The translations under genes were made by a program, and so were the position numbers. Below the pieces are notes generated by a model. That model was not told the origin of the DNA, searched no databases, and was given only the letters and a program-made list of their open reading frames with translations. Below are positions 1 to 64,000 of a stretch of DNA of 64,000 nucleotides, one piece after another. The stretch is from contig NZ_CP009302.1 of the NCBI RefSeq assembly GCF_000814825.1, positions 1,860,001-1,924,000 on the forward strand, in the 5' to 3' direction. Within the stretch, counting starts at the first letter, position 1; each line of letters starts with the position of its first letter. Source of the stretch: Berryella intestinalis (lineage in GTDB: Bacteria; Actinomycetota; Coriobacteriia; Coriobacteriales; Eggerthellaceae).

Positions 1-68
1 ACGAACAGGATTCCGCTGCTCAGGCACACGAAGAACGTGAACAGGATGAGTGGCCATTGAAGCTCCAT
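1..68 (-). CDS. DmsC-type membrane anchor subunit, N-terminal fragment (partial)
   Basis: Only the first 22 codons lie in the window; the gene runs off the left edge. The start ATG (complement of 66-68) is preceded by a GGAGGGGG ribosome site inside the end of the upstream gene. The peptide begins MELQWPLILFTFFV, which resembles the first transmembrane helix of DmsC-family anchors of DMSO-reductase-type complexes. It is three bases downstream of the iron-sulfur subunit gene on the same strand, the usual A-B-C order (catalytic, iron-sulfur, anchor). The expected role is quinol oxidation and membrane attachment of the complex. The family call rests on a short peptide plus context. Confidence 0.7.
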   Translation of the reverse strand, partial: MELQWPLILFTFFVCLSSGILF

Positions 69-71
69 CGT

Positions 72-728
72 CTACCCCCTCCACTTTCGTCCGGAACGAA
101 GCAGGTACATCAGCCGGGGGTCGTTGCCCGCGTCCGTCAGATGGTGGATCTCGTCGGGCGTGTACGCCTCGACGTAGTCCTTCAGCTTCACCCTCGTCTT
201 CGTCATCTCGTCGTACTGGCAACCGGGCTCGTCGGGATGGACCGGCGCCTCGAAGTTGTCCACGCCTTCGTCCAGATCCCCGAAGAAACGGGCGCGAGCG
301 CCGCACTGGGACACGCATTGGGGAAGCTCTCCTTGGGAAATACGCTGTTCGCACAGGGTGCACTTCTCGACGACGCGCTCTTCCTCATTGAGGTAGCGAA
401 CGCCGTAAGGGCACGCCATGGCGCAGAACTGGCATCCGATGCACTTGGATTTATCCACCTGCACCGTGCCGTCCTCGCGGATGTGCGAAGCCTCGGTCGG
501 GCAGACCTTGACGCACTCGGGGTTATCGCAGTGCTGGCACTGCACCGGGAGGAAGTACATTTCCACGTCGGGGAACTGCGCGCCCTCGAACTTCGGGTTG
601 GGGCCGATGCGCAGCGTTTTGATCCAGAACGCTCCGATTTCGACGCCGTTGATGGCCTTGCAGGCAACGGTGCAGGCAAGGCAGCCCGTGCACCGATTCA
701 GATCGGTGACGATTGCATAGTGAGCCAT
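72..728 (-). CDS. DmsB-like 4Fe-4S electron-transfer subunit
   Basis: This 218-residue protein has 16 cysteines in four groups: C13/C16/C19/C23, C64/C67/C72/C76, C96/C99/C102/C106 and C123/C126/C138/C142. That is the four [4Fe-4S] pattern of DmsB/NrfC-type subunits. It has no signal peptide, as usual for a partner carried across the membrane with a Tat-signal-bearing catalytic subunit. It would pass electrons from the membrane anchor at the window edge to the molybdoenzyme encoded just upstream (18-base gap). The subunit type is clear. The substrate of the complex cannot be read from this gene. Confidence 0.93.
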   Translation of the reverse strand: MAHYAIVTDLNRCTGCLACTVACKAINGVEIGAFWIKTLRIGPNPKFEGAQFPDVEMYFLPVQCQHCDNPECVKVCPTEASHIREDGTVQVDKSKCIGCQFCAMACPYGVRYLNEEERVVEKCTLCEQRISQGELPQCVSQCGARARFFGDLDEGVDNFEAPVHPDEPGCQYDEMTKTRVKLKDYVEAYTPDEIHHLTDAGNDPRLMYLLRSGRKWRG

Positions 729-746
729 GCTCGAATCCTCCTCTCC

Positions 747-3700
747 CTATTCCTTGACGACAGTGATATGGTTCATACCCTTCGCCGCAGGGTTCGCGAA
801 CGTCAGCGCGACCTTGGCGTCGTCGAGGCGCGGGTCGTTGGCCATCCATTCCTTCAGGCGCGGGTCGTTGGCGTTGGCGATGACGGCGTTGCCCTGCGGA
901 TCGCACGGAACGGGGTTGCCAAACGGCGAGTTCTCCGGCGTCGCAGGGTAGATGACCACGGGCAAGCCGCGCAGCTGGGAAGCTCCGCAGATCCAGCATT
1001 GGGCGTACTTGTCCATGAGGCAGTTCACGTTGACCAGTTCGAACCCGTGGCTCGCCGTGTCGATCTCGGGATACCACCATGCATGGTTCGCGTTGACCGT
1101 GCCCTCCTTGATGCCGTAGTACAGGTCGACCACTTCGCGGATGGCGCCCCAGGGACTGCGAATCCACACCCACTGCCCCTGCTCGAGGCCAAGGCGCGCG
1201 GCATCGTTCGGGTTGATCTCGAAACGCGGGGAGGGCCACAGCTCGCGGCACCACGGGAGCTGGCGATGCTCGGAGTGGAAGTACACCGGCTGACGGGAGC
1301 CCGTCGTGGCGATGAATGCGTTGTCGGGGTACTTCTTCAGCGCCTCGCGGTACTCTTCGACCAGATGGTCTCCGTGGTAGTTGTCGTTGATGTAGGCCGC
1401 CGTGGTGGAAATCTTGTCCGCCAAAGACGCGTCGTAGTACTCGGGGTTGGAGATCTTCGAGTTCTTGGGCTCCACCCAATGGGGGAACTTGTCGATATCG
1501 GGGATCTTCGGGTCGATCACGTTCGTGCTCGCAAACGTTGCGGTTCCGTCGGGGATGTAGGATTCGGCGATCGTGGACCAGATCTCCACCTTGCCCGTCG
1601 GGGTCATGAACGCGCACTTCTCGTCGATGGCAGAGTACAGGTTGTAGCCGCCCTGCTGACGACGATAGCCCATCTCCCAGCGACGGTAGGTACCCCAGCG
1701 CTCGGGATGCCATTTGCGGCAGTCGAACCAGCCCTCTTCCTGGAACTTCTTGGCATACTGCGGGAAGTCGGGCCCCTTCGGGAACTCCTCGGTGTGCCAC
1801 CAGTCAACCGCATCCTTCAAAACGCGGTACTCCTGCTCCTCATAGCCAACCGTTCCGCCCATCTGGACGAAATTGCGGTAATCGAGGTTGTTCCATTCGT
1901 CGTACTCGGGGTCGCGGTTGTTCCACACCACGCCCATGGCCTTGTACAGGCAGATCACGGCGACAGGATCGAAGATGCAGTCTCCCATGGGCTCCACCGC
2001 ACGCTGGCCGGCGCCGAACAGGCCGCCCGCACCCTGGGAGACGCGACCGGTGTTGCATTCCAGCCAGTGGAGGACCGGGATGACGATGTCGGCGCACCCG
2101 TTGTTCGGGCACGACCACAGGTTCAGGTCGAGCCAGAAGTCAAGGCGCGTGAGAGCCTCCCACGCCTCGAGCAGGTTGGATTCGTTCATGAAGTCGCCCG
2201 ACATGCACACGCCCGCATGGATCTGGTACGGGGTGTCGATGCCGTTGATGGAATCCCAGATGGCGGCGGAATCAGCCCAGCGGCTCCAATAGCGCAGCAG
2301 CGGGAACCGATCGGCGGAAATCTGGTTGGCGTTGCGCTCCCAGGTGGTCTTGGGATGCGGCCACACGCTGTTCTTGATGTAGTTGCCGCCCTTGCGCTCG
2401 GCGATGAGAACCGCCTCGTCATGGGAGGGAACATGGTTGCCGTACCGCTCGGCAAGTGGGGATTTCTCGTCGATCAGATACTGGACGAAGTCCTGGATGA
2501 GAGGCACCTGCTCTTCGATGGTAAGATTGCGCGGAGTGTTGCCCAGCTCCATGGTTCCCACATCGACGCCCCAGGTCTTGGAATTATCGCCGTGATCGGT
2601 GACCAGCATGTTCGCACGCCCAGCACAGCCGTCGACCTGCGCCTTGGACGATCCGCGGTTGCCGGCGGGCTCGTCGGAGTTGCCCGTGATGCAGGCGATG
2701 ATCTGCAGCGCGCGAGTGTTCTGCACCGCGTGCCCGGTCTGGTCGGGAGCCAACTGGTAGTGGATACCGCCGTTGCCGTGCAGCGGGTTCAAGCGCGTGG
2801 TGTAGATGCGCACCGATTCCTCGATGTCTTTGGCCGGAACCTCGGTGATCTCGGACACGTAATCGAGCGTGTACTGCTCGAGGCTGTCGGAGAAGCTCTC
2901 CCACACCGTGCCGGCCTTGATGGTGGCCCCGCTCTTCAGCTTGACCTCCACGCCGCCGGGGAACAGCGCCGGATTCTTGGGCAGGCCCAGCGGATTGGAC
3001 TTCTTGCCGCCCTCGTTGCCCTCGTTCCAGTATTCGTCATATGCGGGATCCTGAGGATCGGCGAAATGAGACGGATCGGGAAGCCAGGCGTCGGCCACGA
3101 TAGGCTTGTAGGGATGCTCGACCCACACACCGGTGGTCGGGATCTTGTGCTTCTCCCCCTCCCACTGGCACTCCTCCGCGTCCCAGTACGTGGGCTTGTT
3201 GTTGTTCTCGTCCCACACGATGAAGCGCTGGTAGCGGCCCTTGTAGTCCCAATACTGGTTGATCCACTCCGGATCGCAGTCGGCCTCGGTGATGATACGG
3301 CTGGTCATATCGATACCGCCGTTCATTTCCTGGAACCAGCCCTTGTACGTGCGGCCGTCCTTCTCGGGATTCCACAAGAAGGGGGCGTTCGACCAACGGC
3401 GGACGAACAGGTCGTCGTACGCCTCGTTGTCGAGGATCCACTTCAGCCAGCCCAAAGACAGGGCGAGGTCGGTGCCGACGCGCAGCGGAAGCCACAGATC
3501 GGCTTCCTTCCCCAACGGGGTCATGCGGGGGTCGACCAGGATGTGCTTGTAGGCGCGCTGGCTGCAGTCGACCACCGTGCGGTTGGTCGAGTCGTAGTTG
3601 GAGTACTCGGCCGCCGTACCCCACTGAACGTACACCAGCGGACCCTGCTCGACCTCCATCCAGGGAGACCCGATCTCGTCGGTGAGGATGCCCCCGAAAT

Positions 3701-4262
3701 GGCGCGGCCCCTTGCAGATCTCGTAGGCCAGATGGGCATTCGGCGTCGGGAAGATCGACTTCAGCGTACCGTAGGGAGGCTGCGCCCATACGCGCGAGGT
3801 GCCGCCCATCGAGAAATTAGCCTGGCCGCCGTACTTCTCGACCACCTCTTTAAACTTGGACCCGGCCTCGTCGAACGCCTCAGCCAGCGAGATACGGACC
3901 CAGCCCGGATCGTCCTCGCCCTTGGGGTTCGTGCGCTTCATGCAGTAGCGCAGTCGGTCGGGATGGTACAGCGCGAGCATCGACGACTGCGATTTGGCGC
4001 AGCAATGCCCGCGGCTGTGAGCGTTCGACTCGTCCCCCTCCACTTTGATGACTTTGTTGTCTTGCACGGTCACCCACACACCGCACTCGACTTTGCCGCA
4101 TGCGCGACAGCAGGAACGGATTCTCTTAACTTCCCCCGCGGTAGCATCTTCCCCTTCCGCCAGAGCATCGGATGCCTGCGCGGCGAACCCCACCGAGGTC
4201 GCCGCCATCGCGATGGCCGAGGCTTTCACGAAGCTACGACGCGATAGTGAAAGTTTAGACAT
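747..4262 (-). CDS. Tat-exported molybdopterin oxidoreductase, DMSO reductase family
   Basis: I chose the ATG at 4262 because GGAGGGG lies just upstream and the protein then begins with a Tat signal (SRRSFVK, residues 7-13, then a hydrophobic stretch). The product is 1171 residues, longer than classical DmsA (about 800). Cysteines near residues 51-60 and 87-88 form the N-terminal [4Fe-4S] site. The middle is the bis-MGD-binding core. A C-terminal molydopterin-binding domain lies around residues 1010-1150. The core carries a CKGPRH segment where the molybdenum ligand region is expected. Length and this segment recall the large Eggerthella/Gordonibacter enzymes that include catechol dehydroxylases, but the substrate is undetermined. 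It is first in an operon with the iron-sulfur and anchor subunits. Confidence 0.9.
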   Translation of the reverse strand: MSKLSLSRRSFVKASAIAMAATSVGFAAQASDALAEGEDATAGEVKRIRSCCRACGKVECGVWVTVQDNKVIKVEGDESNAHSRGHCCAKSQSSMLALYHPDRLRYCMKRTNPKGEDDPGWVRISLAEAFDEAGSKFKEVVEKYGGQANFSMGGTSRVWAQPPYGTLKSIFPTPNAHLAYEICKGPRHFGGILTDEIGSPWMEVEQGPLVYVQWGTAAEYSNYDSTNRTVVDCSQRAYKHILVDPRMTPLGKEADLWLPLRVGTDLALSLGWLKWILDNEAYDDLFVRRWSNAPFLWNPEKDGRTYKGWFQEMNGGIDMTSRIITEADCDPEWINQYWDYKGRYQRFIVWDENNNKPTYWDAEECQWEGEKHKIPTTGVWVEHPYKPIVADAWLPDPSHFADPQDPAYDEYWNEGNEGGKKSNPLGLPKNPALFPGGVEVKLKSGATIKAGTVWESFSDSLEQYTLDYVSEITEVPAKDIEESVRIYTTRLNPLHGNGGIHYQLAPDQTGHAVQNTRALQIIACITGNSDEPAGNRGSSKAQVDGCAGRANMLVTDHGDNSKTWGVDVGTMELGNTPRNLTIEEQVPLIQDFVQYLIDEKSPLAERYGNHVPSHDEAVLIAERKGGNYIKNSVWPHPKTTWERNANQISADRFPLLRYWSRWADSAAIWDSINGIDTPYQIHAGVCMSGDFMNESNLLEAWEALTRLDFWLDLNLWSCPNNGCADIVIPVLHWLECNTGRVSQGAGGLFGAGQRAVEPMGDCIFDPVAVICLYKAMGVVWNNRDPEYDEWNNLDYRNFVQMGGTVGYEEQEYRVLKDAVDWWHTEEFPKGPDFPQYAKKFQEEGWFDCRKWHPERWGTYRRWEMGYRRQQGGYNLYSAIDEKCAFMTPTGKVEIWSTIAESYIPDGTATFASTNVIDPKIPDIDKFPHWVEPKNSKISNPEYYDASLADKISTTAAYINDNYHGDHLVEEYREALKKYPDNAFIATTGSRQPVYFHSEHRQLPWCRELWPSPRFEINPNDAARLGLEQGQWVWIRSPWGAIREVVDLYYGIKEGTVNANHAWWYPEIDTASHGFELVNVNCLMDKYAQCWICGASQLRGLPVVIYPATPENSPFGNPVPCDPQGNAVIANANDPRLKEWMANDPRLDDAKVALTFANPAAKGMNHITVVKE

Positions 4263-4488
4263 ACGCCCCTCCTTTCTTTCCTGTCTGCCTCTCCTTGACT
4301 GGAAGAGGAGCGCAGCACGAACGCTCCCCTCTCTGGGAAAAATTCTAGGAAGGACCCGATTGCCCAAATCAGAACGGATGGATGATTGCCGCGCGCCATA
4401 TCATCCTCACTGCATTATTTGCCGTCCGTCCCGCCCGCTAGACTCGTTTGCAGGTAAGGAGAGGCACTTCTATCAGAGAGGGGATACG
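4263..4488. promoter_or_regulatory. Divergent intergenic region between molybdoenzyme and unknown gene
   Basis: About 226 bases separate the divergent start codons. The region must hold the promoter of the molybdoenzyme operon (minus) and that of the gene at 4489 (plus). The minus-strand Shine-Dalgarno is GGAGGGG, and the plus-strand one is AGAGAGGGG. I see no convincing -35/-10 pair and no long palindrome. Confidence 0.4.
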
Positions 4489-5322
4489 ATGCCGCAACCG
4501 CGTCCGTCACTTGCCTTGGTGCTCGACGTAGACGAAGAGTACGCCACCAAGGAGACGCGCCTCGAAGTGGGGCGCTGCTATTCGTATGTCGGCTCGACCG
4601 TTGTGCGCAGCCATAAGCGCGCAGAGGGCGCACGGCCGCTGAACCGGGCCGAGCTCCATGTGAAGCTGGGAAACCGGCGCTACCTCGCATCGGACGACGA
4701 GGGGGCCGACGAGCTGTGGAACGACGTCATCGAACGATGGCTGTTCAACCAGTTCGGGACCATCGCCAACAATATGAGGATCTACAACCGCCGCCAGCGG
4801 GAGATCGGCGGAACCGAGCTGGACTTCGACTATCTGGACGTCGTTTTGGAAAACGGCGGCTTGGTCGTGCAGGCGCGACTGGACTCCACAAGCGGGATCC
4901 CCGCCGAAGTTTCAGCCGTCGTATCGCAGATTCGCTCTGCCCTGAACGCCGGAGCGCTCGGACCCGACGTCCATCGGGTGACCATCCCTTCGGAAGCCGA
5001 TTACCGGCGTCAGGTAACCGAAGCGCAGATCCGATCCGAACAGGACCTGGGCACCGAGACCGAAGGCCTTCCCGCACAGGGCGAAAACCCTGATCCCATC
5101 GAAGCTTCAGAGCAGATCGACGAGCCCTTCACCGAGTCGGACGACCTTGTCGACACCTCCGAACAAGACGCGCTCGCCGAACTCGAAGCGCAGATGGAGG
5201 CGAAGTTCGCCCTCCCCGACCCCGACTTCGAGATCGATTACCGCATCTGGGGCGTCATGCTGCCCGACGGAACCGAGAAGGAGTTCGACAGCGCGGCCCT
5301 TTCGTTCCGAAACGAGGGCTGA
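4489..5322 (+). CDS. Uncharacterised protein paired with a UvrD-like helicase
   Basis: This 277-residue protein is not recognised. The ATG at 4489 was chosen because AGAGAGGGG precedes it; the open frame extends further upstream without a ribosome site. It has no signal peptide or membrane segment. Residues 1-185 look like a compact alpha/beta domain, with an N-terminal stretch rich in acidic residues (LVLDVDEEY). Residues about 185-250 are acidic and low in complexity, probably a disordered linker, followed by a short C-terminal segment ending in an FRNEG sequence. The stop is only two bases from the next start, so it is co-transcribed and probably translationally coupled with the helicase-like protein. 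A role in DNA transactions is inferred from the neighbour only. Confidence 0.75.
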   Translation: MPQPRPSLALVLDVDEEYATKETRLEVGRCYSYVGSTVVRSHKRAEGARPLNRAELHVKLGNRRYLASDDEGADELWNDVIERWLFNQFGTIANNMRIYNRRQREIGGTELDFDYLDVVLENGGLVVQARLDSTSGIPAEVSAVVSQIRSALNAGALGPDVHRVTIPSEADYRRQVTEAQIRSEQDLGTETEGLPAQGENPDPIEASEQIDEPFTESDDLVDTSEQDALAELEAQMEAKFALPDPDFEIDYRIWGVMLPDGTEKEFDSAALSFRNEG

Positions 5323-5324
5323 TC

Positions 5325-7322
5325 ATGTCTTCGATCGAGAGGATCGCGCATCATGACGCGCGGATGATCAAGGTTGTCGGCGCAGCTCGCACGGGAAAAA
5401 CCGAAACCCTGCTGGAACGGTGCGCCGCGCTGGTAAGCGCCGGAGCCGACCCTTCCCGCATCTTCGTAGAGACGGCCACGCCCTTCGCCGCCGACGCCTT
5501 CCGCGTTCGCCTTCGCGCGAAGATCGGGAAAGACGCGGCCGACATGACCGTCTGCACAGCCACCCAGATGGCAGCCTTCCTGCTGGGAAACCCCGCGGCG
5601 ATCCGCGATACCGGACGGATTCCCCGTCTCGTCACCGATGCCGAGCGGAAGTTCCTCCTGGAAGACCTGAAGACCACGGGGTTGAAAGTGCGTGCGATGC
5701 GCGGCATGTTGGATAGGTTCCGCGACAAGTGGTGCGCCCTCGAAAGCGAATCGACCTGGCTGGTAGACAGCGAAGAAGCAGGCGTCCACGCGTTTCTTCT
5801 GGAGCGCCTCGAGGCCTACGGCGCGATGCTTCCGGAAGAAGCGGCCCGTCTCACCGTCGACTTCCTGCGCTCCGATCGGGACCGGGGTCGCGAGCTTCGC
5901 TTCGACTACGTGCTGTGCGACGACTTCCAGAACATGACGTGCGCCGAACAGACGATGTGCTGCCTTCTGGCGAGCAAGCAGATGATGGTCACGGGAAACC
6001 AGAACCAAACTACCCGGATCGACAACCTGCCGCCGCATCCCCGGGGATTCGAGGACTTTGACGCACTGCGCCATGACGTCGACGTTTTCACCCTCGATAC
6101 CGCATTCGCAAACCCCGCAGCCCAGAGGTTTGCCGAAGCAGCGCTCGGAGAAGGGGGGCTTGACGCCTCGATCCGATCCGCACGCACGGACGACGCCCCC
6201 GCAGGTCGCGCTGGCACTCCCGTCAACCCGGGAGAGAGAATGCTCAAGGGCGGGCAGAGCGGCTCGTCGCAGAACGGAGGGGTTCGCGTCGTTTCATGGA
6301 ACAACCCCGACGAAGAGCTGAACGGAATGACCAAGTACCTCCGCTTCCTCGCCAACCAAGACCCCGAGAACTTCTCGAAAAACACCCTGGTCGTCGTTCC
6401 GAATGCGCTTTGGGCGCGCTCGGTCGGGAGGCTCTTGCGCACGCGCGGGTTTTCGGTAACCACCGCTGGAACCGGCGTGTCGTTCGGCGGAGACCCGCGC
6501 GAACGGGACCGTTGCAAAGCGCTTACCGCCTACCTGAAACTGAACCTTCTGGCGAACCCCGCCGATCCGATGGCGTGGCGCTGCTGGACGGGCATCGGGA
6601 ACTACCTTGCCAACAGCGATGCCTGGGGAAGCTTCTTCGCTTTCATGAACGAGCACGGCTTGGGCCTGGTCGAGGCTCTGAACCTGGCAAGCTCCCAAGA
6701 TGGCGAGGTTTCTCTGCGTTCGAGCGCCCTCACCGATGCCTATCGCGAAGGCGTCGCGTTCATCGAGGCGAACAGCGGGCGGAAAGGGTTCGCGCTCATG
6801 CGGGCCATCGGAGCCGAGGGGCTTCGGGAATTCGCCGACGTGTTCGATGCCCTCGCGGGCGATGAAAGCGCCGGGGAGCTGTTCGCAATCGTGCGCACCA
6901 TGGCATTGTTCCCGCACTTCATCGGCCCTTCGGATAAACTGCGCATCATGTATGCCCCCTACCTGTGCGGCCTTGAAGCGGAAAACGTGTTCGTCCTGGG
7001 GGCGATCGACGGGTTCTACCCTCCGCGCGATGCGTTCGAGGTGGTCAGCACGGAGGGCGAACGCAGGTCGCGTACCGAGCGAAACCGGCGCTCGTTTTTC
7101 TCGGCGACGTCGAAGGCTACGGGATCCCTTACGCTCTCAACCTTCTCGAAAGCGCCGCTCGAACTTGCCGAGCAAGCAAAAATGCAGGTCTCACGCGTGC
7201 GAAGCGAAGGCGGCGAGCGCATTGCCCTTGTCCGCCCCAGTATGTTCCTAGACGAGGCATCGACCGCCTACCCCGGATTCACGGGCGGCCAGCAATTGAT
7301 GATGGAGCACCATCTGGCTTGA
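5325..7322 (+). CDS. UvrD/Rep-like superfamily I helicase, divergent
   Basis: This 665-residue protein has a Walker A motif near residue 20 (GAARTGKTET) and a Walker B-like YVLCDDFQN near residue 195. A downstream segment, LEAENVFVLGAIDGFYPP, matches the helicase motif V region of UvrD/PcrA. The motif VI position reads RRSFFSATSKATGSL, a divergent form of the usual RRLFYVALTRA. Overall order and spacing fit an SF1A ATPase shorter than UvrD (about 720) with weakened motifs, so helicase activity is not assured. AddB-like or RecB-like roles are possible. It is coupled to the upstream unknown gene by a two-base gap. The family is fairly certain; the function is not. Confidence 0.8.
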   Translation: MSSIERIAHHDARMIKVVGAARTGKTETLLERCAALVSAGADPSRIFVETATPFAADAFRVRLRAKIGKDAADMTVCTATQMAAFLLGNPAAIRDTGRIPRLVTDAERKFLLEDLKTTGLKVRAMRGMLDRFRDKWCALESESTWLVDSEEAGVHAFLLERLEAYGAMLPEEAARLTVDFLRSDRDRGRELRFDYVLCDDFQNMTCAEQTMCCLLASKQMMVTGNQNQTTRIDNLPPHPRGFEDFDALRHDVDVFTLDTAFANPAAQRFAEAALGEGGLDASIRSARTDDAPAGRAGTPVNPGERMLKGGQSGSSQNGGVRVVSWNNPDEELNGMTKYLRFLANQDPENFSKNTLVVVPNALWARSVGRLLRTRGFSVTTAGTGVSFGGDPRERDRCKALTAYLKLNLLANPADPMAWRCWTGIGNYLANSDAWGSFFAFMNEHGLGLVEALNLASSQDGEVSLRSSALTDAYREGVAFIEANSGRKGFALMRAIGAEGLREFADVFDALAGDESAGELFAIVRTMALFPHFIGPSDKLRIMYAPYLCGLEAENVFVLGAIDGFYPPRDAFEVVSTEGERRSRTERNRRSFFSATSKATGSLTLSTFSKAPLELAEQAKMQVSRVRSEGGERIALVRPSMFLDEASTAYPGFTGGQQLMMEHHLA

Positions 7323-7344
7323 TCGCATGCTGAACAGACGCTCG

Positions 7345-7385
7345 ACCCGTCGGGGCTCCGGAACGCACATCCGGGGCCCGATCTC
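7345..7385 (+). terminator. Possible terminator after the helicase gene
   Basis: An imperfect GC-rich inverted repeat (CGGGGCTCCGG against CCGGGGCCCG, 7351-7380) sits 30 bases after the helicase stop. The following bases (atctct) are only weakly T-rich. Confidence 0.4.
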
Positions 7386-7428
7386 TAACGGCTCCGATAT
7401 ATTCGCTCTCCGATTCTGCTATACATGC

Positions 7429-7457
7429 TTTACGTATTAACCTGGTTTTTCTACAAT
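7429..7457 (+). promoter_or_regulatory. Candidate promoter of the toxin-antitoxin operon
   Basis: TTTACG (7429-7434), a 17-base spacer and TACAAT (7452-7457) form a sigma-70-type promoter (4/6 and 5/6 matches) 28 bases before the antitoxin ATG. A second -10-like TGCTATACA lies at 7418-7426. Confidence 0.5.
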
Positions 7458-7484
7458 CAGATCAATACGAAAAGGAGGCGTATT

Positions 7485-7868
7485 ATGACTGGGGCCGCTG
7501 CAACATCGCAAATCAACGCCCGTATCGACGCTTCGCTTAAGAAGAACGGCGACGATGCTTTGGCGAAGGCCGGCTTCACGCCGACGCAGGCGATCCGCGC
7601 CCTATGGGAACTTGCCGAACGCTATTCGGACAGGCCCGACCGATTGCGCAAAACGCTCCTGCCCGCTGAAGCCAAGCAAGTCGAGTCGGCGGAGTCCAAG
7701 CGCCGCAAACAGATGGCGAAGATCGCCGATACCGGCCCGGATATCGTGCGCAGCGCTTACGCCCAAGCGGGTCTTACGTGGCCGCCGGAAGAGGACTCTC
7801 CATCCTTCGACCAGCTCAAAGCTCTCGCCTTCGAAGAGCGCTACGGATCGGAAATGGGGTGGAGCTGA
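7485..7868 (+). CDS. RelB/DinJ-like antitoxin
   Basis: This 127-residue protein begins at the ATG at 7485, behind an AAAGGAGG ribosome site. Residues 7-45 (INARIDASLKKNGDDALAKAG, then FTPTQAIRALWE) match the ribbon-helix-helix start of RelB/DinJ antitoxins. The C-terminal half is charged and would be the toxin-binding part. Its TGA overlaps the ATG of the PIN-domain gene, the usual translational coupling. It should bind and neutralise that toxin and autoregulate the operon through the N-terminal domain. RelB/DinJ antitoxins usually pair with RelE/YafQ toxins, so pairing with a PIN nuclease is less common. Confidence 0.85.
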   Translation: MTGAAATSQINARIDASLKKNGDDALAKAGFTPTQAIRALWELAERYSDRPDRLRKTLLPAEAKQVESAESKRRKQMAKIADTGPDIVRSAYAQAGLTWPPEEDSPSFDQLKALAFEERYGSEMGWS

Positions 7869-8377
7869 TGTCAGAGCGCCTGTTCCTCCTCGACACCAAC
7901 GTGTGGCTCGACTACTTCCTTGGGTTCCGACCGCAAAGCAAGGCAGCCGTCGATTTCATAAACATCGCCATCGAACGGGGCGTGCGCTTCTGCCATGCAG
8001 TGCACGCCACGAAAGACCTGTTCTACCTCGTTTCCGCCGATTACAGGCGCGCCGTCATACGCGATAAGGGCGAAGTTTCCAAGGCCGATGCGGCTACGGC
8101 GGCGAAAACGGCATGGATGTGCCTGTCGAAAATGGACGAGCTGTCCACCGCGGTCGGTTGCGACCGGTCCGATGTATGGATCGCGCAAAAGCAACGCTGC
8201 CTTCATGGCGATTACGAGGACAGCCTGGTAATCGCCGCTGCGATGCGCTGCAACGCGGACCTCTTGATAACAAACGACGAGGAACTGATCCGCCATTGCC
8301 CGGTTGCGGCGCTTTCAGTCAAGGATGCGACGAACATGCTCTGTGAAGAGCGGGGCCTTCGGAAACCTCTCTCGTAG
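7868..8377 (+). CDS. PIN-domain ribonuclease toxin
   Basis: This 169-residue protein has the PIN nuclease pattern: FLLDTNVWLDY at the N-terminus (Asp and Asn), acidic residues in the middle, GDYEDSLVIAAA near residue 118 and LLITNDEEL near residue 138, which together supply the metal-binding acidic cluster. PIN toxins cleave RNA. The start ATG overlaps the antitoxin stop, which fixes the start. The gene ends 19 bases before a convergent gene on the other strand. The specific RNA target cannot be inferred. Confidence 0.87.
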   Translation: MSERLFLLDTNVWLDYFLGFRPQSKAAVDFINIAIERGVRFCHAVHATKDLFYLVSADYRRAVIRDKGEVSKADAATAAKTAWMCLSKMDELSTAVGCDRSDVWIAQKQRCLHGDYEDSLVIAAAMRCNADLLITNDEELIRHCPVAALSVKDATNMLCEERGLRKPLS

Positions 8378-8396
8378 AGCCGCAACGGCGCCCGCC

Positions 8397-10217
8397 CTAC
8401 GCCACGATCCCTTCGGCGATCTTGTGCGCGACGATCTGCTTGCGAGCCTGGTACTGGGACATATCGCCTGCATTGTTGATGTAGGCGACCTCGAGCAGCA
8501 CCGAGGGGATCCGTCCCCCGCCCGTAACCGCCAGCTCTGCCTCGCGTTGCCCCCGATCCGCCAAGCCGACGCCTTCGACCAGCCGGGGGTGGATCATATC
8601 CTGCCAAGCCGCCGAGAAACGGGAGGCGTTGTAGGAGTGGATGTAGCTTTCCGTTCCGCTGGGTCCGCTTGCCCCCGACGAGTTGAAATGGATGGAAACC
8701 AGCGCGTCGCACCCGTTCGCAAGCGCCTCGGGCATGCGGAAGCGGTAGCTTCCCCCGTCCACGTTCAGAAACGTGGCGACCCCGTATTCCTCGCGCAGTA
8801 TCCGATCGACCATCCCGGCGAGCTCTTTGTTCAGGTCGGCTTCCTCGTACCCGTTGGCCACAGCACCGGGATCGTACACGCCCAAAGTCACGCCATCGGG
8901 TCCATGACCTGCATCGATGTATACTTTGAACCCGTAATTGGCCGCCCAGGGATATCCCAGCGCATCAGCGACCCCCATGCGGGTCTGCATGGGAACCGCA
9001 GCCTCGCCCCCGAAGAAGCGCACGCGGTCGATATCCGCCCCATGGGCTCCGGCAGCCGCGATCGTCGGAGTGTCGTAATCGTGGACCAGGAGCAGCGGGG
9101 CGGCGGTCCTTCCCTGGAACACCGATCCGGCCAGCGCGTCGTAGGGAAGGCTTCCCGAAGCGAACGCGACGTTGTTCCACGTGAAACCGGAGCTCGTCTC
9201 GTAGTCGGCTATGGCGATGCTCGTGCCGTACTGGTCGTCGCCCGCCAGACGGACCGCCTTGGCGCTGCCGCCCGCTCGCGCGCTCACGCCCGCAACGTAG
9301 CTCTCGGTGTCCTGCGACACCACAGCCGTCCCGCCCAGCACGATCGCTCGGCGGCCGAACCCTTCCCGCGCAGCGGCTTCCAAAGCGGATCTCTGCTGGG
9401 AATTCAACTCTTTATCGGCATTGACCAGGAAGATCGGGGAACGCGTGGCAAACGCGAGGGGCGAGGCCGAAAGCGCGTCGCCGAACCAGCCCGCCGTCGC
9501 GTACAAAACGGAGTCCCCGCTCCAAAAACCGTTCTTCTTCCCGTACTCGTATATCGCAAGCTGGGTGCCGAAGCAGTCGGCACCGCCCAGGCGCGCTTCG
9601 AGTGCGATGCCCTCCTGCGCAAGATCGGCCTCGACGCCGGCCGAAACCGCTGCGGTCCCGCCCATGATGAGGACGCTTCGCACCCCCAGCTCGCGCATCG
9701 CCACGCGCGCGGCGTCGCTGAGCCCGTCTTTGCCGGTGAACAGGATCGGACCCTTGGATGCCGCGAGGCCGGCGGACGCCAGCGCATCGATCCACGCGTC
9801 TCCCGGCCCAACCAGAATGGCCGATTCCACCCCATCGGGATACGCCGCCTCGGCTTCGGCAGCGGCGGTCTCGAACATATCCGCGCCCGAATAGTCGAAC
9901 GAGCGGACGTTCGAGGGAACCTTGTCGTTCGTTTTGACGGGGAACGTGACCGAACGGGCCGAGCGAAGGGCAAGCCCCTCTTCCTGGATAACCGCCGCAT
10001 CGTCGCTGTTGGGAAGGGACAGGGCGCCTGAGGCGACGGCGGCCTCGATCTCCTCTTCCGTCGGCTCCGACTGGTCTTGGGCGAGTTCGGGGATGACCGC
10101 GTCGGAAGCGTCATCCGCATATGCTGCGCGAGGGGGCACCGCCGCGAACGCCAGGGCCAGCGCAAGCAGCGCCCCTACCACCGATCGGACAACCGCATCT
10201 GTCCGGAATTCCAACAT
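8397..10217 (-). CDS. Secreted N-acetylmuramoyl-L-alanine amidase with CWB2 repeats
   Basis: Product of 606 residues. The ATG at 10217 is chosen because it follows GGAGGG and gives a clear Sec signal peptide (hydrophobic core, then AYADDAS). Residues about 85-385 hold three cell-wall-binding type 2 repeats, with recurrent patterns such as AILVGPGDAWIDALASA and SVLIMGGTAAVS. Residues about 415-606 are an Amidase_3 domain: YIDAGHGPD gives the first zinc His, SIHFNSS the second, and LLEVAYINN the catalytic Glu region. It should hydrolyse peptidoglycan stem peptides while bound to anionic wall polymers through CWB2. It lies downstream of rpsA but is separated from it by a terminator. Confidence 0.93.
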   Translation of the reverse strand: MLEFRTDAVVRSVVGALLALALAFAAVPPRAAYADDASDAVIPELAQDQSEPTEEEIEAAVASGALSLPNSDDAAVIQEEGLALRSARSVTFPVKTNDKVPSNVRSFDYSGADMFETAAAEAEAAYPDGVESAILVGPGDAWIDALASAGLAASKGPILFTGKDGLSDAARVAMRELGVRSVLIMGGTAAVSAGVEADLAQEGIALEARLGGADCFGTQLAIYEYGKKNGFWSGDSVLYATAGWFGDALSASPLAFATRSPIFLVNADKELNSQQRSALEAAAREGFGRRAIVLGGTAVVSQDTESYVAGVSARAGGSAKAVRLAGDDQYGTSIAIADYETSSGFTWNNVAFASGSLPYDALAGSVFQGRTAAPLLLVHDYDTPTIAAAGAHGADIDRVRFFGGEAAVPMQTRMGVADALGYPWAANYGFKVYIDAGHGPDGVTLGVYDPGAVANGYEEADLNKELAGMVDRILREEYGVATFLNVDGGSYRFRMPEALANGCDALVSIHFNSSGASGPSGTESYIHSYNASRFSAAWQDMIHPRLVEGVGLADRGQREAELAVTGGGRIPSVLLEVAYINNAGDMSQYQARKQIVAHKIAEGIVA

Positions 10218-10286
10218 GGTTCCCTCCGCTCGTCCGATGAACGCGGCTCGAACACCGCCCCGATCATCGTTCAGTCTACTCATGAA

Positions 10287-10312
10287 GAAAGGGGCCCTCA
10301 AGGGCCCCTTTC
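10287..10312 (-). terminator. Terminator of rpsA
   Basis: An 11-bp perfect inverted repeat (GAAAGGGGCCC / GGGCCCCTTTC) with a TCAA loop lies between the rpsA stop and the amidase start. On the minus strand it is followed by ttcatg, so the T-tract is short. Confidence 0.7.
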
Positions 10313-10349
10313 CCGTTATTCGTTCGCGAATCCGCGCCTGCTTGCGAGC

Positions 10350-11591
10350 TTACTCGGCAGCAGGAGCCTCTTCGGCAGCAGCCTCGGCGACCTCGGCCTC
10401 GGCACCCTCGGCCTTCTCGGCGCGATCGGTGCGCTTGCGAGCGGGGCGCTCTTCGGGCTGGATGGTCTCGTCGACCTCGATCTCGATGCCCAGCTCGGCG
10501 GCAGCGGCCTTCATGGACAGGGAGATGCGGCGACGCTCGGGGTTGATCTCCATGACCTTGACCTTGACCTCGTCGCCGACCTTGACGACCTGAGCGGGCG
10601 TCTCGATGTGGCGGGGAGCCATCTCGGAGATGTGCACCAGGCCCTCGGTGTTCTCGCCCAGCGCAACGAAGGCGCCGAAGGGAACGACCTTGGTAACCTT
10701 GCCGTCGACGACAGCGCCGACCGGGTAGGACTCGACCAGCTTCACCCACGGATCGGGCGTAGTCTGCTTCAGGCCGAGCGAGATGCGCTCGCGCTGCAGG
10801 TCGACGTCGAGAACCTCGACCTCGACCTCCTGGCCGACCTTGACGACCTCGGAGGGATGGTTGACGTGGTTCCAGGAAAGCTCGGAGATGTGCACCAGGC
10901 CGTCGATGCCACCGAGGTCCACGAATGCGCCGAAGTCGACGATCGAGGAGACGGCGCCCTTGAGGCGCATGCCCTTGGACAGCTTGGTGAGGATCTCGGC
11001 GCGCTCGTTCTTGCGGCCCTCTTCGAGGAGGACGCGGCGGGACAGAACGACGTTGTTGCGGTTGCGGTCCATCTCGATGATGCGGGCCTCGAGCTCGGTG
11101 CCCATGTACATGTCGAGATCCTTGACGCGACGCAGGTCGACGAGGGAGGCGGGCAGGAAGCCGCGCAGGCCGATGTCGAGGATGAGGCCGCCCTTGACGA
11201 CTTCGATGACCTCGCCGGTGACGGGCTCGCCGGCCTTGAAGTTCTCTTCGACGGAGATCCAGGCACGCTCGTACTCGGCGCGCTTCTTGGAGAGGATCAG
11301 ACGGCCGTCCTTGTCTTCCTTCTGAAGGACCAGGGCCTCGATCTTATCGCCGACGGTAACGAGATCGGCGGGATCGGCGTCCTTGCGGATGGACAGCTCG
11401 CGGGAGGGAATGACGCCCTCGCTCTTGAATCCGATGTCGACGAGCACTTCGTCGCGCTCGATCTTGACGATGGTGCCATCGACCAGATCGCCCTCGTCGA
11501 ACTCGGTGAGCGTGCCATCGATCAGCGCATTCATCTGCTCATCGGAGATGTCGCCAAAGTCGATGACGGACGGGTTCTTGATGTCGGTCAA
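10350..11591 (-). CDS. rpsA: 30S ribosomal protein S1
   Basis: This 413-residue protein has four S1 RNA-binding repeats at about residues 33-105, 120-190, 205-275 and 292-362, shown by repeated patterns such as [16 protein letters not shown] and two GLVHISE motifs. The four-repeat form, against six in E. coli, is normal for actinobacteria. The C-terminal 50 residues are alanine- and glutamate-rich and probably disordered. The protein helps mRNA bind the 30S subunit. GAAAGGGG precedes the ATG. A long 5' region (over 150 bases) separates it from a candidate promoter. Confidence 0.97.
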
Positions 11592-11930
11592 AACGGACCC
11601 CTTTCAACTTTCTTTCCGGGGACCCGTCAACATGAATGGTTGCTACCTATACCATGTTCGCTTACGCATAAGCTGGCCTGAACGGCCTTTCGCAACAAAC
11701 ATGTCTCGGGGGCCAATACGTACTGCCTGCGAAACCCTCGCAAGCCCGGTTAGTATAGCACGGTTGCGGCAGGCCGGCGCATGGATTCGTCCGGCGGGGG
11801 CTTTTTTCCGCAGATTGAGCGGCCGCTCTTCACAACAGCGCGCCCTATCCGCACGAGCATTCTCTGTGGATGCGCGCGACGCTCCGACGCGCGGGGTATA
11901 GAATCGGCTGGAATCGAGAAAGGAATCCCC
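11592..11930. promoter_or_regulatory. Divergent region between rpsA and GNAT gene
   Basis: About 340 bases without a gene. On the minus strand TGCTATACT (complement of 11752-11760) is a good extended -10 for rpsA, giving a 5' leader near 150 bases. On the plus strand TATAGAAT (11897-11904) is -10-like and lies 26 bases before the GNAT start codon. I see no clear -35 for either and no riboswitch I can name. Confidence 0.4.
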
Positions 11931-12485
11931 ATGGCCACAGAATTCAAACCCGTGCGCACCGAAGCGCAGCAGGAAACCCTCGCGAAACTGGCCGAGGAGA
12001 TCTGGCTTGAATACTGGCCCGCGCTCATCGGGGAAGACCAGGCCCGCTACATGATCGACCGATTCCAGTCGCTCGACGCCATCCGCCGCGACATGGCGGC
12101 GCCGCACCACGCCTACGAGTACTGGCTCGTCGTGGACCCCGACCTCGATCCCGCCCCCACCGACGAGCGCCCCTGGGGGTCCGTCGTCGGATACACCGGC
12201 GGGTATTCCGAACCCGAAACCAACCGCTTCTTCATCTCGAAGATCTACCTGTTGGACTCGGCGCGCGGCCGCGGACACGCCCGCAAAACCATCGAACACT
12301 ACGACGAATTGTCCCGCCAGCGCGGGCACGAGGCGATGTACCTCACCGTGAACAAGGGCAACGTGCTGGGAATCCGCGCTTACGAAGGCACCGGGTTCAA
12401 AACCATCGAAGCCGTGGTCAACGACATCGGACGCGGATTCGTCATGGACGACTACGTTATGGAAAGGCCCGTTGAAACCCGCTAG
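11931..12485 (+). CDS. GNAT-family N-acetyltransferase
   Basis: This 184-residue protein starts at the ATG at 11931, preceded by GAGAAAGGAA. It has a GNAT core: a strand ending in FFISKIYLLDSARGRGHARKT, where RGRGHA is the acetyl-CoA pyrophosphate-binding loop (Q/RxxGxG/A), followed by MYLTVNKGNVLGIRAYEGTGF, the typical motif B with NxxAxxxYExxGF. The acceptor substrate is unknown. It stands alone on the plus strand between rpsA and dxs, both on the minus strand. Confidence 0.9.
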   Translation: MATEFKPVRTEAQQETLAKLAEEIWLEYWPALIGEDQARYMIDRFQSLDAIRRDMAAPHHAYEYWLVVDPDLDPAPTDERPWGSVVGYTGGYSEPETNRFFISKIYLLDSARGRGHARKTIEHYDELSRQRGHEAMYLTVNKGNVLGIRAYEGTGFKTIEAVVNDIGRGFVMDDYVMERPVETR

Positions 12486-12530
12486 ATTGCGCTTCTGTCA
12501 GCCGGACCCGCCGGATTCCTTACCGCACCC

Positions 12531-14405
12531 CTAAAGGCGCTCGAGCACGCGCTCGGCAACCGATGCGGCATCCAGCCCGATGCTGCGGAACAGATCGGCC
12601 GGCGATCCGTGCGGGACGAACCGGTCCTCGATGCCCAAGAGCAGCGTGGGCGTGGTCGATCCCTGCTGGGACAGCACATGGAGCACCTCTTCGCCCACAC
12701 CTCCGGCGATAGCCCCGTCCTCCAGCGTGACCACCAGCTTGGTTTCGGCTGCGTGCGCCACAGCATCGATATCGATGGGCTTGGCCCAACGCATATCGAC
12801 CACGCGCGCCTGGACGCCGCGATCGGCCAGGATATCGGCCGATTCCAACGCCGTCTGCACCATATCGCCCCAGGCGAGCAGCGCGACATCATCCCCCTCG
12901 CGGCGGATACCCCCCTTGCCGAACGGCAGGATGCGCGGCTCGTCGGGCACGTCGACCCCCTGCGCGTTACCGCGCGGGTAGCGCACCGCCACCGGCCCGC
13001 CCAGGTGCAGGGCGGTATGCAAGGCATCCGCCAACTCGGCCTCGTCGGACGGGGCGATGATGCGCATGTTGGGCACCATGCGGGTATACACCAGATCGAA
13101 CACGCCGTGATGCGTGGCGCCGTCGGCCCCCACGAGGCCCGCCCTGTCGATCGCGAACACAACATCGGTTTCGATCAGCGCATTGTCGATGATCAGCTGG
13201 TCGATGGCGCGCTGCAGAAACGTCGAGTAGATGGCGACCACCGGCTTCAACCCGCCGCGCGAAAGCCCCGCCGCCATACCGACGGCGTTTTCCTCGGCGA
13301 TACCCACATCGATCGACCTTTCGGGGAACTCCCTGAAGAAGGGCTCGACCCCCGTACCGCCGCGCATCGCCGCCGTGATGGCGACCACGCGCTTGTCCCG
13401 ACACCCCTCTTCGAGCAGGGCCTTTCCGAACACGCTGGTATACGAGGGGGCGGTTGCGGGCTTCTTGGCGTCGGCTCCCGTTGCGATGTCGAAGGCCGCG
13501 ATGCCGTGGAAGCGCACCGGATCGGCCTCGGCGGGAGCGTAGCCGGCCCCCTTGCGGGTAACCACGTGCATCAGAACCGGCCCGTCGGCCTCCAGGGCGG
13601 TTGCCAGGATGTCGCGCAGCTCCGAGATGTTGTGCCCGTCAACGGGGGGCGTGCACAAGATGCCCAGCTGCTCGTACATCATCGTCTCCTGGGGCAAGAC
13701 GAACTGCTTCAGCGAGTCTTTCATGTTACGGCCGAACCCGACGAGCGAGCTGGCCAGCTTGCCCGCGCTTTCGAACCGGTACTGGACCGAATCGCGCACA
13801 TCGCGGTACGCCTCGCTGGAACGAAGCGCTCCCAGGTGCTTGACCAGGGCGCCCACGTTCTTCGAGATGGACATCTCGTTGTCGTTCAGGATGATGACCA
13901 TGGGAAGCTGCATCTGGCCTATGGTGTTCAGCGCCTCGAACGCCATGCCGCCGGCCAGCCCGGCATCCCCGATGAGGGCGACGATCTTCTCGTCGGTGCC
14001 CTTGATTTCGCGCGCTTTGGCCAACCCCAGCGCAATGGAAAGGGAATCGGAGGCGTGCCCCGACGCATGGACGTCATGCTCGCTTTCGGCCGGGCGCGTG
14101 AATCCCGACACGCCGCCGAACGTGCGCAGCGTGTCGAACCGATCGAGGCGGCCGGTGATCAGCTTGTGGGCGTAGGCCTGATGACCCACGTCGAACACGA
14201 ACCGGTCGGTCGGGCTGTTGATAAGGGAATGAACGGCCAAGATGATCTCGACGGCACCGAGCGAGGACGCCACGTGCCCTCCCGTTTTGGACGCCGAGGC
14301 GACGATCTCGCGACGGATCTCGTCCGCAAGTATCTCGAGTTCGGAATCGTCCAGAACCTTGAGATCGGCCGGTGAGCCGATGCAATCGAGAATACGGTCT
14401 TTCAT
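12531..14405 (-). CDS. dxs: 1-deoxy-D-xylulose-5-phosphate synthase
   Basis: A full-length 624-residue thiamine-diphosphate enzyme that condenses pyruvate and glyceraldehyde 3-phosphate, the first step of the MEP isoprenoid pathway. Visible markers are DVGHQAYAHK near residue 73, the TPP motif GDAGLAGGMAFEALN with NDNEMSIS about 25 residues later, the transketolase-type pyrimidine domain from residue 315 (GIAEENAVGMAAGLS) and the C-terminal domain. It is the last gene of a nusB-xseB-dxs run, 14 bases after xseB. Confidence 0.97.
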   Translation of the reverse strand: MKDRILDCIGSPADLKVLDDSELEILADEIRREIVASASKTGGHVASSLGAVEIILAVHSLINSPTDRFVFDVGHQAYAHKLITGRLDRFDTLRTFGGVSGFTRPAESEHDVHASGHASDSLSIALGLAKAREIKGTDEKIVALIGDAGLAGGMAFEALNTIGQMQLPMVIILNDNEMSISKNVGALVKHLGALRSSEAYRDVRDSVQYRFESAGKLASSLVGFGRNMKDSLKQFVLPQETMMYEQLGILCTPPVDGHNISELRDILATALEADGPVLMHVVTRKGAGYAPAEADPVRFHGIAAFDIATGADAKKPATAPSYTSVFGKALLEEGCRDKRVVAITAAMRGGTGVEPFFREFPERSIDVGIAEENAVGMAAGLSRGGLKPVVAIYSTFLQRAIDQLIIDNALIETDVVFAIDRAGLVGADGATHHGVFDLVYTRMVPNMRIIAPSDEAELADALHTALHLGGPVAVRYPRGNAQGVDVPDEPRILPFGKGGIRREGDDVALLAWGDMVQTALESADILADRGVQARVVDMRWAKPIDIDAVAHAAETKLVVTLEDGAIAGGVGEEVLHVLSQQGSTTPTLLLGIEDRFVPHGSPADLFRSIGLDAASVAERVLERL

Positions 14406-14419
14406 GATCGACCTCTTAT

Positions 14420-14752
14420 CTACTGGGAATCGGCGACCTGCCCGACCTCGGCAGGTTGTGCGCCATCCCGTCGCTCGTCTTCGCTTCGGCCGTCGGAACC
14501 ATCCGAACCGACGGGAAGCTCGTCCTCCCGGCCTTCCCGCTCGCGGGCCAACTCGCTTGAAACGGCGGCCTTCTCCTCGGTCGTATCCAAGTCGGATTCC
14601 AGAAGATCGCTCGCGCGAAGCCCCAAGGCGACGGCCTCCTCGTACAGCGCAAGCGCGTCGTCCAGAGAAAGCCCGTCGTCGGAAACCGCCTCGACGATCT
14701 CGTTCAGGCGGTCCCTCACCTCGTTGAACGTATTCGGATCCTGCGATGCCAT
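14420..14752 (-). CDS. xseB: Exodeoxyribonuclease VII small subunit
   Basis: 110 residues. The first 62 match XseB: a helical hairpin with DRLNEIVEAVSDDGLSLDDALALYEEAVALG. The remaining 48 residues are acidic, low-complexity and unlike the compact family (about 70-80 residues). XseB binds the large subunit XseA to form an exonuclease for single-stranded DNA. It is three bases after nusB, but xseA, which usually lies beside it, is absent from this operon and from the rest of the window. Confidence 0.88.
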   Translation of the reverse strand: MASQDPNTFNEVRDRLNEIVEAVSDDGLSLDDALALYEEAVALGLRASDLLESDLDTTEEKAAVSSELAREREGREDELPVGSDGSDGRSEDERRDGAQPAEVGQVADSQ

Positions 14753-14755
14753 AGG

Positions 14756-15331
14756 CTACTCGGCGATCGCGGTCTCAGGGGTGCCGTCCAACGGGGACGC
14801 GTCGGAGCAGGCGGAATCCCCGGCGGGATCGTCCGCCGACTCCGCCGAAGACCCGGAGGCTTCAACATCGCCGTCAGTGCGGCCCGCATCGGCAACCGCT
14901 TCGGCTCCCTTTTCGAGCCTGCGCGCGATACGGCCCAGGATCCCGTTCACGAAGCGCGACGAGTCGTCTTCTCCGCCGTAGCGCTTCGCGAGCTCGACCG
15001 CCTCGTTGATGGTCACCGACACCGGAACGTCCTCGACGAACACCATCTCGTACGTGGCGAGGCGCAGAATCCCGCGGTCGACCACGGGCATGCGTCCGAG
15101 CGCCCAGTTTTCCGAGGTGGTGGACAGGTACCCGTCGATCTCGTCGCGATGGGCGGCAACGCCGCGCACCAGCGCCTCGGCATATACGGGCAGGTCGAGG
15201 TCGTCGGCGGGGTACGCTCCCTCGTCGACGATCTTGGCGACGTCCGACTCGGTGATGTCGCTTGAATACAGCAGCGCAAGCGCGGATTCACGCGCCAGCG
15301 TGCGCTCGTGCATTTTGCCTTTTGCAGCCAT
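14756..15331 (-). CDS. nusB: Transcription antitermination factor NusB
   Basis: 191 residues from the ATG at 15331; a GTG six codons upstream (15349) is an alternative start, with a GGGGG run between the two. Residues 8-140 form the NusB helical domain (RESALALLYSSDI, ILRLATYEM, VTINEAVELAKRYGGEDDSSRFVNGILGRI). The last 50 residues are an acidic, serine-rich tail not found in typical NusB (about 140). NusB works with NusE (S10) in rRNA antitermination. It lies downstream of the Asp23 gene in one operon. Confidence 0.94.
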   Translation of the reverse strand: MAAKGKMHERTLARESALALLYSSDITESDVAKIVDEGAYPADDLDLPVYAEALVRGVAAHRDEIDGYLSTTSENWALGRMPVVDRGILRLATYEMVFVEDVPVSVTINEAVELAKRYGGEDDSSRFVNGILGRIARRLEKGAEAVADAGRTDGDVEASGSSAESADDPAGDSACSDASPLDGTPETAIAE

Positions 15332-15352
15332 TAAGAAGGTATCCCCCACGCT

Positions 15353-15700
15353 CTACTTGTCGAACTGAATGCCGTCGACGAACACGTCGACGCTGCCCAC
15401 CGAAGCCCCCACCTGGGTGGAAACCGCATCGACGATAGCCGAGCGCACTTCGGCGGCCACATCGGGAAGCGCGTACCCGTACCGCGCGACGATGCGCACC
15501 GAGATGCGCAGCTTCTCGTCGTCTTCGACATCGATGGCGATGCCCTGCGTATTGGGCTTGGCACTGAACAGCGAGCGGATTCCGCTGGCCGTGGCCGTCC
15601 CGACGCTCGCAACGCCCTCGACGCTGGTCGCGGCGATCGAGACGATGGTCTCGACGACATTGGACGCAACGTCCATGCCCTCAACATGCAAGTCGCTCAT
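15353..15700 (-). CDS. Asp23/Gls24 family envelope-stress protein
   Basis: 115 residues. The ATG at 15700 overlaps the end of accC by four bases and follows GGGAG. The pattern VVETIVSIAATSVEGVASV, then IAIDVEDDEKLRISVRIVARYGYALPDVA and VRSAIVDAV, is the Asp23/YloU fold. These small proteins are linked to envelope homeostasis and, in firmicutes and actinobacteria, commonly sit between accC and nusB as here. It has no signal peptide or membrane helix. The molecular function is not established. Confidence 0.9.
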   Translation of the reverse strand: MSDLHVEGMDVASNVVETIVSIAATSVEGVASVGTATASGIRSLFSAKPNTQGIAIDVEDDEKLRISVRIVARYGYALPDVAAEVRSAIVDAVSTQVGASVGSVDVFVDGIQFDK

Positions 15701-17049
15701 AGCAAATCTCCCATCTGGGTTTCGATGAAGTCCGTCGCGGCCTCTCCGGCGCAGAACACCTCGTTTTCGAGGACGGCGCGATGGAAGGGAATGGTCGTCT
15801 TGATGCCCTCGATGACGAACTCGTCCAATGCGCGGCGCCCGCGAGCGAGCACCTCTTCGCGATCCTGGCCGAACACGATGAGCTTGGCGACCAGCGAATC
15901 GTAGTACGGAGAGATCTTCGAGCCGCTTTTGATGTAGCTTTCCACGCGCACGCCCGGACCCGAAGGGGGCTCGAAGCGCGTGATGGCACCCGGGCTGGGC
16001 CTGAACCCGCAATCGGGGTCCTCCGCGTTGATGCGGAACTCCATCGCATGGCCGAACGGCGAGAACGGAGCACGGGAAGCGCAGCTCATGGGCTCGCCGG
16101 CAGCGATGCGCAGCTGTTCTTTGATGATGTCGACGCCGGTGATCTGCTCGGACACCGGATGCTCTACCTGCACGCGCGTGTTCATCTCCATGAAGTAGAA
16201 CTGGTTGTCGGAAGACAGGAGGAACTCGATGGTGCCCGCGTTGCGGTAGTCCACAGCGCGCACCGCCTTGGCCGCCGCGACGCTCATGGCATGGCGCAGA
16301 TCGTCGCTGAGCGCAGGAGAGGGGGCTTCCTCGATGAGCTTTTGGTGGCGCCTCTGGACCGAGCAGTCGCGCTCGCACAGCGAGATGTTGTTGCCGAAAT
16401 CGTCGGCGAGCACCTGGACCTCGACGTGGCGGGGGCGCAGCACCAGCTTCTCGAGGTACACGCCATCGTTTCCGAAGGCCGCCCCGGCCTCCGTGCGCGC
16501 CGCGCGGTACTGGGCCTCGAGATCGGCGGGGTCGTGAACCTCGCGCATGCCCTTCCCGCCTCCGCCCGCAGTGGCCTTGATGAGCACGGGATAGCCGACG
16601 GAATCGGCGAACCGGCGCGCCTCCTCGACGGTGTCGATGCAGCCGTCGGATCCGGGCACGGTGGGAACGCCGCACGCCTTCATGGTTTCGCGCGCCGAGC
16701 TCTTGTCGCCCATGCGCTCGATGCACTCGGCCGAGGGGCCGATGAACACCAGGTCGTTGTCGGCGCAGGCGCGGGCGAACTCGGCGTTCTCGGCCAAAAA
16801 CCCGTAACCGGGATGGATGGCCTCGGCGCCGGTGGTGTTCGCGGCTGCGATGATGTTCGACATGACCAGGTAGCTTTTAGCTGCTTGGGCAGGGCCGATG
16901 CATACCGCCTCGTCGGCGTAGCGCACCGGATAGGTGTCGGCGTCTTCCGTTGAGTACACCGCGACCGTCTTCACGCCCAACTCGCGGGCGGCACGCATGA
17001 CGCGCAGCGCCACCTCCCCACGGTTCGCAACGAGAATCTTCTTGAACAT
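15697..17049 (-). CDS. accC: Biotin carboxylase
   Basis: 450 residues. The N-terminal domain begins MFKKILVANRGEVALRVMRA, followed by an ATP-grasp domain with the glycine-rich loop KATAGGGGKGMREV near residue 160 and the EMNTRVQVEHPVSE motif near residue 288, and a C-terminal domain near residue 335. It carboxylates biotin on a carrier domain using ATP and bicarbonate. The start ATG overlaps the stop of the upstream carboxyltransferase-AccB fusion, so the two are translationally coupled and probably form one carboxylase. Confidence 0.96.
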   Translation of the reverse strand: MFKKILVANRGEVALRVMRAARELGVKTVAVYSTEDADTYPVRYADEAVCIGPAQAAKSYLVMSNIIAAANTTGAEAIHPGYGFLAENAEFARACADNDLVFIGPSAECIERMGDKSSARETMKACGVPTVPGSDGCIDTVEEARRFADSVGYPVLIKATAGGGGKGMREVHDPADLEAQYRAARTEAGAAFGNDGVYLEKLVLRPRHVEVQVLADDFGNNISLCERDCSVQRRHQKLIEEAPSPALSDDLRHAMSVAAAKAVRAVDYRNAGTIEFLLSSDNQFYFMEMNTRVQVEHPVSEQITGVDIIKEQLRIAAGEPMSCASRAPFSPFGHAMEFRINAEDPDCGFRPSPGAITRFEPPSGPGVRVESYIKSGSKISPYYDSLVAKLIVFGQDREEVLARGRRALDEFVIEGIKTTIPFHRAVLENEVFCAGEAATDFIETQMGDLL

Positions 17050-18935
17050 TATGCCGTCTCCGGAGCAGGAGCGGGCTTGCCGAGGGGCTCGACGTAGAAC
17101 AGCACCGTGCCGAACTCGACCGGGGACCCGTCCTCGACGCAGATCTCGCGCACCGTGCCCACCTCGTCGGCGGCGATCTCGTTCATCAGCTTCATCGCCT
17201 CGACGATGCAAAGCGTCTGGCCGGCCGCAACCTCGTCGCCCACCTGGACGAAGGCCGGCTCGCCCGGGGCGGGCGCCGCATAGAAGGTGCCCACCATCGG
17301 GGCCTCGACCGGTTTCCATGAAGCGGGTCGGGCAGCCTCGTCGGAAACGGGGGCGGCGGCCGGAGCCGCGGCAGCAGGGACGGCGGGAGCGGCCGCGACA
17401 GGTGCGGCGGCGGCCGGAGCAGCCGCTACGGCGCCGGGCATGCGCACGGCGACGCGGACGCCTTCCTCTTCAACCAGGATCTCGCCCACGCCGCTTTCTT
17501 CAGCGATGCGAACCAGCTCTCGGATCTGATTGATATCCACGTAATCGCCCTCCTTGGTAGCGCTCGATTCCTCTGCCATGAGGAACTCGACCTTCTCTTG
17601 CGTGCGGTGCTTGCTCAGATACGTACGCGCCTCGTTCGGGAACAGGGCGTACATCAACACGTCCTCTTCGCTCTGAGCGAGATCGCCGATCTCCTCGGCA
17701 ACCTCGTCGAACGTAGTGGTGACCAGCGATCCGGGCGCGACATTCGCATCGAGCACGTCGGAGTCGCCCACGACCTTCTTCAGGATCTCCTTATCGACGC
17801 GACCGGGAGCCTTGCCGTAGTAGCCGCACAGATAGTCCTTCATCTCGCGCGACACGACGCCCCAACGACGGCCCGTCAGCACGTTGAACACGGCCTGCGT
17901 GCCCACGATCTGCGACAGGGGCGTGACCAGCGGGGGGTAGCCCACTTCGGCGCGCACCTTGGGGATCTCGGCCATAACCTCGGGCAGGCGGTCCTCGGCG
18001 TTCTGGACGGCCAGCTGGGCCATGAGGTTGGACATCATGCCGCCGGGAACCTGATGCGAGTACACCTGCATATGGGTGAGCGAGGACACGCCGCGGTTGA
18101 AGTGGCCGCGCTTGCGCACTTCCTCCCAGTAATTCGAGATCTCGAACAAAAGCTCGAGGTCGAGCCCGGTATCGTACGCGCTTTCCTGCAACGCGGCCGT
18201 CACCATCTCGACGGCGGGATGCGAGTTGCCGAACGCCAGCGGGGCGTGGGCCGTATCGGCGATGGCGGCGCCCGCCTCGGCGGCTTTCAGGATGTTCGCC
18301 GGGGCCATGCCGCCGACGTAGTGGCAGTGCACGTGAACAGGCAGGCCGATCTCGGCGTTGAACGCCTTCACGATGCGCTCGGTGCGATACGGGGTGAGCA
18401 GGCCGGCCATGTCCTTGATGGCGATGGTGTCGGCGCCCAGCTCCTTGAGCTGCTGGGCGTACTCGATGTAGCTATCCAGCGTGTGGACCGGCGAGACGGT
18501 GTAGGAGATGGCTCCCTCGAAATGCCCGCCGCATGCCTTGATGGCCTCGGCGTTGTCCACCACGTTGCGGATGTCGTTCAAGGCGTCGAACACGCGGAAC
18601 ACGTGGACGCCGTTTCGCTTCGCCGCTTCGATGAAGTGGTTGACGATGTCCTTCGAGTAATGCTTGTAACCAACCAGGTTCTGACCGCGGGAAAGCATGG
18701 CGAGCGGCGTGTTGGGCGCGTTCGCCTTGATGGAGCGCAGGCGCTCCCAGGGATTTTCGTCCAAGAACCGCAGGCAGGTGTCGAACGTCGCGCCGCCCCA
18801 CGCCTCGATAGCCCAGTACCCCACCTTGTCCATCTTCGGCAGGATGGGAAGCATATCGCCGATATGCATGCGGGTAGCCCACAAGCTCTGCTGGCCATCG
18901 CGGATCGTAGTGTCCATGATGTGGAGCTTCGACAT
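17049..18935 (-). CDS. Pyruvate/oxaloacetate-type carboxyltransferase fused to AccB biotin carrier
   Basis: 628 residues from the ATG at 18935, which follows AAGGAGGC. Residues 1-450 are a PycB/OadA-type carboxyltransferase: DTTIRDGQQSLWATR at the N-terminus, IKDMAGLLTPY, and VHVHCHYVGG with the metal-binding His pair. Residues about 465-500 match the N-terminal helix of AccB (INQIRELVRIAEESGVGEI), an alanine/proline linker follows, and residues about 540-620 are the biotinyl domain with the EAMKLMNE biotin site. With accC it would form a biotin carboxylase such as pyruvate carboxylase. The biotin part could also be made alone from an internal ATG at 17580, but no strong ribosome site precedes it. 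No AccA/AccD partners are nearby. Confidence 0.9.
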   Translation of the reverse strand: MSKLHIMDTTIRDGQQSLWATRMHIGDMLPILPKMDKVGYWAIEAWGGATFDTCLRFLDENPWERLRSIKANAPNTPLAMLSRGQNLVGYKHYSKDIVNHFIEAAKRNGVHVFRVFDALNDIRNVVDNAEAIKACGGHFEGAISYTVSPVHTLDSYIEYAQQLKELGADTIAIKDMAGLLTPYRTERIVKAFNAEIGLPVHVHCHYVGGMAPANILKAAEAGAAIADTAHAPLAFGNSHPAVEMVTAALQESAYDTGLDLELLFEISNYWEEVRKRGHFNRGVSSLTHMQVYSHQVPGGMMSNLMAQLAVQNAEDRLPEVMAEIPKVRAEVGYPPLVTPLSQIVGTQAVFNVLTGRRWGVVSREMKDYLCGYYGKAPGRVDKEILKKVVGDSDVLDANVAPGSLVTTTFDEVAEEIGDLAQSEEDVLMYALFPNEARTYLSKHRTQEKVEFLMAEESSATKEGDYVDINQIRELVRIAEESGVGEILVEEEGVRVAVRMPGAVAAAPAAAAPVAAAPAVPAAAAPAAAPVSDEAARPASWKPVEAPMVGTFYAAPAPGEPAFVQVGDEVAAGQTLCIVEAMKLMNEIAADEVGTVREICVEDGSPVEFGTVLFYVEPLGKPAPAPETA

Positions 18936-18976
18936 GCACGCCTCCTTATCAGTTCGCGAAACAGGGTAGTCTTCAC

Positions 18977-18982
18977 AGTATA
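18977..18982 (-). promoter_or_regulatory. Candidate -10 of the carboxylase operon
   Basis: TATACT on the minus strand, 42 bases before the start of the carboxyltransferase gene. No good -35 is seen. The same hexamer precedes rpsA and guaB. Confidence 0.4.
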
Positions 18983-19075
18983 GAAGACCCCGCCGCGCAA
19001 ATGGTTTCGGACAGGTATATTTCACCGAGACGGCAGACGGGCGGCAGATGCGCGGCAACGATCGCGCCGCAGGAT

Positions 19076-19106
19076 GAAAAAGCCGCCCGCGACCTGCGAA
19101 CGGCTC
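19076..19106 (-). terminator. Terminator of efp
   Basis: On the minus strand a 10-bp stem (AGCCGTTCGC pairing with GCGGGCGGCT, two G-U pairs) is followed by TTTTTC, about 55 bases after the efp stop. Confidence 0.7.
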
Positions 19107-19160
19107 TCTCGTTTTCGTATGTTTCCCAACGTCGGGACCCGCACCTTGGCGGGAAGCCGG

Positions 19161-19721
19161 CTAGACGCGCTTGATGAAGCGGCCGTCGCGGGTGTCGACC
19201 TGCAAAACGTCGCCCACCTCGATGTACATGGGAACCTGGATGGTGGCGCCCGTCTGAAGCGTCGCGGGCTTGGTGCCGCCCTGGACGGTATCGCCCTTGA
19301 AGCCGGGGTCGGTCTCGGTGACCTCGAGCTCGACGAACATCTGGGGCTCGACGTTGATCAGCTCCTCGCCAGCGTAGTGGAGCGTGACCTCGTCGTTTTC
19401 TTTCAGCCACTTGGCAGCGTCGCCCACCGTGGCCTCGGGGATGGCCATCTGCTCGTAAGAGCTGGTGTCCATGAAGTTGAAGTCGGCGCCGTCGTTGTAC
19501 AGGTACTGCATGGTGCGCTGCTCGAGACGGACCGAGTCGAACTTGGTTCCGGCGTTGAAGGTGTAGTCGACCACGCGGCCCGTCTTGATGTCGCGCAGCT
19601 TGGTGCGCACGAACGCACCGCCCTTTCCGGGCTTCACGTGCTGGAACTCGACGATGGTACACATCTTGCCGTTGTTGACGATGCACATCCCGTTCTTGAA
19701 ATCTGCCGTGGAAATGGCCAT
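19161..19721 (-). CDS. efp: Elongation factor P
   Basis: 186 residues from the ATG at 19721, behind GAGAGGA. All three EF-P domains are present: the KOW-like N-domain with VKPGKGGAFVRTKLRD, the OB domain II (MFVELEVTETDPG) and domain III with the closing VPMYIEVGDVLQVDTRDGRFIKRV. The tip loop reads KPGKGGAF, where a lysine sits at the usual modification site, the PGKGxA form seen in many actinobacteria and firmicutes. EF-P relieves ribosome stalling at polyproline, relevant here because both surface proteins at the right end are proline-rich. Confidence 0.97.
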   Translation of the reverse strand: MAISTADFKNGMCIVNNGKMCTIVEFQHVKPGKGGAFVRTKLRDIKTGRVVDYTFNAGTKFDSVRLEQRTMQYLYNDGADFNFMDTSSYEQMAIPEATVGDAAKWLKENDEVTLHYAGEELINVEPQMFVELEVTETDPGFKGDTVQGGTKPATLQTGATIQVPMYIEVGDVLQVDTRDGRFIKRV

Positions 19722-19825
19722 GGGGAAAATCCTCTCCGTATCCCGCTTCGCGCGATCGCGGCGCCTCGACGGGCCCGAAAGGGACGAGCGAGGTCGCATA
19801 AGCGGCGCTTCTGTATTTTCAACCG

Positions 19826-21550
19826 TTAGATTATAACCATTTCATGAGGTGAAGTGCCGAATATCTTATAACCTTCATCGGTGAGCACCCCGCAGTCCTC
19901 CAAGCGCATGCCGAACTCCCCCGGAACGTAGATGCCGGGTTCGACCGTGACCACGCAACCGGCGGGCAGCGGGCGGTCGTTTCGGGGGGAGAGGGTGGGC
20001 TGCTCGTGGATGTCGATGCCCACGCCGTGGCCCAGACCGTGGCCCATAAGTCCGCCGAACCCACCGCTGGCCAGGACCTCTTCTGCCATCTCGTGAGCCT
20101 CCCGACCGGTCATGCCCGGCATGAGGGCCGCCTCGACCGTCTCGTTCGCACGGCGCAGGACCTCGTAGGCCTCGGCCAGGCGCGCCGAGGGTTCGCCGAT
20201 GAACACCGTACGCGTCATGTCGGAGCAGTACCCGTACGCGCGGGCCCCGAAGTCCATGACCACGCACTGGCCGGCCTCCAGGCGCGTGTCGCCCGGAATG
20301 GCATGGGGGCTTGCGCCGTTTGCCCCGGTCGCCACGATCGAGCTGAACGCCAACCCGCGCGCGCCGTGGCGCATCATGTAGTCCTCGAGCTCGATCTGAA
20401 CCTCCCGCTCGGTCATGCCCGGCTTCATGAAGCGAACGATGTGGGCGAACGCCGCATCGGTCACCGCCTGGGCCGCGCGCAGGCGCGCGATCTCGCCAGC
20501 GTCCTTCACCGCGCGCAGGCCGATCAAGGCCCCCGACGTCTCCTGCAAGGAAACGCCGCACGGCGCCCCTTCGGCCGCCGCGACCAACGCGCGCCACTCC
20601 TTCAGCAGCACGTCGTCTTCGAAACCAAGCGCCAGGGAACGGCCCCCGAGCCGATCGCAGGCCGCACCGATCACCGCACGGGCATGGGAGACGCGCTCGT
20701 CGCTTACGGCCACCAGCCATCCGGCGGCGTCGGCTGCCTGCCGGGCCGCGTGGGAATACCGCGAGTCGGTGTGAAGCAGCGCCCCGTCTTGCGTGATCAG
20801 AAGCGCATGGGCGCGCTCGTCGTCGAACACGTCTTCGAACGCCGTCGCCCACGCGATATCGGACGTGCCCAGGGCGCAGAACGCGTCGAGCCCCTGCTCC
20901 TGCAGGAAATCGCCGACCAGGCGCAGCCTGCGTGCAGCCGACTCTCCGGCGTCGGGCAGGTTGCGCACCTCCAGCGCCTGCCGCTCGAAGGGGTCCGCAG
21001 CCGCAACGTCGCGCGGCGCGAGAGCGCGACCGAGCGGCGCCTGCGCAGAAGGCGCATCCTCGCAGGTCGCGGGAGGGCAACCTGCGCCATCACCGCAACC
21101 CGCCTGCCGATCGGCGCGCTGCGACAGCAGATCGACGGCGTCGAGGTACCCGCGCACGCCGCGCCCCTTGATCTGGGCGACGCATACCGGGGCGATCACC
21201 GAGTGCGCGCGAAAGCCCTCGCGCTGCGCGATGTCGGAAAGATGCACCTCCACCGTCGCGATCCCCGACGCGGCCACCGCGTCGCGCAGCGCGATGGAAT
21301 AGTGCGTGTGGGCGGCCGGGTTGTACACGATCCCGTCGAACGAACCGCGGGCCTCCTGTATGCACTCGATAAGCTCAGACTCGCTGTTCGACTGGAAGCA
21401 CTCGACCTCGACGCCCTTCGACGCGGCGTGGTCGGCAACGGCGCGCTCCAGCTCGCCGAGCGTCTGGGACCCGTACACCTCGGGTTCGCGCTCGCCCAGC
21501 ATATTCATGTTCGGCCCGTTCAAGACCAGTATCCTCATCCGATGGCCCAT
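19826..21550 (-). CDS. aroQ: Fusion of type II 3-dehydroquinate dehydratase (AroQ) and M24 Xaa-Pro peptidase
   Basis: 574 residues in one uninterrupted frame. The start at 21550 was chosen for its AGG box at suitable spacing; an in-frame ATG at 21538 is an alternative. Residues 5-150 are AroQ: VLNGPNMNMLGERE, the Tyr in EVYGSQTL, QSNSESELIE, NPAAHTHYSIALRDA and VHLSDIAQREGFRAHS. After a 40-residue linker, residues about 195-330 form a creatinase-like N-domain and 335-570 an M24 peptidase with metal ligands in VMDFGARAYGYCSDMTR, MGHGLGHGVGIDIHE, VTVEPGIY and GMRLEDCG. The first part dehydrates 3-dehydroquinate; the second should cleave N-terminal Xaa-Pro bonds. Neighbours aroB, aroK, aroC and aroE support the first role. 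Confidence 0.92.
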   Translation of the reverse strand: MGHRMRILVLNGPNMNMLGEREPEVYGSQTLGELERAVADHAASKGVEVECFQSNSESELIECIQEARGSFDGIVYNPAAHTHYSIALRDAVAASGIATVEVHLSDIAQREGFRAHSVIAPVCVAQIKGRGVRGYLDAVDLLSQRADRQAGCGDGAGCPPATCEDAPSAQAPLGRALAPRDVAAADPFERQALEVRNLPDAGESAARRLRLVGDFLQEQGLDAFCALGTSDIAWATAFEDVFDDERAHALLITQDGALLHTDSRYSHAARQAADAAGWLVAVSDERVSHARAVIGAACDRLGGRSLALGFEDDVLLKEWRALVAAAEGAPCGVSLQETSGALIGLRAVKDAGEIARLRAAQAVTDAAFAHIVRFMKPGMTEREVQIELEDYMMRHGARGLAFSSIVATGANGASPHAIPGDTRLEAGQCVVMDFGARAYGYCSDMTRTVFIGEPSARLAEAYEVLRRANETVEAALMPGMTGREAHEMAEEVLASGGFGGLMGHGLGHGVGIDIHEQPTLSPRNDRPLPAGCVVTVEPGIYVPGEFGMRLEDCGVLTDEGYKIFGTSPHEMVII

Positions 21551-21557
21551 AAGCGGC

Positions 21558-22661
21558 CTACCTTTCCGCATACGCATGCAGAGCCGAGGACAGCTCGTCG
21601 TCGCCGACGGCGACGAGCTCCCAGAGCGCCACATCCGACAGAAGCACGAACCTCGCCTCGCCCTGCCGGGCCTTCTTATCGTGCGCCATGGCCTCGACCA
21701 GCGACTCGATCGGGGGCAGCTCGCCCATCCGGGGCAGGCCCAGCGCATCGAGCAGCTCGTTTTGAGCCGACGCGAAATCGCCCGATGCCATCCCGCGGCG
21801 CTCGGCCAAAAAAGCGGCGAACCTCATGCCCTCGGCGACGGCGCTACCGTGGGAAACCGTGCCGTAGCCCAGCGCGCTTTCCAGCGCATGGCCCAGCGTG
21901 TGCCCGTAATTCAGGCACGCGCGCACGCCGTTTGTCTCCATCACGTCGCGGGCCACCACGTCGGCTTTGAACACCACCGAGCGGGCCACCGCCTCGGCCG
22001 CCGCGTCGTAATCGCGGGCCGCCAGGTCGCCCGCGTGCTCCAGAAGCCAGAAGAAGAAATCGTCCGACCCGACCAGCGCCGACTTCGCGATCTCGGCCAA
22101 ACCGCATGCCCACTCCCGGTCGTCGAGGCTTTCGAGCGACCCTTGGTCGGCGCACACGTAGGACGGCTGCCAGAAGCTGCCTACCAGGTTCTTTCCCGCC
22201 GAGAGGTTCACGGCGGTCTTGCCTCCCACCGACGAGTCGACCATGGCCAGAAGCGTGGTGGGAACCTGCACCAGCGCAACGCCGCGCATGTACGACGACG
22301 CGACGAACCCTGCCAGATCCCCCACGACGCCGCCGCCCAGCGCCACCACGACGCAGGTGCGGTCGAGATTCAGCGAGGCCATCGCGTCCCAGATCTCGTG
22401 GGCGACGTCGAGGGTCTTGCTCGCTTCGCCGGCCGGGACCACGACGTCGGCCACCTGGTAGCCGACAGCTTTCAGCGAGGCCTTCGCTTGGGAAAGGTAG
22501 AGCGGCGCCACGTTGTCGTCGCTGACGACGAGGACGCGGCGGCGCGGCGCGAGGGCGGGGACCGCCGCCATCGACGCACCCAGGCCCTCGATCAGCCCCG
22601 ATCCCACCCGGACCGCGTACTCGACACCTCCGGGCAGCTCTACGAGGACTTTCGTAGCCAC
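21558..22661 (-). CDS. aroB: 3-dehydroquinate synthase
   Basis: 367 residues, starting at a GTG at 22661 that lies inside the end of aroK (22-base overlap) behind AGGAGGAAGGGAG. The frame is open further upstream, but that part encodes aroK in another frame. Markers are the NAD-binding VVALGGGVVGDLAGFVASSYMRG, the TTLLAMVDSSVGGKTAVN segment and the zinc-site NYGHTLGHALES. It cyclises DAHP to 3-dehydroquinate. The length agrees with the family (about 360). Confidence 0.95.
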   Translation of the reverse strand: MATKVLVELPGGVEYAVRVGSGLIEGLGASMAAVPALAPRRRVLVVSDDNVAPLYLSQAKASLKAVGYQVADVVVPAGEASKTLDVAHEIWDAMASLNLDRTCVVVALGGGVVGDLAGFVASSYMRGVALVQVPTTLLAMVDSSVGGKTAVNLSAGKNLVGSFWQPSYVCADQGSLESLDDREWACGLAEIAKSALVGSDDFFFWLLEHAGDLAARDYDAAAEAVARSVVFKADVVARDVMETNGVRACLNYGHTLGHALESALGYGTVSHGSAVAEGMRFAAFLAERRGMASGDFASAQNELLDALGLPRMGELPPIESLVEAMAHDKKARQGEARFVLLSDVALWELVAVGDDELSSALHAYAER

Positions 22662-23257
22662 AGCACTCCCTTCCTCCTCAAAACGGACCGCAGCTCGTAG
22701 GCCACCGAGCCCGTGCTCCTGTCGGCGGTTCTCACGGTGTAATCCGCCACCTCTTCGTACAGAGGGCCGCGCTCCTCGCAGATCCGCTCGGCATTGTCCA
22801 GGTCGCCGAACAGCGGGCGCCGCTCGAAGTTCCTGATGCGCTTCGCCGCGTCGTGCGCGGTGATCTGAAGATGCACCACGAACCCGGAGCGCTTCAGGAT
22901 CTCGCGGTTCTCGGGCGTGACGACGACCCCGCCGCCGCATGAGATGAACTGGGGTCCCGCCGCGGCAAGCTCGCGCAGCACCTCCGTTTCGACCTTCCGG
23001 AAGCCCGCCTCGCCCTCTTCGGCGAAGATCTCCGCGATCTTCCGCTCGCAGCGGCGCTCGATGTAGCGATCCATGTCCACCGAAGCCGAGCCCGCGATGC
23101 GGGCGAGGCGGCGCACGACCGAGGTCTTGCCGGCGCCCATGAAGCCCACGAAGAACACGGGCTTCCGCAGCACCCAGGTCCCCTCGTCGGGCTTCTTCTC
23201 GCAGGGGCGCTTCTTGCGGAAGTCATGCACGGGGCGCTCGCCCTTCGACCCCGTCAT
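22640..23257 (-). CDS. aroK: Shikimate kinase
   Basis: 205 residues. Residues 31-200 are a P-loop kinase: VFFVGFMGAGKTSVVRRLA (Walker A), DMDRYIERR with the shikimate-binding Asp, FRKVETEVL and FISCGGGVV (shikimate-binding glycines), and the lid RRPLFGD. The N-terminus carries about 28 extra basic residues; the ATG at 23257 overlaps the aroC stop by four bases, supporting this start. The 3' end overlaps aroB. It phosphorylates shikimate with ATP. Confidence 0.94.
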   Translation of the reverse strand: MTGSKGERPVHDFRKKRPCEKKPDEGTWVLRKPVFFVGFMGAGKTSVVRRLARIAGSASVDMDRYIERRCERKIAEIFAEEGEAGFRKVETEVLRELAAAGPQFISCGGGVVVTPENREILKRSGFVVHLQITAHDAAKRIRNFERRPLFGDLDNAERICEERGPLYEEVADYTVRTADRSTGSVAYELRSVLRRKGVLWLRKSS

Positions 23258-24426
23258 CTGGACATCGTCCTGATGCGCTGGCGGTACGATTTGATGGCGG
23301 AGCGGATGTCGCGCATGTCGTCGCGCCCGAACTTATCGAGGTACGCGTTGGCCAACACGAACGCCACCTGGGCCTCGGCGACCACCGCCGCAGCCGGCAC
23401 CGCGCACACGTCGCTTCGCTCGCGCGAAGCCTCCGTCGGCTCCAGCGTATCCAGATCGATGGTTCCAAGCGCATGCCCCAGCGTGGGGATGGGCTTCATG
23501 GCGCAGGTCACGATAAGGGGAAGGCCCGTGGTCATGCCGCCCTCGAGGCCGCCCGCGCGGTTGCTGGACCGCGTGAACCCGCGGCCGCGGTCGAGCTCGA
23601 TGGCGTCGTGCACCCGGGACCCGACGAGTTCCGCCGCACCGAACCCCAGCCCGAACTCGACGCCTTTGATGGCCGGGATGCCGAACAGAGCCGCGCCTAT
23701 CTGGGAGGTCAGCCGGCTTTCTGGCTGGGAGTACCCGCCCAGACCCGGGACGAGGCCCAACGCCACCACGCGAAACGTGCCGCCCAGGCTCTCGCCCGCC
23801 GCGGCCGCATCGTCTATCGCGCGCTTCATGGCCCGGGTCGCCTCCGCGTCGGGGCAGCGCACCTCGGACATCTCGATATCGAGCGGCTTGTAGTCGGGCG
23901 CGCTGAGCAGCGGGTCGTCCTCGCCCAGGCGCGCGTCCCCGATGGAGCTGACGTACGAGAACACCTCCACCCCCACGTCGGCCAGGAACTCGCGCGCGAT
24001 GGACGCGGCGGCGACCAGCGAGGCGGTGGATCGGGCGCTCGCGCGCTCCAGCACGTCGCGGCAGTCCTCCGTCCCTATTTTGACCGCCCCCACCAGATCG
24101 GCGTGACCCGGACGCGGCGTGACCTCGCGTTTCAGGGTGCGGGGGGCCGACTCGAACGCCGCCATCCGCTCCGACCAGTTCGCCCAGTCCCTGTTCTCGA
24201 TCACCAGGGTGACGGGAGATCCCAGCGTTTTGCCGAACCGCACGCCCGAGGTGACGCGCGCGGCGTCGGCCTCGATAGACTGGCGCGCACCGCGCCCATA
24301 ACCGCTCTGACGCCGCTTGAGGTCGGCGTTGATGTGCTTCTCGGATATCTTGAGTCCCGCGGGAACCCCCTCGACGATGGCAGTCAATTCGGGGCCGTGG
24401 CTCTCGCCTGCCGTCAGATAACGCAT
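23254..24426 (-). CDS. aroC: Chorismate synthase
   Basis: 390 residues from the ATG at 24426 (GAGGAAG upstream); an ATG eight codons earlier has no better site. It begins MRYLTAGESHGPELTAIVEG, with RRQSGYGRGARQ, RPGHADLVGAVK, SARSTASLVAAA and the C-terminal LEGGMTTGLPL that form the FMN and EPSP sites. It converts EPSP to chorismate using reduced FMN. Upstream lies aroE after a 60-base gap; downstream aroK overlaps. Confidence 0.96.
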   Translation of the reverse strand: MRYLTAGESHGPELTAIVEGVPAGLKISEKHINADLKRRQSGYGRGARQSIEADAARVTSGVRFGKTLGSPVTLVIENRDWANWSERMAAFESAPRTLKREVTPRPGHADLVGAVKIGTEDCRDVLERASARSTASLVAAASIAREFLADVGVEVFSYVSSIGDARLGEDDPLLSAPDYKPLDIEMSEVRCPDAEATRAMKRAIDDAAAAGESLGGTFRVVALGLVPGLGGYSQPESRLTSQIGAALFGIPAIKGVEFGLGFGAAELVGSRVHDAIELDRGRGFTRSSNRAGGLEGGMTTGLPLIVTCAMKPIPTLGHALGTIDLDTLEPTEASRERSDVCAVPAAAVVAEAQVAFVLANAYLDKFGRDDMRDIRSAIKSYRQRIRTMSR

Positions 24427-24486
24427 GGGCTTCCTCGTTTCACGATCCATTCCGACCGATTGTAACGCATGGTCGCCCGCACCAGG

Positions 24487-25449
24487 CTACGCAGAGGCGA
24501 GCGCGACAAACCCTGCAGCTTGCGCCATGGTGCCGAACAGATCGAGCTCCCCGAAATCCACCGCCCGGCCGGATGCCGCCGCGATGCCGCGCAAACCGCA
24601 CTCCGCCTGGGCCACCAGCATCCCCTCGCCGTCAAACGCCCGGCAGCCCGCTTGGCGGGCCGCCCTGACAAGCGCGGTTTCGCCATGGCCGTACACGACG
24701 TCGAACACGGTCTGCCCCGGAGACAGCAGCGCCGTGTCAAACGGGGCCGGGTCCTGCGCATGCATGCCGAGCGAGGTCGCGTCGACGACGAGGTCGGCCG
24801 CCGCGAGGTCGTCTGCGGCAGAGGCGTAGTCGAACGCCCTCAGGCGCGCCGGCGCGTCGGCAAGATCCGCCCCATCGGCCTTTCCACCCGCAAGCGGGGC
24901 GGCCGCCTCGGAGGAATCGAGCCGTCCGAGCGCATCGAGGTAGCGGTCGCGGGCATCGGCCGTACGCCGTGCGTCCCGCCCTGCCAAAGATACGCGGGAA
25001 GCCCCCGCCGCGAGGACGGCATGCACGATCGCCAGCGCCGTCGGACCCGTTCCGCACACCGCGACGCGCACGCCGGAAAAGCTTATGCCGCGGCGTTCGA
25101 GGTAAGCCACGCAGCCCGCGCCATCGACGTTGTCGGCGACCAGCCCGTCATCCGTGCGCACCAGCAGGTTCGCACCGCCCGACAGCTGCGCCGCCAGCGT
25201 GCTGCGCGCCGCCGCCTGCAGGGCGAGGGGCTTGAAGGGCGTCGTCACGTTCAGGGCGAGGAAGCCCGCACCATGCATGAAGCGCAGCGCCTCGTCCGCA
25301 TCCTCGATGTCCATCAGGCCGTATTCCCAGGGAAGGCCCAACTCCCGATACGCTGCGTTGTGCATGGCGGGAGACTTCGAATGGGAAACCGGATGTCCCA
25401 CCACGTACAGGCGCTCGACGATACCGGCCTTGTCGAATCCAGATGCCAT
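24487..25449 (-). CDS. aroE: Shikimate dehydrogenase
   Basis: 320 residues. The shikimate-binding HPVSHSKSPAMHN lies near residue 20, the catalytic Lys in NVTTPFKPLA near residue 72 and the Asp in DNVDGAG near 108. The dinucleotide loop is VAVCGTGPTALA. It is longer than typical AroE (about 275) because of an alanine-rich insert around residues 170-200. It reduces 3-dehydroshikimate with NADPH. It is three bases after the YqeG gene. Confidence 0.93.
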   Translation of the reverse strand: MASGFDKAGIVERLYVVGHPVSHSKSPAMHNAAYRELGLPWEYGLMDIEDADEALRFMHGAGFLALNVTTPFKPLALQAAARSTLAAQLSGGANLLVRTDDGLVADNVDGAGCVAYLERRGISFSGVRVAVCGTGPTALAIVHAVLAAGASRVSLAGRDARRTADARDRYLDALGRLDSSEAAAPLAGGKADGADLADAPARLRAFDYASAADDLAAADLVVDATSLGMHAQDPAPFDTALLSPGQTVFDVVYGHGETALVRAARQAGCRAFDGEGMLVAQAECGLRGIAAASGRAVDFGELDLFGTMAQAAGFVALASA

Positions 25450-25452
25450 GCC

Positions 25453-25983
25453 CTACTCCTTCGCTTGAGAGGAAACCGACGTGGGCGCACCCTCGGGAAT
25501 GCGGTCGCCCACCACCCTGCGCTCGATGTGGCGCAGCGCCGCCATATGGGGAAGGTCCTGCTCGACCAAAGGCGCTATCAGGTACGACTTCATGCCCACC
25601 AGCTTCGCTCCCACCACGTCGGTGCAGATCTGGTCTCCCACCATAACCGTCTCGCCCACCGAGGCGCCGCACATCCGCGTCGCGCGCATGTATCCGAAAG
25701 GCAGCGGCTTCATCGCTTTGGCCACGATCGGAAGCCCCAGCTCGTCGGCAAGATCGTACACATTCGCATGGCAGTTGTTGGAAAGCAGGCACACCGCGGC
25801 GCCCCGCTCGCGCACCCGGTCGAGCCACACGCGCACATCGAGCGGGACCTCGTGGTTGTCCCGCCGGCGGATGGTGTTGTCGATGTCCAGCAAAACGAAA
25901 CGTAGACCGCGGCCCAGAAGGTCGCGGTCTACGTCGATGCGGGACACGCGGGAAAAATACCGATCGGGAGCGAACAGCCCCAT
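25453..25983 (-). CDS. YqeG-family HAD IIIA-type phosphatase
   Basis: 176 residues. HAD motif I is LLDIDNTIRRRD near residue 32, motif II LLSNNCH, a conserved Lys in AKAMKPLPFGY, and motif III VMVGDQICTDVVGAKLVGM. This order matches the YqeG subfamily, linked by homology to phosphatidylglycerophosphate phosphatase (GEP4-like). YqeG genes commonly precede aroE in this class of operon. The substrate is inferred from family only. The ATG at 25983 has GGAGGGGAG upstream. Confidence 0.88.
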   Translation of the reverse strand: MGLFAPDRYFSRVSRIDVDRDLLGRGLRFVLLDIDNTIRRRDNHEVPLDVRVWLDRVRERGAAVCLLSNNCHANVYDLADELGLPIVAKAMKPLPFGYMRATRMCGASVGETVMVGDQICTDVVGAKLVGMKSYLIAPLVEQDLPHMAALRHIERRVVGDRIPEGAPTSVSSQAKE

Positions 25984-25996
25984 GCGCTCCCCTCCT

Positions 25997-27127
25997 TTAC
26001 GCGTACGTCGCCTCGTGCTGCTCGTACGTCTCGCTGAAGTAGTACTGCATGACGCCCGAATCGTCTTTGGCGAAGTAGAAGTACAGATACGAGGTCTCTT
26101 CGGGCGAACACACCGCCGCAAGCGACTCGATGCTGGGCGCGCAGATGGGCGTCGGCGTCAATCCGTCGATGGTGTAGGTGTTGTACGGATCGGGCGTGGC
26201 CACGTCGGCCGCGGTGGGGTCATGCCCCACGAAGTAGGCCACCGTGGCATCGGACTGCAGGCGCATGTTGCCGGCCAGGCGGTTGTAGAACACGCTCGCC
26301 ACCGTCGCGCGATGATCGGCGTCGGACTCCTTCTCCACGATCGAGGCAAGCTTCAGCGCATCGTACACGCTTAGGCCCTTGGACTGGGGATACGAGAAAT
26401 CCAAGCCCGCAGTCTCGGTTCCGAACTGATCGAGCATGGCCCGCACCAGCGAGTCGGCCGTCGACGAAGACGTGAACGCGTAGGTCTTGGGGAACAGGAA
26501 GCCCTCGAGCGACTTGCTGCCGGCGTCTTTGAGGAAGGGATAGTCGGAGGCGTAGGCGCTGGCATCGGAAGCGGCCTTCACGAAATCGGCCGCCGTCACC
26601 ACCCCGCCCGTCGAATTCTCGATGATGTCGGCGGTGTTTTTCAGAGTCGACCCTTCGGGAATGGTGAACGTCGTCTCCTTAGGGCCGGCCACCAGCATGT
26701 TCACGATGTCGTCGACCGAGGTTCCCCCGGCTATCTCGTAGGTGCCCGGCTTGAGCGACGATCCGGCGTTCAGGGCGTTCACGCGATCGGTGAAGGCCGA
26801 CACCGATCCGACGAGGCGCGCGTCGGAAAGCGACTGGCCGATGGCCTGGGCCCCTTCGCCCTCGGAAACCACGATCGTGGCCGTCTCGCCTTCGGGAAGC
26901 AGTTTCGAATCGGAGAATCCGCCGGTGACGAACGACGCAACAAGGTAGATGACCACCGCAAGAACCGCCACCACCGCGACGAGCGCCGCGACGGCGGGAA
27001 CGGGGCTGCGCTTCGGCTGGATGGCAGTTGTGTCGTAGTTCCTGAACATGCGCTCGCCCTTGGCGTGAGCCGCCCGAGCCGCATGGCTGGGTCGCTGCGA
27101 GTACGTTGCGTTCTTACGGAAAGGCAT
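25997..27127 (-). CDS. mltG: Endolytic murein transglycosylase MltG
   Basis: 376 residues. A basic cytoplasmic stretch of about 45 residues is followed by one transmembrane helix (residues 46-68) and a LysM-like region (GTYEIAGGTSVDDIVNMLVAG). The YceG catalytic domain contains LEGFLFPKTYAF, the catalytic Glu in LASIVEKESD, FYNRLAGNMRLQSDATVAY, and PDPYNTYTIDGLTPTPICAPS. It cleaves nascent peptidoglycan glycan strands at the membrane. It is nine bases after ruvX in the same operon. Confidence 0.95.
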   Translation of the reverse strand: MPFRKNATYSQRPSHAARAAHAKGERMFRNYDTTAIQPKRSPVPAVAALVAVVAVLAVVIYLVASFVTGGFSDSKLLPEGETATIVVSEGEGAQAIGQSLSDARLVGSVSAFTDRVNALNAGSSLKPGTYEIAGGTSVDDIVNMLVAGPKETTFTIPEGSTLKNTADIIENSTGGVVTAADFVKAASDASAYASDYPFLKDAGSKSLEGFLFPKTYAFTSSSTADSLVRAMLDQFGTETAGLDFSYPQSKGLSVYDALKLASIVEKESDADHRATVASVFYNRLAGNMRLQSDATVAYFVGHDPTAADVATPDPYNTYTIDGLTPTPICAPSIESLAAVCSPEETSYLYFYFAKDDSGVMQYYFSETYEQHEATYA

Positions 27128-27136
27128 GCTGCTCCT

Positions 27137-27565
27137 TTACTGTTGTTCGTTTCGCGTTGGGCGGGAGTCCAGCCAGGCCTGCAGGAACAGGCTGGCGGCC
27201 ACCATGTCCACCTTGCCGCGCATCGCCTTCTCGCTGAGGCCCTCGGCCCGCAGCGATCGCTTCGCCTCCTGCGAGGATAGGCGCTCGTCGGCGAAAACGC
27301 AGGGAAGGCCGCACGAGGCGGACACCTCCTGGGCAAACGCCCGGATGCGCTTGGCCTGGGGCCCCTCTTCTCCCGACAGGCTTTTCGGCAGGCCGCAGAG
27401 AAGAAGCTCGGGCTCCCAGTCGTCCAGCACGCGCCTGAACGTGCGCGCGCACGACCGCACCTCGGCAGCGGGAAGGACGGCCACCGGAGACGCGACTTTT
27501 TCCGCAGGATCGCTGATCGCGATTCCCACGCGCACCTCCCCGATATCGAGCGCCATAACGCGCAT
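27137..27565 (-). CDS. ruvX: RuvX/YqgF Holliday junction resolvase-like nuclease
   Basis: 142 residues with the RNase H-like YqgF fold: MRVMALDIGEVRVGIAISDP at the start (first catalytic Asp), LLLCGLPKSLSGEEGPQ in the middle, FADERLSSQEAKR (second acidic residue) and KVDMVAASLFLQAWLD at the end. Family members process pre-16S rRNA or Holliday junctions. It usually precedes mltG, as here; alaS, often upstream, is replaced by guaB. Confidence 0.94.
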   Translation of the reverse strand: MRVMALDIGEVRVGIAISDPAEKVASPVAVLPAAEVRSCARTFRRVLDDWEPELLLCGLPKSLSGEEGPQAKRIRAFAQEVSASCGLPCVFADERLSSQEAKRSLRAEGLSEKAMRGKVDMVAASLFLQAWLDSRPTRNEQQ

Positions 27566-27604
27566 GCGGATCCTTCCCAGTAAAGCGCAACCGCGCCCTG
27601 CGAC

Positions 27605-27628
27605 GAAAACCGGCGCCGTGGCGCCGGT
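27605..27628 (-). terminator. Terminator of guaB
   Basis: A perfect 9-bp repeat (ACCGGCGCC / GGCGCCGGT) with a two-base centre is followed on the minus strand by TTTTCG, 16 bases after the guaB stop. Confidence 0.75.
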
Positions 27629-27643
27629 CCGTTCGGCTAAAAC

Positions 27644-29164
27644 CTAGTTTGACGTCGAAGAATAACCCGACTTGTCCTTCAGCAGCACGTCGTGCGCGCC
27701 GCCCTCGACGATGGACGTCGAGCTGACCACCGTGAGCTTCGCCTTCTGCTGAAGCTCGGGGATGGTGATGGCCCCGCAATTGCACATGGTCGATTTGACC
27801 TTGGCGAGCGTGACGGCGACGTTGTCCTTCAGCGGGCCGGCGTAGGGGACGTAGCTGTCCACGCCCTCCTCGAAGGTCATGCCCTTCTTATCGCCGCCCA
27901 AATCGTAGCGCTGCCAGTTGCGGGCGCGGGCCGACCCTTCGCCCCAGTACTCCTTCATGTAGCTGCCGTTGACGTTCACGCGGTTCGTGGGGCTCTCGTC
28001 GAAGCGGGCGAAGTAGCGGCCCAGCATGACGAAGTCGGACCCCATGGCCAGCGCCAGCGTGATGTGGTGGTCGTACACGATGCCGCCATCGGAGCACAGC
28101 GGGATGTAGACGCCCGTCTCCTCGAAGTACTCGTCGCGCGCCTTGGCCACTTCGATGGTGGCCGTGGCCTGGCCGCGCCCGATGCCCTTCTGCTCGCGCG
28201 TGATGCAGATGGAGCCGCCGCCGATGCCGATCTTGATGAAGTCGGCGCCGGCTTCGGCGAGGAAGCGGAAGCCCTCGGCGTCCACCACGTTGCCCGCGCC
28301 CACCTTCACCGTGTCGCCGTAGTTCTCGCGGATCCAGGCCAGCGTGAACTTCTGCCAATCCGAGTAGCCCTCGGAGCTGTCAATGCACAAAACGTCGGCG
28401 CCCGCCTCGATCAGGGCGGGAACGCGCTCGGCGTAGTCGCGCGTGTTGATGCCGGCGCCCACCATGTAGCGCTTGTGCACGTCGAGCATCTCGTTGGGGT
28501 TGGACTTATGGGAAGCGTAGTCCTTGCGGAACACCAGGTACATGAGGTTGTCCTGATCGTCCACCAAAGGCAGCGAGTTCAGCTTGTGCTCCCAGATGAT
28601 GTCGTTGGCCGCCTTCAGCGTGGTGTCCGCGGGAGCGACGATGAGCTTCTCGCGCGGCGTCATGAAGTCCGACACCTTCTCGTCGAGCGACATGCGGGAC
28701 AGGCGGTAATCGCGCTCGGTGACGATGCCCACCAGCTTGCCGTGCGCCCCGCCGTCGGCGGTGACGGGCATGGTGGAATGGCCCAGCCGGTCGCGCAGGG
28801 CGACCACGTCGGCAAGCGTCATGTCGGGAGACAGGTTGGCGTCGCTGGTGACGAAGCCGGCCTTGTAGTCCTTCACGCGCGCGACCATAGCCGCCTGGTC
28901 CTCGACGGTCTGGGAGCCGTAGATGAACGACAGGCCGCCCTCGGTCGCCAGGGCGATGGCCATCTTGTCATCGGAAACGGCCTGCATGACCGCAGACACC
29001 ATGGGGATGCCCAGCGAGATGGCGGGCTCCTCCTCGCCGCGACGGTACTTCGTCAACGGAGTTTTCAGGCTGACGTTTTCGGGAACGTGCTTCGATGAGG
29101 TGTACCCGGGAACCAACAGGTACTCGTTGAAGGTACGGGATGGTTCATCGAAATAAATGGCCAT
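27644..29164 (-). CDS. guaB: IMP dehydrogenase
   Basis: 506 residues from the ATG at 29164, behind GGATAGGAG. The N-terminal barrel part includes [27 protein letters not shown]. Residues about 105-225 are a CBS pair ([29 protein letters not shown], then [17 protein letters not shown]). The active-site loop [24 protein letters not shown] holds the catalytic Cys, and [24 protein letters not shown] binds phosphate. It oxidises IMP to XMP for GMP synthesis. GMP reductase is less likely because the CBS domains are present. Confidence 0.93.
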
Positions 29165-29318
29165 TGATTGCGCTCCTATCCACTCTCCATGACTGCCGCC
29201 GACATATTCGGAACAGTATAGCCCGCAGGGCGCCCCGCAACCGCGCGACCTTTGGCCTTTCAGCAAAAACGCATCCGGGGAAAAGGCTGCGCCGCAGGTC
29301 GGCAGCGGCAAAGAAGGC
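29165..29318 (-). promoter_or_regulatory. guaB promoter region
   Basis: Between the LuxR gene stop and the guaB start. A TATACT -10 (complement of 29216-29221) lies about 52 bases before the guaB ATG. No strong -35 is seen. Confidence 0.45.
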
Positions 29319-30281
29319 CTAGCTGTTCGCCATGAAGTCGCTTATGAGCTCTTGGCGGTTGCCGCGGTTGGCTTTCTTGAGGATGTTGTGGACGTGCACT
29401 TTCACCGTGCTGGGGGAAAGCTGGAGCTCCGAGGCGATGTTTTGGTTGTCCTTGCCCTGAAGGACGAGGAGCAGCACGTCTTTCTCCCTGCCGGTGAGCC
29501 GAAGCCGCTCGGCGTACAGGTCGATTCCGGCGTGGATGGCCTCGAGGCCCCGCTGCTCGCTCATGACGGGAGGCTGCCTGAAATGGATGCTGAGAACGCG
29601 GTAGCATTCCATCCATATCCAGGCCGCGCACCACAAAAGCAAGACGTTTTCCGCGATATTGCGCTCGGGAAGGATGGCGACCAGCCCCGTCAGCAGCCCG
29701 TCGCTGGGAACGACGAACATGGTGAGCACGTTTTCGACGACGACGCACACCACCAGCAGGGCCCCCACCGCGAAAAACGGAATGCGCTTGCGCATGCGCG
29801 AGCGGAACGCATCGCTGGACAGGGCCGTTTTGGCGAAGAACACCGCAAGCGACCACAGCAGGAACGCCTCCCTCATGGTCACGAAGGCGAACAGCCTGAC
29901 GTTACCCGGCGGAAGCAACCCCCACACAGCGGCGCTGGCCAGGCAGAACGCAACGCACGGGCCGATCAGCCACGCCGGATGGCGGATGTCGAGGGAGACG
30001 CACACGATGAGCCAGATCGACGCCAGGACGCCCAGCCCGGTCACCAAAAGCCCGAAGGGCTGTCCCACGTAGTAGGCGTCGGCGATCTCGTGGAACGACC
30101 CGCTGAACAGATAGTAGTCCTGGAACACCATCAGGACGTCGAAGAAGTACGAAAGGAAGGCTACCGCAGCGAGGCCGTAGGTCTTGCGGCGGGTGACGAT
30201 GAACGTCGAGAGGCAAAGCGAAAACGACCCCACGCTGACAAGCAGCACGACGCACGTAAAATAGAACAGCGCAAGCTCCAA
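29319..30281 (-). CDS. LuxR-family regulator with seven-helix membrane domain
   Basis: 320 residues from a TTG at 30281. I prefer this start because AGGAGG lies five bases upstream, whereas the in-frame ATG at 30335 has no ribosome site. Residues about 1-230 contain roughly seven hydrophobic helices. Residues about 255-315 are a LuxR/GerE helix-turn-helix ([42 protein letters not shown]). This membrane-LuxR architecture is abundant in Eggerthellaceae, typically beside the respiratory or catabolic genes it controls. It is divergent from arcB-arcC-yfcC, so control of arginine catabolism is a reasonable inference. The signal sensed is unknown. Confidence 0.88.
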
Positions 30282-30604
30282 CCAAGCCTCCTGACGATAA
30301 AACGCAGATCCGGGCCGTGCGGACGCAGCGAGCATTCATGCGCGCTGACGCTGCTCGGTTTTGAATAATAGGGGCATTATATCCGCTGGCTTAGCAGTCT
30401 ACACCCACTTTAAACCCCTTGGGCCAACCAAATTAAACGTGTTTTTCCCGCTCGGCTTTCCCTACATTCATCGCAGAGGGAACGGACGGCGGAGTGCGAC
30501 AGGGCCCGACAGGCGAAAACGCCCACAGGACAAAGGAGGACCCGCCGCCCAACGGAAACCGCCCGCGCGATATGGCGCGGGCACCGAAGGAGAAAGGAAC
30601 CACC
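30282..30604. promoter_or_regulatory. Divergent region between LuxR regulator and arcB
   Basis: About 320 bases without a gene. It includes an AT-rich part (30358-30450) with the near-palindrome ATAATAGGGGCATTAT (about 30366-30381), which could be an operator or a promoter element. The arcB ribosome site is GAAGGAGAAAGGAA. No assured -35/-10 pair was identified. Confidence 0.4.
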
Positions 30605-31600
30605 ATGGGCGTCAACCTCAGCGGCCGCAGCTTCATCCGCCTGCTCGACTTCTCCACCGAGGAGATCGAGTACCTGCTGAAGCTCTCGAAGAACTTCAAG
30701 GACATGAAGCGCGCCGGCGTGCCCCACCGCTACCTGGAGGGCAAGAACATCGTGCTGCTGTTCCAGAAGACCTCCACCCGCACCCGCTGCGCCTTCGAGG
30801 TCGGCGGCATGGACCTGGGCATGGGCGTGACCTACCTCGACCCGGGCAGCTCGCAGATGGGCAAGAAGGAGTCCATCGAGGACACCGCCCGCGTGCTCGG
30901 GCGCATGTACGACGGCATCGAGTTCCGCGGCTTCGCCCAGGAGGACGTCGAGGAGCTCGCCGCCAAGGCCGGCGTGCCGGTGTGGAACGGCCTGACCGAC
31001 CTGTGGCACCCCACCCAGATGCTCGCCGACGTGCTGACCATGCAGGAGAACTTCAACTACGACCTCAAGGGCCGCACGGTCGTGTTCATGGCCGACGCCG
31101 CCAACAACGTCGCCCGCTCGATGATGGTCGTGTGCGCCAAGCTCGGCATGAACTTCGTGGGCTGCGCGCCGAAGACCAACTGGCCCGACCCCGCCCTCGT
31201 CGAGGAGTGCTCGGCCATCGCCGCCGAGAACGGCTGCACCGTCAAGCTGACCGAGGACCCCAGGGAGGCCTGCACCGGCGCCGACGTGATCTACGCCGAC
31301 GTGTGGGTGTCGATGGGCGAGCCCGACGAGGTCTGGGCCGAGCGCATCAGGAACCTCGAGCCCTACCGCGTGACCGAGGAGGTCATGGGCTACGCCAGCG
31401 ACGACGCCATCTTCCTGCACTGCCTGCCCGCCTTCCACGACACCAACACCACCGTCGGTGCCGAGAAGGCCGAGCAGTTCGGCATCACCGAGATGGAGGT
31501 CTCCGACGAGGTGTTCGAGTCCAAGCGCTCCAAGGTCTTCGACGAGGCCGAGAACCGCATGCACACCATCAAGGCCGTCATGTACGCGACCCTCAAGTAG
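30605..31600 (+). CDS. arcB: Catabolic ornithine carbamoyltransferase
   Basis: 331 residues from the ATG at 30605. The carbamoyl-phosphate loop is KTSTRTRCAFE near residue 54, DPGSSQMGKKESIEDTARVL follows, HPTQMLAD is near residue 133 and the ornithine-site HCLPAFHD near residue 270. In the deiminase pathway it splits citrulline phosphorolytically into ornithine and carbamoyl phosphate. Codon third positions are almost all G or C and AGG arginine codons occur, more extreme than in neighbouring genes; this is shared with arcC and suggests high expression or a separate origin. Confidence 0.95.
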   Translation: MGVNLSGRSFIRLLDFSTEEIEYLLKLSKNFKDMKRAGVPHRYLEGKNIVLLFQKTSTRTRCAFEVGGMDLGMGVTYLDPGSSQMGKKESIEDTARVLGRMYDGIEFRGFAQEDVEELAAKAGVPVWNGLTDLWHPTQMLADVLTMQENFNYDLKGRTVVFMADAANNVARSMMVVCAKLGMNFVGCAPKTNWPDPALVEECSAIAAENGCTVKLTEDPREACTGADVIYADVWVSMGEPDEVWAERIRNLEPYRVTEEVMGYASDDAIFLHCLPAFHDTNTTVGAEKAEQFGITEMEVSDEVFESKRSKVFDEAENRMHTIKAVMYATLK

Positions 31601-31667
31601 ACCGCCCTTTCGACAACGCTACTGCGCCAGGCGGCGATGGGCCGCCCGGGCATTTAGGAGGATTACC

Positions 31668-32624
31668 ATGCCCTACGAGAAGGGAGACGGCCAGACGGTC
31701 GTCATCGCGCTGGGCGGCAACGCCCTGGGCGACACCCCCGCCGAGCAGCTCGAGCTCGTGCGCCACACCGCCGCCTGCATCGTCGACCTGGTCGCCGAGG
31801 GCGTCAACGTCGTCGTCAGCCACGGCAACGGCCCGCAGGTCGGCATGATCAAGAACGCCTGCGACTTCGCCGCCGCCCGCGACGGCAAGACCCCCGACAT
31901 CCCGTTCCCCGAGGCCGGCGCCATGAGCCAGGGCTACATCGGCTACCACCTGTCCCAGGCGATCCTCAACGAGCTGCGCCGCCGCGGCATCGACCGCTCG
32001 ACGGCCAACGTCGTCACCCAGACGGTGGTCTCGGCCGACGACCCGGCCTTCGAGAACCCCACCAAGCCGGTGGGCGCCTTCCTCACCGAGGGGGAGGCCC
32101 GCGCCAAGGCCGCCGAGACGGGGTACGCCTACAGGGAGGACGCCGGGCGCGGCTGGCGCCAGGTCGTCGCCTCGCCCCGCCCCGTGCGCATCGTCGAGTT
32201 CGACGCGGTGCGCGACCTGGTCGAGGCCGGCTACATCGTGGTGGCCGCCGGCGGCGGCGGGGTCCCCGTGTTCGACCGGGGGTCCGGCTACGAGGGCGTT
32301 CCCGCCGTCATCGACAAGGACCGCTCCAGCGCCCGCATGGCCGCCGACTTCGGGGCCGACGCCCTCATCATCCTCACGGCCGTCGAGAAGGTCTGCGTGA
32401 ACTTCAACACGCCCGAGCAGGAGGCCCTCGACCATATGTCGGTCGCCGAGGCCGAGCGCCACATCGCCGACGGCCAGTTCGCCCCCGGCTCGATGCTGCC
32501 CAAGGTCCAGGCCTGCCTGGAGTACCTGGCCGACTGCCCCTCGGGCAGGGCGGTCATCACCTCGCTGGAGAGGGCCAAGGACGCCATCGGCGGGAGGACC
32601 GGCACGGTCATCACGGTGGACTAA
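31668..32624 (+). CDS. arcC: Carbamate kinase
   Basis: 318 residues from the ATG at 31668, behind TAGGAGGAT. It has the amino-acid-kinase fold: VVIALGGNALG at the start, VVSHGNGPQVGMIKN near residue 50, AAGGGGVPV near 200, VIDKDRSSARMAADFGADALIILTAVEKVCVNF and the final GRAVITSLERAKDAIGGRTGTVI. It transfers phosphate from carbamoyl phosphate to ADP, the ATP-yielding step of arginine fermentation. It follows arcB by 67 bases. Confidence 0.96.
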   Translation: MPYEKGDGQTVVIALGGNALGDTPAEQLELVRHTAACIVDLVAEGVNVVVSHGNGPQVGMIKNACDFAAARDGKTPDIPFPEAGAMSQGYIGYHLSQAILNELRRRGIDRSTANVVTQTVVSADDPAFENPTKPVGAFLTEGEARAKAAETGYAYREDAGRGWRQVVASPRPVRIVEFDAVRDLVEAGYIVVAAGGGGVPVFDRGSGYEGVPAVIDKDRSSARMAADFGADALIILTAVEKVCVNFNTPEQEALDHMSVAEAERHIADGQFAPGSMLPKVQACLEYLADCPSGRAVITSLERAKDAIGGRTGTVITVD

Positions 32625-32634
32625 AAGCCCGACG

Positions 32635-32666
32635 CGCCGGCCCGTGATAAGGGACTCGGGCCGGCG
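32635..32666 (+). repeat. Inverted repeat between arcC and yfcC
   Basis: A perfect 10-bp inverted repeat (CGCCGGCCCG / CGGGCCGGCG) starts 11 bases after the arcC stop. No T-tract follows, so it may stabilise the arcBC mRNA end or attenuate into the transporter gene rather than terminate fully. Confidence 0.65.
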
Positions 32667-32816
32667 GATGCGCCCGCAAGGGCCTGCACCGCAGCTGAAA
32701 GCGCGCCATCTTCCGCCCGGTGCGTTCGATGCCGCGTTTTCAGCCACATCAAGGGAAGTGCGGCGGGCAGCCGATCAACCCGCCCGCCGCACGTCGAAAC
32801 CATAGGAGGGACCATC

Positions 32817-34391
32817 ATGGCTCATGCAGCCACTGCTACGGACGGAGGGGCAGCCGCTCCCCCGAAAAAGAAATTCAAGCTTTCCTTCCCCACCGCCTTC
32901 ACCATATTGTTCGTTCTGACGATCCTCGCCGTTCTGGCCACCCAGTTCATTCCCGCAGGATCCTACTCGAAGCTCTCGTACGACAAGGTGAGCGCCGATC
33001 TGGTCATCACCGCACCCGACGGCACCATGACCCACATGCCGGCGACGCAGGAGGCTCTCGCCGAGAACCCCGTCACCGCCGACATGGAGGTCGACGTCAG
33101 CAAGTTCGTCGAGGGCGCCATCACCAAGCCCGTATCCATCCCGGGCACCTACACCGAGCTTCCCCAGCACGCCATGGGCGCCTCCGACATCACGCTGGCC
33201 ATGGTGAACGGCACCATCAACGGCGTCGACATCATGGTGTTCATCTTCGTGTTGGGAGGCTTCATCGGATTCGTGCGCATGACCGGGGCCTTCGAAGCCG
33301 GCCTGCTCGCCCTCACCCGCAAGACCAAGGGCCGCGAGTTCGCGCTGGTCTTCGCAGTGTCGGTGTTCATGCTCATCGGCGGAACCACCTGCGGCCTTGA
33401 AGAAGAGGCCGTGGCGTTCTACCCCATCCTCGTGCCGCTGTTCCTCGCCCTCGGGTACGACTCGATCGTGTCGGTGGGTGCCATCTTCCTGGCGGGTTCC
33501 ATGGGCACGGCGTTTTCCACCATCAACCCCTTCTCGGTCGTCATCGCAGCGAACGCCGCGGGCACGACGTTCACCGAGGGGATCGAATGGCGCATCGGCG
33601 GCCTCGTGGTCGGCGGTATCGTGGTGATCGCGTACCTGTACTGGTACTGCAAGAAGCTCAAGGCGAACCCCGAGTTCTCCTACACCTATGAGGACCGCGA
33701 GCATTTCGCCGAGCTGTACTCGATGGGCTCGGCCGACGATCCCGAAGTCGCCATCTTCAACGCGCGCAAGAAGATCATCCTCGCCCTGTTCGTCGCATCG
33801 TTTGTGCTGATGGTAGTCGGCGTTATGGCGCTGCATTGGTGGTTCCCCCAGATGGCGGCCATGTTCCTGGCGGTCACCATCGTCTGCATGCTGATCTCGG
33901 GCAAAGACGAGAAGGCCTGCACCGAAGCGTTCACCGCCGGCGCCTCGAGCATGGTGGGCGTGTCGCTGATCATCGGCCTCGCGCGCGGCATCAACCTGGT
34001 TCTGGAAAACGGCCTGGTGTCCGACACCATCCTCTACAACGCGTCGAACCTCGTCGCCGGGATGAACGGCCCGCTGTTCATCGTGATGATGTTCCTGCTG
34101 TTCTTCCTGCTGGGATTCATCGTCCCGTCCTCGTCCGGCCTGGCCGTGCTTGCCATGCCCATCCTTGCGCCGCTGGCGGATACGGTGGGCATCGATCGGT
34201 CGGCCATCATCTGCGCGTACAACTGGGGCCAGTACGCCATGCTGTTCCTCGCGCCCACCGGCCTGGTTATGGCGACGCTGCAGATGCTGGACATGAAGTA
34301 CTCGCACTGGTTCAAGTTCGTTTGGCCCATGGTCGCGTTCCTCAGCGTGTTCGGCTGCATCCTGCTGGTAGCCCAGGTGCTGGTCGGATAG
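32817..34391 (+). CDS. YfcC-family transporter, probably arginine/ornithine exchange
   Basis: 524 residues with about 12 hydrophobic helices. The first is PTAFTILFVLTILAVLATQFIPAG. Later segments typical of YfcC/DcuC-like carriers are VFMLIGGTTCGLEEEAVAFYPILVPL, AGSMGTAFSTINPFSVVIAANAAG and IVPSSSGLAVLAMPILAPLAD. Members of this family in arginine-deiminase clusters are proposed to move arginine, ornithine or citrulline, and position directly after arcB-arcC supports that. Its ATG follows GGAGGGACC. A strong terminator ends the operon after it. Confidence 0.87.
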   Translation: MAHAATATDGGAAAPPKKKFKLSFPTAFTILFVLTILAVLATQFIPAGSYSKLSYDKVSADLVITAPDGTMTHMPATQEALAENPVTADMEVDVSKFVEGAITKPVSIPGTYTELPQHAMGASDITLAMVNGTINGVDIMVFIFVLGGFIGFVRMTGAFEAGLLALTRKTKGREFALVFAVSVFMLIGGTTCGLEEEAVAFYPILVPLFLALGYDSIVSVGAIFLAGSMGTAFSTINPFSVVIAANAAGTTFTEGIEWRIGGLVVGGIVVIAYLYWYCKKLKANPEFSYTYEDREHFAELYSMGSADDPEVAIFNARKKIILALFVASFVLMVVGVMALHWWFPQMAAMFLAVTIVCMLISGKDEKACTEAFTAGASSMVGVSLIIGLARGINLVLENGLVSDTILYNASNLVAGMNGPLFIVMMFLLFFLLGFIVPSSSGLAVLAMPILAPLADTVGIDRSAIICAYNWGQYAMLFLAPTGLVMATLQMLDMKYSHWFKFVWPMVAFLSVFGCILLVAQVLVG

Positions 34392-34451
34392 CCACCGAGC
34401 AGGTCGCGCTTGTCGAGCGGGTTATCTCCTTCCCCTCGAAAGCCCGGCATG

Positions 34452-34488
34452 CGGAAGGGGGCGGCTTGCAAGCCGCCCCCTTTTTCTT
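34452..34488 (+). terminator. Terminator of the arcB-arcC-yfcC operon
   Basis: A 12-bp perfect stem (AGGGGGCGGCTT / AAGCCGCCCCCT, 34456-34481) is followed by TTTTTC, about 65 bases after the yfcC stop. Confidence 0.9.
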
Positions 34489-34939
34489 TGCGCGCTGGGC
34501 GCCTCGATCCCCGCACCGGCAAGCATGCGAACCGGCGAGACCGCGCGACGCGTTCTTGTCGATGCTCCCGTCCCCGCCTCTGCCCCTACCCTGCCCCTGC
34601 CAAAAAACGGCCGGTTTGCATTGGCTCGCACCCGAAAGAGGCGATCCTGTCAGAAAAACCCCGGTTTGCATTGGCATGCAAACGAGGCTGTTCTTACCCA
34701 ACCGCCCTACCTGGTCTTTTAGTCCAATGTGGCGAAGAGCCCCGACTTCTGACGGACCAGACAGCCCTCAAAGGGCCGACCGCGAATGCAAACCCGCCGT
34801 TTTTTGACAAACGAAAGGGTTTTTCACGCAAGCCGATGCAAACCGGCCGTTTTTTGGCAGGGGCAGGGTAGGGGCAGGGGCAGGGGCCGGTTCGAGACAA
34901 GGGTCGCTGCGAAGCAAGAACCTTCGGCCAAAACGAGAA
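34489..34939. repeat. Gene-free region with a 41-bp inverted repeat and G-quadruplex motifs
   Basis: No gene is supported here. Bases 34581-34621 and 34836-34876 are perfect reverse complements (41 bases) around a 214-base centre. Shorter, partly diverged copies of the same core (ATGCAAACC-GCCG-TTTTTT) occur at 34651-34675 (inverted) and 34786-34806 (direct). GTTTGCAT-TGGC-ATGCAAAC (34665-34684) is a perfect 8-bp hairpin. At 34860-34886 five G-runs separated by two-base spacers form a canonical G-quadruplex motif; the matching C-runs in the left arm put a similar motif on the minus strand. Confidence 0.85.
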
Positions 34940-34969
34940 GTCGCCCCGGAGCTTTTGCCCCGGGGCGAC
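34928..34969 (-). terminator. Probable terminator of the NSS transporter gene
   Basis: A perfect 10-bp repeat (GTCGCCCCGG / CCGGGGCGAC, 34940-34969) lies about 100 bases after the transporter stop. On the minus strand TTCTCGTTTT follows. Confidence 0.6.
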
Positions 34970-35072
34970 CAAGCCCGCATCGACTAGCATAGACCCGCTA
35001 ACCGGCAGGCTCCATCTCGGCAGAACCGCCGCCTATCCATCGGCGCAGGCCGCCTGATGGAAACCTCGCCGA

Positions 35073-36467
35073 CTAAGCGACGCCGATCCACTTCGACACG
35101 ATGGGGATGTAGCCCATCACGATGATGAAGCCGATCATGAACGGCACCACGTACTTCACGAACCAGAACAGCCTCTTGGGGAATTTCACGCCGTTGCCCG
35201 TATCGGCCTCGGCGATGAAGTTCTGCCAACCCCAGCCGCCCTTGCGCGTGCAGAACAGCAACACCAGAAGCGAACCGATGGGCAACAGGTTGTTCGAGAC
35301 GATGAAGTCCTCGACGCCCTGGATATCGCCGATACCGGGAACGACGACGCCCGAAAGCACGTTGAATCCCAGCGCGCAGGGCAGCGCCAGAAGGAAGATC
35401 ATCGTGCCGTTGATGGCCACGGCCTTCCTGCGGCTCACGCCCCACTGGTCCATGGTGAAGCTCATGATGAACTCGAACACGGCGATGACCGTGGAAAGCG
35501 CCGCGAACGACATGAACACGAAGAACAGGGCGCCCCACATCTGACCGCCCGGCATGGCCTCGAACACCACGGGCAGCGTCTGGAACACCAGGCCCGGGCC
35601 CGCGCTGGGGTCGACCCCGTAGGCGAAGCACGCGGGGAAGATCACGAAGCCGGCCATGATCGCCACGAACGTGTCGAGCCCGCCGACGCGCAGCGCCTCG
35701 CCCGTCAGCGAATGCTTCTTATCGATGTAGCTTCCGAACACCGCCATCGAGCCGATGCCCACCGACATGGTGAAGAACGCCTGGCCCATGGCCGCGTACA
35801 CCGCCTGGAGGAATCCAGACAGCCCGTTCGCGGTCAGCTTGCTGAAGTCGGGCGTGAGGTAGAACGCGATGCCCTCGGCCGCCCCGGGAAGCGTAACCGA
35901 GCGGATGGCCAGCAGCAGCAGAACCACGAACAGGGCGATCATCATGTACTTGGTGATGCGCTCGACCCCGTTGCGCAGGCCCGCCGCCGTGCACAGGATG
36001 CCGATGATGACGACGACGCCCATCCAGAAGATAAGCTCGACGGGATTAGACAGCATAGCTCCGAACACCTCGGATACGCCGGCGGCGTCGAGGCCATTGA
36101 ACGTGCCCGTTGCACTCTTGAAGATGTAGTTCAGCATCCAACCGGACACCACCGTGTAGAACATCATCAACACGTAGTTGCCGGCGAACCCGAACCACTT
36201 CAGCACGTGCCATCGCGAACCGGCAGGTTCAAGCGCCTCGAACGAACGACCGTAGCTGCGCTGGCTGGCGCGGCCGACGGAGAACTCCATCACCACGATG
36301 GGAAGCGTGAGGGCGACGAGGAACACAAGATACAGGAGCACGAACGCGCCTCCCCCGTACTGTCCCACGATATACGGGAACCGCCACACGTTCCCCAAAC
36401 CGATAGCGCACCCGGCGCTGATGAGAATGAAGCCCAAACGGGATGCGAATTTCTCTCGTTCCTCCAC
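35073..36467 (-). CDS. Neurotransmitter:sodium symporter family (SNF) transporter
   Basis: 464 residues with about 12 hydrophobic helices. The family signature is at the N-terminus: RLGFILISAGCAIGLGNVWRFPYIVGQYGGGAF, the sodium- and substrate-binding unwound helix 1 (GNVWRFPY). Bacterial members such as LeuT and TnaT move amino acids with sodium. The amino acid is not identifiable, but placement among arginine and peptide-degrading genes fits amino-acid uptake. It lies 54 bases after the M18 aminopeptidase gene on the same strand, with a hairpin between. Confidence 0.93.
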   Translation of the reverse strand: MEEREKFASRLGFILISAGCAIGLGNVWRFPYIVGQYGGGAFVLLYLVFLVALTLPIVVMEFSVGRASQRSYGRSFEALEPAGSRWHVLKWFGFAGNYVLMMFYTVVSGWMLNYIFKSATGTFNGLDAAGVSEVFGAMLSNPVELIFWMGVVVIIGILCTAAGLRNGVERITKYMMIALFVVLLLLAIRSVTLPGAAEGIAFYLTPDFSKLTANGLSGFLQAVYAAMGQAFFTMSVGIGSMAVFGSYIDKKHSLTGEALRVGGLDTFVAIMAGFVIFPACFAYGVDPSAGPGLVFQTLPVVFEAMPGGQMWGALFFVFMSFAALSTVIAVFEFIMSFTMDQWGVSRRKAVAINGTMIFLLALPCALGFNVLSGVVVPGIGDIQGVEDFIVSNNLLPIGSLLVLLFCTRKGGWGWQNFIAEADTGNGVKFPKRLFWFVKYVVPFMIGFIIVMGYIPIVSKWIGVA

Positions 36468-36506
36468 TGGACCCCCTTTCGTTTCGTAAGTTTTCCTTGC
36501 TTGTAT

Positions 36507-36530
36507 GAAAAGACCGAGGGGTTATCGGTC
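36507..36530 (-). terminator. Short hairpin at the M18 aminopeptidase stop codon
   Basis: GACCGA / TCGGTC (36512-36530) with a 7-base loop overlaps the stop codon, and on the minus strand TTTTC follows. It could end or attenuate transcription before the transporter gene. Confidence 0.55.
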
Positions 36531-37961
36531 GTTTTCCAAAAACGCGACGTAGCCTTTGTAGGCTTCGTACAGGTCGGCCTTGCTGGTGACCTCCCACGGA
36601 GAATGCATCGAAAGCACCGCAACGCCGGAGTCTATCACGTTCATGCCGTAGCGCGCGGGCAGGTACGCGATGGTCCCGCCGCCTCCGGCATCGACCTTGC
36701 CCAGCTCTGCGGTCTGGAACGCCACGCCCGCGTCGTCCATGATGCGGCGGATGGCGGCCACGAACTCGGCGCTGGCATCGTTGCTGCCGCTTTTGCCGCG
36801 CGCGCCCGTGTACTTGTTGAACACCAGGCCGTGGCCGAGGAACGCGGCGTTTTTCGCCTCGAACACCGACGCGTAGGCCGGGTCGAAAGCCGCGGAGACG
36901 TCGGAAGACAGCATGGACGAAGCCGCGAGGGCGTGGCGCAGGCGGATGTCGCCCGACTCGCCGGCCAGCTCCATGATCTCGGCCACGACATTCTCGAAGA
37001 ACTGCGAGGCCATGCCGGTTGCGCCGACGCTGCCGATCTCTTCTTTGTCCACCAAAACGCACAGGGCCGTGCGCTCGGGAGTGTCGATGGCCAGCTGCGC
37101 TGCCAGCGAGGTGTAGGCGCACGCGCTGTCGTCTTGCCCGTAGCCGATGATCATGCTGCGGTCGAATCCCAGCTCGCGCGCGCGGCCCGCGGGAACGACC
37201 TCGATCTCGGCCGAGAGGAAATCGGCCTCCTCGATGCCGTATTTCTCGCCGAGGAGCCGAAGCGCGAAGGCCTTCACCGGCTCTTTCTCGGCCTTGGCGG
37301 CCTCCTTCGACGCGTCGGTGCCGTCGGCACCGTCACCCTGGGCGGCCTCGATCACCAAGGGGCGGTTGCCCGCCAGCACGTCGAGGTCCTCGCCTTCGAC
37401 GACCTCGCTGCCGTTCTTGCCCATCTGCGCAGAGGCCAGGTGAATCAGCAGATCGGTCACGCAGAACACCGGATCGGACTCGTCCTCCCCGATGACCACG
37501 TCGACCACCGTGCCGTCCTTTTTCGCCACGACGCCGTGCAGGGCCAGCGGCACCGTCACCCACTGGTACTTCTTGATGCCGCCGTAGTAATGCGTGTCCA
37601 GGCGCGCCTGGCCGTTCGCCTCGAACAGGGGGTTCTGCTTCAGGTCGAGGCGCGGCGAGTCGATATGGGCGCCCAGGATGTTCATGCCCTGCTCGAGCGG
37701 TCGGCGGCCGATATGGGCGAGGATGGCCGCCTTGCCGTGGATCTGGGCGTATACCTTGTCCCCTGCCTTAAGGCCGCGACCCTCGCGATACACCGAGGCC
37801 AAGCTCTCGTACCCGGCGGCTTCGGCGTCGCGTATGGCCGCGCGCGCGAACTCGCGCTCGATCTTGTTCTCGGAGATGTAGTCTATGTAGTCGCCCGCAA
37901 GCTTCTCGAGCGCGGCGAGGTCTTCGTCGGTGTAGCTCTTCCAAGCCGATTCGGTATCCAT
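36522..37961 (-). CDS. M18-family zinc aminopeptidase
   Basis: 479 residues from the ATG at 37961, behind GGAAGGA. M18 markers are MNILGAHIDSPRLDLK (first metal His), MIIGYGQDDSACAY (bridging Asp), LVDKEEIGSVGATG (catalytic Glu pair), AAFDPAYASVFE, and LSMHSPWEVTSKAD near the C-terminus (last metal His). It removes N-terminal residues from peptides in the cytoplasm and would feed an amino-acid-fermenting metabolism. A glutamate/alanine-rich insert occurs near residues 230-245. Confidence 0.94.
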   Translation of the reverse strand: MDTESAWKSYTDEDLAALEKLAGDYIDYISENKIEREFARAAIRDAEAAGYESLASVYREGRGLKAGDKVYAQIHGKAAILAHIGRRPLEQGMNILGAHIDSPRLDLKQNPLFEANGQARLDTHYYGGIKKYQWVTVPLALHGVVAKKDGTVVDVVIGEDESDPVFCVTDLLIHLASAQMGKNGSEVVEGEDLDVLAGNRPLVIEAAQGDGADGTDASKEAAKAEKEPVKAFALRLLGEKYGIEEADFLSAEIEVVPAGRARELGFDRSMIIGYGQDDSACAYTSLAAQLAIDTPERTALCVLVDKEEIGSVGATGMASQFFENVVAEIMELAGESGDIRLRHALAASSMLSSDVSAAFDPAYASVFEAKNAAFLGHGLVFNKYTGARGKSGSNDASAEFVAAIRRIMDDAGVAFQTAELGKVDAGGGGTIAYLPARYGMNVIDSGVAVLSMHSPWEVTSKADLYEAYKGYVAFLENDR

Positions 37962-38339
37962 CGGAATCCTTCCATCGCAACAGTGCACGGTATTATCTGC
38001 GAATCTGTCGATTCTAAAGGAGAATACGCGCAACGTTTTCCAGACTGAAATAATAACGGACCGAGCGGCTTGCTATCCGGGTCGCTGGAGGGGCTCTCGC
38101 GATCCGCCGAGAGCTCGAAGAGAAGGCGGCGGACCGGAAGCGAGGGCCGCCGGAACCCGAAGATCCGCGTTCTGAGTACACTTTGGCTAATTTGTTACAA
38201 ATCCTGCACTACATTACGTGAATTTACATTGTGCGCCATTTAACCGCCCAAGGGTCGTATCATCGGGGCAGGGCGATCCGCTTTGCGAGGGGCAAAGGGT
38301 CGCCGGTAATGCAAATCGAAAGAAAGACGAGGTCGCCTC
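37962..38339. promoter_or_regulatory. Region upstream of rubrerythrin with a 13-bp palindrome
   Basis: About 380 bases between divergent genes. ATTTGT-T-ACAAAT (38190-38202) is a perfect dyad 138 bases before the rubrerythrin ATG in an AT-rich patch, suitable for a repressor. A 7-bp hairpin (GCTCTCG / CGAGAGC, 38093-38114) is also present. No clear promoter hexamers were found. Confidence 0.5.
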
Positions 38340-38954
38340 ATGCCGATGAACGTGCGCGAGCAGCTCCCTACCCCCAGCAACTCCACCAACTTCAACATCG
38401 CCGTTGGTTCCCAGACCACCGTGGGCACCACGCTTGAGAACCTGAAGGCCGCCGTCATGGGCGAGACCGGCGCTTCCGCCAAGTACGCCGCGTTCGCCGA
38501 GGCCGCCGACGCCGCCGGTTATTCCCAGATCGCCCGCCTGTTCCGCGCCACCTCCGACGCCGAGCAGATCCACATCCGCCTCGAGGCCGCCCTGGTGAAG
38601 GCCGCCGAGCCCGACTACGAGCGCCCGGTCGTCGAGGCCAAGGCCCCCGTCACCACCGACCTGAACCTCATCGACTCGGCCGCCGGCGAGATGTACGAGA
38701 CCTCCGACATGTACCCCGCCTTCATCCAGAAGGCCATCGAAGAGGGCGACGAGAAGGCCGTGTCCGTGTTCACCCGCGCCAAGCTGGCCGAGTCCGTCCA
38801 CGCCGAGGTGTACCTGGAGGCCTACAACAATATCGACGCGGCTGATGACGACGCGTACTACCTGTGCCCCGGCTGCGGCTACATCCACAAGGGCGAGAAC
38901 TTCGAGATCTGCCCCATCTGCGGCGCCCCCAAGAGCGCTTTCAAGGCGTACTAG
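38340..38954 (+). CDS. Rubrerythrin
   Basis: 204 residues. Residues about 30-165 are a ferritin-like four-helix bundle with the di-iron Glu/His motifs (AVMGETGASAKYAAFAEAAD, SDAEQIHIRLEAA, AGEMYETSDMYPAF, RAKLAESVHAEVYLEA). Residues 170-204 are a rubredoxin domain with CPGCGYIHKGENFEICPICG. It reduces hydrogen peroxide in anaerobes using electrons passed through the rubredoxin centre. Nearly every third codon position is G or C, consistent with strong expression. GAGG lies upstream of the ATG. Confidence 0.95.
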   Translation: MPMNVREQLPTPSNSTNFNIAVGSQTTVGTTLENLKAAVMGETGASAKYAAFAEAADAAGYSQIARLFRATSDAEQIHIRLEAALVKAAEPDYERPVVEAKAPVTTDLNLIDSAAGEMYETSDMYPAFIQKAIEEGDEKAVSVFTRAKLAESVHAEVYLEAYNNIDAADDDAYYLCPGCGYIHKGENFEICPICGAPKSAFKAY

Positions 38955-38989
38955 TTCTTCGGGCCCGACCCGGATCGAAACCGCCTTCA

Positions 38990-39032
38990 GCGGGGCCCTG
39001 CGCGCATCGCCGTGCAGGGCCCCGCTTCGTTT
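38990..39032 (+). terminator. Terminator of rubrerythrin
   Basis: A perfect 12-bp stem (GCGGGGCCCTGC / GCAGGGCCCCGC, 38990-39025) with a 12-base loop, followed by ttcgttt, 35 bases after the stop codon. Confidence 0.8.
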
Positions 39033-39104
39033 CCCCGCTTGGTTCGGCACGCAGGAGGAAACGGTCCCGCGCCGGACTTTCCCGCCGGCTCGAAGCGGTC
39101 CTCG

Positions 39105-39626
39105 TCAGCCCCGTGCGCCCGACAGGGGCCGGATGCGCACATCGACGATGCGGCCCGCTTCGACCTCGACGAAGGCCACCGAGGCCGACGAACCGCCGCG
39201 CGGGCGCTTCACAGAGCCGGGGCACAGCACGTACTTCGCCGGAGCGGCCTCGCGGCCCATCAACAGGCTTGGGACGTGCGTGTGGCCGTGGATGCAGATG
39301 TCGGGCACGGGTTCTCCCGGAGGCACGGCGCTCGAACCTGCGGGACGTATGCGCACGTCGTCAGGGTAATGCGCTACAAGGAACCGCACTCCTTCGATCA
39401 CGGGCTTCGAGAACCGGCCGACTTCGGGGCCGTACTCGCCCTCCCGATCGTTGTTGCCCAGAACGGCGAACACCTCGCGCACGCCCGGGATGCTGCGCAG
39501 ATCCCTCAGCACCGTCCGATCGCAGATGTCTCCCGCATGGATGATGTAGTCGCACCCTCCCAGCGCCATATAGGCCCGATCGGGGAGGAATCCGTGCGTG
39601 TCCGAAAGGATGCCGACGACGGCCAT
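39105..39626 (-). CDS. YfcE/MJ0936-type metallophosphoesterase
   Basis: 173 residues with all calcineurin-like metal motifs: GILSDTHGFLPD at the start, IIHAGDICDR near residue 30, VLGNNDRE near residue 57, HYPDD near 87 and CIHGHTHVPS near 112, then a closing CPGSVKRPRGG. It should cleave phosphodiesters or phosphomonoesters in the cytoplasm; the natural substrate is unknown. It follows the isochorismatase-like gene by 27 bases. Confidence 0.93.
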   Translation of the reverse strand: MAVVGILSDTHGFLPDRAYMALGGCDYIIHAGDICDRTVLRDLRSIPGVREVFAVLGNNDREGEYGPEVGRFSKPVIEGVRFLVAHYPDDVRIRPAGSSAVPPGEPVPDICIHGHTHVPSLLMGREAAPAKYVLCPGSVKRPRGGSSASVAFVEVEAGRIVDVRIRPLSGARG

Positions 39627-39653
39627 ATGCCTCCTTCGATGGGCGCCCGCGCC

Positions 39654-40211
39654 CTAATCCGCGTTCAGGACGTCAACGCGCAGCTCGGCAAGGATGTCGA
39701 GCGCCTTGCGCATCGAATCCTCGTCGCGGGCCACCGTGCAGCGCGCATCCACGATCACCGGAACCTCGGGGCAGGCGGTGCGGGCTATCACCACGTTCGA
39801 CAGCAGGCACCTCGTTGCGGACAACCCCGCCACTTCGATGCTCACAAACGGCAGGACCCCCATGGACGCCGCCACTTTCTGCGCCTTCATCAAACGGACG
39901 AACAGGTCGGACGATCCGAACGAGGCCTTGAAGTACACCTCGTCGATATCGGTGCGCAGCTCGGCCACCTGGCCGTACAGTCCGTTGCCGATCCCATCCA
40001 GGGTATGGGGCATCGGGCGCACGTGGCTGTCCTGCATGTTCAGATACGCGGTTTCGCGCGTGTCCAAGATGAAGATGATCTTGTCCCCGTTGTCGCGATA
40101 CGCGCGGATCTTGTCCGCAATGCACCCGTCAACTTCGTCGGCTCTCTCAGGCGTGCAGAACCCCCCGACGAAATCCTTTTGAAAGTCGACCACGACCAGC
40201 AAACGCTTCAT
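39654..40211 (-). CDS. Isochorismatase-like cysteine hydrolase
   Basis: 185 residues. LLVVVDFQKDFVGG carries the catalytic Asp, YFKASFGSSDL the Lys and EVAGLSATRCLLSNVVIART the Cys, the triad of nicotinamidase and isochorismatase hydrolases. HVRPMPHTL supplies a metal-site-like His pair. Nicotinamidase is the leading possibility, but the usual metal-binding DxHxxxH segment is not exact (TRETAYLNMQDSH). It is probably co-transcribed with the downstream phosphoesterase. Confidence 0.85.
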   Translation of the reverse strand: MKRLLVVVDFQKDFVGGFCTPERADEVDGCIADKIRAYRDNGDKIIFILDTRETAYLNMQDSHVRPMPHTLDGIGNGLYGQVAELRTDIDEVYFKASFGSSDLFVRLMKAQKVAASMGVLPFVSIEVAGLSATRCLLSNVVIARTACPEVPVIVDARCTVARDEDSMRKALDILAELRVDVLNAD

Positions 40212-40432
40212 GGCGCCGCGTCCTCTTTTCTTCGAACCGTACCGTCGTTTCGTTTCGCGGTAGAGCGGCCAGTATAGTCCCGCCCGAAGCCGAATTCAAT
40301 GGTTTGACGGCAAGCGAGAAAACGCCGACCACCAGGGGAAGCCCTAGATACCGTCCCCCTTCCTTTTCAAGCCGTTCGCTCGCACGGGCCGACACAATGG
40401 AAACGTTTGGTAACTTCTCTCGCCCGAACCGC

Positions 40433-40463
40433 TTGACAGCAAGTCGACCGAGAATAATATAAG
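40433..40463 (+). promoter_or_regulatory. Promoter of the ACAD-PhnD-MetE-OsmC operon
   Basis: A perfect TTGACA (40433-40438) is followed 16-19 bases later by TAATATAAG, which offers overlapping -10 elements. It lies about 210 bases before the first start codon. The leader contains TGCTATAGCA and repeated TATGCATA-like segments (40504-40533) that may bind a regulator. Confidence 0.6.
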
Positions 40464-40668
40464 CAGGGTCCGGATGCGACTTCTGCTATAGCATTCGCCT
40501 TTCTTATGCATACTTCTGCATATCATCGTATGCGCACTCCAAGCGCACCCGCGCTCGGAAGCAATCGATTCCGCCTTTCGCGTGCCTTCTCTTCTGCCTT
40601 GCGGCTTCGCGGTTGACGGCATCCCCCGACAAAAAGCCTTTCATGAACGCGATCGATGGGAGAGATCG

Positions 40669-41799
40669 ATGTCTGACTGTTATCAAAAAGCGAAGGATTT
40701 CGCCGAACAGCATATCGCGCCTTTGGCGGGAAAGATCGACAGCGAAAGCGCTTTCCCCGCCGAGCTGTTCGACCAAATCGGTGAAGCCGGGTTCTTCGCC
40801 CTGCTCATTCCCAAGAACCAGGGTGGATGGGGCATGGGCCTCAAGGAGCATCAGGAGGTTTGCCTCGCCTTCGCCGAAAGCTGCCCGACCGTGGGCCTGT
40901 GCTACATGATGCACAACGTCGCCCTTTTCACCATCCTGTGCAGGGCCGGCGACGATCTGAAGGCCCGCATCGTCGAAGAGGTGGTCGAAAACCGCAAATG
41001 CCTGGCGCTTGCCTACTCCGAGTTCGGAACCGGCACGCACTTCTACCTTCCCCAGACCACCGCGACCCGCACGGACGGGTCCGTCCGGCTCAAGGGCCTC
41101 AAATCCATGGTGACGTCGGCCGAATACGCAAGCTTCTACCTGGTGCTGTCGAACACCTCCGACGGAACCGAGGGCATCAGCAACTGGGTCGTTCCCCTGG
41201 AAACCCCCGGCCTGTCATTCAAAAGCGAATCGTGGCACGGCATGGGCATGCGCGGAAACGTCTCGTGCCCCATGGAGCTCGACGACGTCGAACTTGGGGA
41301 CTTTTGGCGCATCGGAGCCGAAGGGGAGGGCGAAAGCCAAGTGTTCGAGCAGGTGGCGCCTCCCTTCATCCTGGGATTGGCCGCAGTGTACACCGGGCTT
41401 GCCGAACAGCAGTGCCAGATCGCGCTCGACCATGCGAAGCGCAGGGCCTATCCCGATGGAACCAGCCTCACCCAGATCGAAACCGTCCAGCTCCACCTGT
41501 CCGACCTGTACATCAAGGCCCAAAGCTCGAAGATGCTCACCGTCGAAGCAGCTCGCGCGATGGAAGCGCAAGAGCCCGACGCTCTGGCCAAGGTGATCGC
41601 AGCGCGCATCAACGCCTCCGAAAACGCCATCGAAGCGTCGCGCATCGCCATGCGCGTCGGAGGCGGCAAAGCCTACAACGGGGCGACGGCTGTCGAACGC
41701 CTGACGCGCGACGCCTACGCCGGCCAGATCATGGCTCCCAGCGTCGACGTCCTCCATGTGTGGCTGGGAAAGGCCCTCGCAGGCCTTCCCCTGCTGTAA
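40669..41799 (+). CDS. Acyl-CoA dehydrogenase-fold flavoprotein, divergent
   Basis: 376 residues from the ATG at 40669 (GGGAGA upstream). The N-terminal helical domain (FPAELFDQIGEAGFFALLIPKNQGG), the central flavin strand region (LAYSEFGTGTHF, LKGLKSMVTSAEYASFYLV) and the C-terminal helical domain are all present. At the position of the usual catalytic Glu (YEGT of MCAD) the sequence reads AYAGQIMAPS, so that residue is missing. This C-terminal form resembles subgroups that include sulfur-compound flavin enzymes (DszC/SfnB type) more than fatty-acid dehydrogenases; this is from memory of the families and needs alignment. It is the first gene of the four-gene unit. Confidence 0.82.
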   Translation: MSDCYQKAKDFAEQHIAPLAGKIDSESAFPAELFDQIGEAGFFALLIPKNQGGWGMGLKEHQEVCLAFAESCPTVGLCYMMHNVALFTILCRAGDDLKARIVEEVVENRKCLALAYSEFGTGTHFYLPQTTATRTDGSVRLKGLKSMVTSAEYASFYLVLSNTSDGTEGISNWVVPLETPGLSFKSESWHGMGMRGNVSCPMELDDVELGDFWRIGAEGEGESQVFEQVAPPFILGLAAVYTGLAEQQCQIALDHAKRRAYPDGTSLTQIETVQLHLSDLYIKAQSSKMLTVEAARAMEAQEPDALAKVIAARINASENAIEASRIAMRVGGGKAYNGATAVERLTRDAYAGQIMAPSVDVLHVWLGKALAGLPLL

Positions 41800-41865
41800 G
41801 AACCGTTCGGAGGGACGGTGCACGCCGTCCCTCCGAATCTCGAGCGAAAGACGAAAGGAGCGCCT

Positions 41866-42693
41866 ATGTCTGCGTTGAAGGTAGGAGCCGTTATATACGA
41901 CCCGAAGGTAACCGTCATCTGGGATTTGATCAAAGGATACTGCGACAAGGCCGGAGCCCCCATCCAACCGGTGTTCTACCGAGATTACAAACTGCAGGTC
42001 GACGGGCTGGAATCGGGCGAGATCGACATCGCCTGGAATTCGCCCCTTGCCCATCTCGATGCGCATCTTCGATTCGCCGGGGCCGAAAAGCACGGCTGTA
42101 TGCGCAACACCGACCAGGACCTGCGCACCGTGCTGGCGGTACGAGCCGATTCGGGCATCGAGGCTATCGATGACCTGAAGGGAAAGACCGTGGGCTTCGG
42201 AGCCATAGACAGCCCTCAGGCTCGCCTGATCCCCATCGCGTTTCTCCACGATGAAGGGCTCGCCTTCGGGAAAGACTACGAAGAACGGCGGTTCGACATC
42301 GGGATCGGGCTTCACGGCGACCACGTCGGCGGGGAAAAGGACGCTATGTTCGCCCTGGTTGCAGGCGAGGTGGACGCCACCTTCGCACTCGAAGCGAACT
42401 TCCAAGGTTGGATAGCCGACGGCACCGTCGACGAAAACACGGTAACCGTCATCGCCCACACGCCCGCATTCGATCACTGCCTGTTCACCGCCCGTCCCGA
42501 CGTAGACGAGGACGCGCTGGCCGCATTCACCGACGCCCTGCTTTCCATGGACTACTCCGATCCCGAACAGAAAGAGATCATGGACATGGAGGGTCTCACC
42601 GCGTGGGTGCCCGGCCGCACATCGGGTTATGGTCCGGTGACTCGGGCAAACGACCTGATGGGATTCCTCGACGAGTTCAACGCACGCCCGTAG
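41866..42693 (+). CDS. PhnD-like phosphonate/phosphate-type binding protein without signal peptide
   Basis: 275 residues from the ATG at 41866, behind AAAGGAG. The fold markers are those of PhnD-like type II binding proteins: VGAVIYDPKVTVIWDLIKGYC, LESGEIDIAWNSPLAH, IEAIDDLKGKTVGFGAIDSPQA and ALVAGEVDATFALEANF. It lacks a signal peptide or lipobox, and no ABC permease or ATPase gene is in the window, so it probably works in the cytoplasm, either as a sensor or as an enzyme-associated ligand carrier. The length fits the mature form of the family. Confidence 0.83.
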   Translation: MSALKVGAVIYDPKVTVIWDLIKGYCDKAGAPIQPVFYRDYKLQVDGLESGEIDIAWNSPLAHLDAHLRFAGAEKHGCMRNTDQDLRTVLAVRADSGIEAIDDLKGKTVGFGAIDSPQARLIPIAFLHDEGLAFGKDYEERRFDIGIGLHGDHVGGEKDAMFALVAGEVDATFALEANFQGWIADGTVDENTVTVIAHTPAFDHCLFTARPDVDEDALAAFTDALLSMDYSDPEQKEIMDMEGLTAWVPGRTSGYGPVTRANDLMGFLDEFNARP

Positions 42694-42731
42694 GTCCCCC
42701 GATTCGCAACCGAAAGGGAAGAGAGAATAGC

Positions 42732-43904
42732 ATGGAGCGATTCTTCACCTCTCTGATGGGCTCCATGCCGCGCAGCGCCGAGCTCATGCGGGCTCGGCGC
42801 CTGCTGGCGGCAGGTCGCCTCGAGCAGACGGAGTACGACCTTCTCGTGCGCAAGGAGACCGAGCGCGTCGTCAAGCTGCAAGAGCGCCTGGGGCTCGACG
42901 TCATCGTTTCCGGAGAGATCGCGCGCGATAACTACGTGTCGTTCATATCCGAGAAGATCGGCGGCGTCACGCCGATGAGCATGGCCGATATGATGGACTA
43001 CGTCGAAGACAAGCGAGCCTTCGACGAGATCCTGGATACGCTGGATGTTCCCGCGGCCTCGATCAGAAACGCCATCTGCACCGGGACCCTCGAGTATCGG
43101 GGCGACATCGTGCTGGAGGAACTGCGACTGCTGAAAAGCCTCACCGACAAACCGGTGAAGATCACGCTTCCCGGGCCGTACCTGGTCACCCGAAGCATGT
43201 GGCTCCCTGCGCTCAGCACGCAGGGATATCCCGACAAGGAACGCTTGGGCGAGGCCGTGCTCGAGATCTACCGTCGGGAGATCAGCGCTTTGCAGGATGA
43301 GGGCGTCGATATCATACAATTCGACGAACCCGTCCTCACCGAAGTGGTGTTCACCGAGGGCAAGACGCGCACCTTCATGTGCGCCGCACTGTCCCAGCGC
43401 AAAGACCCGGCCGAAGAGCTCGAATTCGCCGCAAGCCTCATCAAGCGGGTCGTGGGCTTCGTCGATGAGTCGCGTTCCGTCTCAAGCTTGCATGTATGCC
43501 GCGGAAACTGGAGCCGCGACGAATCGATACTGCTCACCGGACCATACACCCCGCTGATCGACCTGTTCTCCCAGGCTGCGCCCCGCATGCTGGCACTCGA
43601 GTTCTCTACGCCGCGCGCAGGCGAACTGGATGCGTTCCTGAACGACCCGCGCATACGGGGAAGGTTCGCATTGGGGCTGGGCGTGCTCAACCCCCGCCTC
43701 GACCGGACCGAGCCCGTCGAATCTATGATGGAACGCGGGCGGAAAGCGGCACGCGCATTAGGCGCCGACAACGTGGCGCTCAACCCCGACTGCGGTTTCG
43801 CGACGTTTTCCAACCGCCCGGTAAGCACCTATGACCTTATCGAGCAGAAAACGAAGCGCATGGTCGAGGCATCGCGCAGACTGAGAGCCGAATTCCATGC
43901 CTGA
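42732..43904 (+). CDS. Core MetE-type (cobalamin-independent) methionine synthase-like methyltransferase
   Basis: 390 residues, matching only the catalytic C-terminal half of MetE (full MetE is about 750). The zinc ligands expected for homocysteine thiolate are visible: SSLHVCRGNW (His and Cys, near residue 255), an acidic residue in the barrel, and NPDCGFATF (Cys near residue 355). IIQFDEPVLTEV is the barrel motif near residue 197. Short MetE proteins elsewhere take methyl groups from methylcobalamin proteins or other donors rather than methyl-folate. Here the donor is unknown. It ends overlapping the next gene by eight bases. Confidence 0.87.
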   Translation: MERFFTSLMGSMPRSAELMRARRLLAAGRLEQTEYDLLVRKETERVVKLQERLGLDVIVSGEIARDNYVSFISEKIGGVTPMSMADMMDYVEDKRAFDEILDTLDVPAASIRNAICTGTLEYRGDIVLEELRLLKSLTDKPVKITLPGPYLVTRSMWLPALSTQGYPDKERLGEAVLEIYRREISALQDEGVDIIQFDEPVLTEVVFTEGKTRTFMCAALSQRKDPAEELEFAASLIKRVVGFVDESRSVSSLHVCRGNWSRDESILLTGPYTPLIDLFSQAAPRMLALEFSTPRAGELDAFLNDPRIRGRFALGLGVLNPRLDRTEPVESMMERGRKAARALGADNVALNPDCGFATFSNRPVSTYDLIEQKTKRMVEASRRLRAEFHA

Positions 43905-44412
43905 TCGAACCCACTCCCCGAAAGCGCACGACGCGCAACGACAAGCCGAGCCCGCTGTTCCGGAGTCGCAGCGCTTCACCGCGTCCTATCGCGCGATACG
44001 CACCGACGAGGCCGTAAAGGTCTACAACGGCGCCGGCATGAGGTCCGTCTCCCGCGTCCTCAGCTTCGACCCCGCAGACGAAGAATTCAGCGCACTCGAC
44101 GAATGCGCCTGCGCCATCCTGTCCGAGATCCTGCTTCTCCTCGGCGATGAGTTTCACCGCCGAGGAGAAGACCTGATGGACGTCGAAGCAAGGGCGCATG
44201 TAACCGTAGAGAACCCGTTGGCAGCCCTCGGCGTGCGCGGCGTCGAAGGCACTGCGCGCATCGCGTCGGTGCGCGTCGAAGCCTACCTGTTCACATTCAT
44301 GGACGAGCCGCAAGCTCGCACGGTGATCGACGGGGCGCTCGCGCGGGCAACCCTCTACCAAAGCCTGAAAGACGCCCTGTCCATCACCTGCCGATTCTCC
44401 CTAACCGAATGA
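43897..44412 (+). CDS. OsmC-like fold protein, atypical
   Basis: 171 residues; the start overlaps the methyltransferase gene by eight bases. The central helix with ALDECACAILSEILLLLGDE, the strands GVEGTARIASVRVEAYLF and the last helix-strand (ALARATLYQSLKDALSITCRF) follow the OsmC order. In OsmC peroxidases two Cys are required; the first position is plausible (ECACA), but the second, normally in a RCPxHRTL-like segment, reads RATLYQSL. So thiol peroxidase activity is doubtful and it may bind ligands or scaffold. This assignment is tentative. Confidence 0.6.
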   Translation: MPDRTHSPKAHDAQRQAEPAVPESQRFTASYRAIRTDEAVKVYNGAGMRSVSRVLSFDPADEEFSALDECACAILSEILLLLGDEFHRRGEDLMDVEARAHVTVENPLAALGVRGVEGTARIASVRVEAYLFTFMDEPQARTVIDGALARATLYQSLKDALSITCRFSLTE

Positions 44413-44437
44413 CCCGCTGAAAAAAAACCGCCCGATC

Positions 44438-44454
44438 ATTAACTGGCAGCTAAT
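44438..44454 (+). promoter_or_regulatory. Dyad operator candidate before the DUF5067/XRE/kinase operon
   Basis: ATTAACTGGCAGCTAAT is a 17-base dyad (ATTA-CTG / CAG-TAAT, one mismatched pair) lying 63 bases before the ATG at 44518. It could be bound by the XRE protein encoded two genes downstream. Confidence 0.55.
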
Positions 44455-44517
44455 GAATCGCATCCTCCCTTTCCCTAACATGGGCACCGTCATCTAACCT
44501 GGAAGGAAGAGGGAATC

Positions 44518-45270
44518 ATGGAACAACTTGGTTTTGCCCCCGATCAAAGGCCTGAGCCGACGGGAACGTCGGGATCGGCCATCGCCGCGCTGGTTCTCGG
44601 CGTACTCGCTTTGGCCAGCTCGTTCATCCCCATCGTGAACAACCTGTCGTTCATCTTCGCCATCGTGGGAATCATCCTCGCGATAGTCGGGCTGGTGGGC
44701 ATCAACAAGGGGAAGAAGACCGGCAAAGGCCTTGCCGTCGCGGCCGCCATCGTCAATGTCTTGGCCGTCGTGATCGTCATCGCCACCCAGAGCCTGTACT
44801 CCGCCGCAATCGATAAGGCCATGGAAAGCACCCAGGTCGAAAACGTCTCCGAGCAGGCCTCGACCCCGTCCGGCTCGACCGCGGGCGGCGAATCTGCGGA
44901 AAAGGCCGATAGCTCGAACAAAACCAAGTACCAGGTAACCATCGACGGCTCCGAGCTGATCCAGGACTACTCCGGCAAAAACGCGATCGTCGTCACGTAC
45001 ACCTGGAAGAATATGACCGACGACAGCACGTCGTTCCTTGCCAACGTAACCGCCCGGGCCTTCCAAAACGGCGTCCAGCTCGACAGCGCGATGGTGCGCG
45101 ACCTGGATAGCAGCAAGTCGCTGAGCCAGGTGAAGCCCGGCGCCGAGATCACCGTCAAGCAGGCCTACGAGCTGACCGATGCAAGCGAGGTGACCGTCGA
45201 GGTCTCTCCGCTGATCAGCTTGAACGGAGACAAGGACATCCTCGTCACGAAGAACTTCAGCGTTGAATAG
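44518..45270 (+). CDS. Membrane-anchored DUF4190/DUF5067-like protein
   Basis: 250 residues. Two hydrophobic helices (residues about 19-60, with GLVGINKGKKTGKGLA between) form the DUF4190-like anchor, followed by a third hydrophobic segment around 72-90. A serine/threonine-rich linker (105-135) leads to an extracytoplasmic immunoglobulin-like domain (residues 138-250, with IVVTYTWKNMTDDSTSF), which matches DUF5067. Such domains are found on surface or lipoproteins of gut actinobacteria and firmicutes with no known function. GGAAGGAAGAGGG precedes the ATG. Confidence 0.8.
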   Translation: MEQLGFAPDQRPEPTGTSGSAIAALVLGVLALASSFIPIVNNLSFIFAIVGIILAIVGLVGINKGKKTGKGLAVAAAIVNVLAVVIVIATQSLYSAAIDKAMESTQVENVSEQASTPSGSTAGGESAEKADSSNKTKYQVTIDGSELIQDYSGKNAIVVTYTWKNMTDDSTSFLANVTARAFQNGVQLDSAMVRDLDSSKSLSQVKPGAEITVKQAYELTDASEVTVEVSPLISLNGDKDILVTKNFSVE

Positions 45271-45320
45271 TACAATGCGGCGAGGGGGCGTTCGCCTCCC
45301 TCGCCTGCTTCGAGCATTGG

Positions 45321-45344
45321 AGCGCCGTACCGAGGTACGGCGCT
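45321..45344 (+). repeat. Hairpin before the XRE gene
   Basis: A perfect 10-11-bp stem (AGCGCCGTACC / GGTACGGCGCT) lies 51 bases after the DUF5067 gene stop. GGCGTTTAT follows, so it may terminate or attenuate transcription between the first gene and the regulator-kinase pair. Confidence 0.6.
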
Positions 45345-45415
45345 GGGCGTTTATAAGGCCCCGCGTGCGCAAGCGGCTGCAGTTTTCGTCCGCTTTCCAG
45401 CAAAAGGCATCGCCC

Positions 45416-45841
45416 GTGAACGAGCCCCTCACCGAACATCTCCTCTCCGAACTGGTCAATTCGCCCGATCCGAAGGCCTTCGTCGAAAGCCGCACGTTCG
45501 ATGCGCCCACCCTCACCGAATACCTGAACCGCCTGCTGCAAGACCGGGGCATGAAGTACAAGGAGGTCGCTCGGGCGGCCGACCTCGACGAAACCTACGC
45601 CTGGTACATATTCGCCGGACGCAGGAACCCGACCCGCAACAAGCTGTTGCAGATCGCGTTCGGCATGCGGCTCACCGTGCAGGAGACCCAGCGGCTTTTG
45701 CAGGCCGGGGGCATCAGCCGGCTGTACCCGAAGAACCGCCGCGACGCTATAATCATCTACTCCCTCCAAAAAGGCGCAACGCTGCTGCAGGCGGAGGGCG
45801 AACTTTACGGTTTCGGGGAACAGACGATCATCGAGAACTGA
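45416..45841 (+). CDS. XRE-family helix-turn-helix regulator
   Basis: 141 residues starting at a GTG at 45416, with AAAAGG upstream; the ATG at 45263 of the longer open frame would run through the hairpin and lacks a ribosome site. Residues about 38-95 form the HTH (YLNRLLQDRGMKYKEVARAADLDETYAWYIFAGRRNPTRNKLLQIAF). The remaining part is a small helical domain (LLQAGGISRLYPKNRRDAIIIYSLQKGATLLQAEGELYGFGE). It is four bases from the kinase gene, so the two are co-translated. The kinase may phosphorylate it. Confidence 0.85.
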   Translation: MNEPLTEHLLSELVNSPDPKAFVESRTFDAPTLTEYLNRLLQDRGMKYKEVARAADLDETYAWYIFAGRRNPTRNKLLQIAFGMRLTVQETQRLLQAGGISRLYPKNRRDAIIIYSLQKGATLLQAEGELYGFGEQTIIEN

Positions 45842-45845
45842 CAGC

Positions 45846-47177
45846 ATGCCCTCCATCGACACGAACGACCTCAAGCGATACCTGGCAAGCCTCGAGCGCG
45901 AGGACCGGTACCGCGTTGTCGACACCCTGAAAAGCACCGATGCCGAACGCACCGAACTGGTGTACCTTCCCGACTCCGTTCTGGAGGCGGACGCCCCCCT
46001 GCGGATGAAGCGGGGGTTCCAGCATCTGTACGTGAGGAAGTACATCGAGAGCGCCTCGCACCTCGGCAGCGCCTACCAGCGCATATTCGACCAACAGCAC
46101 AGCGAGGCCGATCCGCTGGAATCCGTCCCCCACGTGTACGAATGCTATGAAACCGACGAGCACCTGATCGTGGTCATGGAGTACCTGTCGGGCGAAACCC
46201 TCGATCGCGCCGTCTCGCGGCTGGGCGCGGGAAGCGACCTCGCGTGCAGGCTGCTCCCTCCCATCTGCGATGCGGTCGCATCCATCCACGAGCGGTTCGA
46301 CCCGCCGCTCATCCACCGCGACCTCAAGCCCAGCAACGTGATCGTCCAGGATGCGCGCGCCGTCCTCATCGACCTGGGCATCGCCCGCGATTTCAAAGAA
46401 GGTGCCGAAACGGACACCCTGCTGTTCGGGACGAGATCGTTCTCGCCGCCCGAGCAGTTCGGATACAAGCAGACCACGGTGCGAAGCGACGTGTACGCCC
46501 TGGGGATGCTGCTGTACTTCTGCCTGACGGGAACCATCCCCTCGGCCTCGACCCATGACGACCGCTTCCCCGGCGCCGATATCCCCGAGCCGATGCGCGC
46601 CGTGCTGATGTGCGCGACCGAGTTCGATCCCGAAAAGCGATTCGCGAGCGCCCGAGCCCTGAAAAACGCCTTCCTAAGCGCTTGCCCCGCGCATCCTATC
46701 CCCCGAAAAGCGCCCGGGTTGAGTGCGCCAGCGGCCGACGTCGCGGCGCCCTCTCCCGGCAATCGGCCCCTCGCAGCGGCGCCGTCCGGCACGCGGCGAA
46801 ACGCGCGTCGGGCACTCGGCAGGCGCTTCGCCCCCAAGCCGGCCGAACCGGAAAGGTTCTCCATCCTGGGAAAGATCTGGAACGGGCTGCTGGTCGCATC
46901 GCTGTTCGTGCTGCTTCTGGGCTGCTTCTCATCCTTCGTCAATCCGACGCCCCAGAACCAGGCAATGCCCATCTGGCACAACGCAATCGGGTTTTTGGTG
47001 GTCATGCCCGTGCTTTTCGCGTCAACCGCCCTGCTGATAGCCGACAAACGCAGGATCGCCGTGCGTTTCCCTGCGTTGCGCAAACTCAATTGGTGGAAGT
47101 GGATAGCTTCGTACGCGGTGCTGGCCTTCGCCCTCGTGTGCATCTTGGGGCTGATCCGCGTAATCGCCCTACGCTAA
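45846..47177 (+). CDS. Membrane Ser/Thr protein kinase
   Basis: 443 residues. Residues about 25-285 are a PknB-type kinase domain: Lys in YVRKYIE (K65), IHRDLKPSNVIV (H157, D159, K161, N164), the metal-binding IDLGIARDF (D176, DLG in place of DFG) and GTRSFSPPEQFG. A recognisable glycine-rich loop is absent (residues about 28-40). A proline/arginine-rich linker follows, then three hydrophobic segments (about 345-365, 380-400, 420-440), so the kinase faces the cytoplasm. Key catalytic residues are present and activity is plausible. Confidence 0.88.
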   Translation: MPSIDTNDLKRYLASLEREDRYRVVDTLKSTDAERTELVYLPDSVLEADAPLRMKRGFQHLYVRKYIESASHLGSAYQRIFDQQHSEADPLESVPHVYECYETDEHLIVVMEYLSGETLDRAVSRLGAGSDLACRLLPPICDAVASIHERFDPPLIHRDLKPSNVIVQDARAVLIDLGIARDFKEGAETDTLLFGTRSFSPPEQFGYKQTTVRSDVYALGMLLYFCLTGTIPSASTHDDRFPGADIPEPMRAVLMCATEFDPEKRFASARALKNAFLSACPAHPIPRKAPGLSAPAADVAAPSPGNRPLAAAPSGTRRNARRALGRRFAPKPAEPERFSILGKIWNGLLVASLFVLLLGCFSSFVNPTPQNQAMPIWHNAIGFLVVMPVLFASTALLIADKRRIAVRFPALRKLNWWKWIASYAVLAFALVCILGLIRVIALR

Positions 47178-47358
47178 GCGATAGACTTACATATCGGAAG
47201 GGCAAGGAGCCCGTCGCGACGCACGGAGCGCGGTTTTGGCTCAAGCCTGCCGGGATCGATAGAATACGGCTCGGAAGAAAACAAGACCTCGAGCTTATCC
47301 GCTCTAGGGTCTTGTTGGACACGGCGATCACCTTTGGAGCGGAACGGAGGCTGAGAAC
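47178..47358 (+). promoter_or_regulatory. alkD promoter and hairpin
   Basis: TTGGCT (47236-47241), an 18-base spacer and TAGAAT (47260-47265) form a candidate promoter. Just downstream a long imperfect hairpin (AACAAGACC... / ...GGGTCTTGTT, 47280-47316) lies in the leader; it could be a terminator or attenuator. GGAGCGGAACGGAGG precedes the ATG. Confidence 0.5.
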
Positions 47359-48138
47359 ATGGATGCGAATCGGATCTTGGTTGAAGCGCTGCGAGGCAAA
47401 GCTAGTGCGAAGACCGCGGCATTCAGCGCGAAGTTGGTGCCGACCGTAGCGCCGGAGCGCTTCCTCGGGGTTAAAAGCGCCGATATGAAAGCAGCCTCGA
47501 AGAGCCTGTTGGCAGGGGAGCTGCCGGTCAGTCCCTCAGAATTTCGCGCCAGCGTGCCCCACCCTTACGTGGAGCTGGATATAGTGCACGTTCACACCCT
47601 GAACGCCTTGCGGGATGCCGGCCAGTGGAGGACAGCCTGCGAGCATTTCCTTCCGTATATCGATAACTGGATGGTGACCGATTCCTTCGATCCGGCATTG
47701 CTCCGCGGGAAACGCGCCCTCGGTACCGAGGGCGCGGCGGAGGTGATCGCGACCGGACGGAGCTGGCTGGGCGACTTGAGCGCGGGAAACGGCGGTGCTA
47801 GCGGAGATGCCTATACGGTTCGCACCGGAGTGCTGGTGCTGTTGCAAGCCCTGCTAAAAGGCCATTTTGCGCCCGAGCAGCTGGAATGGGTGGCGGCAGT
47901 GCGGCACCCGGATTACTACGTGTGCATGGCCGCAGGTTGGTATTTTGCGACCGCCTTCGACAAGTTCGAGCAGGCAGCTCGGCCGTTTTTAGAGGAAAAC
48001 GGCCGTCTGCAGCTAGAATCGCACCGTCTGGCTGTACGCAAAATAATAGAATCGCGCCGGACATCCGCTGAAAACCTACGTTGGGCCCGGGACAAGCGAG
48101 CAGAATTGCGGGAGCTGGCGAAAGGAACCTTACCTTAA
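47359..48138 (+). CDS. DNA alkylation repair protein (AlkD-like)
   Basis: 259 residues made of HEAT-like helical pairs. The start ILVEALRGKASAKTAAFSAKLVP, FLGVKSADMKAASKSL, IDNWMVTDSFDPALL (the conserved WD/Y-type region) and HPDYYVCMAAGWYFATAF match the AlkD/AlkC-type repair family (PF08713-like). It would remove 3- and 7-alkylpurines. Codon use is less GC-biased than in neighbouring genes (for example tta/gcg/agt mixes), suggesting a different history. Its 3' end overlaps the convergent YerC gene by nine bases. Confidence 0.85.
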   Translation: MDANRILVEALRGKASAKTAAFSAKLVPTVAPERFLGVKSADMKAASKSLLAGELPVSPSEFRASVPHPYVELDIVHVHTLNALRDAGQWRTACEHFLPYIDNWMVTDSFDPALLRGKRALGTEGAAEVIATGRSWLGDLSAGNGGASGDAYTVRTGVLVLLQALLKGHFAPEQLEWVAAVRHPDYYVCMAAGWYFATAFDKFEQAARPFLEENGRLQLESHRLAVRKIIESRRTSAENLRWARDKRAELRELAKGTLP

Positions 48139-48435
48139 GCTCGAACGCCCTTCGTCATCCAGAAGGTCGATGGCATGGCGGTACCCGCCCGCGCCGTATC
48201 CCAGGCACTTGGAAACGCGCGCGATGGTCGTGGCCGACATGCCCGTCTCCTTCTCGATGGCCACGTACGACATGCCCGAGTCCAGCATGCGAGCGACCGC
48301 CAAGCGCTGGGACGATTCGCGGATCTCCCTGATGGTGAACAGATCTTCGAGCAGGGCGAACATCCGGTCCTTGTCGTCGATGGCGACGAGAACCTCAAGC
48401 AGGTTCTCGACGTCTTCGCTGCGCAGATCGTCCAT
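48130..48435 (-). CDS. YerC/YecD-type TrpR-superfamily protein
   Basis: 101 residues. The helix-turn-helix ARMLDSGMSYVAIEKETGMSATTIARVSKCLGYGAGGYR is the YerC/YecD signature. It is likely a small transcription factor of unknown target. It lies five bases after ilvE on the same strand. Confidence 0.92.
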   Translation of the reverse strand: MDDLRSEDVENLLEVLVAIDDKDRMFALLEDLFTIREIRESSQRLAVARMLDSGMSYVAIEKETGMSATTIARVSKCLGYGAGGYRHAIDLLDDEGRSSLR

Positions 48436-48440
48436 CTGCG

Positions 48441-49391
48441 CTACTCCACCTCGGTCAGCCAGTCGGCATAGCGCTCGGCGTTGCCGTACACCGCGTCGAA
48501 GAAGCGGGCCTGCAAAGCCTCGGTCACAGGACCGCGCGAGCCGGATCCGACCTGGCGCTCGTCCACGCTGGCAACGGGCGTGAGCTCGGCGGCCGAGCCC
48601 GTCATGAACACCTCGTCGGCGACGTACAGGTCCGTGCGGGTCAGGCTCTCTTCAAGCGGGCAGGCGTCGATCTCGCCGTCCTCGAACATGTCGGTCGCGA
48701 TCTGCAGCACCGAGTCGCGCGTGATTCCCTCGAGCAGGCCGTCGGACAGAGGCGGCGTCGAGATCACGCCGTTGCGCACGACGAACAGGTTCTCGCCCGT
48801 GCCCTCGCACACCAGGCCGGCCTCGTTCAACATGATGGCCTCGCCGTAGCCGTGCGCCTTCGCCTCGAGCTTCGCAAGCAGCGAGTTCATATAGGACGCC
48901 GTGGCCTTCACCGCAGGGGGGATGGCGTTGTTGGAGCGCTGGCGCCACGAAGAAACGCCCACCTTGATGCCCTTGGCCAGGGCCTCGGCCCCCAGATAGG
49001 CATCCCACGGCCACACGGCGATGATAACGTCGGTGGGAGCGCCGGTGGGATCGACCCCCATCACGCCGTAGCCGCGGTACACGAGGGGACGGATGTAGCA
49101 CTTCTTCAGGCCGTTGGCCTTGATGATGTCGACCGTCGCCCGAACCAGCTCGTCTGCGGTGTAGGGAAGGTCGATCATAGCGATTTTGCAGCTGCGGACC
49201 AGGCGCTCCATATGGTCCTGGAGACGGAACACGTAGCTTTTATGCGTCTCGGGGTTCTCGTAGCAGCGGATGCCCTCGAACACGCCCGAACCGTAATGCA
49301 GCGAGTGGCTGAGGACGTGCGTCGTGGCCTCCGCCCAGGGGATGATCTCACCGTTTTTCCAGATGTACTGGACTTCTTGGATATCGGCCAT
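48441..49391 (-). CDS. ilvE: Branched-chain amino acid aminotransferase
   Basis: 316 residues of fold-type IV PLP enzymes: LHYGSGVFEGIRCYE near residue 33, AVKATASYMNSLLAKLEA with the PLP-binding Lys near 160, ALLNEAGLVCEGTGENLFVV-type segment (here MLNEAGLVCEGTGENLF) and VFMTGSAAELTPV near 265. It interconverts branched-chain amino acids and oxo acids using glutamate. Neighbour yerC follows closely and is probably co-transcribed. Confidence 0.95.
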   Translation of the reverse strand: MADIQEVQYIWKNGEIIPWAEATTHVLSHSLHYGSGVFEGIRCYENPETHKSYVFRLQDHMERLVRSCKIAMIDLPYTADELVRATVDIIKANGLKKCYIRPLVYRGYGVMGVDPTGAPTDVIIAVWPWDAYLGAEALAKGIKVGVSSWRQRSNNAIPPAVKATASYMNSLLAKLEAKAHGYGEAIMLNEAGLVCEGTGENLFVVRNGVISTPPLSDGLLEGITRDSVLQIATDMFEDGEIDACPLEESLTRTDLYVADEVFMTGSAAELTPVASVDERQVGSGSRGPVTEALQARFFDAVYGNAERYADWLTEVE

Positions 49392-49484
49392 GGTACCGTC
49401 CCTTCATCGAGAGCGCCCGACGGGCGCCGCCGCCTCCCGGCGCCCTTTCAGAAAAGCGCCTATCAATCCCGATAATTCTACTCC

Positions 49485-49524
49485 CGTGCGCTTTGGCGAC
49501 GGGAAGGTATCGCCAAAGCGCACG
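49485..49524. repeat. 15-bp perfect inverted repeat between ilvE and flavoprotein gene
   Basis: CGTGCGCTTTGGCGA and its reverse complement TCGCCAAAGCGCACG flank a 10-base loop. On the plus strand TTTTC follows, but no plus-strand gene lies upstream; on the minus strand no T-tract follows. It may act as the flavoprotein mRNA 3' end or as a regulator site. Confidence 0.75.
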
Positions 49525-49657
49525 TTTTCACCGCATGGGCGAAAAGGAGTCGAAACGTAGGCGCCCGGCTTTCGGGGCGCCATCGGAAAAGGAGGGAGGC
49601 AGGGCAGCCCCAAGACCGCCCGCCCCCCGTCAGCAGCCAAGGGGCGAAGGGGGAAAC

Positions 49658-51391
49658 CTAGGCCTTCCCGAGGAAGCGCGCGACCGACTTGCCGCATTCG
49701 CGTCCCAGGCAGATCGCCATGCCAAGCGACATGCCGGGGATGGGGGTGATGTACTCGTAGCCGAAGCGGCGGCCGCAGTCGTTCCCGGAGACGTACAGGC
49801 CGGCGATCGGCTCGTAGTTCGCATCGACTGCGTTCTGCTCGCCATCGGTGAGGATGCCCCCGCACGTAACCATGGTCTCGCCCAGAACGGGGTCGAACTT
49901 GCAGGCGTAGAAGGGCCCTTCCTCGACGGGAAACAGCACCCTCGCATCGCGCCCGAACTCCTGATCGGCCCCCGCCGCGCAATAGGAGTTGTAGTCCTCG
50001 ATGGTCTTCAGGAAAGCGGCGAGCGCGTCTCCCTCGAATCCCAGCTGGGAAGCCAGACCCTGAAGCGTGTCGTCGGCGATGTACTCGACCTCGACCACGG
50101 GTCCGTGCTGGGCGCCCTCGTCTTTCTTCTCCTCTTCCTGATAGGTTCCCTTGAATTTGGCGTACGCCTTGTCGAGGGACTTCTGCAGGGCGGCCAGGTT
50201 CTCCTCGTTGGCACTGAACCCGGCGTGCTGCGGGATGGTGTACTGGCGATACGTGGGGAAGTTGGAGTCGACGACCGCGAACTTGGTCTTGCGCGTCTTG
50301 TATACGGTGGCGAAACCTCGCTGCTCTGCCGTGGGATAGTACTCGTTGCAGAAGCGCTTGCCGTTCTCGTCGATCCACACGGCCTGCGGCAGGCAGTTCA
50401 TCTTGCCGGGAACCGACAGGCCCTTCATGTTCATGCCGGGGATCGGGCAGGTCTCCAGATGCGCCCCGGCCCAGTAGGCCATCTGGACGCCGCGACCCGT
50501 GTTGTTGGCCGCCATGGAGGTAAGCTCTTCGCCTTCCACCAGGGCGTTTTTCATATCGGGCATGAGATCGGCCATCATTTCGGCATTCGCCCCGAAGCCT
50601 CCCGTGGCGATGACCACCGCCTTGCAGTTGAACTTGATGTTCTTCTTATCGCTGGTAGCGGCCAGGCCCGCGACCTTGCCGCCCTCCATGATCACGTACT
50701 GGGCCTCGGTCGAGAAGCGGAACTCGGCCCCGGCCTTCTTCGCTTGCTCGCGGTTCACCGCATGGATCTTGGTCTGGTTGCACTCGCCGTAGAAGCTGCA
50801 AACGGAGGGCCAGAACTTAATGCCGCTCAGCTCGTCGAGCTGGTGCTCGGTTTTCGGAAAGAACGCCGTGGTCATGGTGGCCAGATCGGCCTCGGTGAGC
50901 CCGGAGAGGTACCAGTCCATGTTGGCTCCGGAGTTCTGGGCGAACTTCATCACCAGCTCTTGGTTGGGGTAGTTGCCCGTGATGCGCATGTAGTTCTGGA
51001 AGAACTCGACCGGATCGATGGCGGGAACGCCGCGCTGCTGGAGGATGGTGGCGTTGAGCGCCGCCCCCTCGTTGCCCACCGGCGCATACGTATCTTCGGC
51101 CTGGCGCTCGATCAGCACGACGCGCGCGCCGCTTTCCGCCAGCTCCCGGCAAGCGGTCAGGCCGGCGTAGCCGTGGCCGGCCACCACCACGTCGCACGAA
51201 ACCTCTTCGTCAAACGATGCGATCTCGGCGGGGGCGGTGCGCCAGGTGGTCGGCTCGGCAGCGGCCTTCGACGCGCCCTTGTCGGCAGACCCCTTGGGCG
51301 AACAGCCGGCAAGCGCCGCGGATGCCGCGGCTCCCGCGCCCATAACGCCCATGCCCCTCAGAAAGCTCCTACGGGAAAATTCAACGGCCAT
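49658..51391 (-). CDS. Tat-exported fumarate-reductase-type FAD flavoprotein
   Basis: 577 residues from the ATG at 51391 (GGAAGGA upstream); an upstream TTG is an alternative. The N-terminus has a Tat motif (SRRSFLRG) and a lipobox-like LAGC, so it is probably an exported lipoprotein. FAD binding is at DVVVAGHGYAGLTACRELAE near residue 68, and the FRD/SDH flavoprotein core continues to GMSLGMAICLGRECGKSVARFLG. Such proteins in Eggerthellaceae reduce diverse alkenes (fumarate, urocanate, cinnamates); the substrate is not assignable. No heme or iron-sulfur partner is adjacent. The divergent LuxR protein likely regulates it. Confidence 0.9.
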   Translation of the reverse strand: MAVEFSRRSFLRGMGVMGAGAAASAALAGCSPKGSADKGASKAAAEPTTWRTAPAEIASFDEEVSCDVVVAGHGYAGLTACRELAESGARVVLIERQAEDTYAPVGNEGAALNATILQQRGVPAIDPVEFFQNYMRITGNYPNQELVMKFAQNSGANMDWYLSGLTEADLATMTTAFFPKTEHQLDELSGIKFWPSVCSFYGECNQTKIHAVNREQAKKAGAEFRFSTEAQYVIMEGGKVAGLAATSDKKNIKFNCKAVVIATGGFGANAEMMADLMPDMKNALVEGEELTSMAANNTGRGVQMAYWAGAHLETCPIPGMNMKGLSVPGKMNCLPQAVWIDENGKRFCNEYYPTAEQRGFATVYKTRKTKFAVVDSNFPTYRQYTIPQHAGFSANEENLAALQKSLDKAYAKFKGTYQEEEKKDEGAQHGPVVEVEYIADDTLQGLASQLGFEGDALAAFLKTIEDYNSYCAAGADQEFGRDARVLFPVEEGPFYACKFDPVLGETMVTCGGILTDGEQNAVDANYEPIAGLYVSGNDCGRRFGYEYITPIPGMSLGMAICLGRECGKSVARFLGKA

Positions 51392-51426
51392 TTCCAATCC
51401 TTCCCTTCGTTATCCCCTCGATGCGA

Positions 51427-51569
51427 TGTCGCAACCCCGGCGCCGCGCGTCGGGCTCGATGGCGAGAACTGTAGGAAACGGCGGCCGAAATGCCTATCGC
51501 GGAAATTGGGGAACTTGGGAATCCCTGGTCACAGCGCATCAAGGAAATTGATGAGAGTCGGTTGCGACA
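51427..51569. promoter_or_regulatory. Pair of identical 10-base sites in opposite orientation
   Basis: GGTTGCGACA occurs on the minus strand at 51427-51436, ahead of the flavoprotein gene, and on the plus strand at 51560-51569, ahead of the LuxR gene, at similar distances (about 36 and 22 bases from each start codon). This is a good candidate for shared regulation of both genes. Confidence 0.6.
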
Positions 51570-51590
51570 AGCTTGAAGTACAATCGCAAC

Positions 51591-53233
51591 ATGGATACCG
51601 ACAACCCGAAAAACGAGCTGCTGCGCATCGATCTGGACGTGCTGTTCGCGATCGCCCTGTTCGCAAGCATGCCCCTCTACTCCCCGAACGTCATGTCCTT
51701 CAGCCTCCTGGCAGGCGATCTGGTGAACGTCGGCAGCTTCGTCCTGCCCATGATGGCGGCCTGCATCGCGGTATCGGGAGCGCTGTTCATCTCGAGCCAC
51801 CTGTCGATGGTGCGCCGCGCCGTGGAGCGACGCGAGGCGGTCTCCGCCTGCTTCCCGGAATCGAAGCCCCTGAGATGGGCTGCGCTCGTCTTCTCGCCGC
51901 TCTACGTCGTCTCGACCGGCTCGTTTTACTGCATGGCCGAGGGGCTGATCGGGTTCGACCCCCTCGCGGCCTCGATCGCGGGAGCCGTATCCGGAATTTC
52001 GCTGGTATTCGTCCTGATTGCCTGGAAGGACAGCTTCAGCGGCTACGGGGTGAGGCGCGCGCTGCTCGGGGCCTGCATCGTAGTCGGGTCCAGCGCGGCC
52101 ATCAACTGGCTTGCCAGCTACCTTCCCGCGGTGCCCCTGCTCGCGCTCTCGTGCCTCCTGCTCGTTCTCGGAACCGCCCCCGTGGTTTGCAGGGCGCTTG
52201 GCAGGCCCGCATCCGTCGTCAGCGAGGCGGGCTCCCGAACAGAAGAGCCAACCGACCGACAGGCCGAGCGGATCGCGGGAGCGGGCTGCGAAGAGCCTTC
52301 CTCCCAGGCGTCCCCGAACCGCTCGGAGGCTGTGCCCGAACAGGATGGGATCTCGCCGTTCGCGGCGTTCACCTGCATCTCGAAGCGCTTCGTCTCGGTT
52401 CTTTTCCCCGCGTTCCTGGGGCTTGCCCTCTTCGCGTTCTTCATGGGGGTCGCGCCGCTGAAGGTATACGGCATAGCCAACGTCGAGGTGGCGGGAAACC
52501 TCGTCGCCGCGCTTCTGCTCGCGCCCCTGTGCTTCGTCCGGTTCAAGCAGCCCCCGCTGCATTTCCTGTACGAAACGGTGCTGCCGGTGGCCGCCGTCGC
52601 GATCATGCTGCTGCAGGCTCTGCCGTACGGCCTGATAGGCGGACGGGAGATCCTCTACATCGCGGTGTACGTGTTCTTCGGAATAACCGCCCTGCTCTCC
52701 CTGGCCCTCGGAGTGGCCAGCGCAAACGCGCGGGAGTTTCCCGATAGGCTGGTATATGCGGGCCTCATCTTCGCCTTCTCCCTGTCGAGTCTCGGCGGAC
52801 TGCTGGTCGGATCCGTCCACGCCAGCGCGTTCCTCACCAACGCCGTCTCGCTGTTCGTGGTGTCGCTTTACTGCACCTACCTGGCAGTATCCCCCATCGT
52901 TCAGCACACGCGGCGCGACTTGACCGACAAATCCGAGGCGGAACGCGAAGAGGGCCCCTCGCCTCGAAAAAGCCCCCCGCCGATGCGTATCGGGAACGCT
53001 GCCGGGAAACCTCCGAGAGGTTCCGCCTCTCCCCCAGAGAACGCGAGATCATGGCGTACATGGGGCGGGGCCATTCGTCGGTGTACATCGCGAAAACCCT
53101 GGTCATTTCCGAAAACACCGTCTACACCCACGCACGCAACATATACCGCAAGATCGGGATCGGCTCGAAAGAGCAGCTCATCCAGCTGCTGTCGGAAACC
53201 CCGGCCGAAAGCGAGGGCGAAGCCCGCATCTAA
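51591..53233 (+). pseudogene. LuxR-family membrane regulator, interrupted by a frameshift
   Basis: The first frame from the ATG at 51591 encodes about ten hydrophobic helices (residues 15-440). The LuxR/GerE domain (LSPREREIMAYMGRGHSSVYIAKTLVISENTVYTHARNIYRKI) is in the -1 frame and ends at the stop at 53233. The two frames meet near 52967-52978 (AAAAAGCCCCCC). Inserting one base there would give one 547-residue protein ending with the HTH, whereas the unshifted frame runs on to 53351 and lacks it. This could be a real mutation, a sequencing error, slippage at the C6 run (C CCC CCG has slippery-site form), or phase variation. The architecture is the same as that at 29319, and the gene is divergent from the Tat flavoprotein. 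Confidence 0.85.
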
Positions 53234-53404
53234 GTGCGGGCCCGAGCGGAGGCCAGGGGAGGCACTTGCTTGGCCGCCGGTCTCTCCGATCGTGGTTCAA
53301 CCTCCCCTATTTGCTTGTCAGATTACCACGACACCTCTGATAAGAACCTAATATCCGCAGATCAAATACCTTATTTACGCATTAATCCGATATGACAACG
53401 TATA

Positions 53405-53437
53405 GATCGATTATGTAATTTCTCAATTACATCGATC
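53405..53437. repeat. Hairpin in AT-rich gap before the aminotransferase stop
   Basis: ATGTAATT / AATTACAT (53413-53432) with a TCTC loop, extended by GATCG / CGATC across a three-base bulge. It lies just beyond the aminotransferase stop and could serve as its mRNA 3' end; no T-tract follows. Confidence 0.55.
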
Positions 53438-53447
53438 TTGTCGATCG

Positions 53448-54569
53448 TCAGTCGAACTTGCACTTGAGGTACGAGGACAGGATATCCAAACCGGTCCGCA
53501 ACACGGGCTCTGACGCGCAGAATCCCAGTCGAGCGCCGCGCGGAAGCTCGAAGCGGCTTCCGGGAACCAGCAGCACACCCTCGTCGCGCAGCAGATCGAG
53601 GCAGAACTTCTCATCGTCTTCCGGAATGTCCAGCCGGATGTAGCTAACCGAAACTCCCTTCGGAGGAACCCACGATACGCGCGGCTCCTTGTCGATCCAT
53701 TCCTGGACGATGGCGCGATTCTTCCGGATAATGCCCAGGTTGCGATCGAGAATAGCATCTCGGTTGCGCAGCACCAGCGTAGCCAGGGCGTCGTTGAACA
53801 CGCCGGCGCAGATCATCGTGTAGTCGCGCAGCACGCGCATCCGATCAGCCAGCTCTTTGTTCGACACCGTCCACCCCACGCGTGCGGCGGGCACCGAGAA
53901 GCGCTTGGAGATGGAGTTGGTCGCCACGCCCTTGTCGTAGACATCCACCACGCTGACGTAGTCGTCCACATCCTCGATGGGGAAGAACACCTCGTCGCAC
54001 AGAAGCCAGGCGTCCACCGACCGGGCGACTTCGACGATCTCTTGCAGAAGGTCTTTGGAGATACAGGTCCCCAAGGGATTACTGGCATTGTTTATGCAGA
54101 TCAGCTTCGTATCTTTGCGCACTAGCGCCTTCAGCTCGTCGATGCGGGGCTGCCAGCCGTCCTCTTCGTGAATAACCCACCGGTCCACTTCGGCGCCCAA
54201 CGCCGCGGGCAGATCGTACAGCGGCTGATACGTAGGGTACTCGGCCACCACATGATCGCCGGGGCTGACCAGGGCCATGATGGCGTTGAGGTTGGCCCCC
54301 GTTCCCCCGTTCGTCTGCAACACGTTGGCCGGATCGACGCTGCGATACAGCGCCGCCACCTCCTCGCGGAACTCGGCCGAGCCGTCGATCCAGCCGTAGT
54401 TCATCTTCTTGCCGTCAAGCGCCTCGTAGAAACGCGCACCCGCATCGCCGCTCAGCGCGAGGATCTCCTCCATGGTCAGGCTGTCGATGGTCGATTGGGC
54501 TATATCCCATGTAGCTTCGTGCTCCCACACGTTCAGGAAGTCCTCGACGCCGATCGTCCTTATGTCCAT
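53448..54569 (-). CDS. Class I/II PLP-dependent aminotransferase
   Basis: 373 residues from the ATG at 54569 behind AAGGAGGAAG. PLP markers include NGGTGANLNAIMALVSPGDHVV near residue 92, NASNPLGTCIS near 168, CDEVFFPIED near 200 and the PLP-Lys in NSISKRFSVPAARVGW near 232. It belongs to the broad aspartate-aminotransferase-like group, and some relatives act on arginine-derived compounds, but the substrate is not clear. It follows the arginine antiporter and arcA, with a terminator between. Confidence 0.88.
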   Translation of the reverse strand: MDIRTIGVEDFLNVWEHEATWDIAQSTIDSLTMEEILALSGDAGARFYEALDGKKMNYGWIDGSAEFREEVAALYRSVDPANVLQTNGGTGANLNAIMALVSPGDHVVAEYPTYQPLYDLPAALGAEVDRWVIHEEDGWQPRIDELKALVRKDTKLICINNASNPLGTCISKDLLQEIVEVARSVDAWLLCDEVFFPIEDVDDYVSVVDVYDKGVATNSISKRFSVPAARVGWTVSNKELADRMRVLRDYTMICAGVFNDALATLVLRNRDAILDRNLGIIRKNRAIVQEWIDKEPRVSWVPPKGVSVSYIRLDIPEDDEKFCLDLLRDEGVLLVPGSRFELPRGARLGFCASEPVLRTGLDILSSYLKCKFD

Positions 54570-54580
54570 GCTTCCTCCTT

Positions 54581-54622
54581 CGAAAAAAGCGAAAGGAGGC
54601 GGCTCGCGCAAGCCGCCTCCTT
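54581..54622 (-). terminator. Terminator after the antiporter gene
   Basis: A 12-bp stem (AAGGAGGCGGCT / AGCCGCCTCCTT, 54593-54622) with a 6-base loop; on the minus strand TTTCGCTTTTTTCG follows. The hairpin overlaps the region just before the aminotransferase ribosome site and may only partly stop transcription. Confidence 0.8.
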
Positions 54623-54671
54623 CCTTCAGATCGAATTGTTGGGTGAACCCGTCGAACCGAAGCACCCGGAA

Positions 54672-56135
54672 CTAGAACACCGAGATAACTCCCATCAGGT
54701 TCAGAACCACACCCAGAACACCCAGGCACCCGATGATGAGCGCGAAGATGTACTCGTTCTTCGTAACGGTCGCGCCGTTCTCCTCGCGCGCCTTCTTGTA
54801 GAAGAAGAAGCCGGGGACGTAGCCGAGGCAGGTGAGCAGCAAGAACCCGTAGCCGTTGAACAGAACGCCCACGACCTGGAAGGTCAAAGCGATGACGCCC
54901 AGAAGCAACTGGCCCATCTCTTTGTGCTGAGCGCTGTACTTAACCTGGTAGGCGGCAGCCAGAGCCCAGGTGATGACGATAGCGACGGTGCACATCGAGA
55001 ACGCGAAGTCGTACGCGCTGGACGAGAAGGTGGCCACGATGATGAACACCTCGGTGCAGGCGCCCACGATGAGCAGCGAGACCTTGGGGGCGTTCTTGTC
55101 GTTGCGCTTGTCCCACACCTTGGGCAGGATGCCGTGATCGGCCATCATGGACGTGGTCTCGGCGGGAAGCATCGTGAACGAGAGCCACGAACCCACGACG
55201 GAGATGATGATGGCCCACGAGATGAACGCGCCGCCCCAGCCGGGAGCGATGGTCTCGAAGATGGTAACGGTAGCCGGGTTGTCGGCCGTGATCAGCGTCT
55301 CGTAGGGAACGGCGCCGTACGGGAGGATGGAGGCGCCGATGTAGAGAACCAGAAGGACGATCAGGCCCAGAACGGTAGCGGAGCCGACCTCGGACTTCTT
55401 GGCGGCGCGCTTGGACATAACCGATGCGCCCTCGATACCGATGAAGACCCACATCATGATAAGGATGCAGTTCGTGACCTGGTTGCCGATGCTGCCCAGG
55501 CCTTCTTCCGAGATGCCTTCGGCCATTACCGCCATGTTGCGCGTGGCGTTACCCCAGAAGTCGTCGGTGAACGTCGCGGCCTGGAAGGCGATAATGCAGA
55601 ACATGATGAGCGCGGCGATGGAAACGACCTTGACCACCATGACGACGGCGTTCAGGCCGGCAGCGCTCTCGACGCCGTTGATGACCAGGAAGGTGATCAG
55701 CCACAGCAGAACCGAGATGACGATGACGCCGCCGACGGCGGGATTGCCGTCAGCCGAGAAAACGCCCGGGAGCAGGGTGCCGAGGCACTCGTTCGTTCCG
55801 AGCGTGTTGGCGATCATGGTTGCGAACGCGACGTTGCCCAACCATGCGGAAAGCCAGTAACCCCAACCGGAGATGAATCCGGCGAACTTGCCGAAGCCGT
55901 CTTCGGCGTAAGCGATGGCACCGTCAGAATCGGGGCACTTCGCGCCCAGATTCGCCAGAGACAGTGCCAAGCAGAGGAAGCCCAGGCCGCAAACGAGCCA
56001 GGCTATCAGAGCCGCACCAGGCGACGCAACCTGGCCGATCTGACCGGAGATGGCAAACACGCCAGAACCGATACACGAACTGACGACCATGCCGACGAGG
56101 CCAAAAAAGCCAACGCCTTTAATCTTTTCTCCCAT
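54672..56135 (-). CDS. APC-superfamily amino acid antiporter, probably arginine/ornithine
   Basis: 487 residues from the ATG at 56135. Roughly 12-13 helices, with the APC helix 1 motif VGMVVSSCIGSGVFAISGQIGQVASPGAALIAWLV. The family resembles ArcD/LysP-type basic amino acid:polyamine antiporters, which swap arginine for ornithine in the deiminase pathway. It lies directly downstream of arcA, supporting that substrate. A hairpin-forming sequence is present in the 210-base gap between arcA and this gene. Confidence 0.9.
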   Translation of the reverse strand: MGEKIKGVGFFGLVGMVVSSCIGSGVFAISGQIGQVASPGAALIAWLVCGLGFLCLALSLANLGAKCPDSDGAIAYAEDGFGKFAGFISGWGYWLSAWLGNVAFATMIANTLGTNECLGTLLPGVFSADGNPAVGGVIVISVLLWLITFLVINGVESAAGLNAVVMVVKVVSIAALIMFCIIAFQAATFTDDFWGNATRNMAVMAEGISEEGLGSIGNQVTNCILIMMWVFIGIEGASVMSKRAAKKSEVGSATVLGLIVLLVLYIGASILPYGAVPYETLITADNPATVTIFETIAPGWGGAFISWAIIISVVGSWLSFTMLPAETTSMMADHGILPKVWDKRNDKNAPKVSLLIVGACTEVFIIVATFSSSAYDFAFSMCTVAIVITWALAAAYQVKYSAQHKEMGQLLLGVIALTFQVVGVLFNGYGFLLLTCLGYVPGFFFYKKAREENGATVTKNEYIFALIIGCLGVLGVVLNLMGVISVF

Positions 56136-56344
56136 GAGAGAACCCCCAATATTTAGGCTGGTATGTATGTGAGAACCTCCGAGAGCCCGTTCTAACTGCG
56201 TCACGCAATCTGCAAGCGATATCGACGTCGCGCAGACAGCTCGGGCTGCACGCCTCCTACCCCCTGTGCGCGCAGAGGGTAGGCGCGTGTCGTTTCGGAG
56301 AGGAACTCGTTACGCAACAAGCAAACTGACGTGCGGGAGAAGCC
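56136..56344 (-). promoter_or_regulatory. arcA-antiporter gap with hairpin
   Basis: A 209-base gap. An imperfect hairpin (GCGCCTACCCTCTG / CAGGGGGTAGGAGGC on the minus strand, about 56249-56288) could attenuate readthrough from arcA. No independent promoter was seen. Confidence 0.4.
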
Positions 56345-57568
56345 TTACAGATCCTCGCGCCATGCAGGCATGCTCATGCAGCGCGGGCCCCCACGGCCGC
56401 GGGACAGCTCGGCGGAGGGAACGACCTTCAGGTCCAGACCCTCGCGATACAGGAAGTCGTTGGTGACGTTGTTGCGCTGGTACACCACGATGGTGCCGGG
56501 GCGGATGCACAGCGTGTTGCTGCCGTCGTTCCACTGCTCGCGCTCGGCGGCGATGCGGTCGCCCGCGCCGCACTGCAGCAGCTTCACGGGGCATCCAACG
56601 TACTTCTCGAGGATGCTCTCGAGGTCGCTGTCGAGGCGCTTGACGTTCACCTTGCCGTCGGCGCCCGGGGTGAGCTCGAACACGGTCAGAGGACCGAGGA
56701 TGCCCGGGTGGATGGTGAACTTGTCGCGGTCGATCTGCGTGAACACGGTGTCCAGGTGCATGAACGCGCGGCTGTTCGGGATGTCGAAGGCCAAAACGGT
56801 GTCGATCGTGGAGGTCTCGTCGGCGAAGATGCCGGCCGCCAGCGTGTCGATGGCGTCGGGCTCGGTGCGCTGGGAGATACCCACGGCGAGCACGTGGTCG
56901 TTGATGTTCAGCACGTCGCCGCCCTCGATGTGGAAAGCGTAGTCGCGGCGATAGTACTGCGGGGTGCCCTTGAAGTCGGGGTGGTTGTCGAAGATGTACT
57001 GGCCGTACAGCGTCTCGCGGTTACGCGTGACCGAGTACATGCGGTGGATGGTAACGCCGCCGCCGACCATCGCGAACGGGTCGCGGGTGAAGTACAGGTT
57101 GGGCATGGGGTCGATGACCATCTTGGTGGGGCTGCTCACCAGGTCGATGAGGCTGTTGGAACGCTCCACGTCGAGTTCGGCCAGGTTGATGCCGGTCATG
57201 GTCTTCTCGACCAGAGCCTTGGGATCGGAGAACTCGGAGTTCAGGTACTCGGAGATGATGCGGCGCCACTTCTCGGTGTGGATGCCGGCCTCCTTGATCC
57301 ACTGGTCGAGGAACTGGTCGCGAAGCTCGGGGCTGGAAGCGACCACATCGGCCATAAGGTCCTCGAGGTACACGACCTCGACGCCTTCATCGCGCAGGGT
57401 CTGCGCGAACGCATCGTGCTCCTGCTGAGCGACTTCCAAGAACGGGATGTCGTCGAACAGCAGACGCTCCAGGGTGTCGGGAGTGAGGTTCAAAAGCTCG
57501 TCTCCCGGGCGATGAAGAATGACCTTCTTCAGCGCACCAACTTCGCTTTTGACGTTAACTCCAACCAT
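56345..57568 (-). CDS. arcA: Arginine deiminase
   Basis: 407 residues from the ATG at 57568 behind AAAGGAGGG; the longer frame upstream has no comparable site. ADI motifs are visible: LKKVILHRPGDELLNLTP at the start, PNLYFTRDPFAMV near residue 162, HIEGGDVLNIN (His/Glu/Asp, near 216), FMHLDTVFTQID (near 270) and the nucleophile Cys in GRGGPRCMSMP near the end. It hydrolyses arginine to citrulline and ammonia. The rest of the pathway, arcB and arcC, is 25 kb away on the other strand. Confidence 0.96.
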   Translation of the reverse strand: MVGVNVKSEVGALKKVILHRPGDELLNLTPDTLERLLFDDIPFLEVAQQEHDAFAQTLRDEGVEVVYLEDLMADVVASSPELRDQFLDQWIKEAGIHTEKWRRIISEYLNSEFSDPKALVEKTMTGINLAELDVERSNSLIDLVSSPTKMVIDPMPNLYFTRDPFAMVGGGVTIHRMYSVTRNRETLYGQYIFDNHPDFKGTPQYYRRDYAFHIEGGDVLNINDHVLAVGISQRTEPDAIDTLAAGIFADETSTIDTVLAFDIPNSRAFMHLDTVFTQIDRDKFTIHPGILGPLTVFELTPGADGKVNVKRLDSDLESILEKYVGCPVKLLQCGAGDRIAAEREQWNDGSNTLCIRPGTIVVYQRNNVTNDFLYREGLDLKVVPSAELSRGRGGPRCMSMPAWREDL

Positions 57569-58115
57569 CAGATGCCCTCCTTTTCTTGCATAAAATGCAA
57601 CTAGATGGGTGTCGGCTCGGGCTTCTGGTGCAAGAAGCCCCTGCCACTTATCGTTCAATACGTGACACCTACCGATAAGTAACTAGGGACATTATATTAA
57701 ATTCTCATTTCGAGAATAGGTTTTTTGGTGTTCAGAGCTATTCAATTTCAGGCGTTTTTATTCAAAAATTCGCTTTATTTTAGTAAAGTGTTCCGCTATA
57801 TATCGAATCTACCTGCGTTTATTATTTTGAACTTTTTTGCAATATTGGATTCAGGATCATATATAACTTATACTTTCCAATTTTATTTATGTTAAAGCGG
57901 ATATTTATTTAGATATCCCTAAATATGCACATATTATTACACTTCTTATTCATTTTTGATACATTTTTCAACCTTGACTTTCATAAAAACAGTATGTACG
58001 AGCCCCTCAATGTTTCACAGCGGACGGAGAAACCCGCAACGCAACCCTCTTGACATATCCCCCGCTTTCAAGAGGACGGCCAATGAAAACCTTACGCACT
58101 TCGTCGATAAAATAC
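57569..58115. promoter_or_regulatory. AT-rich region upstream of arcA with promoter and dyad
   Basis: About 550 bases without a gene. Bases 57680-57990 are strikingly AT-rich in a GC-rich chromosome. On the minus strand TATAAT (complement of 57691-57696) is a perfect -10 for arcA, but the -35 position is poor (CTATTC). There the perfect dyad ATTCTC-ATTTC-GAGAAT (57701-57717) overlaps it, as expected for activator control. Other ATTCA/TGAAT elements resembling half-sites for arginine regulators occur at 57737-57775. Confidence 0.6.
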
Positions 58116-58151
58116 AAAAAGCGCCCCGCACTGCATCGCGGAGCGCTTTTT
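58116..58151. terminator. Bidirectional terminator after the large surface protein gene
   Basis: AAAAAGCGC-CCCGC pairs with GCGG-GCGCTTTTT (one mismatch, 58116-58151) with an 8-base loop. The flanking A and T runs suit both strands. It lies about 50 bases after the surface protein stop on the minus strand. Confidence 0.8.
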
Positions 58152-58199
58152 CGTTTCAAGCCCTATCCGCTTGCACGGACGGGGTCGCTGGGCGATCGG

Positions 58200-61100
58200 C
58201 TAGAGCGCGCGGTCGCCTTTCTTCCTGCGGAGCGCAAACGCTCCCAGCAAGCCGGCACCGGCAACCAGGGCGATAGCCCCGACGGCCCATGCCACGGTCT
58301 CGCCCGTCTTGGGCATGACCGTCACCTTCGCCAACGGCTTCTCGCCAGCAGGCGCGGGCGGAACGGGCTGCGGCTCGTCCGGAACCGACGGCGCAGGCGG
58401 AGTGGGATCATCCGGAACCGGAGGCGCGGGCGGGGTGGGATCGCCCGGATCGGGCGTCTTGGGCTTGTGGGTGTTGACGATGTCGTAACCCTCGACCGAA
58501 GACTCGTAGCCCTCAACCGCTTCCTCCGTCACGCTGTAGACGTACGCGTGGCCGTCGGCAGCATCGTATTTGGGCAGATCGGCGAACTTATACGTCCAGG
58601 ATCCGTCAGCGGCGGGCTTGACCTCCTGCGAACTCACCTTGACGCCGTCCCTCATCAGGTTGACGGTGATGGAGCCGGGGCGGATGCCGTCGCTGTTCTC
58701 GTTATCGTTCCAGGTCTTCTTGCCGGAAACGTCGATCTTGGGATCTGCGATAACGACGCCCACGCGCTCGGGTTCCGTAGGCAGAAGGCCGTTGGTGGTC
58801 ATCGCGAACGAGTTCCATGCCGCCTTCAGCTCGTTTTCCTCGGTACGGGTATCGGGCAGCTCGGAGAACACCACCGAAGCGTCATCGAGCTCGCCGAGTT
58901 CGGGAGCCTTCATATGGAAGGTGAACTCGATGTCCTGACCCTTCAGCCACGTAACGCCGTCCTTCAGCTGCAGCTTGAAGCTGTGGATGGCCGACCAGTC
59001 CGTCACCTCGGAAGCAAGCTTCCACTCCGGATCCGCGGCGTCGGCGGGGTTCTCGTGCTGGTAGGCCCCGGTGCTGTAGTTCACCGTGCTGTACAGATCG
59101 TCGCGCTTGGGGTTCTTGGAGGCGCTGTAGTAGACGTCCACCTTGTCCGCCCAATCGGCCGGCAGGGTGATGGCGCCGGTCATCACCGGGGTGAAGGCGC
59201 TTCCGCGATCGGAGTTGTCCACGATGCCCTTATCGCCCACAGAGGGCAGGACGTCGATGAATCCCATGCGGAAGATATCGTTGCCCGTGGTGTTCGTCAT
59301 GTAGATCTTGTAGTCGATCCCGCCACCGGGAAGCGTGCGGCCGAACAGCGAGAACTCGTCGTCGAGCGCGCCTTTCACGTACTTCTTGATGCGCAGGTCG
59401 TTGTCCGAGTACTTCACGTAGCTCTTCTCGACCTTGATGCGATCCTGGTCCGTGGCGCCGTCGTGATCGATATCATCGGCGTCGGTCTCCACCTTGTTCG
59501 ACGAATTCGCAGCGGTGAGCACATCGTCGGTGGAGCTGGTTCCCCACATGGTCAGGGGCAGCTGATCGGGTGAATTCTTGGTGATCTCGACGTCGAAGTA
59601 CGCATCGGCGCGCTGCCACGGAAGCAGCGTGGTCTGATCCCAGTCGATGTGCACCAGCTGCTGGCCGGTGCCGTTGTAGTTCTCGTCCAGAATCGAGAAG
59701 TGGCCGGGCGTCGCATACTGCTGGCGGCCGAAGCGCAGGCTGTCGATCTTGTAGGAGGCGTTCGGGTCGGACTTGACCTTCACGCCGTAGGGCAGAAGGA
59801 CCGTCGAGCTGATCTGCTTGTCCAGGTTGTCGTTGCTGTTCGTGTTGTTGAACATGCGGACATGGACCTGGTTGTCGCCCACCGCAACGACGTTGCCGTC
59901 CTTCTTCATGAACTCGACGGTGGCCAGAACGATCGGGTTGGAGACGGGCTTCTCGCCCACGGTAACCTGACGCGGGCCGACCAGATCGGTCACTTCGGTG
60001 GAAGTGCGGCGATAGGTGGTGCCGTCCGCCAGGGTGGGAACGAAGGTGACGCCCCACTTGAACGTGCCGCGGGCGCCGTCCTTGATATCGAAGAGGGGCT
60101 CGTTCTGAAGGCCAAGGCGGCCGTTGAGCTTGGACCCGTCCTCCATCTCGTACGTAATGGAGTAGCTGGTGATCTCATCGGCATCGGTCAGACCCATATC
60201 GTAGATGGTCACCTGCACGTTGCCCGTCACCTTGTTGGCGGTCTTGTTCCAATCCACCACGTGGGAGCGGGTCGAGCCGTCTTTCAGGGTGACGGTCAGG
60301 GTCGTCTTGGGAAGAACCGGAAGGGGAAGACGGCCCAAATTGTATTCGTAGTATATGTGGGGCGTGTAAATGGTAACGGCCCTGAACTGCAGCGCATCAT
60401 CGTAGGTGTACTCGTTCACGAGCTTCTTGTACCCGTCTTTGAGAATCGAGTTGTTCTGGTTCCAGAGCGAGCGATCCACGGGGTTCCCGGTGGAGTCGAA
60501 CAGCTTCTCGTCTCCAGAAATCCCCGTGAAGTAGGTGTCCTGGAAGCGGACCATGGCATCATCAGCCACGACGGGGTTGGGATTGGGGTGATTCTCGTTG
60601 TTTCCGTTGCTCACGTTCCCGTTCCCGTTAACGGGACCGACCGTATAAGGCACAACAATATCGCCCTCGGGAAGAGGCACATCGTTGCCGCCGGGCGCGA
60701 TCAGGGCTTCCGCCTTACCCGCAGCCGTCTTGGTCTGATCCTCGATGGAAACCGCCGAGATGGTAACGTTGTTCGGCACCTTGGTGTATGCGCTGATCGA
60801 CGCATCGGTACCCGTCGTCAACAGGATCTCGCAAGCGAACAGGGTGGTGCCCGCCGCTTTCTGGGCTTCGAGGGAAGGAGCCTTGAACGTCCACGTGACG
60901 GTGTCGCCGTTCACCGTGCGATCGACCAGATCGGCTCCCGACACCGTGGCGTCGGAAAACGTCAGGCGGGAATCGAGCTTATCGGTGATGGTGATGATGC
61001 TGCCCGGCTTGATGTACTGGCCGGCGGTATCGGCAAGGGTCACCGAACCTTTGATGGACCACACGACCTCCTCGCCCGGCTTCGCCACGGTCTGCGAGGG

Positions 61101-61682
61101 ATCGCTGGAAACGACCTTCGAGAACGCCTTGGTGATCGTCGGCTGGAAAGCGGAGGTGATCGCGATCTTGGCTTCGGCCGATTCTGCCAGCACCGCGCCG
61201 CTCTCGCTCTTCAGCGTTGCCGTGGCGACAAGCGACGTGTCGTTCGGCGTGATGCCGTTCTTGGTCAGTAGCCCGATGTGGAGGCGGGCAGAAAGCCCGG
61301 TCTGCAGATTGGGAAGCTTGTACGTAAGCGTGCGTGCCTGCTGATCGTAGGTAGGCTGCACTCCGTTGATTGCCAGATCGGCCAGAGGCGTCTGCAGATC
61401 GTAGTAGGCGGCCGTGTCCTTCGGCAGCTGGACGACCAGCGTCGCAGCCGAACCGTAGCTCTCCTGGATGCTTTCCTGGGAGCCGGCCACCTTCACGTCC
61501 AGCTGTAAGACGCCCGTCGTGCCGGATTTAACCGACGGGGTTGTGCTTGTGAGCGTCAGATCGGCGTTAGCGTCGTTTTTGGCCAACGCCGTGCTCGGAA
61601 ACACGAGCATCAGCGAGAAAGCCAGAGCGAACGCTAAGACAATGCGCAACCCCCCCCCCGCACTTTCAAAATATCGTTTCAT
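58200..61682 (-). CDS. Large LPXTG-type surface protein, phase-variable candidate
   Basis: 1160 residues from the ATG at 61682 (AGAAAGGGACGAGA upstream). A Sec signal peptide (residues 1-34, ending TALAKND) precedes several immunoglobulin- or isopeptide-like domains; residues about 990-1090 form a Cna-B domain (VSGKKTWNDNENSDG, GIRPGSITVNLMRDG). A proline-rich spacer with PTPPAPPVPDD-type repeats precedes the sortase motif MPKTGE, a hydrophobic helix and a basic tail (LRRKKGDRAL). It should be covalently attached to the wall. Codons 8-11 contain a run of ten G residues (61650-61659). No sortase gene is in the window. Confidence 0.9.
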   Translation of the reverse strand: MKRYFESAGGGLRIVLAFALAFSLMLVFPSTALAKNDANADLTLTSTTPSVKSGTTGVLQLDVKVAGSQESIQESYGSAATLVVQLPKDTAAYYDLQTPLADLAINGVQPTYDQQARTLTYKLPNLQTGLSARLHIGLLTKNGITPNDTSLVATATLKSESGAVLAESAEAKIAITSAFQPTITKAFSKVVSSDPSQTVAKPGEEVVWSIKGSVTLADTAGQYIKPGSIITITDKLDSRLTFSDATVSGADLVDRTVNGDTVTWTFKAPSLEAQKAAGTTLFACEILLTTGTDASISAYTKVPNNVTISAVSIEDQTKTAAGKAEALIAPGGNDVPLPEGDIVVPYTVGPVNGNGNVSNGNNENHPNPNPVVADDAMVRFQDTYFTGISGDEKLFDSTGNPVDRSLWNQNNSILKDGYKKLVNEYTYDDALQFRAVTIYTPHIYYEYNLGRLPLPVLPKTTLTVTLKDGSTRSHVVDWNKTANKVTGNVQVTIYDMGLTDADEITSYSITYEMEDGSKLNGRLGLQNEPLFDIKDGARGTFKWGVTFVPTLADGTTYRRTSTEVTDLVGPRQVTVGEKPVSNPIVLATVEFMKKDGNVVAVGDNQVHVRMFNNTNSNDNLDKQISSTVLLPYGVKVKSDPNASYKIDSLRFGRQQYATPGHFSILDENYNGTGQQLVHIDWDQTTLLPWQRADAYFDVEITKNSPDQLPLTMWGTSSTDDVLTAANSSNKVETDADDIDHDGATDQDRIKVEKSYVKYSDNDLRIKKYVKGALDDEFSLFGRTLPGGGIDYKIYMTNTTGNDIFRMGFIDVLPSVGDKGIVDNSDRGSAFTPVMTGAITLPADWADKVDVYYSASKNPKRDDLYSTVNYSTGAYQHENPADAADPEWKLASEVTDWSAIHSFKLQLKDGVTWLKGQDIEFTFHMKAPELGELDDASVVFSELPDTRTEENELKAAWNSFAMTTNGLLPTEPERVGVVIADPKIDVSGKKTWNDNENSDGIRPGSITVNLMRDGVKVSSQEVKPAADGSWTYKFADLPKYDAADGHAYVYSVTEEAVEGYESSVEGYDIVNTHKPKTPDPGDPTPPAPPVPDDPTPPAPSVPDEPQPVPPAPAGEKPLAKVTVMPKTGETVAWAVGAIALVAGAGLLGAFALRRKKGDRAL
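61650..61659 (-). repeat. G10 homopolymer in the signal-peptide codons
   Basis: Ten C on the plus strand (ten G in the mRNA) encode Ala-Gly-Gly-Gly at residues 8-11. Gain or loss of one base moves translation into frames that stop within about 30 codons, so the tract would switch the protein on or off. Confidence 0.85.
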
Positions 61683-62000
61683 TCTCGTCCCTTTCTCCGT
61701 AGTCGGGCCTTCCTCATTCTTACCGAAGCGCATACGAAACCACACCTACTGGTGGTACGCAATATAATAGCTTGCCACATCACAAAAACTCGCCGAATTA
61801 TGTTGCAAAATACGCTACACCGAAGATTTCTTCGCGATCAGCGAGAAGGCTTTCCCCTTTTGCGAGACTAGCGCCCTTCGATAACACCGTAATGCACGGC
61901 GCAGGGCGATTCGGCCGGGCGAGCGCAAGCGAGCCCCATCCGCACAGCGGGCGGTTTTTTGCGCCGCGCTTCGCGAGGCACACTCGCCAGGCTAAAGCCA
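61683..62000. other. Gene-free region upstream of the large surface protein
   Basis: About 320 bases between the two surface protein genes. The part near 61740-61830 is AT-rich and probably holds the promoter of the large protein, but no convincing -35/-10 pair was identified. No gene is supported. Confidence 0.5.
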
Positions 62001-62037
62001 TAAAAAAGAAAGCCGCCAGCTTGTGCCGACGGCTTTC
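62001..62037 (-). terminator. Terminator of the smaller surface protein
   Basis: GAAAGCCG / CGGCTTTC (62008-62037) with a 14-base loop; on the minus strand TTTTTTA follows. It lies about 30 bases after the stop codon. Confidence 0.8.
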
Positions 62038-62068
62038 AAGATGAAGCCAAACTGCGAGGAAGCTGCTG

Positions 62069-63439
62069 CTACTTGCTCAGGCGACGCAGGCGCGCAAGGG
62101 CGACGCCAGCCGCACCGACCAGGGTAGCAAGGATTCCCGCCACGGGCAGGGCGGCGTCCCCGGTCTGGGGAAGGGCGGCCGAAGCCTTGACCGTCTTCTG
62201 GACGGGGGCAGCGTCGGACGCAGCGACGGTCTTCTCGGCTGCGGGCTTCTCCGCAACCTCGGTGACAGCAGAGGTCTCCGCCTTGGGAGATTCCGGAGTC
62301 ACCTTGGGATCGGTCGGCTTGGGGTCGACGGGTTTGGGATCCACAGGCTGGGGGTCGACGAGCTTCGGCTCATCGGGGGTCTTCTCGGGCTCGATCGGGG
62401 TGGCCGGAGTGAGGTCCGTCCACGGAATGCTCTCGATCACCTTGAAGGTCAGCGAGATGGCATCCTTCTCGGGGCCTTCCAGCGACTTGCGGGTGAAGTC
62501 GGTGCCGTCAGATCCAAGCGTCGTTCCGACGCCCTTGTCCTGCAGCGCGGGGCCCCATACGAAGTTGAAGGGGATCTCCATGCCGCCGAACTTGGCAGTC
62601 GCTTCCATCTCGCCCGACACCTTGCCGTAGACGGTGTACTGCTTGCCCGCCTCGGTCCCATCGAGTCCGACGCCCTTGGCCAGAAGCGTGAGGTAGTTGG
62701 GCTCGGCGAACACGGCCGTGTGCAGCTTATCGTACGTGGAGTACGCCGCGGGGTCCTTCAGCATGAAGCCGATCCCGACCTCGGTGCTTCCATCGGGAAG
62801 CTGCGTGATCTCGAGGACGTCCGAGAACGTGAACATACCGCTTTCCGGGCCGCCGGCATAGTTGGAGCCCTGCAGGCTCTTGAACGCATACGAAGCGGCG
62901 TCGGTCGGCGCGACAACGCCCTTGGGGAAGGTGATCGTAACATTGAAGTTGGATTTGACGTTGCTCAGAGCGATCGCCGAACCCGGCACGGGGCCGTTGG
63001 GGAAGTAGGCCTTCTCGATATCGGACATGTTGTTCTTGATGGCCGAAGTGCCAAATGCGAAGCCGAAGTCCAGCTTATCGGTACGGGCGGCCTTGTACAC
63101 CTCGGTGTTCTCGGTGTCGAAAGCCGACTCCCCGGACTTGGCCACGGCGATGTCGCCCGTTGGAATGTAGTTGTCCGCAGGAGCGGCGTCCTGGGCGCCC
63201 AGCTGGTTGGCGGGCTGCTCGGCAGCCGGTGCGGCGGCTGCGGGCGCTTCGGCAACCGGCGCGGCGGCTGCGGGCACCTCAGCGGCCGCCTGTGCGCTGG
63301 AAGCCTCGGGCGCTACAGCGTTGGAGGGCTGGGGCGCTTCCGCGGCGGTTGCGCCGTCGGTGGCGCCCAGCGCCGTGGCGGGAGCCAGCGTGGAGCACAG
63401 GGCCACCGAAAGAATGACTGACGTTGCTCGTTTTTTCAT
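62069..63439 (-). CDS. LPXTG-anchored surface protein
   Basis: 456 residues with a Sec signal peptide (residues 1-25, ATALGATDG). Residues 28-85 are alanine/proline-rich. A globular domain at about residues 90-335 is not recognised. Then come proline repeats (VDPQPVDPKPVDPKP, residues 350-375), a low-complexity stalk and the anchor ALPQTGDAALPVAGILATLVGAAG with a final RLRRLSK. It should be anchored to peptidoglycan by sortase A. Its terminator separates it from the larger surface protein gene downstream. Confidence 0.9.
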   Translation of the reverse strand: MKKRATSVILSVALCSTLAPATALGATDGATAAEAPQPSNAVAPEASSAQAAAEVPAAAAPVAEAPAAAAPAAEQPANQLGAQDAAPADNYIPTGDIAVAKSGESAFDTENTEVYKAARTDKLDFGFAFGTSAIKNNMSDIEKAYFPNGPVPGSAIALSNVKSNFNVTITFPKGVVAPTDAASYAFKSLQGSNYAGGPESGMFTFSDVLEITQLPDGSTEVGIGFMLKDPAAYSTYDKLHTAVFAEPNYLTLLAKGVGLDGTEAGKQYTVYGKVSGEMEATAKFGGMEIPFNFVWGPALQDKGVGTTLGSDGTDFTRKSLEGPEKDAISLTFKVIESIPWTDLTPATPIEPEKTPDEPKLVDPQPVDPKPVDPKPTDPKVTPESPKAETSAVTEVAEKPAAEKTVAASDAAPVQKTVKASAALPQTGDAALPVAGILATLVGAAGVALARLRRLSK

Positions 63440-63555
63440 TACCTACCTCTGGTTCTTCTCGTTTTGATTGCCTGACGAGTATATACGCTTTCCTTCTACA
63501 TGATGAAAATTCTCTAATTATGCATTTCCCAAATGGGAATCGAAAGCCGCAGGTG

Positions 63556-63594
63556 TGAAAAGACCCTCGGAACCTGTGCGGCTTCGAGGGTCTT
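63556..63594 (-). terminator. Terminator of the rplT operon
   Basis: A perfect 10-bp stem (AAGACCCTCG / CGAGGGTCTT, 63560-63594) with a 15-base loop; on the minus strand TTTTC completes it. It lies about 20 bases after the rplT stop. Confidence 0.8.
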
Positions 63595-63615
63595 GCACAT
63601 AAAGCGATACCGAGG

Positions 63616-63969
63616 CTACAGAGCCTTCTTGGCGATCTCGCACAGCTGGGAGAACGCCGCGGCGTCGTTGATGGCCATGTCGGAGAGAACCTTGCGGTCC
63701 AGCTCGATACCGGCCTTCTTCAAGCCGTTCATGAACTGGGAGTACACGATGCCGTTGGCACGGGTGCCCGCGTTGATGCGGGTGATCCACAGGCGGCGGA
63801 TCTCGCGCTTCTTGTTGCGGCGATCGCGGTACTGGTACTGGAGCGAATGCTGGACCTGCTGTTTCGCGTTCTTATACGAACGCGACTTGGCGCCGTAGTA
63901 ACCCTTCGCACGACCGAGGATAGTGCGGCGCTTCTTGTGGGCGTTGACTGCACGCTTTACACGAGGCAT
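63616..63969 (-). CDS. rplT: 50S ribosomal protein L20
   Basis: 117 residues, the usual length. [32 protein letters not shown] is the basic N-terminal helix, and [28 protein letters not shown] the globular part. It binds 23S rRNA and is needed for early 50S assembly. GGAGAACC lies before the ATG. The gene order (L20 after L35) is the standard infC-rpmI-rplT operon. Confidence 0.98.
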
Positions 63970-63988
63970 AGTGGTTCTCCTTTATCGA

Positions 63989-64000
63989 TTAGCGAAGGCC
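63989..64000 (-). CDS. rpmI: Probable 50S ribosomal protein L35, C-terminal end (partial)
   Basis: Only three codons and the stop are visible (GLR, then TAA), 19 bases before rplT. The identification rests on the conserved infC-rpmI-rplT order; the sequence itself is too short to prove it. Confidence 0.5.
   Translation of the reverse strand, partial: GLR

Follow-up and report, generated by a model that had tools for sequence, protein, structure and literature searches.

A stretch of 64,000 nt from the genome of Berryella intestinalis (assembly GCF_000814825.1, contig NZ_CP009302.1, positions 1,860,001 to 1,924,000), called the window here and used for all coordinates below, contains four consecutive open reading frames on the plus strand (Table 1). 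A sequence-only reading had described these genes as a tightly packed group transcribed from one TTGACA promoter, and the frames and their coordinates were confirmed. The 38 bases between the genes of the substrate-binding-fold protein (SBP) and the MetE-like protein, and the 8-base overlap of the MetE and OsmC genes, were correctly given; the gap between the flavoprotein and SBP genes is 66 bases and not 67. A TTGACA-type site is indeed present upstream, but it is weak evidence because chance alone would give 1.1 sites of this kind and two were found.

Table 1. Genes and sites of the four-gene unit (window positions)
Feature	Position	Strand	Remarks
Candidate sigma-70 promoter TTGACA-N16-TAATAT	40433..40460	+	10/12 consensus matches; about 210 bases upstream of gene 1
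ACAD-fold flavoprotein without catalytic Glu	40669..41799	+	376 aa; Pfam PF02770/02771/00441 over cut-off
PhnD-like substrate-binding-fold protein (SBP), signal-less	41866..42693	+	275 aa; PF12974, 126 bits
Codon of invariant Cys205 of the SBP-like protein	42478..42480	+	Aligns with ligand-capping Tyr208 of PtxB
Core MetE-like zinc methyltransferase, catalytic half only	42732..43904	+	390 aa; PF01717, 103 bits
Codon of invariant Cys217 of the MetE-like protein	43380..43382	+	In-frame TGA at the equivalent position in locus L103
OsmC-fold protein without conserved cysteines	43897..44412	+	171 aa; relatives over Pfam OsmC cut-off

The first gene encodes a protein of the ACAD fold with FAD-binding domains, assigned by its three Pfam ACAD domains and by NCBIfam, where the best match is the Rv1679 family NF049984 (243.6 bits, cut-off 600). 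Alignment with a butyryl-CoA-type enzyme places Ala356 of the motif 'IMAPS' at the position of the catalytic Glu of 'IYEGT', and M355, A356 and P357 are at least 93% conserved among 82 relatives. The missing Glu at the MCAD-type position had already been recognized from the window alone. The second protein was modelled by AlphaFold with a pLDDT of 96, and its top Foldseek matches, PhnD and PtxB, identify a type II SBP fold. Neither a signal peptide nor a lipobox was found in it. Its chain opens directly at strand 1 of the fold, as do those of relatives checked from other phyla, which agrees with the earlier claim that it has no export signal. The earlier placing of the unit's proteins inside the cell was supported too. 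The SBP has the fold of the phosphite and phosphonate binders PtxB and PhnD, together with part of their STS-H oxyanion site (PMC5700983). In contrast to these, the SBP of the unit is cytoplasmic and has no conserved ABC partner genes, it carries a 7-residue GDHVGGE insertion, and the capping Tyr of PtxB is replaced by the invariant Cys205. No conserved ABC permease or ATPase neighbours emerged from the neighbourhood clusters; the single ABC-type cluster was an ATPase family seen in 13 loci at scattered distances, never adjoining the unit. Residues D115, S116, D152, H204 and C205 are invariant in the SBP-like family (84+9 sequences).

The third protein consists of the C-terminal catalytic half of MetE only, as had been proposed. 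Its zinc ligands (H254, C256, E290 and C354) are conserved, and so are S11, E62 and D198, which correspond in a profile alignment to the homocysteine-binding Ser433, Glu484 and Asp599 of the E. coli enzyme. Retention of the zinc and homocysteine residues that such a transfer needs is consistent with the earlier suggestion that a methyl group ends on a thiol. The fourth protein of the window has no Pfam match of its own. Its AlphaFold model (pLDDT 90.6) was matched by Foldseek to E. coli OsmC (1nye; probability 1.00, E 1.2e-5). It had been noted as lacking the second Cys of OsmC, which understates the case, as no cysteine at all is conserved in the family (41 sequences). The fold is that of the OsmC/Ohr peroxidases, but the two conserved catalytic cysteines of those enzymes are absent, so the protein is not expected to act as a thiol peroxidase.

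Among the best 80 SBP-gene loci in GTDB genomes, 73 have the complete set of four as an uninterrupted same-strand block; five different orders of the genes and more than 10 phyla are represented. The linkage is therefore beyond chance, and the co-occurrence by which the sequence-only reading proposed to judge its single unit was found. Its expectation that the unit would be a feature of anaerobes did not hold: obligate anaerobes such as Finegoldia and Anaerococcus carry it, and so do Bacillus, Paenibacillus and Haemophilus. In Verrucomicrobiota the unit is rare (2/289). No paper linking the four families was found, although they may be mentioned in earlier selenoprotein-neighbourhood work by Haft; a text search with the gene names in comparative-genomics papers on selenium did not turn up the unit.

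Evidence from the genomes points towards selenium, an element that the earlier reading had not considered, and gives no support to the sulfur- or phosphorus-containing substrate suggested there. SelD passed its cut-off in 52 of the 54 genomes that bear the unit, a count made on genomes related by descent; the remaining two are drafts that yielded selA, or pieces of selA and selD. Such co-occurrence identifies neither the substrate nor the direction of the reaction. Within Actinomycetota it is uninformative by itself, since SelD is common there (61% of the control sample). In Lactobacillales, SelD occurs in 48 of 179 genomes (27%), and all three genomes with the unit have it. Most unit genomes also encode SelA. 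However, of the seven that lack it among the first 54, four carry SelU and the other three lack both, and selD was the only selenium gene found of those searched in some genomes. The unit therefore tracks SelD and not one particular use of selenium, and selenocysteine decoding was rejected as the sole link.

Gene order ties the unit to selenium as well. The selD gene adjoins it in four loci (L098, L101, L105 and L106), one of which (L105) also has selA, selB, yedF and a DUF3343 gene beside it. A gene for the selenium-specific LysR regulator NF040786, over cut-off, lies next to the unit in L059 and L101, a yedF-like gene lies beside it in L094, and the ACAD-SBP pair alone stands beside selB-selA-selD in L028. 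Neighbours of this kind (selD, yedF, LysR, selA or selB) occur in several unrelated lineages. In most genomes selD does not adjoin the unit; in that of B. intestinalis they lie at 0.493 Mb and 1.90 Mb, respectively. By occurrence in SelD genomes and by adjoining selenium genes in several lineages, the four genes belong with the selenium-utilization genes, and their link to selenium is well supported.

One homologue of the MetE-like protein, in L103, has an in-frame TGA at the otherwise invariant Cys217, with homology on both sides of the codon and selA in the same genome. These features suggest that the L103 protein is possibly a selenoprotein form, although L103 is a single draft metagenome genome in which the TGA could be a sequencing error or a nonsense mutation. 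The hairpin following the codon was no better than shuffled sequence (z -0.57), so a significant SECIS element is unsupported. The MetE genes of the two unit-bearing Verrucomicrobiota genomes (of 289) contain no such TGA. A break in the MetE gene of L061 was also considered as selenocysteine and rejected as a frameshift near a run of C. In L103, the OsmC-fold protein is fused to a TusA-type sulfur-carrier domain.

Little is known of how bacteria acquire selenium from organic or methylated compounds beyond the corrinoid-dependent mlp gene clusters (MGCs), and according to a 2022 review a high-affinity transport system for selenium has yet to be identified (PMC9312934). Kountz and Balskus described an enzyme that moves a methyl group between methylcobalamin and selenide, and argued that SAM methylates selenide non-enzymatically, hence the need for salvage (PMC10418091). 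We tentatively favour, at somewhat short of an even chance, a role of the unit in cytoplasmic selenium supply, by salvage from small methylated selenium compounds. More cautiously still, we propose that the route may be a previously undescribed, corrinoid-independent one. The PhnD-like protein would capture methylselenol, methylseleninate or a precursor, and Cys205 would probably touch or covalently hold the selenium. The compound so presented would be cleaved or reduced by the Glu-less flavoprotein, which would not carry out acyl-CoA dehydrogenation, and demethylated by the core MetE-like zinc enzyme (putatively a selenoprotein in some bacteria), the methyl group passing to zinc-bound homocysteine, or another thiol, to give methionine. 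Selenide or a protein-bound perselenide would remain, with Cys217 as the candidate holder, and would be delivered to SelD for conversion to selenophosphate. The OsmC-fold protein may act as a binding or hand-over partner rather than as a peroxidase.

Type 1 MGCs offer a close functional parallel in several respects: they too are proposed to free selenium from methylated selenides and pass the methyl group on, they co-occur strongly with selenium-use genes, and they have a minority form without selenium traits that is thought to act on methyl-sulfur. However, MGCs rely on corrinoid proteins together with methyltransferases of the SCMT type, and have been described from anaerobes only, whereas the unit consists of four other families, has no corrinoid protein and is also found in aerobes. 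No corrinoid protein or SCMT-homologue family recurred in the neighbourhood clusters inspected. The tracking of SelD across many phyla makes the unit a candidate selenium-salvage system that is concrete and testable, and its hosts include the human-associated Finegoldia, Anaerococcus, Parvimonas, Gemella, Veillonella and Haemophilus parainfluenzae as well as Bacillus and Paenibacillus.

A selenium-linked unit might instead acquire or reduce inorganic or oxidized selenium (selenite, seleninate), or traffic perselenide, the zinc site of the MetE-like protein then serving selenium transfer and not demethylation. The relationship of the SBP to phosphite and phosphonate oxyanion binders, the recurrence of TusA- and YedF-type carriers as partners, and the three SelD genomes that lack both SelA and SelU are consistent with this. 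The SBP also scores on TIGR04553, a putative selenate-binding family, but far under the cut-off (97.6 against 250 bits), and the full conservation of the homocysteine residues of MetE is left unexplained. We consider this alternative unlikely, though the most credible of the four weighed here.

Less probable again is a folate-independent core methionine synthase system that makes methionine and is tied to selenium indirectly, through a shared lifestyle. Like MesA-MesD (PMC7857596), the MetE of the unit is a half-length enzyme without the folate domain that keeps the zinc and homocysteine residues of methionine synthases, and core MetE families can require partner proteins, as MesD requires MesX (PMC7857596). 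Further, the window genome gave no match to the MetH activation domain. Unlike MesA-MesD, however, the protein forms its own subfamily, with the extra invariant Cys217 and a place inside this operon, and its scores fall far short of the curated cut-offs for the named methionine synthase models. MesX (DUF1852) is absent from the four genes, and the oxygen requirement of MesD is not matched in a unit present in Finegoldia and Anaerococcus. MesB is known only together with AcsC/AcsD, the corrinoid protein of the Wood-Ljungdahl pathway. Replacement of MetH was rejected as a general rule because the MetH activation domain exceeds its cut-off in 25 of the 54 unit genomes. Methionine synthesis as the main role is also disfavoured by 15 Bacillota loci in which neither a SAM riboswitch nor a T-box lies close to the unit, by the selenium genes that adjoin it in several lineages, and by the presence of SelD even where SelD is uncommon.

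Methyl transfer of this kind may in principle be reversible, and the selenium-specific LysR adjoins the unit in two lineages, as might be expected if the unit methylated or detoxified surplus selenide or another metalloid. We regard this as improbable: neither a SAM-dependent methyltransferase nor an exporter was a conserved neighbour in the clusters inspected, MetE chemistry places the methyl group on an amino-acid thiol, and the unit also occurs where selD is the sole selenium gene found among those searched.

A related arrangement is known from Mycobacterium tuberculosis, where Rv1679-Rv1680-Rv1681 (NF049984, NF049985 and NF049973) likewise include adjacent genes for a Glu-less ACAD and a signal-less SBP-like protein. 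The five invariant SBP residues are the same in Rv1680, whose family model matched the window SBP at 192.6 bits (cut-off 400). There, a radical SAM protein whose N-terminus is weakly TusA-like stands as third partner in place of MetE and OsmC, and the SBP motif is NTN/KHGDTG rather than the NSPL/HGDHVGGE of the unit. SelD is absent from the two over-cut-off genomes of this Mycobacterium type, so the ACAD-SBP core is able to function in the absence of selenium. Those genomes, together with a methylthioadenosine-phosphorylase-like gene close to the ACAD-SBP pair at six loci (two from one genome), could suggest that salvage of methylated sulfur (methanethiol, methylthioadenosine products) is the main role and selenium a side effect, but this is very improbable, as the form that tracks SelD is the one containing MetE and OsmC, and the phosphorylase-like neighbours were seen in Actinomycetota loci only, mostly without MetE. 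The unit provides four unassigned protein subfamilies for annotation, and a lead towards understanding the unexplained Rv1679-Rv1681 of M. tuberculosis.

Each of the four reading frames that the sequence-only reading had placed in the window, positions 1,860,001-1,924,000 of the Berryella intestinalis genome (complete, 1.97 Mb), was recovered at the same position, all on the + strand. The 38-base gap and the 8-base overlap were also as described, while the first gap is 66 bases rather than 67. The proposed TTGACA promoter is present, yet the region has two such sites where chance alone would give 1.1. An isochorismatase-like frame upstream of the unit (window 39654-40211, - strand) was not among its observed conserved neighbours. 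Of the named relatives found, Berryella wangjianweii (L034; L-numbers denote loci, G-numbers genomes) is the nearest, with 73% identity in the PhnD-like substrate-binding-fold protein (SBP).

Coordinates of the unit and of related features in other genomes
Feature	Sequence	Position	Strand	Remark
Promoter TTGACA-N16-TAATAT	window	40433-40460	+	sequence match
Flavoprotein (ACAD) ORF	window	40669-41799	+	as in sequence-only reading
PhnD-like protein (SBP) ORF	window	41866-42693	+	as in sequence-only reading
MetE-like ORF	window	42732-43904	+	as in sequence-only reading
OsmC-like ORF	window	43897-44412	+	as in sequence-only reading
Mycobacterium-type ACAD + SBP, then Rv1681-family radical SAM gene	L021	6697-9697		
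Mycobacterium-type ACAD + SBP, then Rv1681-family radical SAM gene	L022	3204-6172		
In-frame TGA at invariant Cys217, MetE-like	L103	5212-5214		

Searching GTDB species genomes with an SBP alignment yielded 295 relatives, and the best 80 were kept. In 73 of these 80 loci the four genes sit side by side on a single strand, in any of five orders; several of the other loci are cut by contig ends. Going by the titles of its records, the unit occurs in Bacillota, Actinomycetota, Pseudomonadota, Campylobacterota, Chloroflexota, Planctomycetota, Armatimonadota, Acidobacteriota, Nitrospinota, Synergistota and Verrucomicrobiota. That the linkage persists through reordering, across lineages so far apart, argues strongly for one shared function of the four genes. 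The spread of the unit is patchy: of 121 genomes of the window's family three have the SBP, as do three of 179 Lactobacillales, and the MetE-like protein was found in 2 of 289 Verrucomicrobiota. Finegoldia magna carries three tandem ACAD paralogues ahead of the SBP gene (L037:4578-7985), and L042, L060 and L062 carry two.

Selenophosphate synthetase (SelD) scored over its curated cut-off in 52 of 54 unit-bearing genomes. The two exceptions are drafts, G341, which has selA, and G550, in which selD and selA are matched only in part. For comparison, SelD is present in 243 of 397 Actinomycetota (61%) and 48 of 179 Lactobacillales (27%). Treating genomes as independent, although they are not, puts the probability of 52 of 54 near 1e-9 even at the 61% baseline; all three unit-bearing Lactobacillales have SelD (chance about 0.02). 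SelA was found in 47 of the 54 genomes and in 23 of 28 further ones (one genome is common to both sets). Of the seven first-set genomes lacking SelA, four have SelU and the other three lack both. It is therefore SelD, as the common entry point, that the unit tracks, rather than any single use of selenium.

When neighbours were clustered, selD proved to adjoin the unit in L098, L106, L101 and L105, and L028 has an ACAD-SBP pair beside selB, selA and selD. The rough chance expectation for selD is about 0.4 of 80 loci (16-kb stretch, 3-Mb genome). A LysR gene adjoining the unit belongs to the selenium-metabolism family NF040786 (265.6 bits in L059 and 315 in L101; cut-off 250), and those of ACAD-SBP loci L026 and L023 score just under the cut-off. 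In L094 the gene directly upstream of the unit is YedF-like (98.7 of 110 bits), and L105 has yedF and a DUF3343-like gene. GrdB/PrdB-family frames near the unit (L098:6122-6544, L106:10380-10802, L105:2437-3471 and 16249-16722) appear to stop early, like selenoprotein genes under table 11. The selenium locus of the window genome itself (L120, G000:C1:485000-503000), 1.4 Mb from the unit, holds selA and selD, the latter with an in-frame TGA, besides a small DUF3343-like frame and a YedF C-terminal domain protein that scores above the TIGR03527 cut-off.

The flavoprotein contains three ACAD domains and, as first read, lacks the catalytic Glu: alignment to a solved butyryl-CoA-type enzyme places Ala356 there, and M355, A356 and P357 are conserved among 82 relatives. 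SBP has the phosphonate-binding fold (PF12974), and its AlphaFold model (pLDDT 96) gives PhnD and PtxB as top Foldseek matches. The absence of an export signal was upheld, the chain beginning directly at strand 1, likewise in relatives. Te_PtxB holds phosphite through S130, T131, S132 and H160, under a Tyr208 cap (PMC5700983). Profile alignment puts SBP S116 opposite S130, H150 opposite H160 and C205 opposite Tyr208, with GDHVGGE inserted after H150. Every one of 84 unit-type and nine other (NTN-type) sequences has D115, S116, D152, H204 and C205. A ligand-facing cysteine, in an oxyanion-binding fold that is cytoplasmic, suggests thiol chemistry. The fourth protein is assigned an OsmC fold from its model (pLDDT 90.6), which matches OsmC structures; its relatives pass the Pfam cut-off, and no conserved cysteine was found among 41 sequences. 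In L103, a Verrucomicrobiia draft, it carries a fused TusA domain, and each of the two domains exceeds its Pfam cut-off.

The MetE-like protein is indeed the catalytic half alone. Its H254, C256, E290 and C354 correspond to the MetE zinc ligands, and the homocysteine residues given by Price et al. are represented by S11, E62 and D198. In L103 the codon exactly at Cys217 is a TGA, flanked by homology on both sides; it is TGC or TGT in the other 76 sequences covering the position. Together with selA in that genome, this suggests Sec at a position absent from MetE residue lists, and makes the L103 protein a candidate new selenoprotein family. The case is suggestive, not proven, because a hairpin after the TGA was no better than in shuffled sequence. 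The MetE-like gene of Companilactobacillus versmoldensis (L061:8811-9996) is frameshifted near a C run, through sequencing error or as a pseudogene.

The model that uses all the parts is selenium salvage from methylated selenium compounds. SBP would capture such a compound, the flavoprotein would cleave or reduce it, the MetE-like protein would pass the methyl group to zinc-bound homocysteine, and selenide or perselenide would be delivered to SelD, with the OsmC-like protein acting as a partner. We infer the substrate, the direction and the role of each protein, and would give this exact mechanism somewhat less than an even chance. Kountz and Balskus described a corrinoid counterpart, and gave as the reason for such a system that selenide and SAM react non-enzymatically (PMC10418091).

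No known system with this gene set was found in the literature searched. The flavoprotein, SBP and OsmC-like protein each depart from the parent family in at least one defining test run; the MetE-like protein agrees in the residue tests, its enzymatic activity being predicted from sequence. Supplying selenium, as proposed here, is a known job, but not one known to be done by this four-gene set. The closest sequence relative is the Rv1679-Rv1680 ACAD-SBP pair of M. tuberculosis. In genomes of that type the pair is followed by an Rv1681-family radical SAM protein, with a weak N-terminal TusA match in L021 and L022, and both genomes sampled lack SelD. In seven other Actinomycetota loci (L023-L029) the third gene has a weak N-terminal TusA match and, further on, a weak match to diiron oxidases (AurF, R2-like ligand-binding oxidase). 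With partners so varied, the ACAD-SBP core may be a module acting on sulfur or selenium. A methylthioadenosine-phosphorylase-like gene lies near the pair in L022, L024, L027, L029, L030 and L100 (the last two from one genome), which hints at a methyl-sulfur branch.

Follow-up and report, generated by a model that had tools for sequence, protein, structure and literature searches.

A putative autoregulated Ser/Thr signalling module of a membrane kinase, an XRE regulator and an operator-driven exported protein in Berryella intestinalis

A bacterial Ser/Thr kinase typically acts on many targets and has no obvious output gene. In the PknH-EmbR and PknK-VirS systems the genes for kinase and regulator are neighbours. 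Both are from Mycobacterium tuberculosis, where a Hanks-type kinase acts on a transcription factor according to the accessible part of a published account (PMC4601284), and the general kind, a Hanks-type kinase with a dedicated regulator, is known from these pairs. The locus of Berryella intestinalis described here was analysed within a window of 64,000 nucleotides (the whole stretch of DNA under study) and resembles both in that a Hanks-type kinase has a transcription factor partner, a partnership read here from conserved gene neighbourhood. The regulator is a 141-amino-acid XRE protein, whereas EmbR is recognised via an FHA domain and VirS belongs to another regulator family, and the operator, unlike in either system, is carried by the gene of an exported protein.

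The PASTA kinases (PknB, PrkC, Stk1) likewise place a Hanks-type domain on a membrane anchor. In contrast, the module kinase has three helices and either no exported domain or another one; no PASTA repeat was matched in it at E 0.1 or better in Pfam, and it scores 99.7 bits on the NCBIfam model PknB_PASTA, whose cut-off is 450. With two-component systems the module shares a membrane kinase, a dedicated DNA-binding protein and a short regulon, but a Ser/Thr kinase and an XRE protein take these roles here, and neither a histidine kinase nor a receiver domain was found by Pfam in any of the three module proteins. The preliminary description knew of no system of this make-up; similarly, no account of the module, its composition, operator logic or exchangeable exported output was found in the accessible portions of the literature searched, subscription papers lying outside its scope.

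Our preferred reading, at a probability of roughly 0.6, is an autoregulated Ser/Thr signalling module composed of the kinase, the XRE protein and an operator-driven exported protein. The broader proposition is a Ser/Thr counterpart of the two-component system in Coriobacteriales and Listeria, in which a membrane kinase without a glycine loop, a dedicated XRE protein and a single promoter with a dyad at -42 form a fixed circuit and the surface output domain is swapped between species; we regard it as evenly poised. Conservation of kinase, regulator, operator and target as a unit in dozens of gut species makes signal, phosphosite and output testable together, and the module provides the domains DUF5067 and DUF4190 with a first context.

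The locus and its predicted proteins

The features of the locus are collected in Table 1. As the preliminary description had it, the three genes run in one direction, the coordinates leave four bases between the XRE stop and the kinase start, and the kinase carries membrane helices of its own, with predicted centres near residues 356, 389 and 433. Directly upstream of the module, at 43897-44412, lies the gene of a 171-amino-acid protein without Pfam or NCBIfam match, preceded in turn by a gene named by eye as methionine-synthase-like.

Table 1. Coordinates of the module and its regulatory elements (window positions, except for the window itself)
Feature	Position	Strand	Evidence or detail
Window	1860001-1924000 of 1.97-Mb genome	+	Berryella intestinalis NZ_CP009302.1
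Operator dyad CATTAACTGGCAGCTAATG, centre 44446	44437..44455	.	8/9 arm pairs; consensus TTAGCTGNCAGCTAA
-35-like hexamer ATGAAT, overlaps right half-site	44453..44458	+	17-nt spacer to -10
-10 box TAACAT	44476..44481	+	30 bases from dyad centre
Gene 1 (DUF4190-DUF5067)	44518..45270	+	Pfam, AlphaFold, Foldseek
Two stem-loops in the gene 1-XRE gap	45273-45319, 45321-45344	+	RNA fold z -2.69
XRE regulator, inferred start codon GTG	45416..45841	+	weak Pfam HTH, 104-sequence alignment, AlphaFold
Hanks-type Ser/Thr kinase, three C-terminal membrane helices (predicted)	45846..47177	+	Pkinase 4.9e-25, catalytic residues, helices

Gene 1 belongs to both DUF5067 (89.2 bits, cut-off 27) and DUF4190 (35.3 bits, cut-off 35), each above the curated Pfam threshold. 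Three predicted helices, corresponding to the DUF4190 membrane part, are followed by a C-terminal beta-sandwich, the predicted exported DUF5067 domain. The AlphaFold model has a pLDDT of 82, with the exported domain mostly above 90, and the best Foldseek matches to this domain were 3qfg, 4r4g, 3cfu and 2llg, which we take to be DUF4352-like lipoproteins; as modelled, its fold is the DUF4352-like beta-sandwich.

The XRE protein belongs to the five-helix HTH_XRE fold by model and profile, although its Pfam score is below the cut-off (HTH_31, 23.4 bits versus 27). The AlphaFold model (pLDDT 90) comprises an HTH core and a disordered C-terminal tail. The HTH matches DdrO and C.Esp1396I, with a best Foldseek E of 0.005, and a profile match to 8bny was obtained at E 6e-4; Foldseek returned no good whole-length match to the model among solved structures. 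Its nearest named relatives come from Gordonibacter sp. Marseille-P4307, with 94% identity, and from Berryella wangjianweii.

The kinase scores 88.9 bits on Pkinase (cut-off 31.7). The catalytic lysine, the HRD aspartate, the asparagine, the DFG aspartate and the APE glutamate of Hanks-type kinases are all present, and K65, D159, N164, D176 and E203 are invariant in 101/101 kinases outside the type-2 paralogues, in agreement with the catalytic motifs noted earlier. The glycine-rich loop, also noted earlier to be missing, is replaced by LKxSxxETT in most non-type-2 kinases. Because its absence is a trait of the whole family, the kinase is taken, on its sequence, as a divergent yet probably active Hanks-type member.

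Occurrence in Coriobacteriales and Listeria

A small protein, exported or anchored in the membrane, is co-conserved with the XRE-kinase pair. Searching 138 family genomes at E up to 1e-4 identified the XRE family in 106; it fell below threshold in 32, one of which holds a deletion remnant, and the module is therefore dispensable. In that genome (G011) the XRE search gave no match, and the locus (L250) retains the dyad together with a DUF4190 gene that is truncated and the membrane tail of the kinase. Gene 1 had matches in 91/138 family genomes and the kinase query, at 1e-20, in 119/138, many second matches being other kinases. In a sample of the phylum, the XRE profile matched 27 of 396 genomes, every one from the order of the window's genome, and a hand count of the listed rows gave eight genomes of this order without a match.

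For a comparison of loci, 100 family regions and 80 named loci were combined and identical XRE sequences removed, leaving 125 rows. Kinship ignored, a kinase follows the XRE gene directly on the same strand in 116 of these, a DUF4190/DUF5067-type gene lies within 700 bases upstream in 74, and both arrangements hold in 73; by hand count, the upstream exported gene rises to 86/125 when FxLYD-like and Ltp types are included. The nine rows lacking an adjacent kinase are contig ends, masked stretches, rearrangements or extra XRE copies. An apparent XRE-kinase fusion (L098) and a gene 1-XRE fusion (L072) were dismissed as artefacts of masked N stretches. Within the window's genus the location of the module is conserved and its downstream flanking genes are kept. 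The co-occurrence elsewhere on which the preliminary proposal depended was thus found: the triad recurs across Coriobacteriales and also in Listeria.

Relatives of the XRE protein in Listeria records share 38% identity (E 2e-19). In L. innocua a kinase gene and a DUF5067 lipoprotein gene lie in that order, with the XRE gene divergent from the former; compared with the window, identity is 34% over 172 residues for the kinases and 35% over 99 for the DUF5067 parts. The Coriobacteriales dyad was not found in Listeria, and residue T137 of the XRE protein is not kept there. The kinase frame of L. monocytogenes spans 380 amino acids, which is also the length given for Lmo0618 in the accessible text of PMC4379056, and both are annotated as a kinase; length and annotation make Lmo0618 the probable kinase of the module in Listeria, where DUF5067 and XRE genes adjoin the kinase gene in the records. 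In the accessible text of PMC3091722, an lmo0618 insertion mutant shows an 11-fold drop in intracellular replication, and growth is attenuated for every in-frame deletion, lmo0618 included. Lmo0618 differs from the case described here in that its XRE gene is divergent and in that the accessible portions of the published work (PMC3091722, PMC4379056) treat the kinase alone, naming no XRE or DUF5067 partner. The module thereby offers partners for this little-studied second kinase of Listeria. Relatives of the XRE protein or the kinase are also carried by records of the Listeria phages LM 4-14-1 and LM 4-11-1 and by a 2.9-Mb 'plasmid' (NZ_CP030101), which are probably host DNA or mislabelled chromosomes.

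The operator dyad, its promoter and its predicted reader

Dyads as good as CATTAACTGGCAGCTAATG are no rarity by chance, 20 positions matching in the 64-kb window; palindrome quality alone means little, and the significance of the element lies in its conservation across genomes. The exact consensus TTAGCTGNCAGCTAA is present in 63/138 family genomes, versus 1/138 for a reversed control pattern, and these sites lie mostly in front of the module. Among 94 distinct sites, TAnnnT is placed exactly 30 bases from the dyad centre in 73 (next best offset, 3/94), and most have an ATG[AT][AT][AT] hexamer (ATGAAA, ATGTTT or ATGAAT) 17 bases ahead of the -10 box. With a transcription start assumed seven bases beyond the -10 box, this fixed spacing puts the dyad centre near -42. 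In 40/94 sites no more than two positions of the -35 hexamer agree with the consensus, a poor fit suggesting that an activator is required.

In its own genome, TTARCTGNCAGCTAA occurs with 0-1 mismatch at this locus only, and a single further site with two mismatches is without a -10 box at the promoter spacing. A regulon extending beyond the module was considered from 20 exact TTAGCTGNCAGCTAA sites taken as outside it, the regions of which were inspected, and was rejected: most have no -10 spacing, while the L264 site belongs to a locus of the gene 1 type at the edge of a contig and the L250 site to the module remnant. Read from sequence, the dyad is the promoter-embedded operator of the module, in agreement with the operator placed ahead of the first gene in the preliminary description, and the autoregulation proposed there is very likely.

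The protein that reads the dyad is suggested by eight loci (L122-L125, L131-L134) that hold a paralogous, type-2 XRE-kinase pair. The type-1 dyad, allowing two mismatches, is absent from 8/8 of these loci; they carry dyads of the TTCAGTTGNCAACTGA type instead, mostly with the same +30 spacing, in front of the XRE or kinase gene and of a downstream lipoprotein or membrane gene (at L123, before the XRE gene only). The recognition helix is also changed, reading PTVVYDIF versus ETFGYQIF, and helix and operator appear to have diverged together. Since the paralogues change both, binding of the dyad by the XRE protein, as a dimer, is strongly implied. The type-2 kinases have a predicted exported domain that matched no Pfam family, and a profile comparison linked these kinases only weakly to the gene 1 proteins (31% probability).

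The exported gene, rival readings and a proposed circuit

After filtering for promoter spacing, 83 type-1 dyad sites stand ahead of a gene that fits the exported-protein models; the rest lie before another membrane or signal-peptide gene (8), an XRE gene (11) or other genes (2). Type-2 sites precede membrane or signal-peptide genes (5), kinase genes (4), an XRE gene (1), other genes (2) or no called gene (1). Where the exported gene is divergent it has a dyad site of its own (L097, L116, L118, L052 and L056, the last two loci carrying two sites), and at L158, where it lies downstream, the dyad accompanies it. The gap between gene 1 and the XRE gene has a median of 101 bases, and its hairpin is more than 5 kcal/mol stronger than in shuffled sequence in 45/80 loci (five simple shuffles each), the locus in the window likewise having strong hairpins there. 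The two stem-loops are a probable partial terminator or attenuator, so transcription of gene 1 probably exceeds that of the XRE-kinase pair. Because the dyad tracks the position of the exported gene, and because of these hairpins, gene 1 more likely acts as a regulated output, which may also feed back, than as a sensor alone.

The exported domain itself varies between species. Pfam assigned DUF4190 to 50, DUF5067 to 43, DUF4352 to 30 and Ltp to one of 71 upstream proteins scanned, and five of ten more proteins from other loci had Ltp repeats (E below 1e-47); such repeats occupy the exported slot at L036, L048, L050, L082 and L174. The FxLYD-like type was assigned by eye, two such proteins being without Pfam match. 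The external sensor envisaged for gene 1 in the preliminary description is disfavoured by this variation and by a dyad that stays with the exported gene wherever it lies.

An unlikely but still sizeable alternative would nevertheless make gene 1 the sensor subunit of the kinase, so that a signal from outside passes through the kinase to the XRE protein and autoregulation only sets the amount of sensor. The exported domain is indeed anchored beside a membrane kinase, and 11 kinases have an exported domain fused to themselves, of which 0/11 have a same-strand upstream exported gene versus 77/95 of the others (Fisher 1.2e-7, from two clades only, kinship ignored and five rows near contig ends dropped). 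At most of those 11 loci, however, the operator drives an exported gene that is either divergent or located downstream; the apparent swap is positional, an exchange of the exported partner between cis and trans was accordingly rejected, and the stem-loops suggest a surplus of gene 1 product. The fused exported domains of the L116, L118 and L097 kinases are of a second, unrelated-looking kind, without Pfam match in L116 and L118.

Ltp repeats are familiar from phage superinfection-exclusion lipoproteins, and Ltp blocks entry of phage DNA. Such repeats in the exported slot, together with PD-T4-6 as the best PADLOC match of the kinase (117 bits), could point to an anti-phage defence module, but matches to 33 PADLOC families were obtained for the kinase, as any kinase domain would be expected to give, and the module is found widely across the family with a conserved place in the window's genus; we consider this highly improbable. 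Slightly less probable again is a toxin-antitoxin-like pair in the manner of HipBA, with the XRE protein as repressor and the kinase as toxin. Such a pair would fit a small autoregulated XRE gene adjoining a kinase gene and the weak similarity of the XRE protein to the HTH of HipB and CapH. Against it, the kinase is Hanks-type rather than HipA, no HipA family appeared in its Pfam or NCBIfam matches, it has membrane helices, the operator is common to the exported gene, and the pair is widespread with its downstream flanks kept in the genus.

In the preferred signalling module, the membrane kinase would sense the state of the envelope, via its membrane helices or contact with the gene 1 product, and would phosphorylate the XRE protein. 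Phosphorylation would change transcription of the exported protein gene and, through leakage past the stem-loops, of the XRE-kinase pair too. The XRE protein could act as an activator touching RNA polymerase or as a repressor, at about 60:40, activation being favoured because of the dyad at -42 and the poor -35 hexamer. The exported protein would be the most likely output and may double as a partner of the kinase in feedback. Three threonines are conserved in the 104-sequence XRE alignment: T60 (104/104), T6 (103) and T137 (95). In the XRE model T60 stands at the start of the recognition helix, a position at which phosphorylation should prevent DNA binding, and T137, a candidate phosphosite, sits in the flexible tail. 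The genome also encodes a separate PknB-like kinase (L002, its PASTA nature assigned by eye) and one PP2C gene, approximately 4 kb from that kinase, which may reverse phosphorylation of the XRE protein.

Follow-up and report, generated by a model that had tools for sequence, protein, structure and literature searches.

A ten-G tract in the signal-peptide codons of a wall-anchored adhesin gene of Berryella intestinalis is very probably a slipped-strand phase-variation switch

In Neisseria, Helicobacter and Campylobacter, poly-G contingency loci (e.g., SabA and HmbR) are located at the coding start or in the promoter of genes for surface adhesins and receptors, and confer stochastic ON/OFF expression. 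The initial annotation of the locus described here knew of no such example in its family, and our search, which covered the open-access literature, likewise found no report of slippage-based phase variation in Eggerthella or the Coriobacteriia. The same mechanism has, however, been demonstrated in another class of the same phylum, in the sortase-pilus genes of Bifidobacterium breve (PMC9187656). In B. breve UCC2003, two sortase-pilus operons (bbr_0113 and bbr_1889) have G-tracts of variable length close to their beginning; tract length sets the frame between the export signal and the LPXTG part, and in mice the tracts shift toward the ON state (Penno et al. 2022; PMC9187656). These G10–G12 tracts are proven ON/OFF switches, and the authors also mention tracts within promoter spacers (PMC9187656). 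In Gardnerella, long G/C tracts lie near the starts of genes for surface proteins, of which some have LPXTG, and one of these tracts varies among colonies (PMC11287997). In Eggerthella lenta, capsule phase variation occurs via genomic inversion (PMC13174815, preprint).

The window analyzed here is a stretch of 64,000 nucleotides from a genome that consists of a single 1,967,093-bp contig, and its source, Berryella intestinalis, is placed in the Eggerthellaceae by taxonomy. Strain 68-1-3, from which the genome derives, is now filed under this species name. The strain (Coriobacteriaceae) comes from swine ileum and was isolated with a mucin medium; its genome was read by 454 and Illumina sequencing (PMC4599084). 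The species description is also available (PMC7738495).

Direct reading and a pattern search both recovered the ten consecutive G's that had been placed on the minus strand at codons 8 to 11 (Table 1). Specifically, counted from the ATG at 61682, the tract comprises the third base of codon 8 (GCG) and all of codons 9 to 11 (GGG GGG GGG), within the minus-strand sequence ATG AAA CGA TAT TTT GAA AGT GCG GGG GGG GGG TTG CGC. A further in-frame start upstream, GTG 61745, also precedes the tract. The N-terminus encoded from the ATG is MKRYFESAGGGLRIVLAFALAFSLMLVFPSTALA-KNDA..., and the 1160-codon frame continues uninterrupted to its end at 58200, so that the initial description of an otherwise intact, wall-anchored 1160-residue protein was borne out by both the ORF and the frame test. 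Because the assembly of 454 and Illumina reads is 454-based and weak at homopolymers, the count of ten could be wrong by one.

The homopolymer is placed where changes in its length would alter expression, as in a contingency locus. In the frame test, tracts of G8, G9, G10, G11 and G12 gave products of 37, 15, 1160, 38 and 16 aa, respectively, lengths 8, 9, 11 and 12 thus leaving 15 to 38 aa. The shifted frames terminate at a TAG within the signal-peptide region (G9 and G12) or at a TAA just beyond it (G8 and G11). The initial annotation had anticipated the TAA soon after the signal peptide, but the stop that it read as TGA inside the signal peptide is actually TAG.

Table 1. Features of the tract gene and its surroundings (window positions) and the other long G tracts of the genome (genome positions)
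Feature	Position	Strand	Evidence or location
G10 homopolymer, proposed slippage site	61650..61659	minus	Direct reading and pattern search
CDS, 1160-aa wall-anchored adhesin/pilin-like protein, ON at G10	58200..61682	minus	Intact ORF and frame test
Predicted signal-peptide codons, MKRYFESAGGGLRIVLAFALAFSLMLVFPSTALA (34 residues)	61581..61682	minus	Read from sequence: tract-bearing n-region, hydrophobic core, ALA cleavage site
Shine-Dalgarno-like AAAGGG, 6 nt before ATG 61682	61689..61694	minus	Sequence
Isopeptide-forming fimbrial domain RrgB_K2N_iso_D2, residues 181-308	60759..61142	minus	NCBIfam TIGR04226, E 1.3e-7, over cut-off
Cna_B domain, residues 985-1071	58470..58730	minus	Pfam PF05738, E 1.3e-27; collagen adhesin 1d2p, E 7.9e-39
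LPXTG-type sorting signal MPKTGE, hydrophobic stretch and RRKKGDRAL tail	58203..58316	minus	Sequence; TIGR01167 LPXTG_anchor over cut-off
Intrinsic terminator downstream of upstream LPXTG gene	62008..62037	minus	13-pair stem then TTTTTT
Upstream neighbor, 456-aa LPXTG protein	62069..63439	minus	ORF; PF00746
G11 tract	372573-372583		Signal-peptide codons of LPXTG gene
G14 tract	1030577-1030590		Ends ~100 bp before ATG of LPXTG gene
G9 tract	1150625-1150633		Intergenic, between luxS-like and queD-like genes (names from reading of translations)

The tract gene encodes a protein with the features of an LPXTG sortase substrate, namely a predicted signal peptide, Cna_B/isopeptide domains, an LPXTG-like motif, a hydrophobic stretch and a basic tail. 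Relatives over most of the 1160 residues are distant: they are enterococcal, with ∼34% identity, and one is annotated as an "isopeptide-forming domain-containing fimbrial protein." Matches on PLSDB plasmids, in Enterococcus and Listeria, show just 29 to 34% identity. A search of the genus found no orthologue beyond the Cna_B and anchor region, and the G10 tract itself therefore cannot be traced across species. The strong terminator between the upstream LPXTG gene and the tract gene suggests that the latter is probably its own transcription unit. The upstream neighbor contains no long homopolymer, the longest G/C run near its start being 4. Sortase matches in the genome are found only at 954390, 1273553 and 1780667; the tract gene lies at genome positions 1918200-1921682, ∼137 kb from the nearest match.

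Similar to the B. breve switch, the Berryella locus belongs to an actinomycetotal gut commensal, the two sharing G9–G12 tracts near the starts of Sec-exported, LPXTG-anchored genes, and tract length would decide the frame shared by signal peptide and anchored protein. Indeed, the tract is located within the export signal of a protein that ends in the MPKTGE anchor. However, in B. breve the gene carrying the tract opens a pilus operon that includes its own sortase, while the Berryella gene stands alone, preceded by a terminator and distant from any sortase match. Also unlike B. breve, the Berryella tract is inside the signal-peptide codons and is ON as deposited. Measured length variation belongs to the B. 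breve case; the Berryella tract is known from one deposited genome of a different class, Coriobacteriia. Gardnerella, of a different family and class, has ∼20 G/C tracts per genome in diverse gene classes, whereas Berryella has three of at least ten G's, all at LPXTG genes. The Neisseria, Helicobacter and Campylobacter targets are Gram-negative outer-membrane or glycan functions rather than sortase-anchored Gram-positive proteins. E. lenta shares the family and reversible surface variation, but its mechanism is the inversion of large segments at capsule clusters rather than slippage in homopolymers.

G/C runs in the window number 390 of length 4, 105 of length 5, 11 of length 6, none of lengths 7 to 9 and one of length 10. 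Because a dinucleotide shuffle of the window expects more long G runs than were observed, the number of long runs is not an excess. The feature that is far from chance is the location of the G≥10 runs. The whole genome contains only four G≥9 runs (G10, G11, G14 and G9; Table 1), and the G9 is the only one away from LPXTG genes. Every G≥10 tract is at an LPXTG 5′ end: two are in signal-peptide codons, and one is ∼100 bp upstream of the start. Such 5′ zones make up 0.39% of the genome, which corresponds to P = 6e-8 for three of three G≥10 tracts inside them and P = 2e-7 for at least three of four G≥9 tracts. Thus, the placement at surface genes is nonrandom, as in contingency loci. Seventeen LPXTG genes were found in the genome, and 14 of these have no G/C run longer than 7 from −300 to +150 of the start.

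The product of the G11 gene is MPRTGD-anchored, is 1237 aa long and contains repeated Cna_B-like units; the tract is in the MLLNKPRYILAPLLALLLAVGIVVA-GGG-ARAFA signal-peptide codons. The gene is in frame at the deposited length, and the four neighboring lengths tested gave products of 32 to 38 aa. The G14 gene encodes an MPGTGD-anchored LPXTG/Cna_B protein, and its leader, GGAGAAAGGGGatcgtATGAAACG, is almost identical to that of the G10 gene, GGAGAAAGGGacgagaATGAAACG. The G14 tract is a probable transcriptional switch. An automatic promoter scan around G14 on the strand of the gene found no sigma-70 site; by eye, the tract could fill the 18-bp spacer of a weak TTGCAT/TAAACG promoter, a reading on which we do not rely.

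To place these tracts among relatives, we surveyed 70 separate G≥10 tracts from 14 genomes, scoring each for the nearby start of an open frame that is 300 aa or longer and has an LPXTG-like C-terminus. Eight of 10 tracts in the genus satisfied this rule versus four of 60 elsewhere (Fisher p = 2e-6). Three of those four are from Cryptobacterium curtum, in which all G≥9 tracts (6/6) are at anchored surface-protein genes; because this species was singled out only after looking, the genus-only test is the fair one. The C. curtum 12-3T genome (1,617,804 bp, 50.9% GC) was finished with Sanger and 454 data. In other Eggerthellaceae genomes (G004, G006, G009, G015 and G027/G036), long tracts show no or almost no surface-gene bias, and we rejected surface-gene targeting across the whole family. 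The pattern is therefore tied to particular lineages and not to long G runs generally. In G006 and G009, G≥10 tracts are numerous and show no preference for surface genes; hence long G runs alone are no proof of switching.

The tracts of relatives were found in several arrangements, each of which, taken singly, could reflect assembly error. A homologue of the G11 adhesin in a congener (L066 in genome G001; 52% identity over 618 aa) has a G10 shortly past the signal peptide (∼6999-7008); the signal-peptide frame stops soon after, and the anchored part continues in another frame. This allele is apparently OFF, judging from its frames, compared with ON in B. intestinalis, the comparison being between different species and resting for L066 on one assembly. 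In another genus, a C9 at the signal-peptide end (L110 in genome G024; ∼7084-7092) is out of frame with a LAKTGD-anchored protein, and in genome G002 a C9 in the same location (L073) encodes PPP and is in frame. In congener G003, a G10 occupies the greater part of the 16-bp spacer in TTGATC-16-TATAAT (L079; 7024-7051), and this promoter stands 114 bp before the start of an MPVTGD-anchored protein. As read from its promoter motifs, the L079 layout is the classic transcriptional form of the tract.

Slipped-strand phase variation is the best explanation of the G10 tract, in line with the phase-variable expression that the initial annotation had proposed as likely. Because the only three G≥10 runs of the genome are all at the starts of wall-anchored genes, and because related species repeat this pattern, the tract is very probably a random on/off switch. 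The placement at LPXTG 5′ ends, the truncation in shifted frames, the layouts in congeners and the failure to find MutS or NucS (see below) all support this reading. An alternative is that translation really begins at TTG 61649, the first codon past the tract, and that the poly-G is a weak Shine-Dalgarno sequence or leader whose length only tunes translation. The TTG does adjoin the tract, the remaining MRIVLAFALAFSLMLVFPSTALA would still be a good, short signal peptide, making expression less tract-dependent, and in C. curtum a G9 tract stands 3 nt before an ATG (L103). We nevertheless consider a TTG start very unlikely, as ATG 61682 has both an AAAGGG Shine-Dalgarno sequence 6 nt upstream (Table 1) and a leader nearly matching that of the G14 gene. 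Moreover, the tract of the G11 gene closes the hydrophobic core, so that starting downstream of it could not yield a signal peptide, and the pattern there needs a cause other than a downstream start.

It is less likely still that the tract is neutral or results from an error in the sequence, that is, an ordinary glycine run of stable length in the tolerant n-region of a protein from a GC-rich genome. The weakness of 454 data at homopolymers would be compatible with this, as would the several G8 sites expected from shuffles of the window. However, in five genes of the window just 26 of 234 glycine codons are GGG, and long runs are rare genome-wide yet concentrated at LPXTG 5′ ends. The layout is also repeated in congeners and in C. 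curtum, for which Sanger data supplemented 454. Least probable of all is slippage of the polymerase or ribosome during expression, which would produce a fixed full-length fraction in every cell and no heritable switching. RNA polymerase is known to slip on long homopolymers, and sequence alone cannot distinguish this process from switching. Slippage during expression, though, predicts conserved out-of-frame tracts, whereas both coding tracts here are in frame and the homologue from the other species is out of frame; in addition, the G14 and L079 tracts are noncoding.

As a slipped-strand switch, the G10 tract would be a contingency locus that turns one of several wall-anchored adhesins ON or OFF. 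During replication, slippage would add G's to the tract or remove them, and these changes would be left uncorrected, since the searches recovered no gene for mismatch repair. With ten G's, as deposited, the mature protein is read in the frame of its signal peptide, and the adhesin would be exported and anchored (ON); length changes that are not multiples of three would end translation after 15 to 38 residues (OFF). The G11 and G14 tracts would switch independently of G10, generating up to eight surface states. The selected trait may be adhesion or immune exposure.

MutS (PF01624) and NucS (PF01939) were sought in the B. intestinalis genome and in seven other Eggerthellaceae, and neither was detected; among 14 control genomes, 11 were positive for MutS and 7 for NucS. 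The lack of detectable MutS/NucS fits unrepaired slippage, although a high rate is not proven by that alone, and it may explain the scarcity of long runs outside switch sites. It also raises the question of homopolymer instability in the Coriobacteriia, and of whether such runs have been selectively cleared everywhere except at surface genes.

A broader interpretation, which we consider reasonably likely, is that Berryella and Cryptobacterium possess a combinatorial adhesin phasome, in which a few LPXTG adhesins are under independent poly-G/poly-C switches, acting in signal peptides (translational) or promoter spacers (transcriptional), in a lineage without MutS and NucS. This would be the first slippage-based phase variation described in the Coriobacteriia; the mechanism itself is known and is apparently undescribed in this class. 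If so, the B. breve switch would extend to a second actinobacterial class, and one mucin-enriched pig-gut isolate would conceal up to eight surface states under a single genome sequence. Mixed populations would therefore be met in strain-level comparisons and adhesion assays, as well as by vaccines or phages directed against such proteins.

Two further arrangements were observed among the relatives. In genome G019, three related open frames (L111, L112 and L113) have a G-tract–encoded GGG motif near the start (GGGFCDS-like) with differing frame states; by the survey rule they are not LPXTG genes. In genome G002, the region upstream of an LPRTDD-anchored gene contains two G10 ends with a scaffold gap (N's) exactly between them (L075; 7079-7198), indicating that the assembly broke at the tract.
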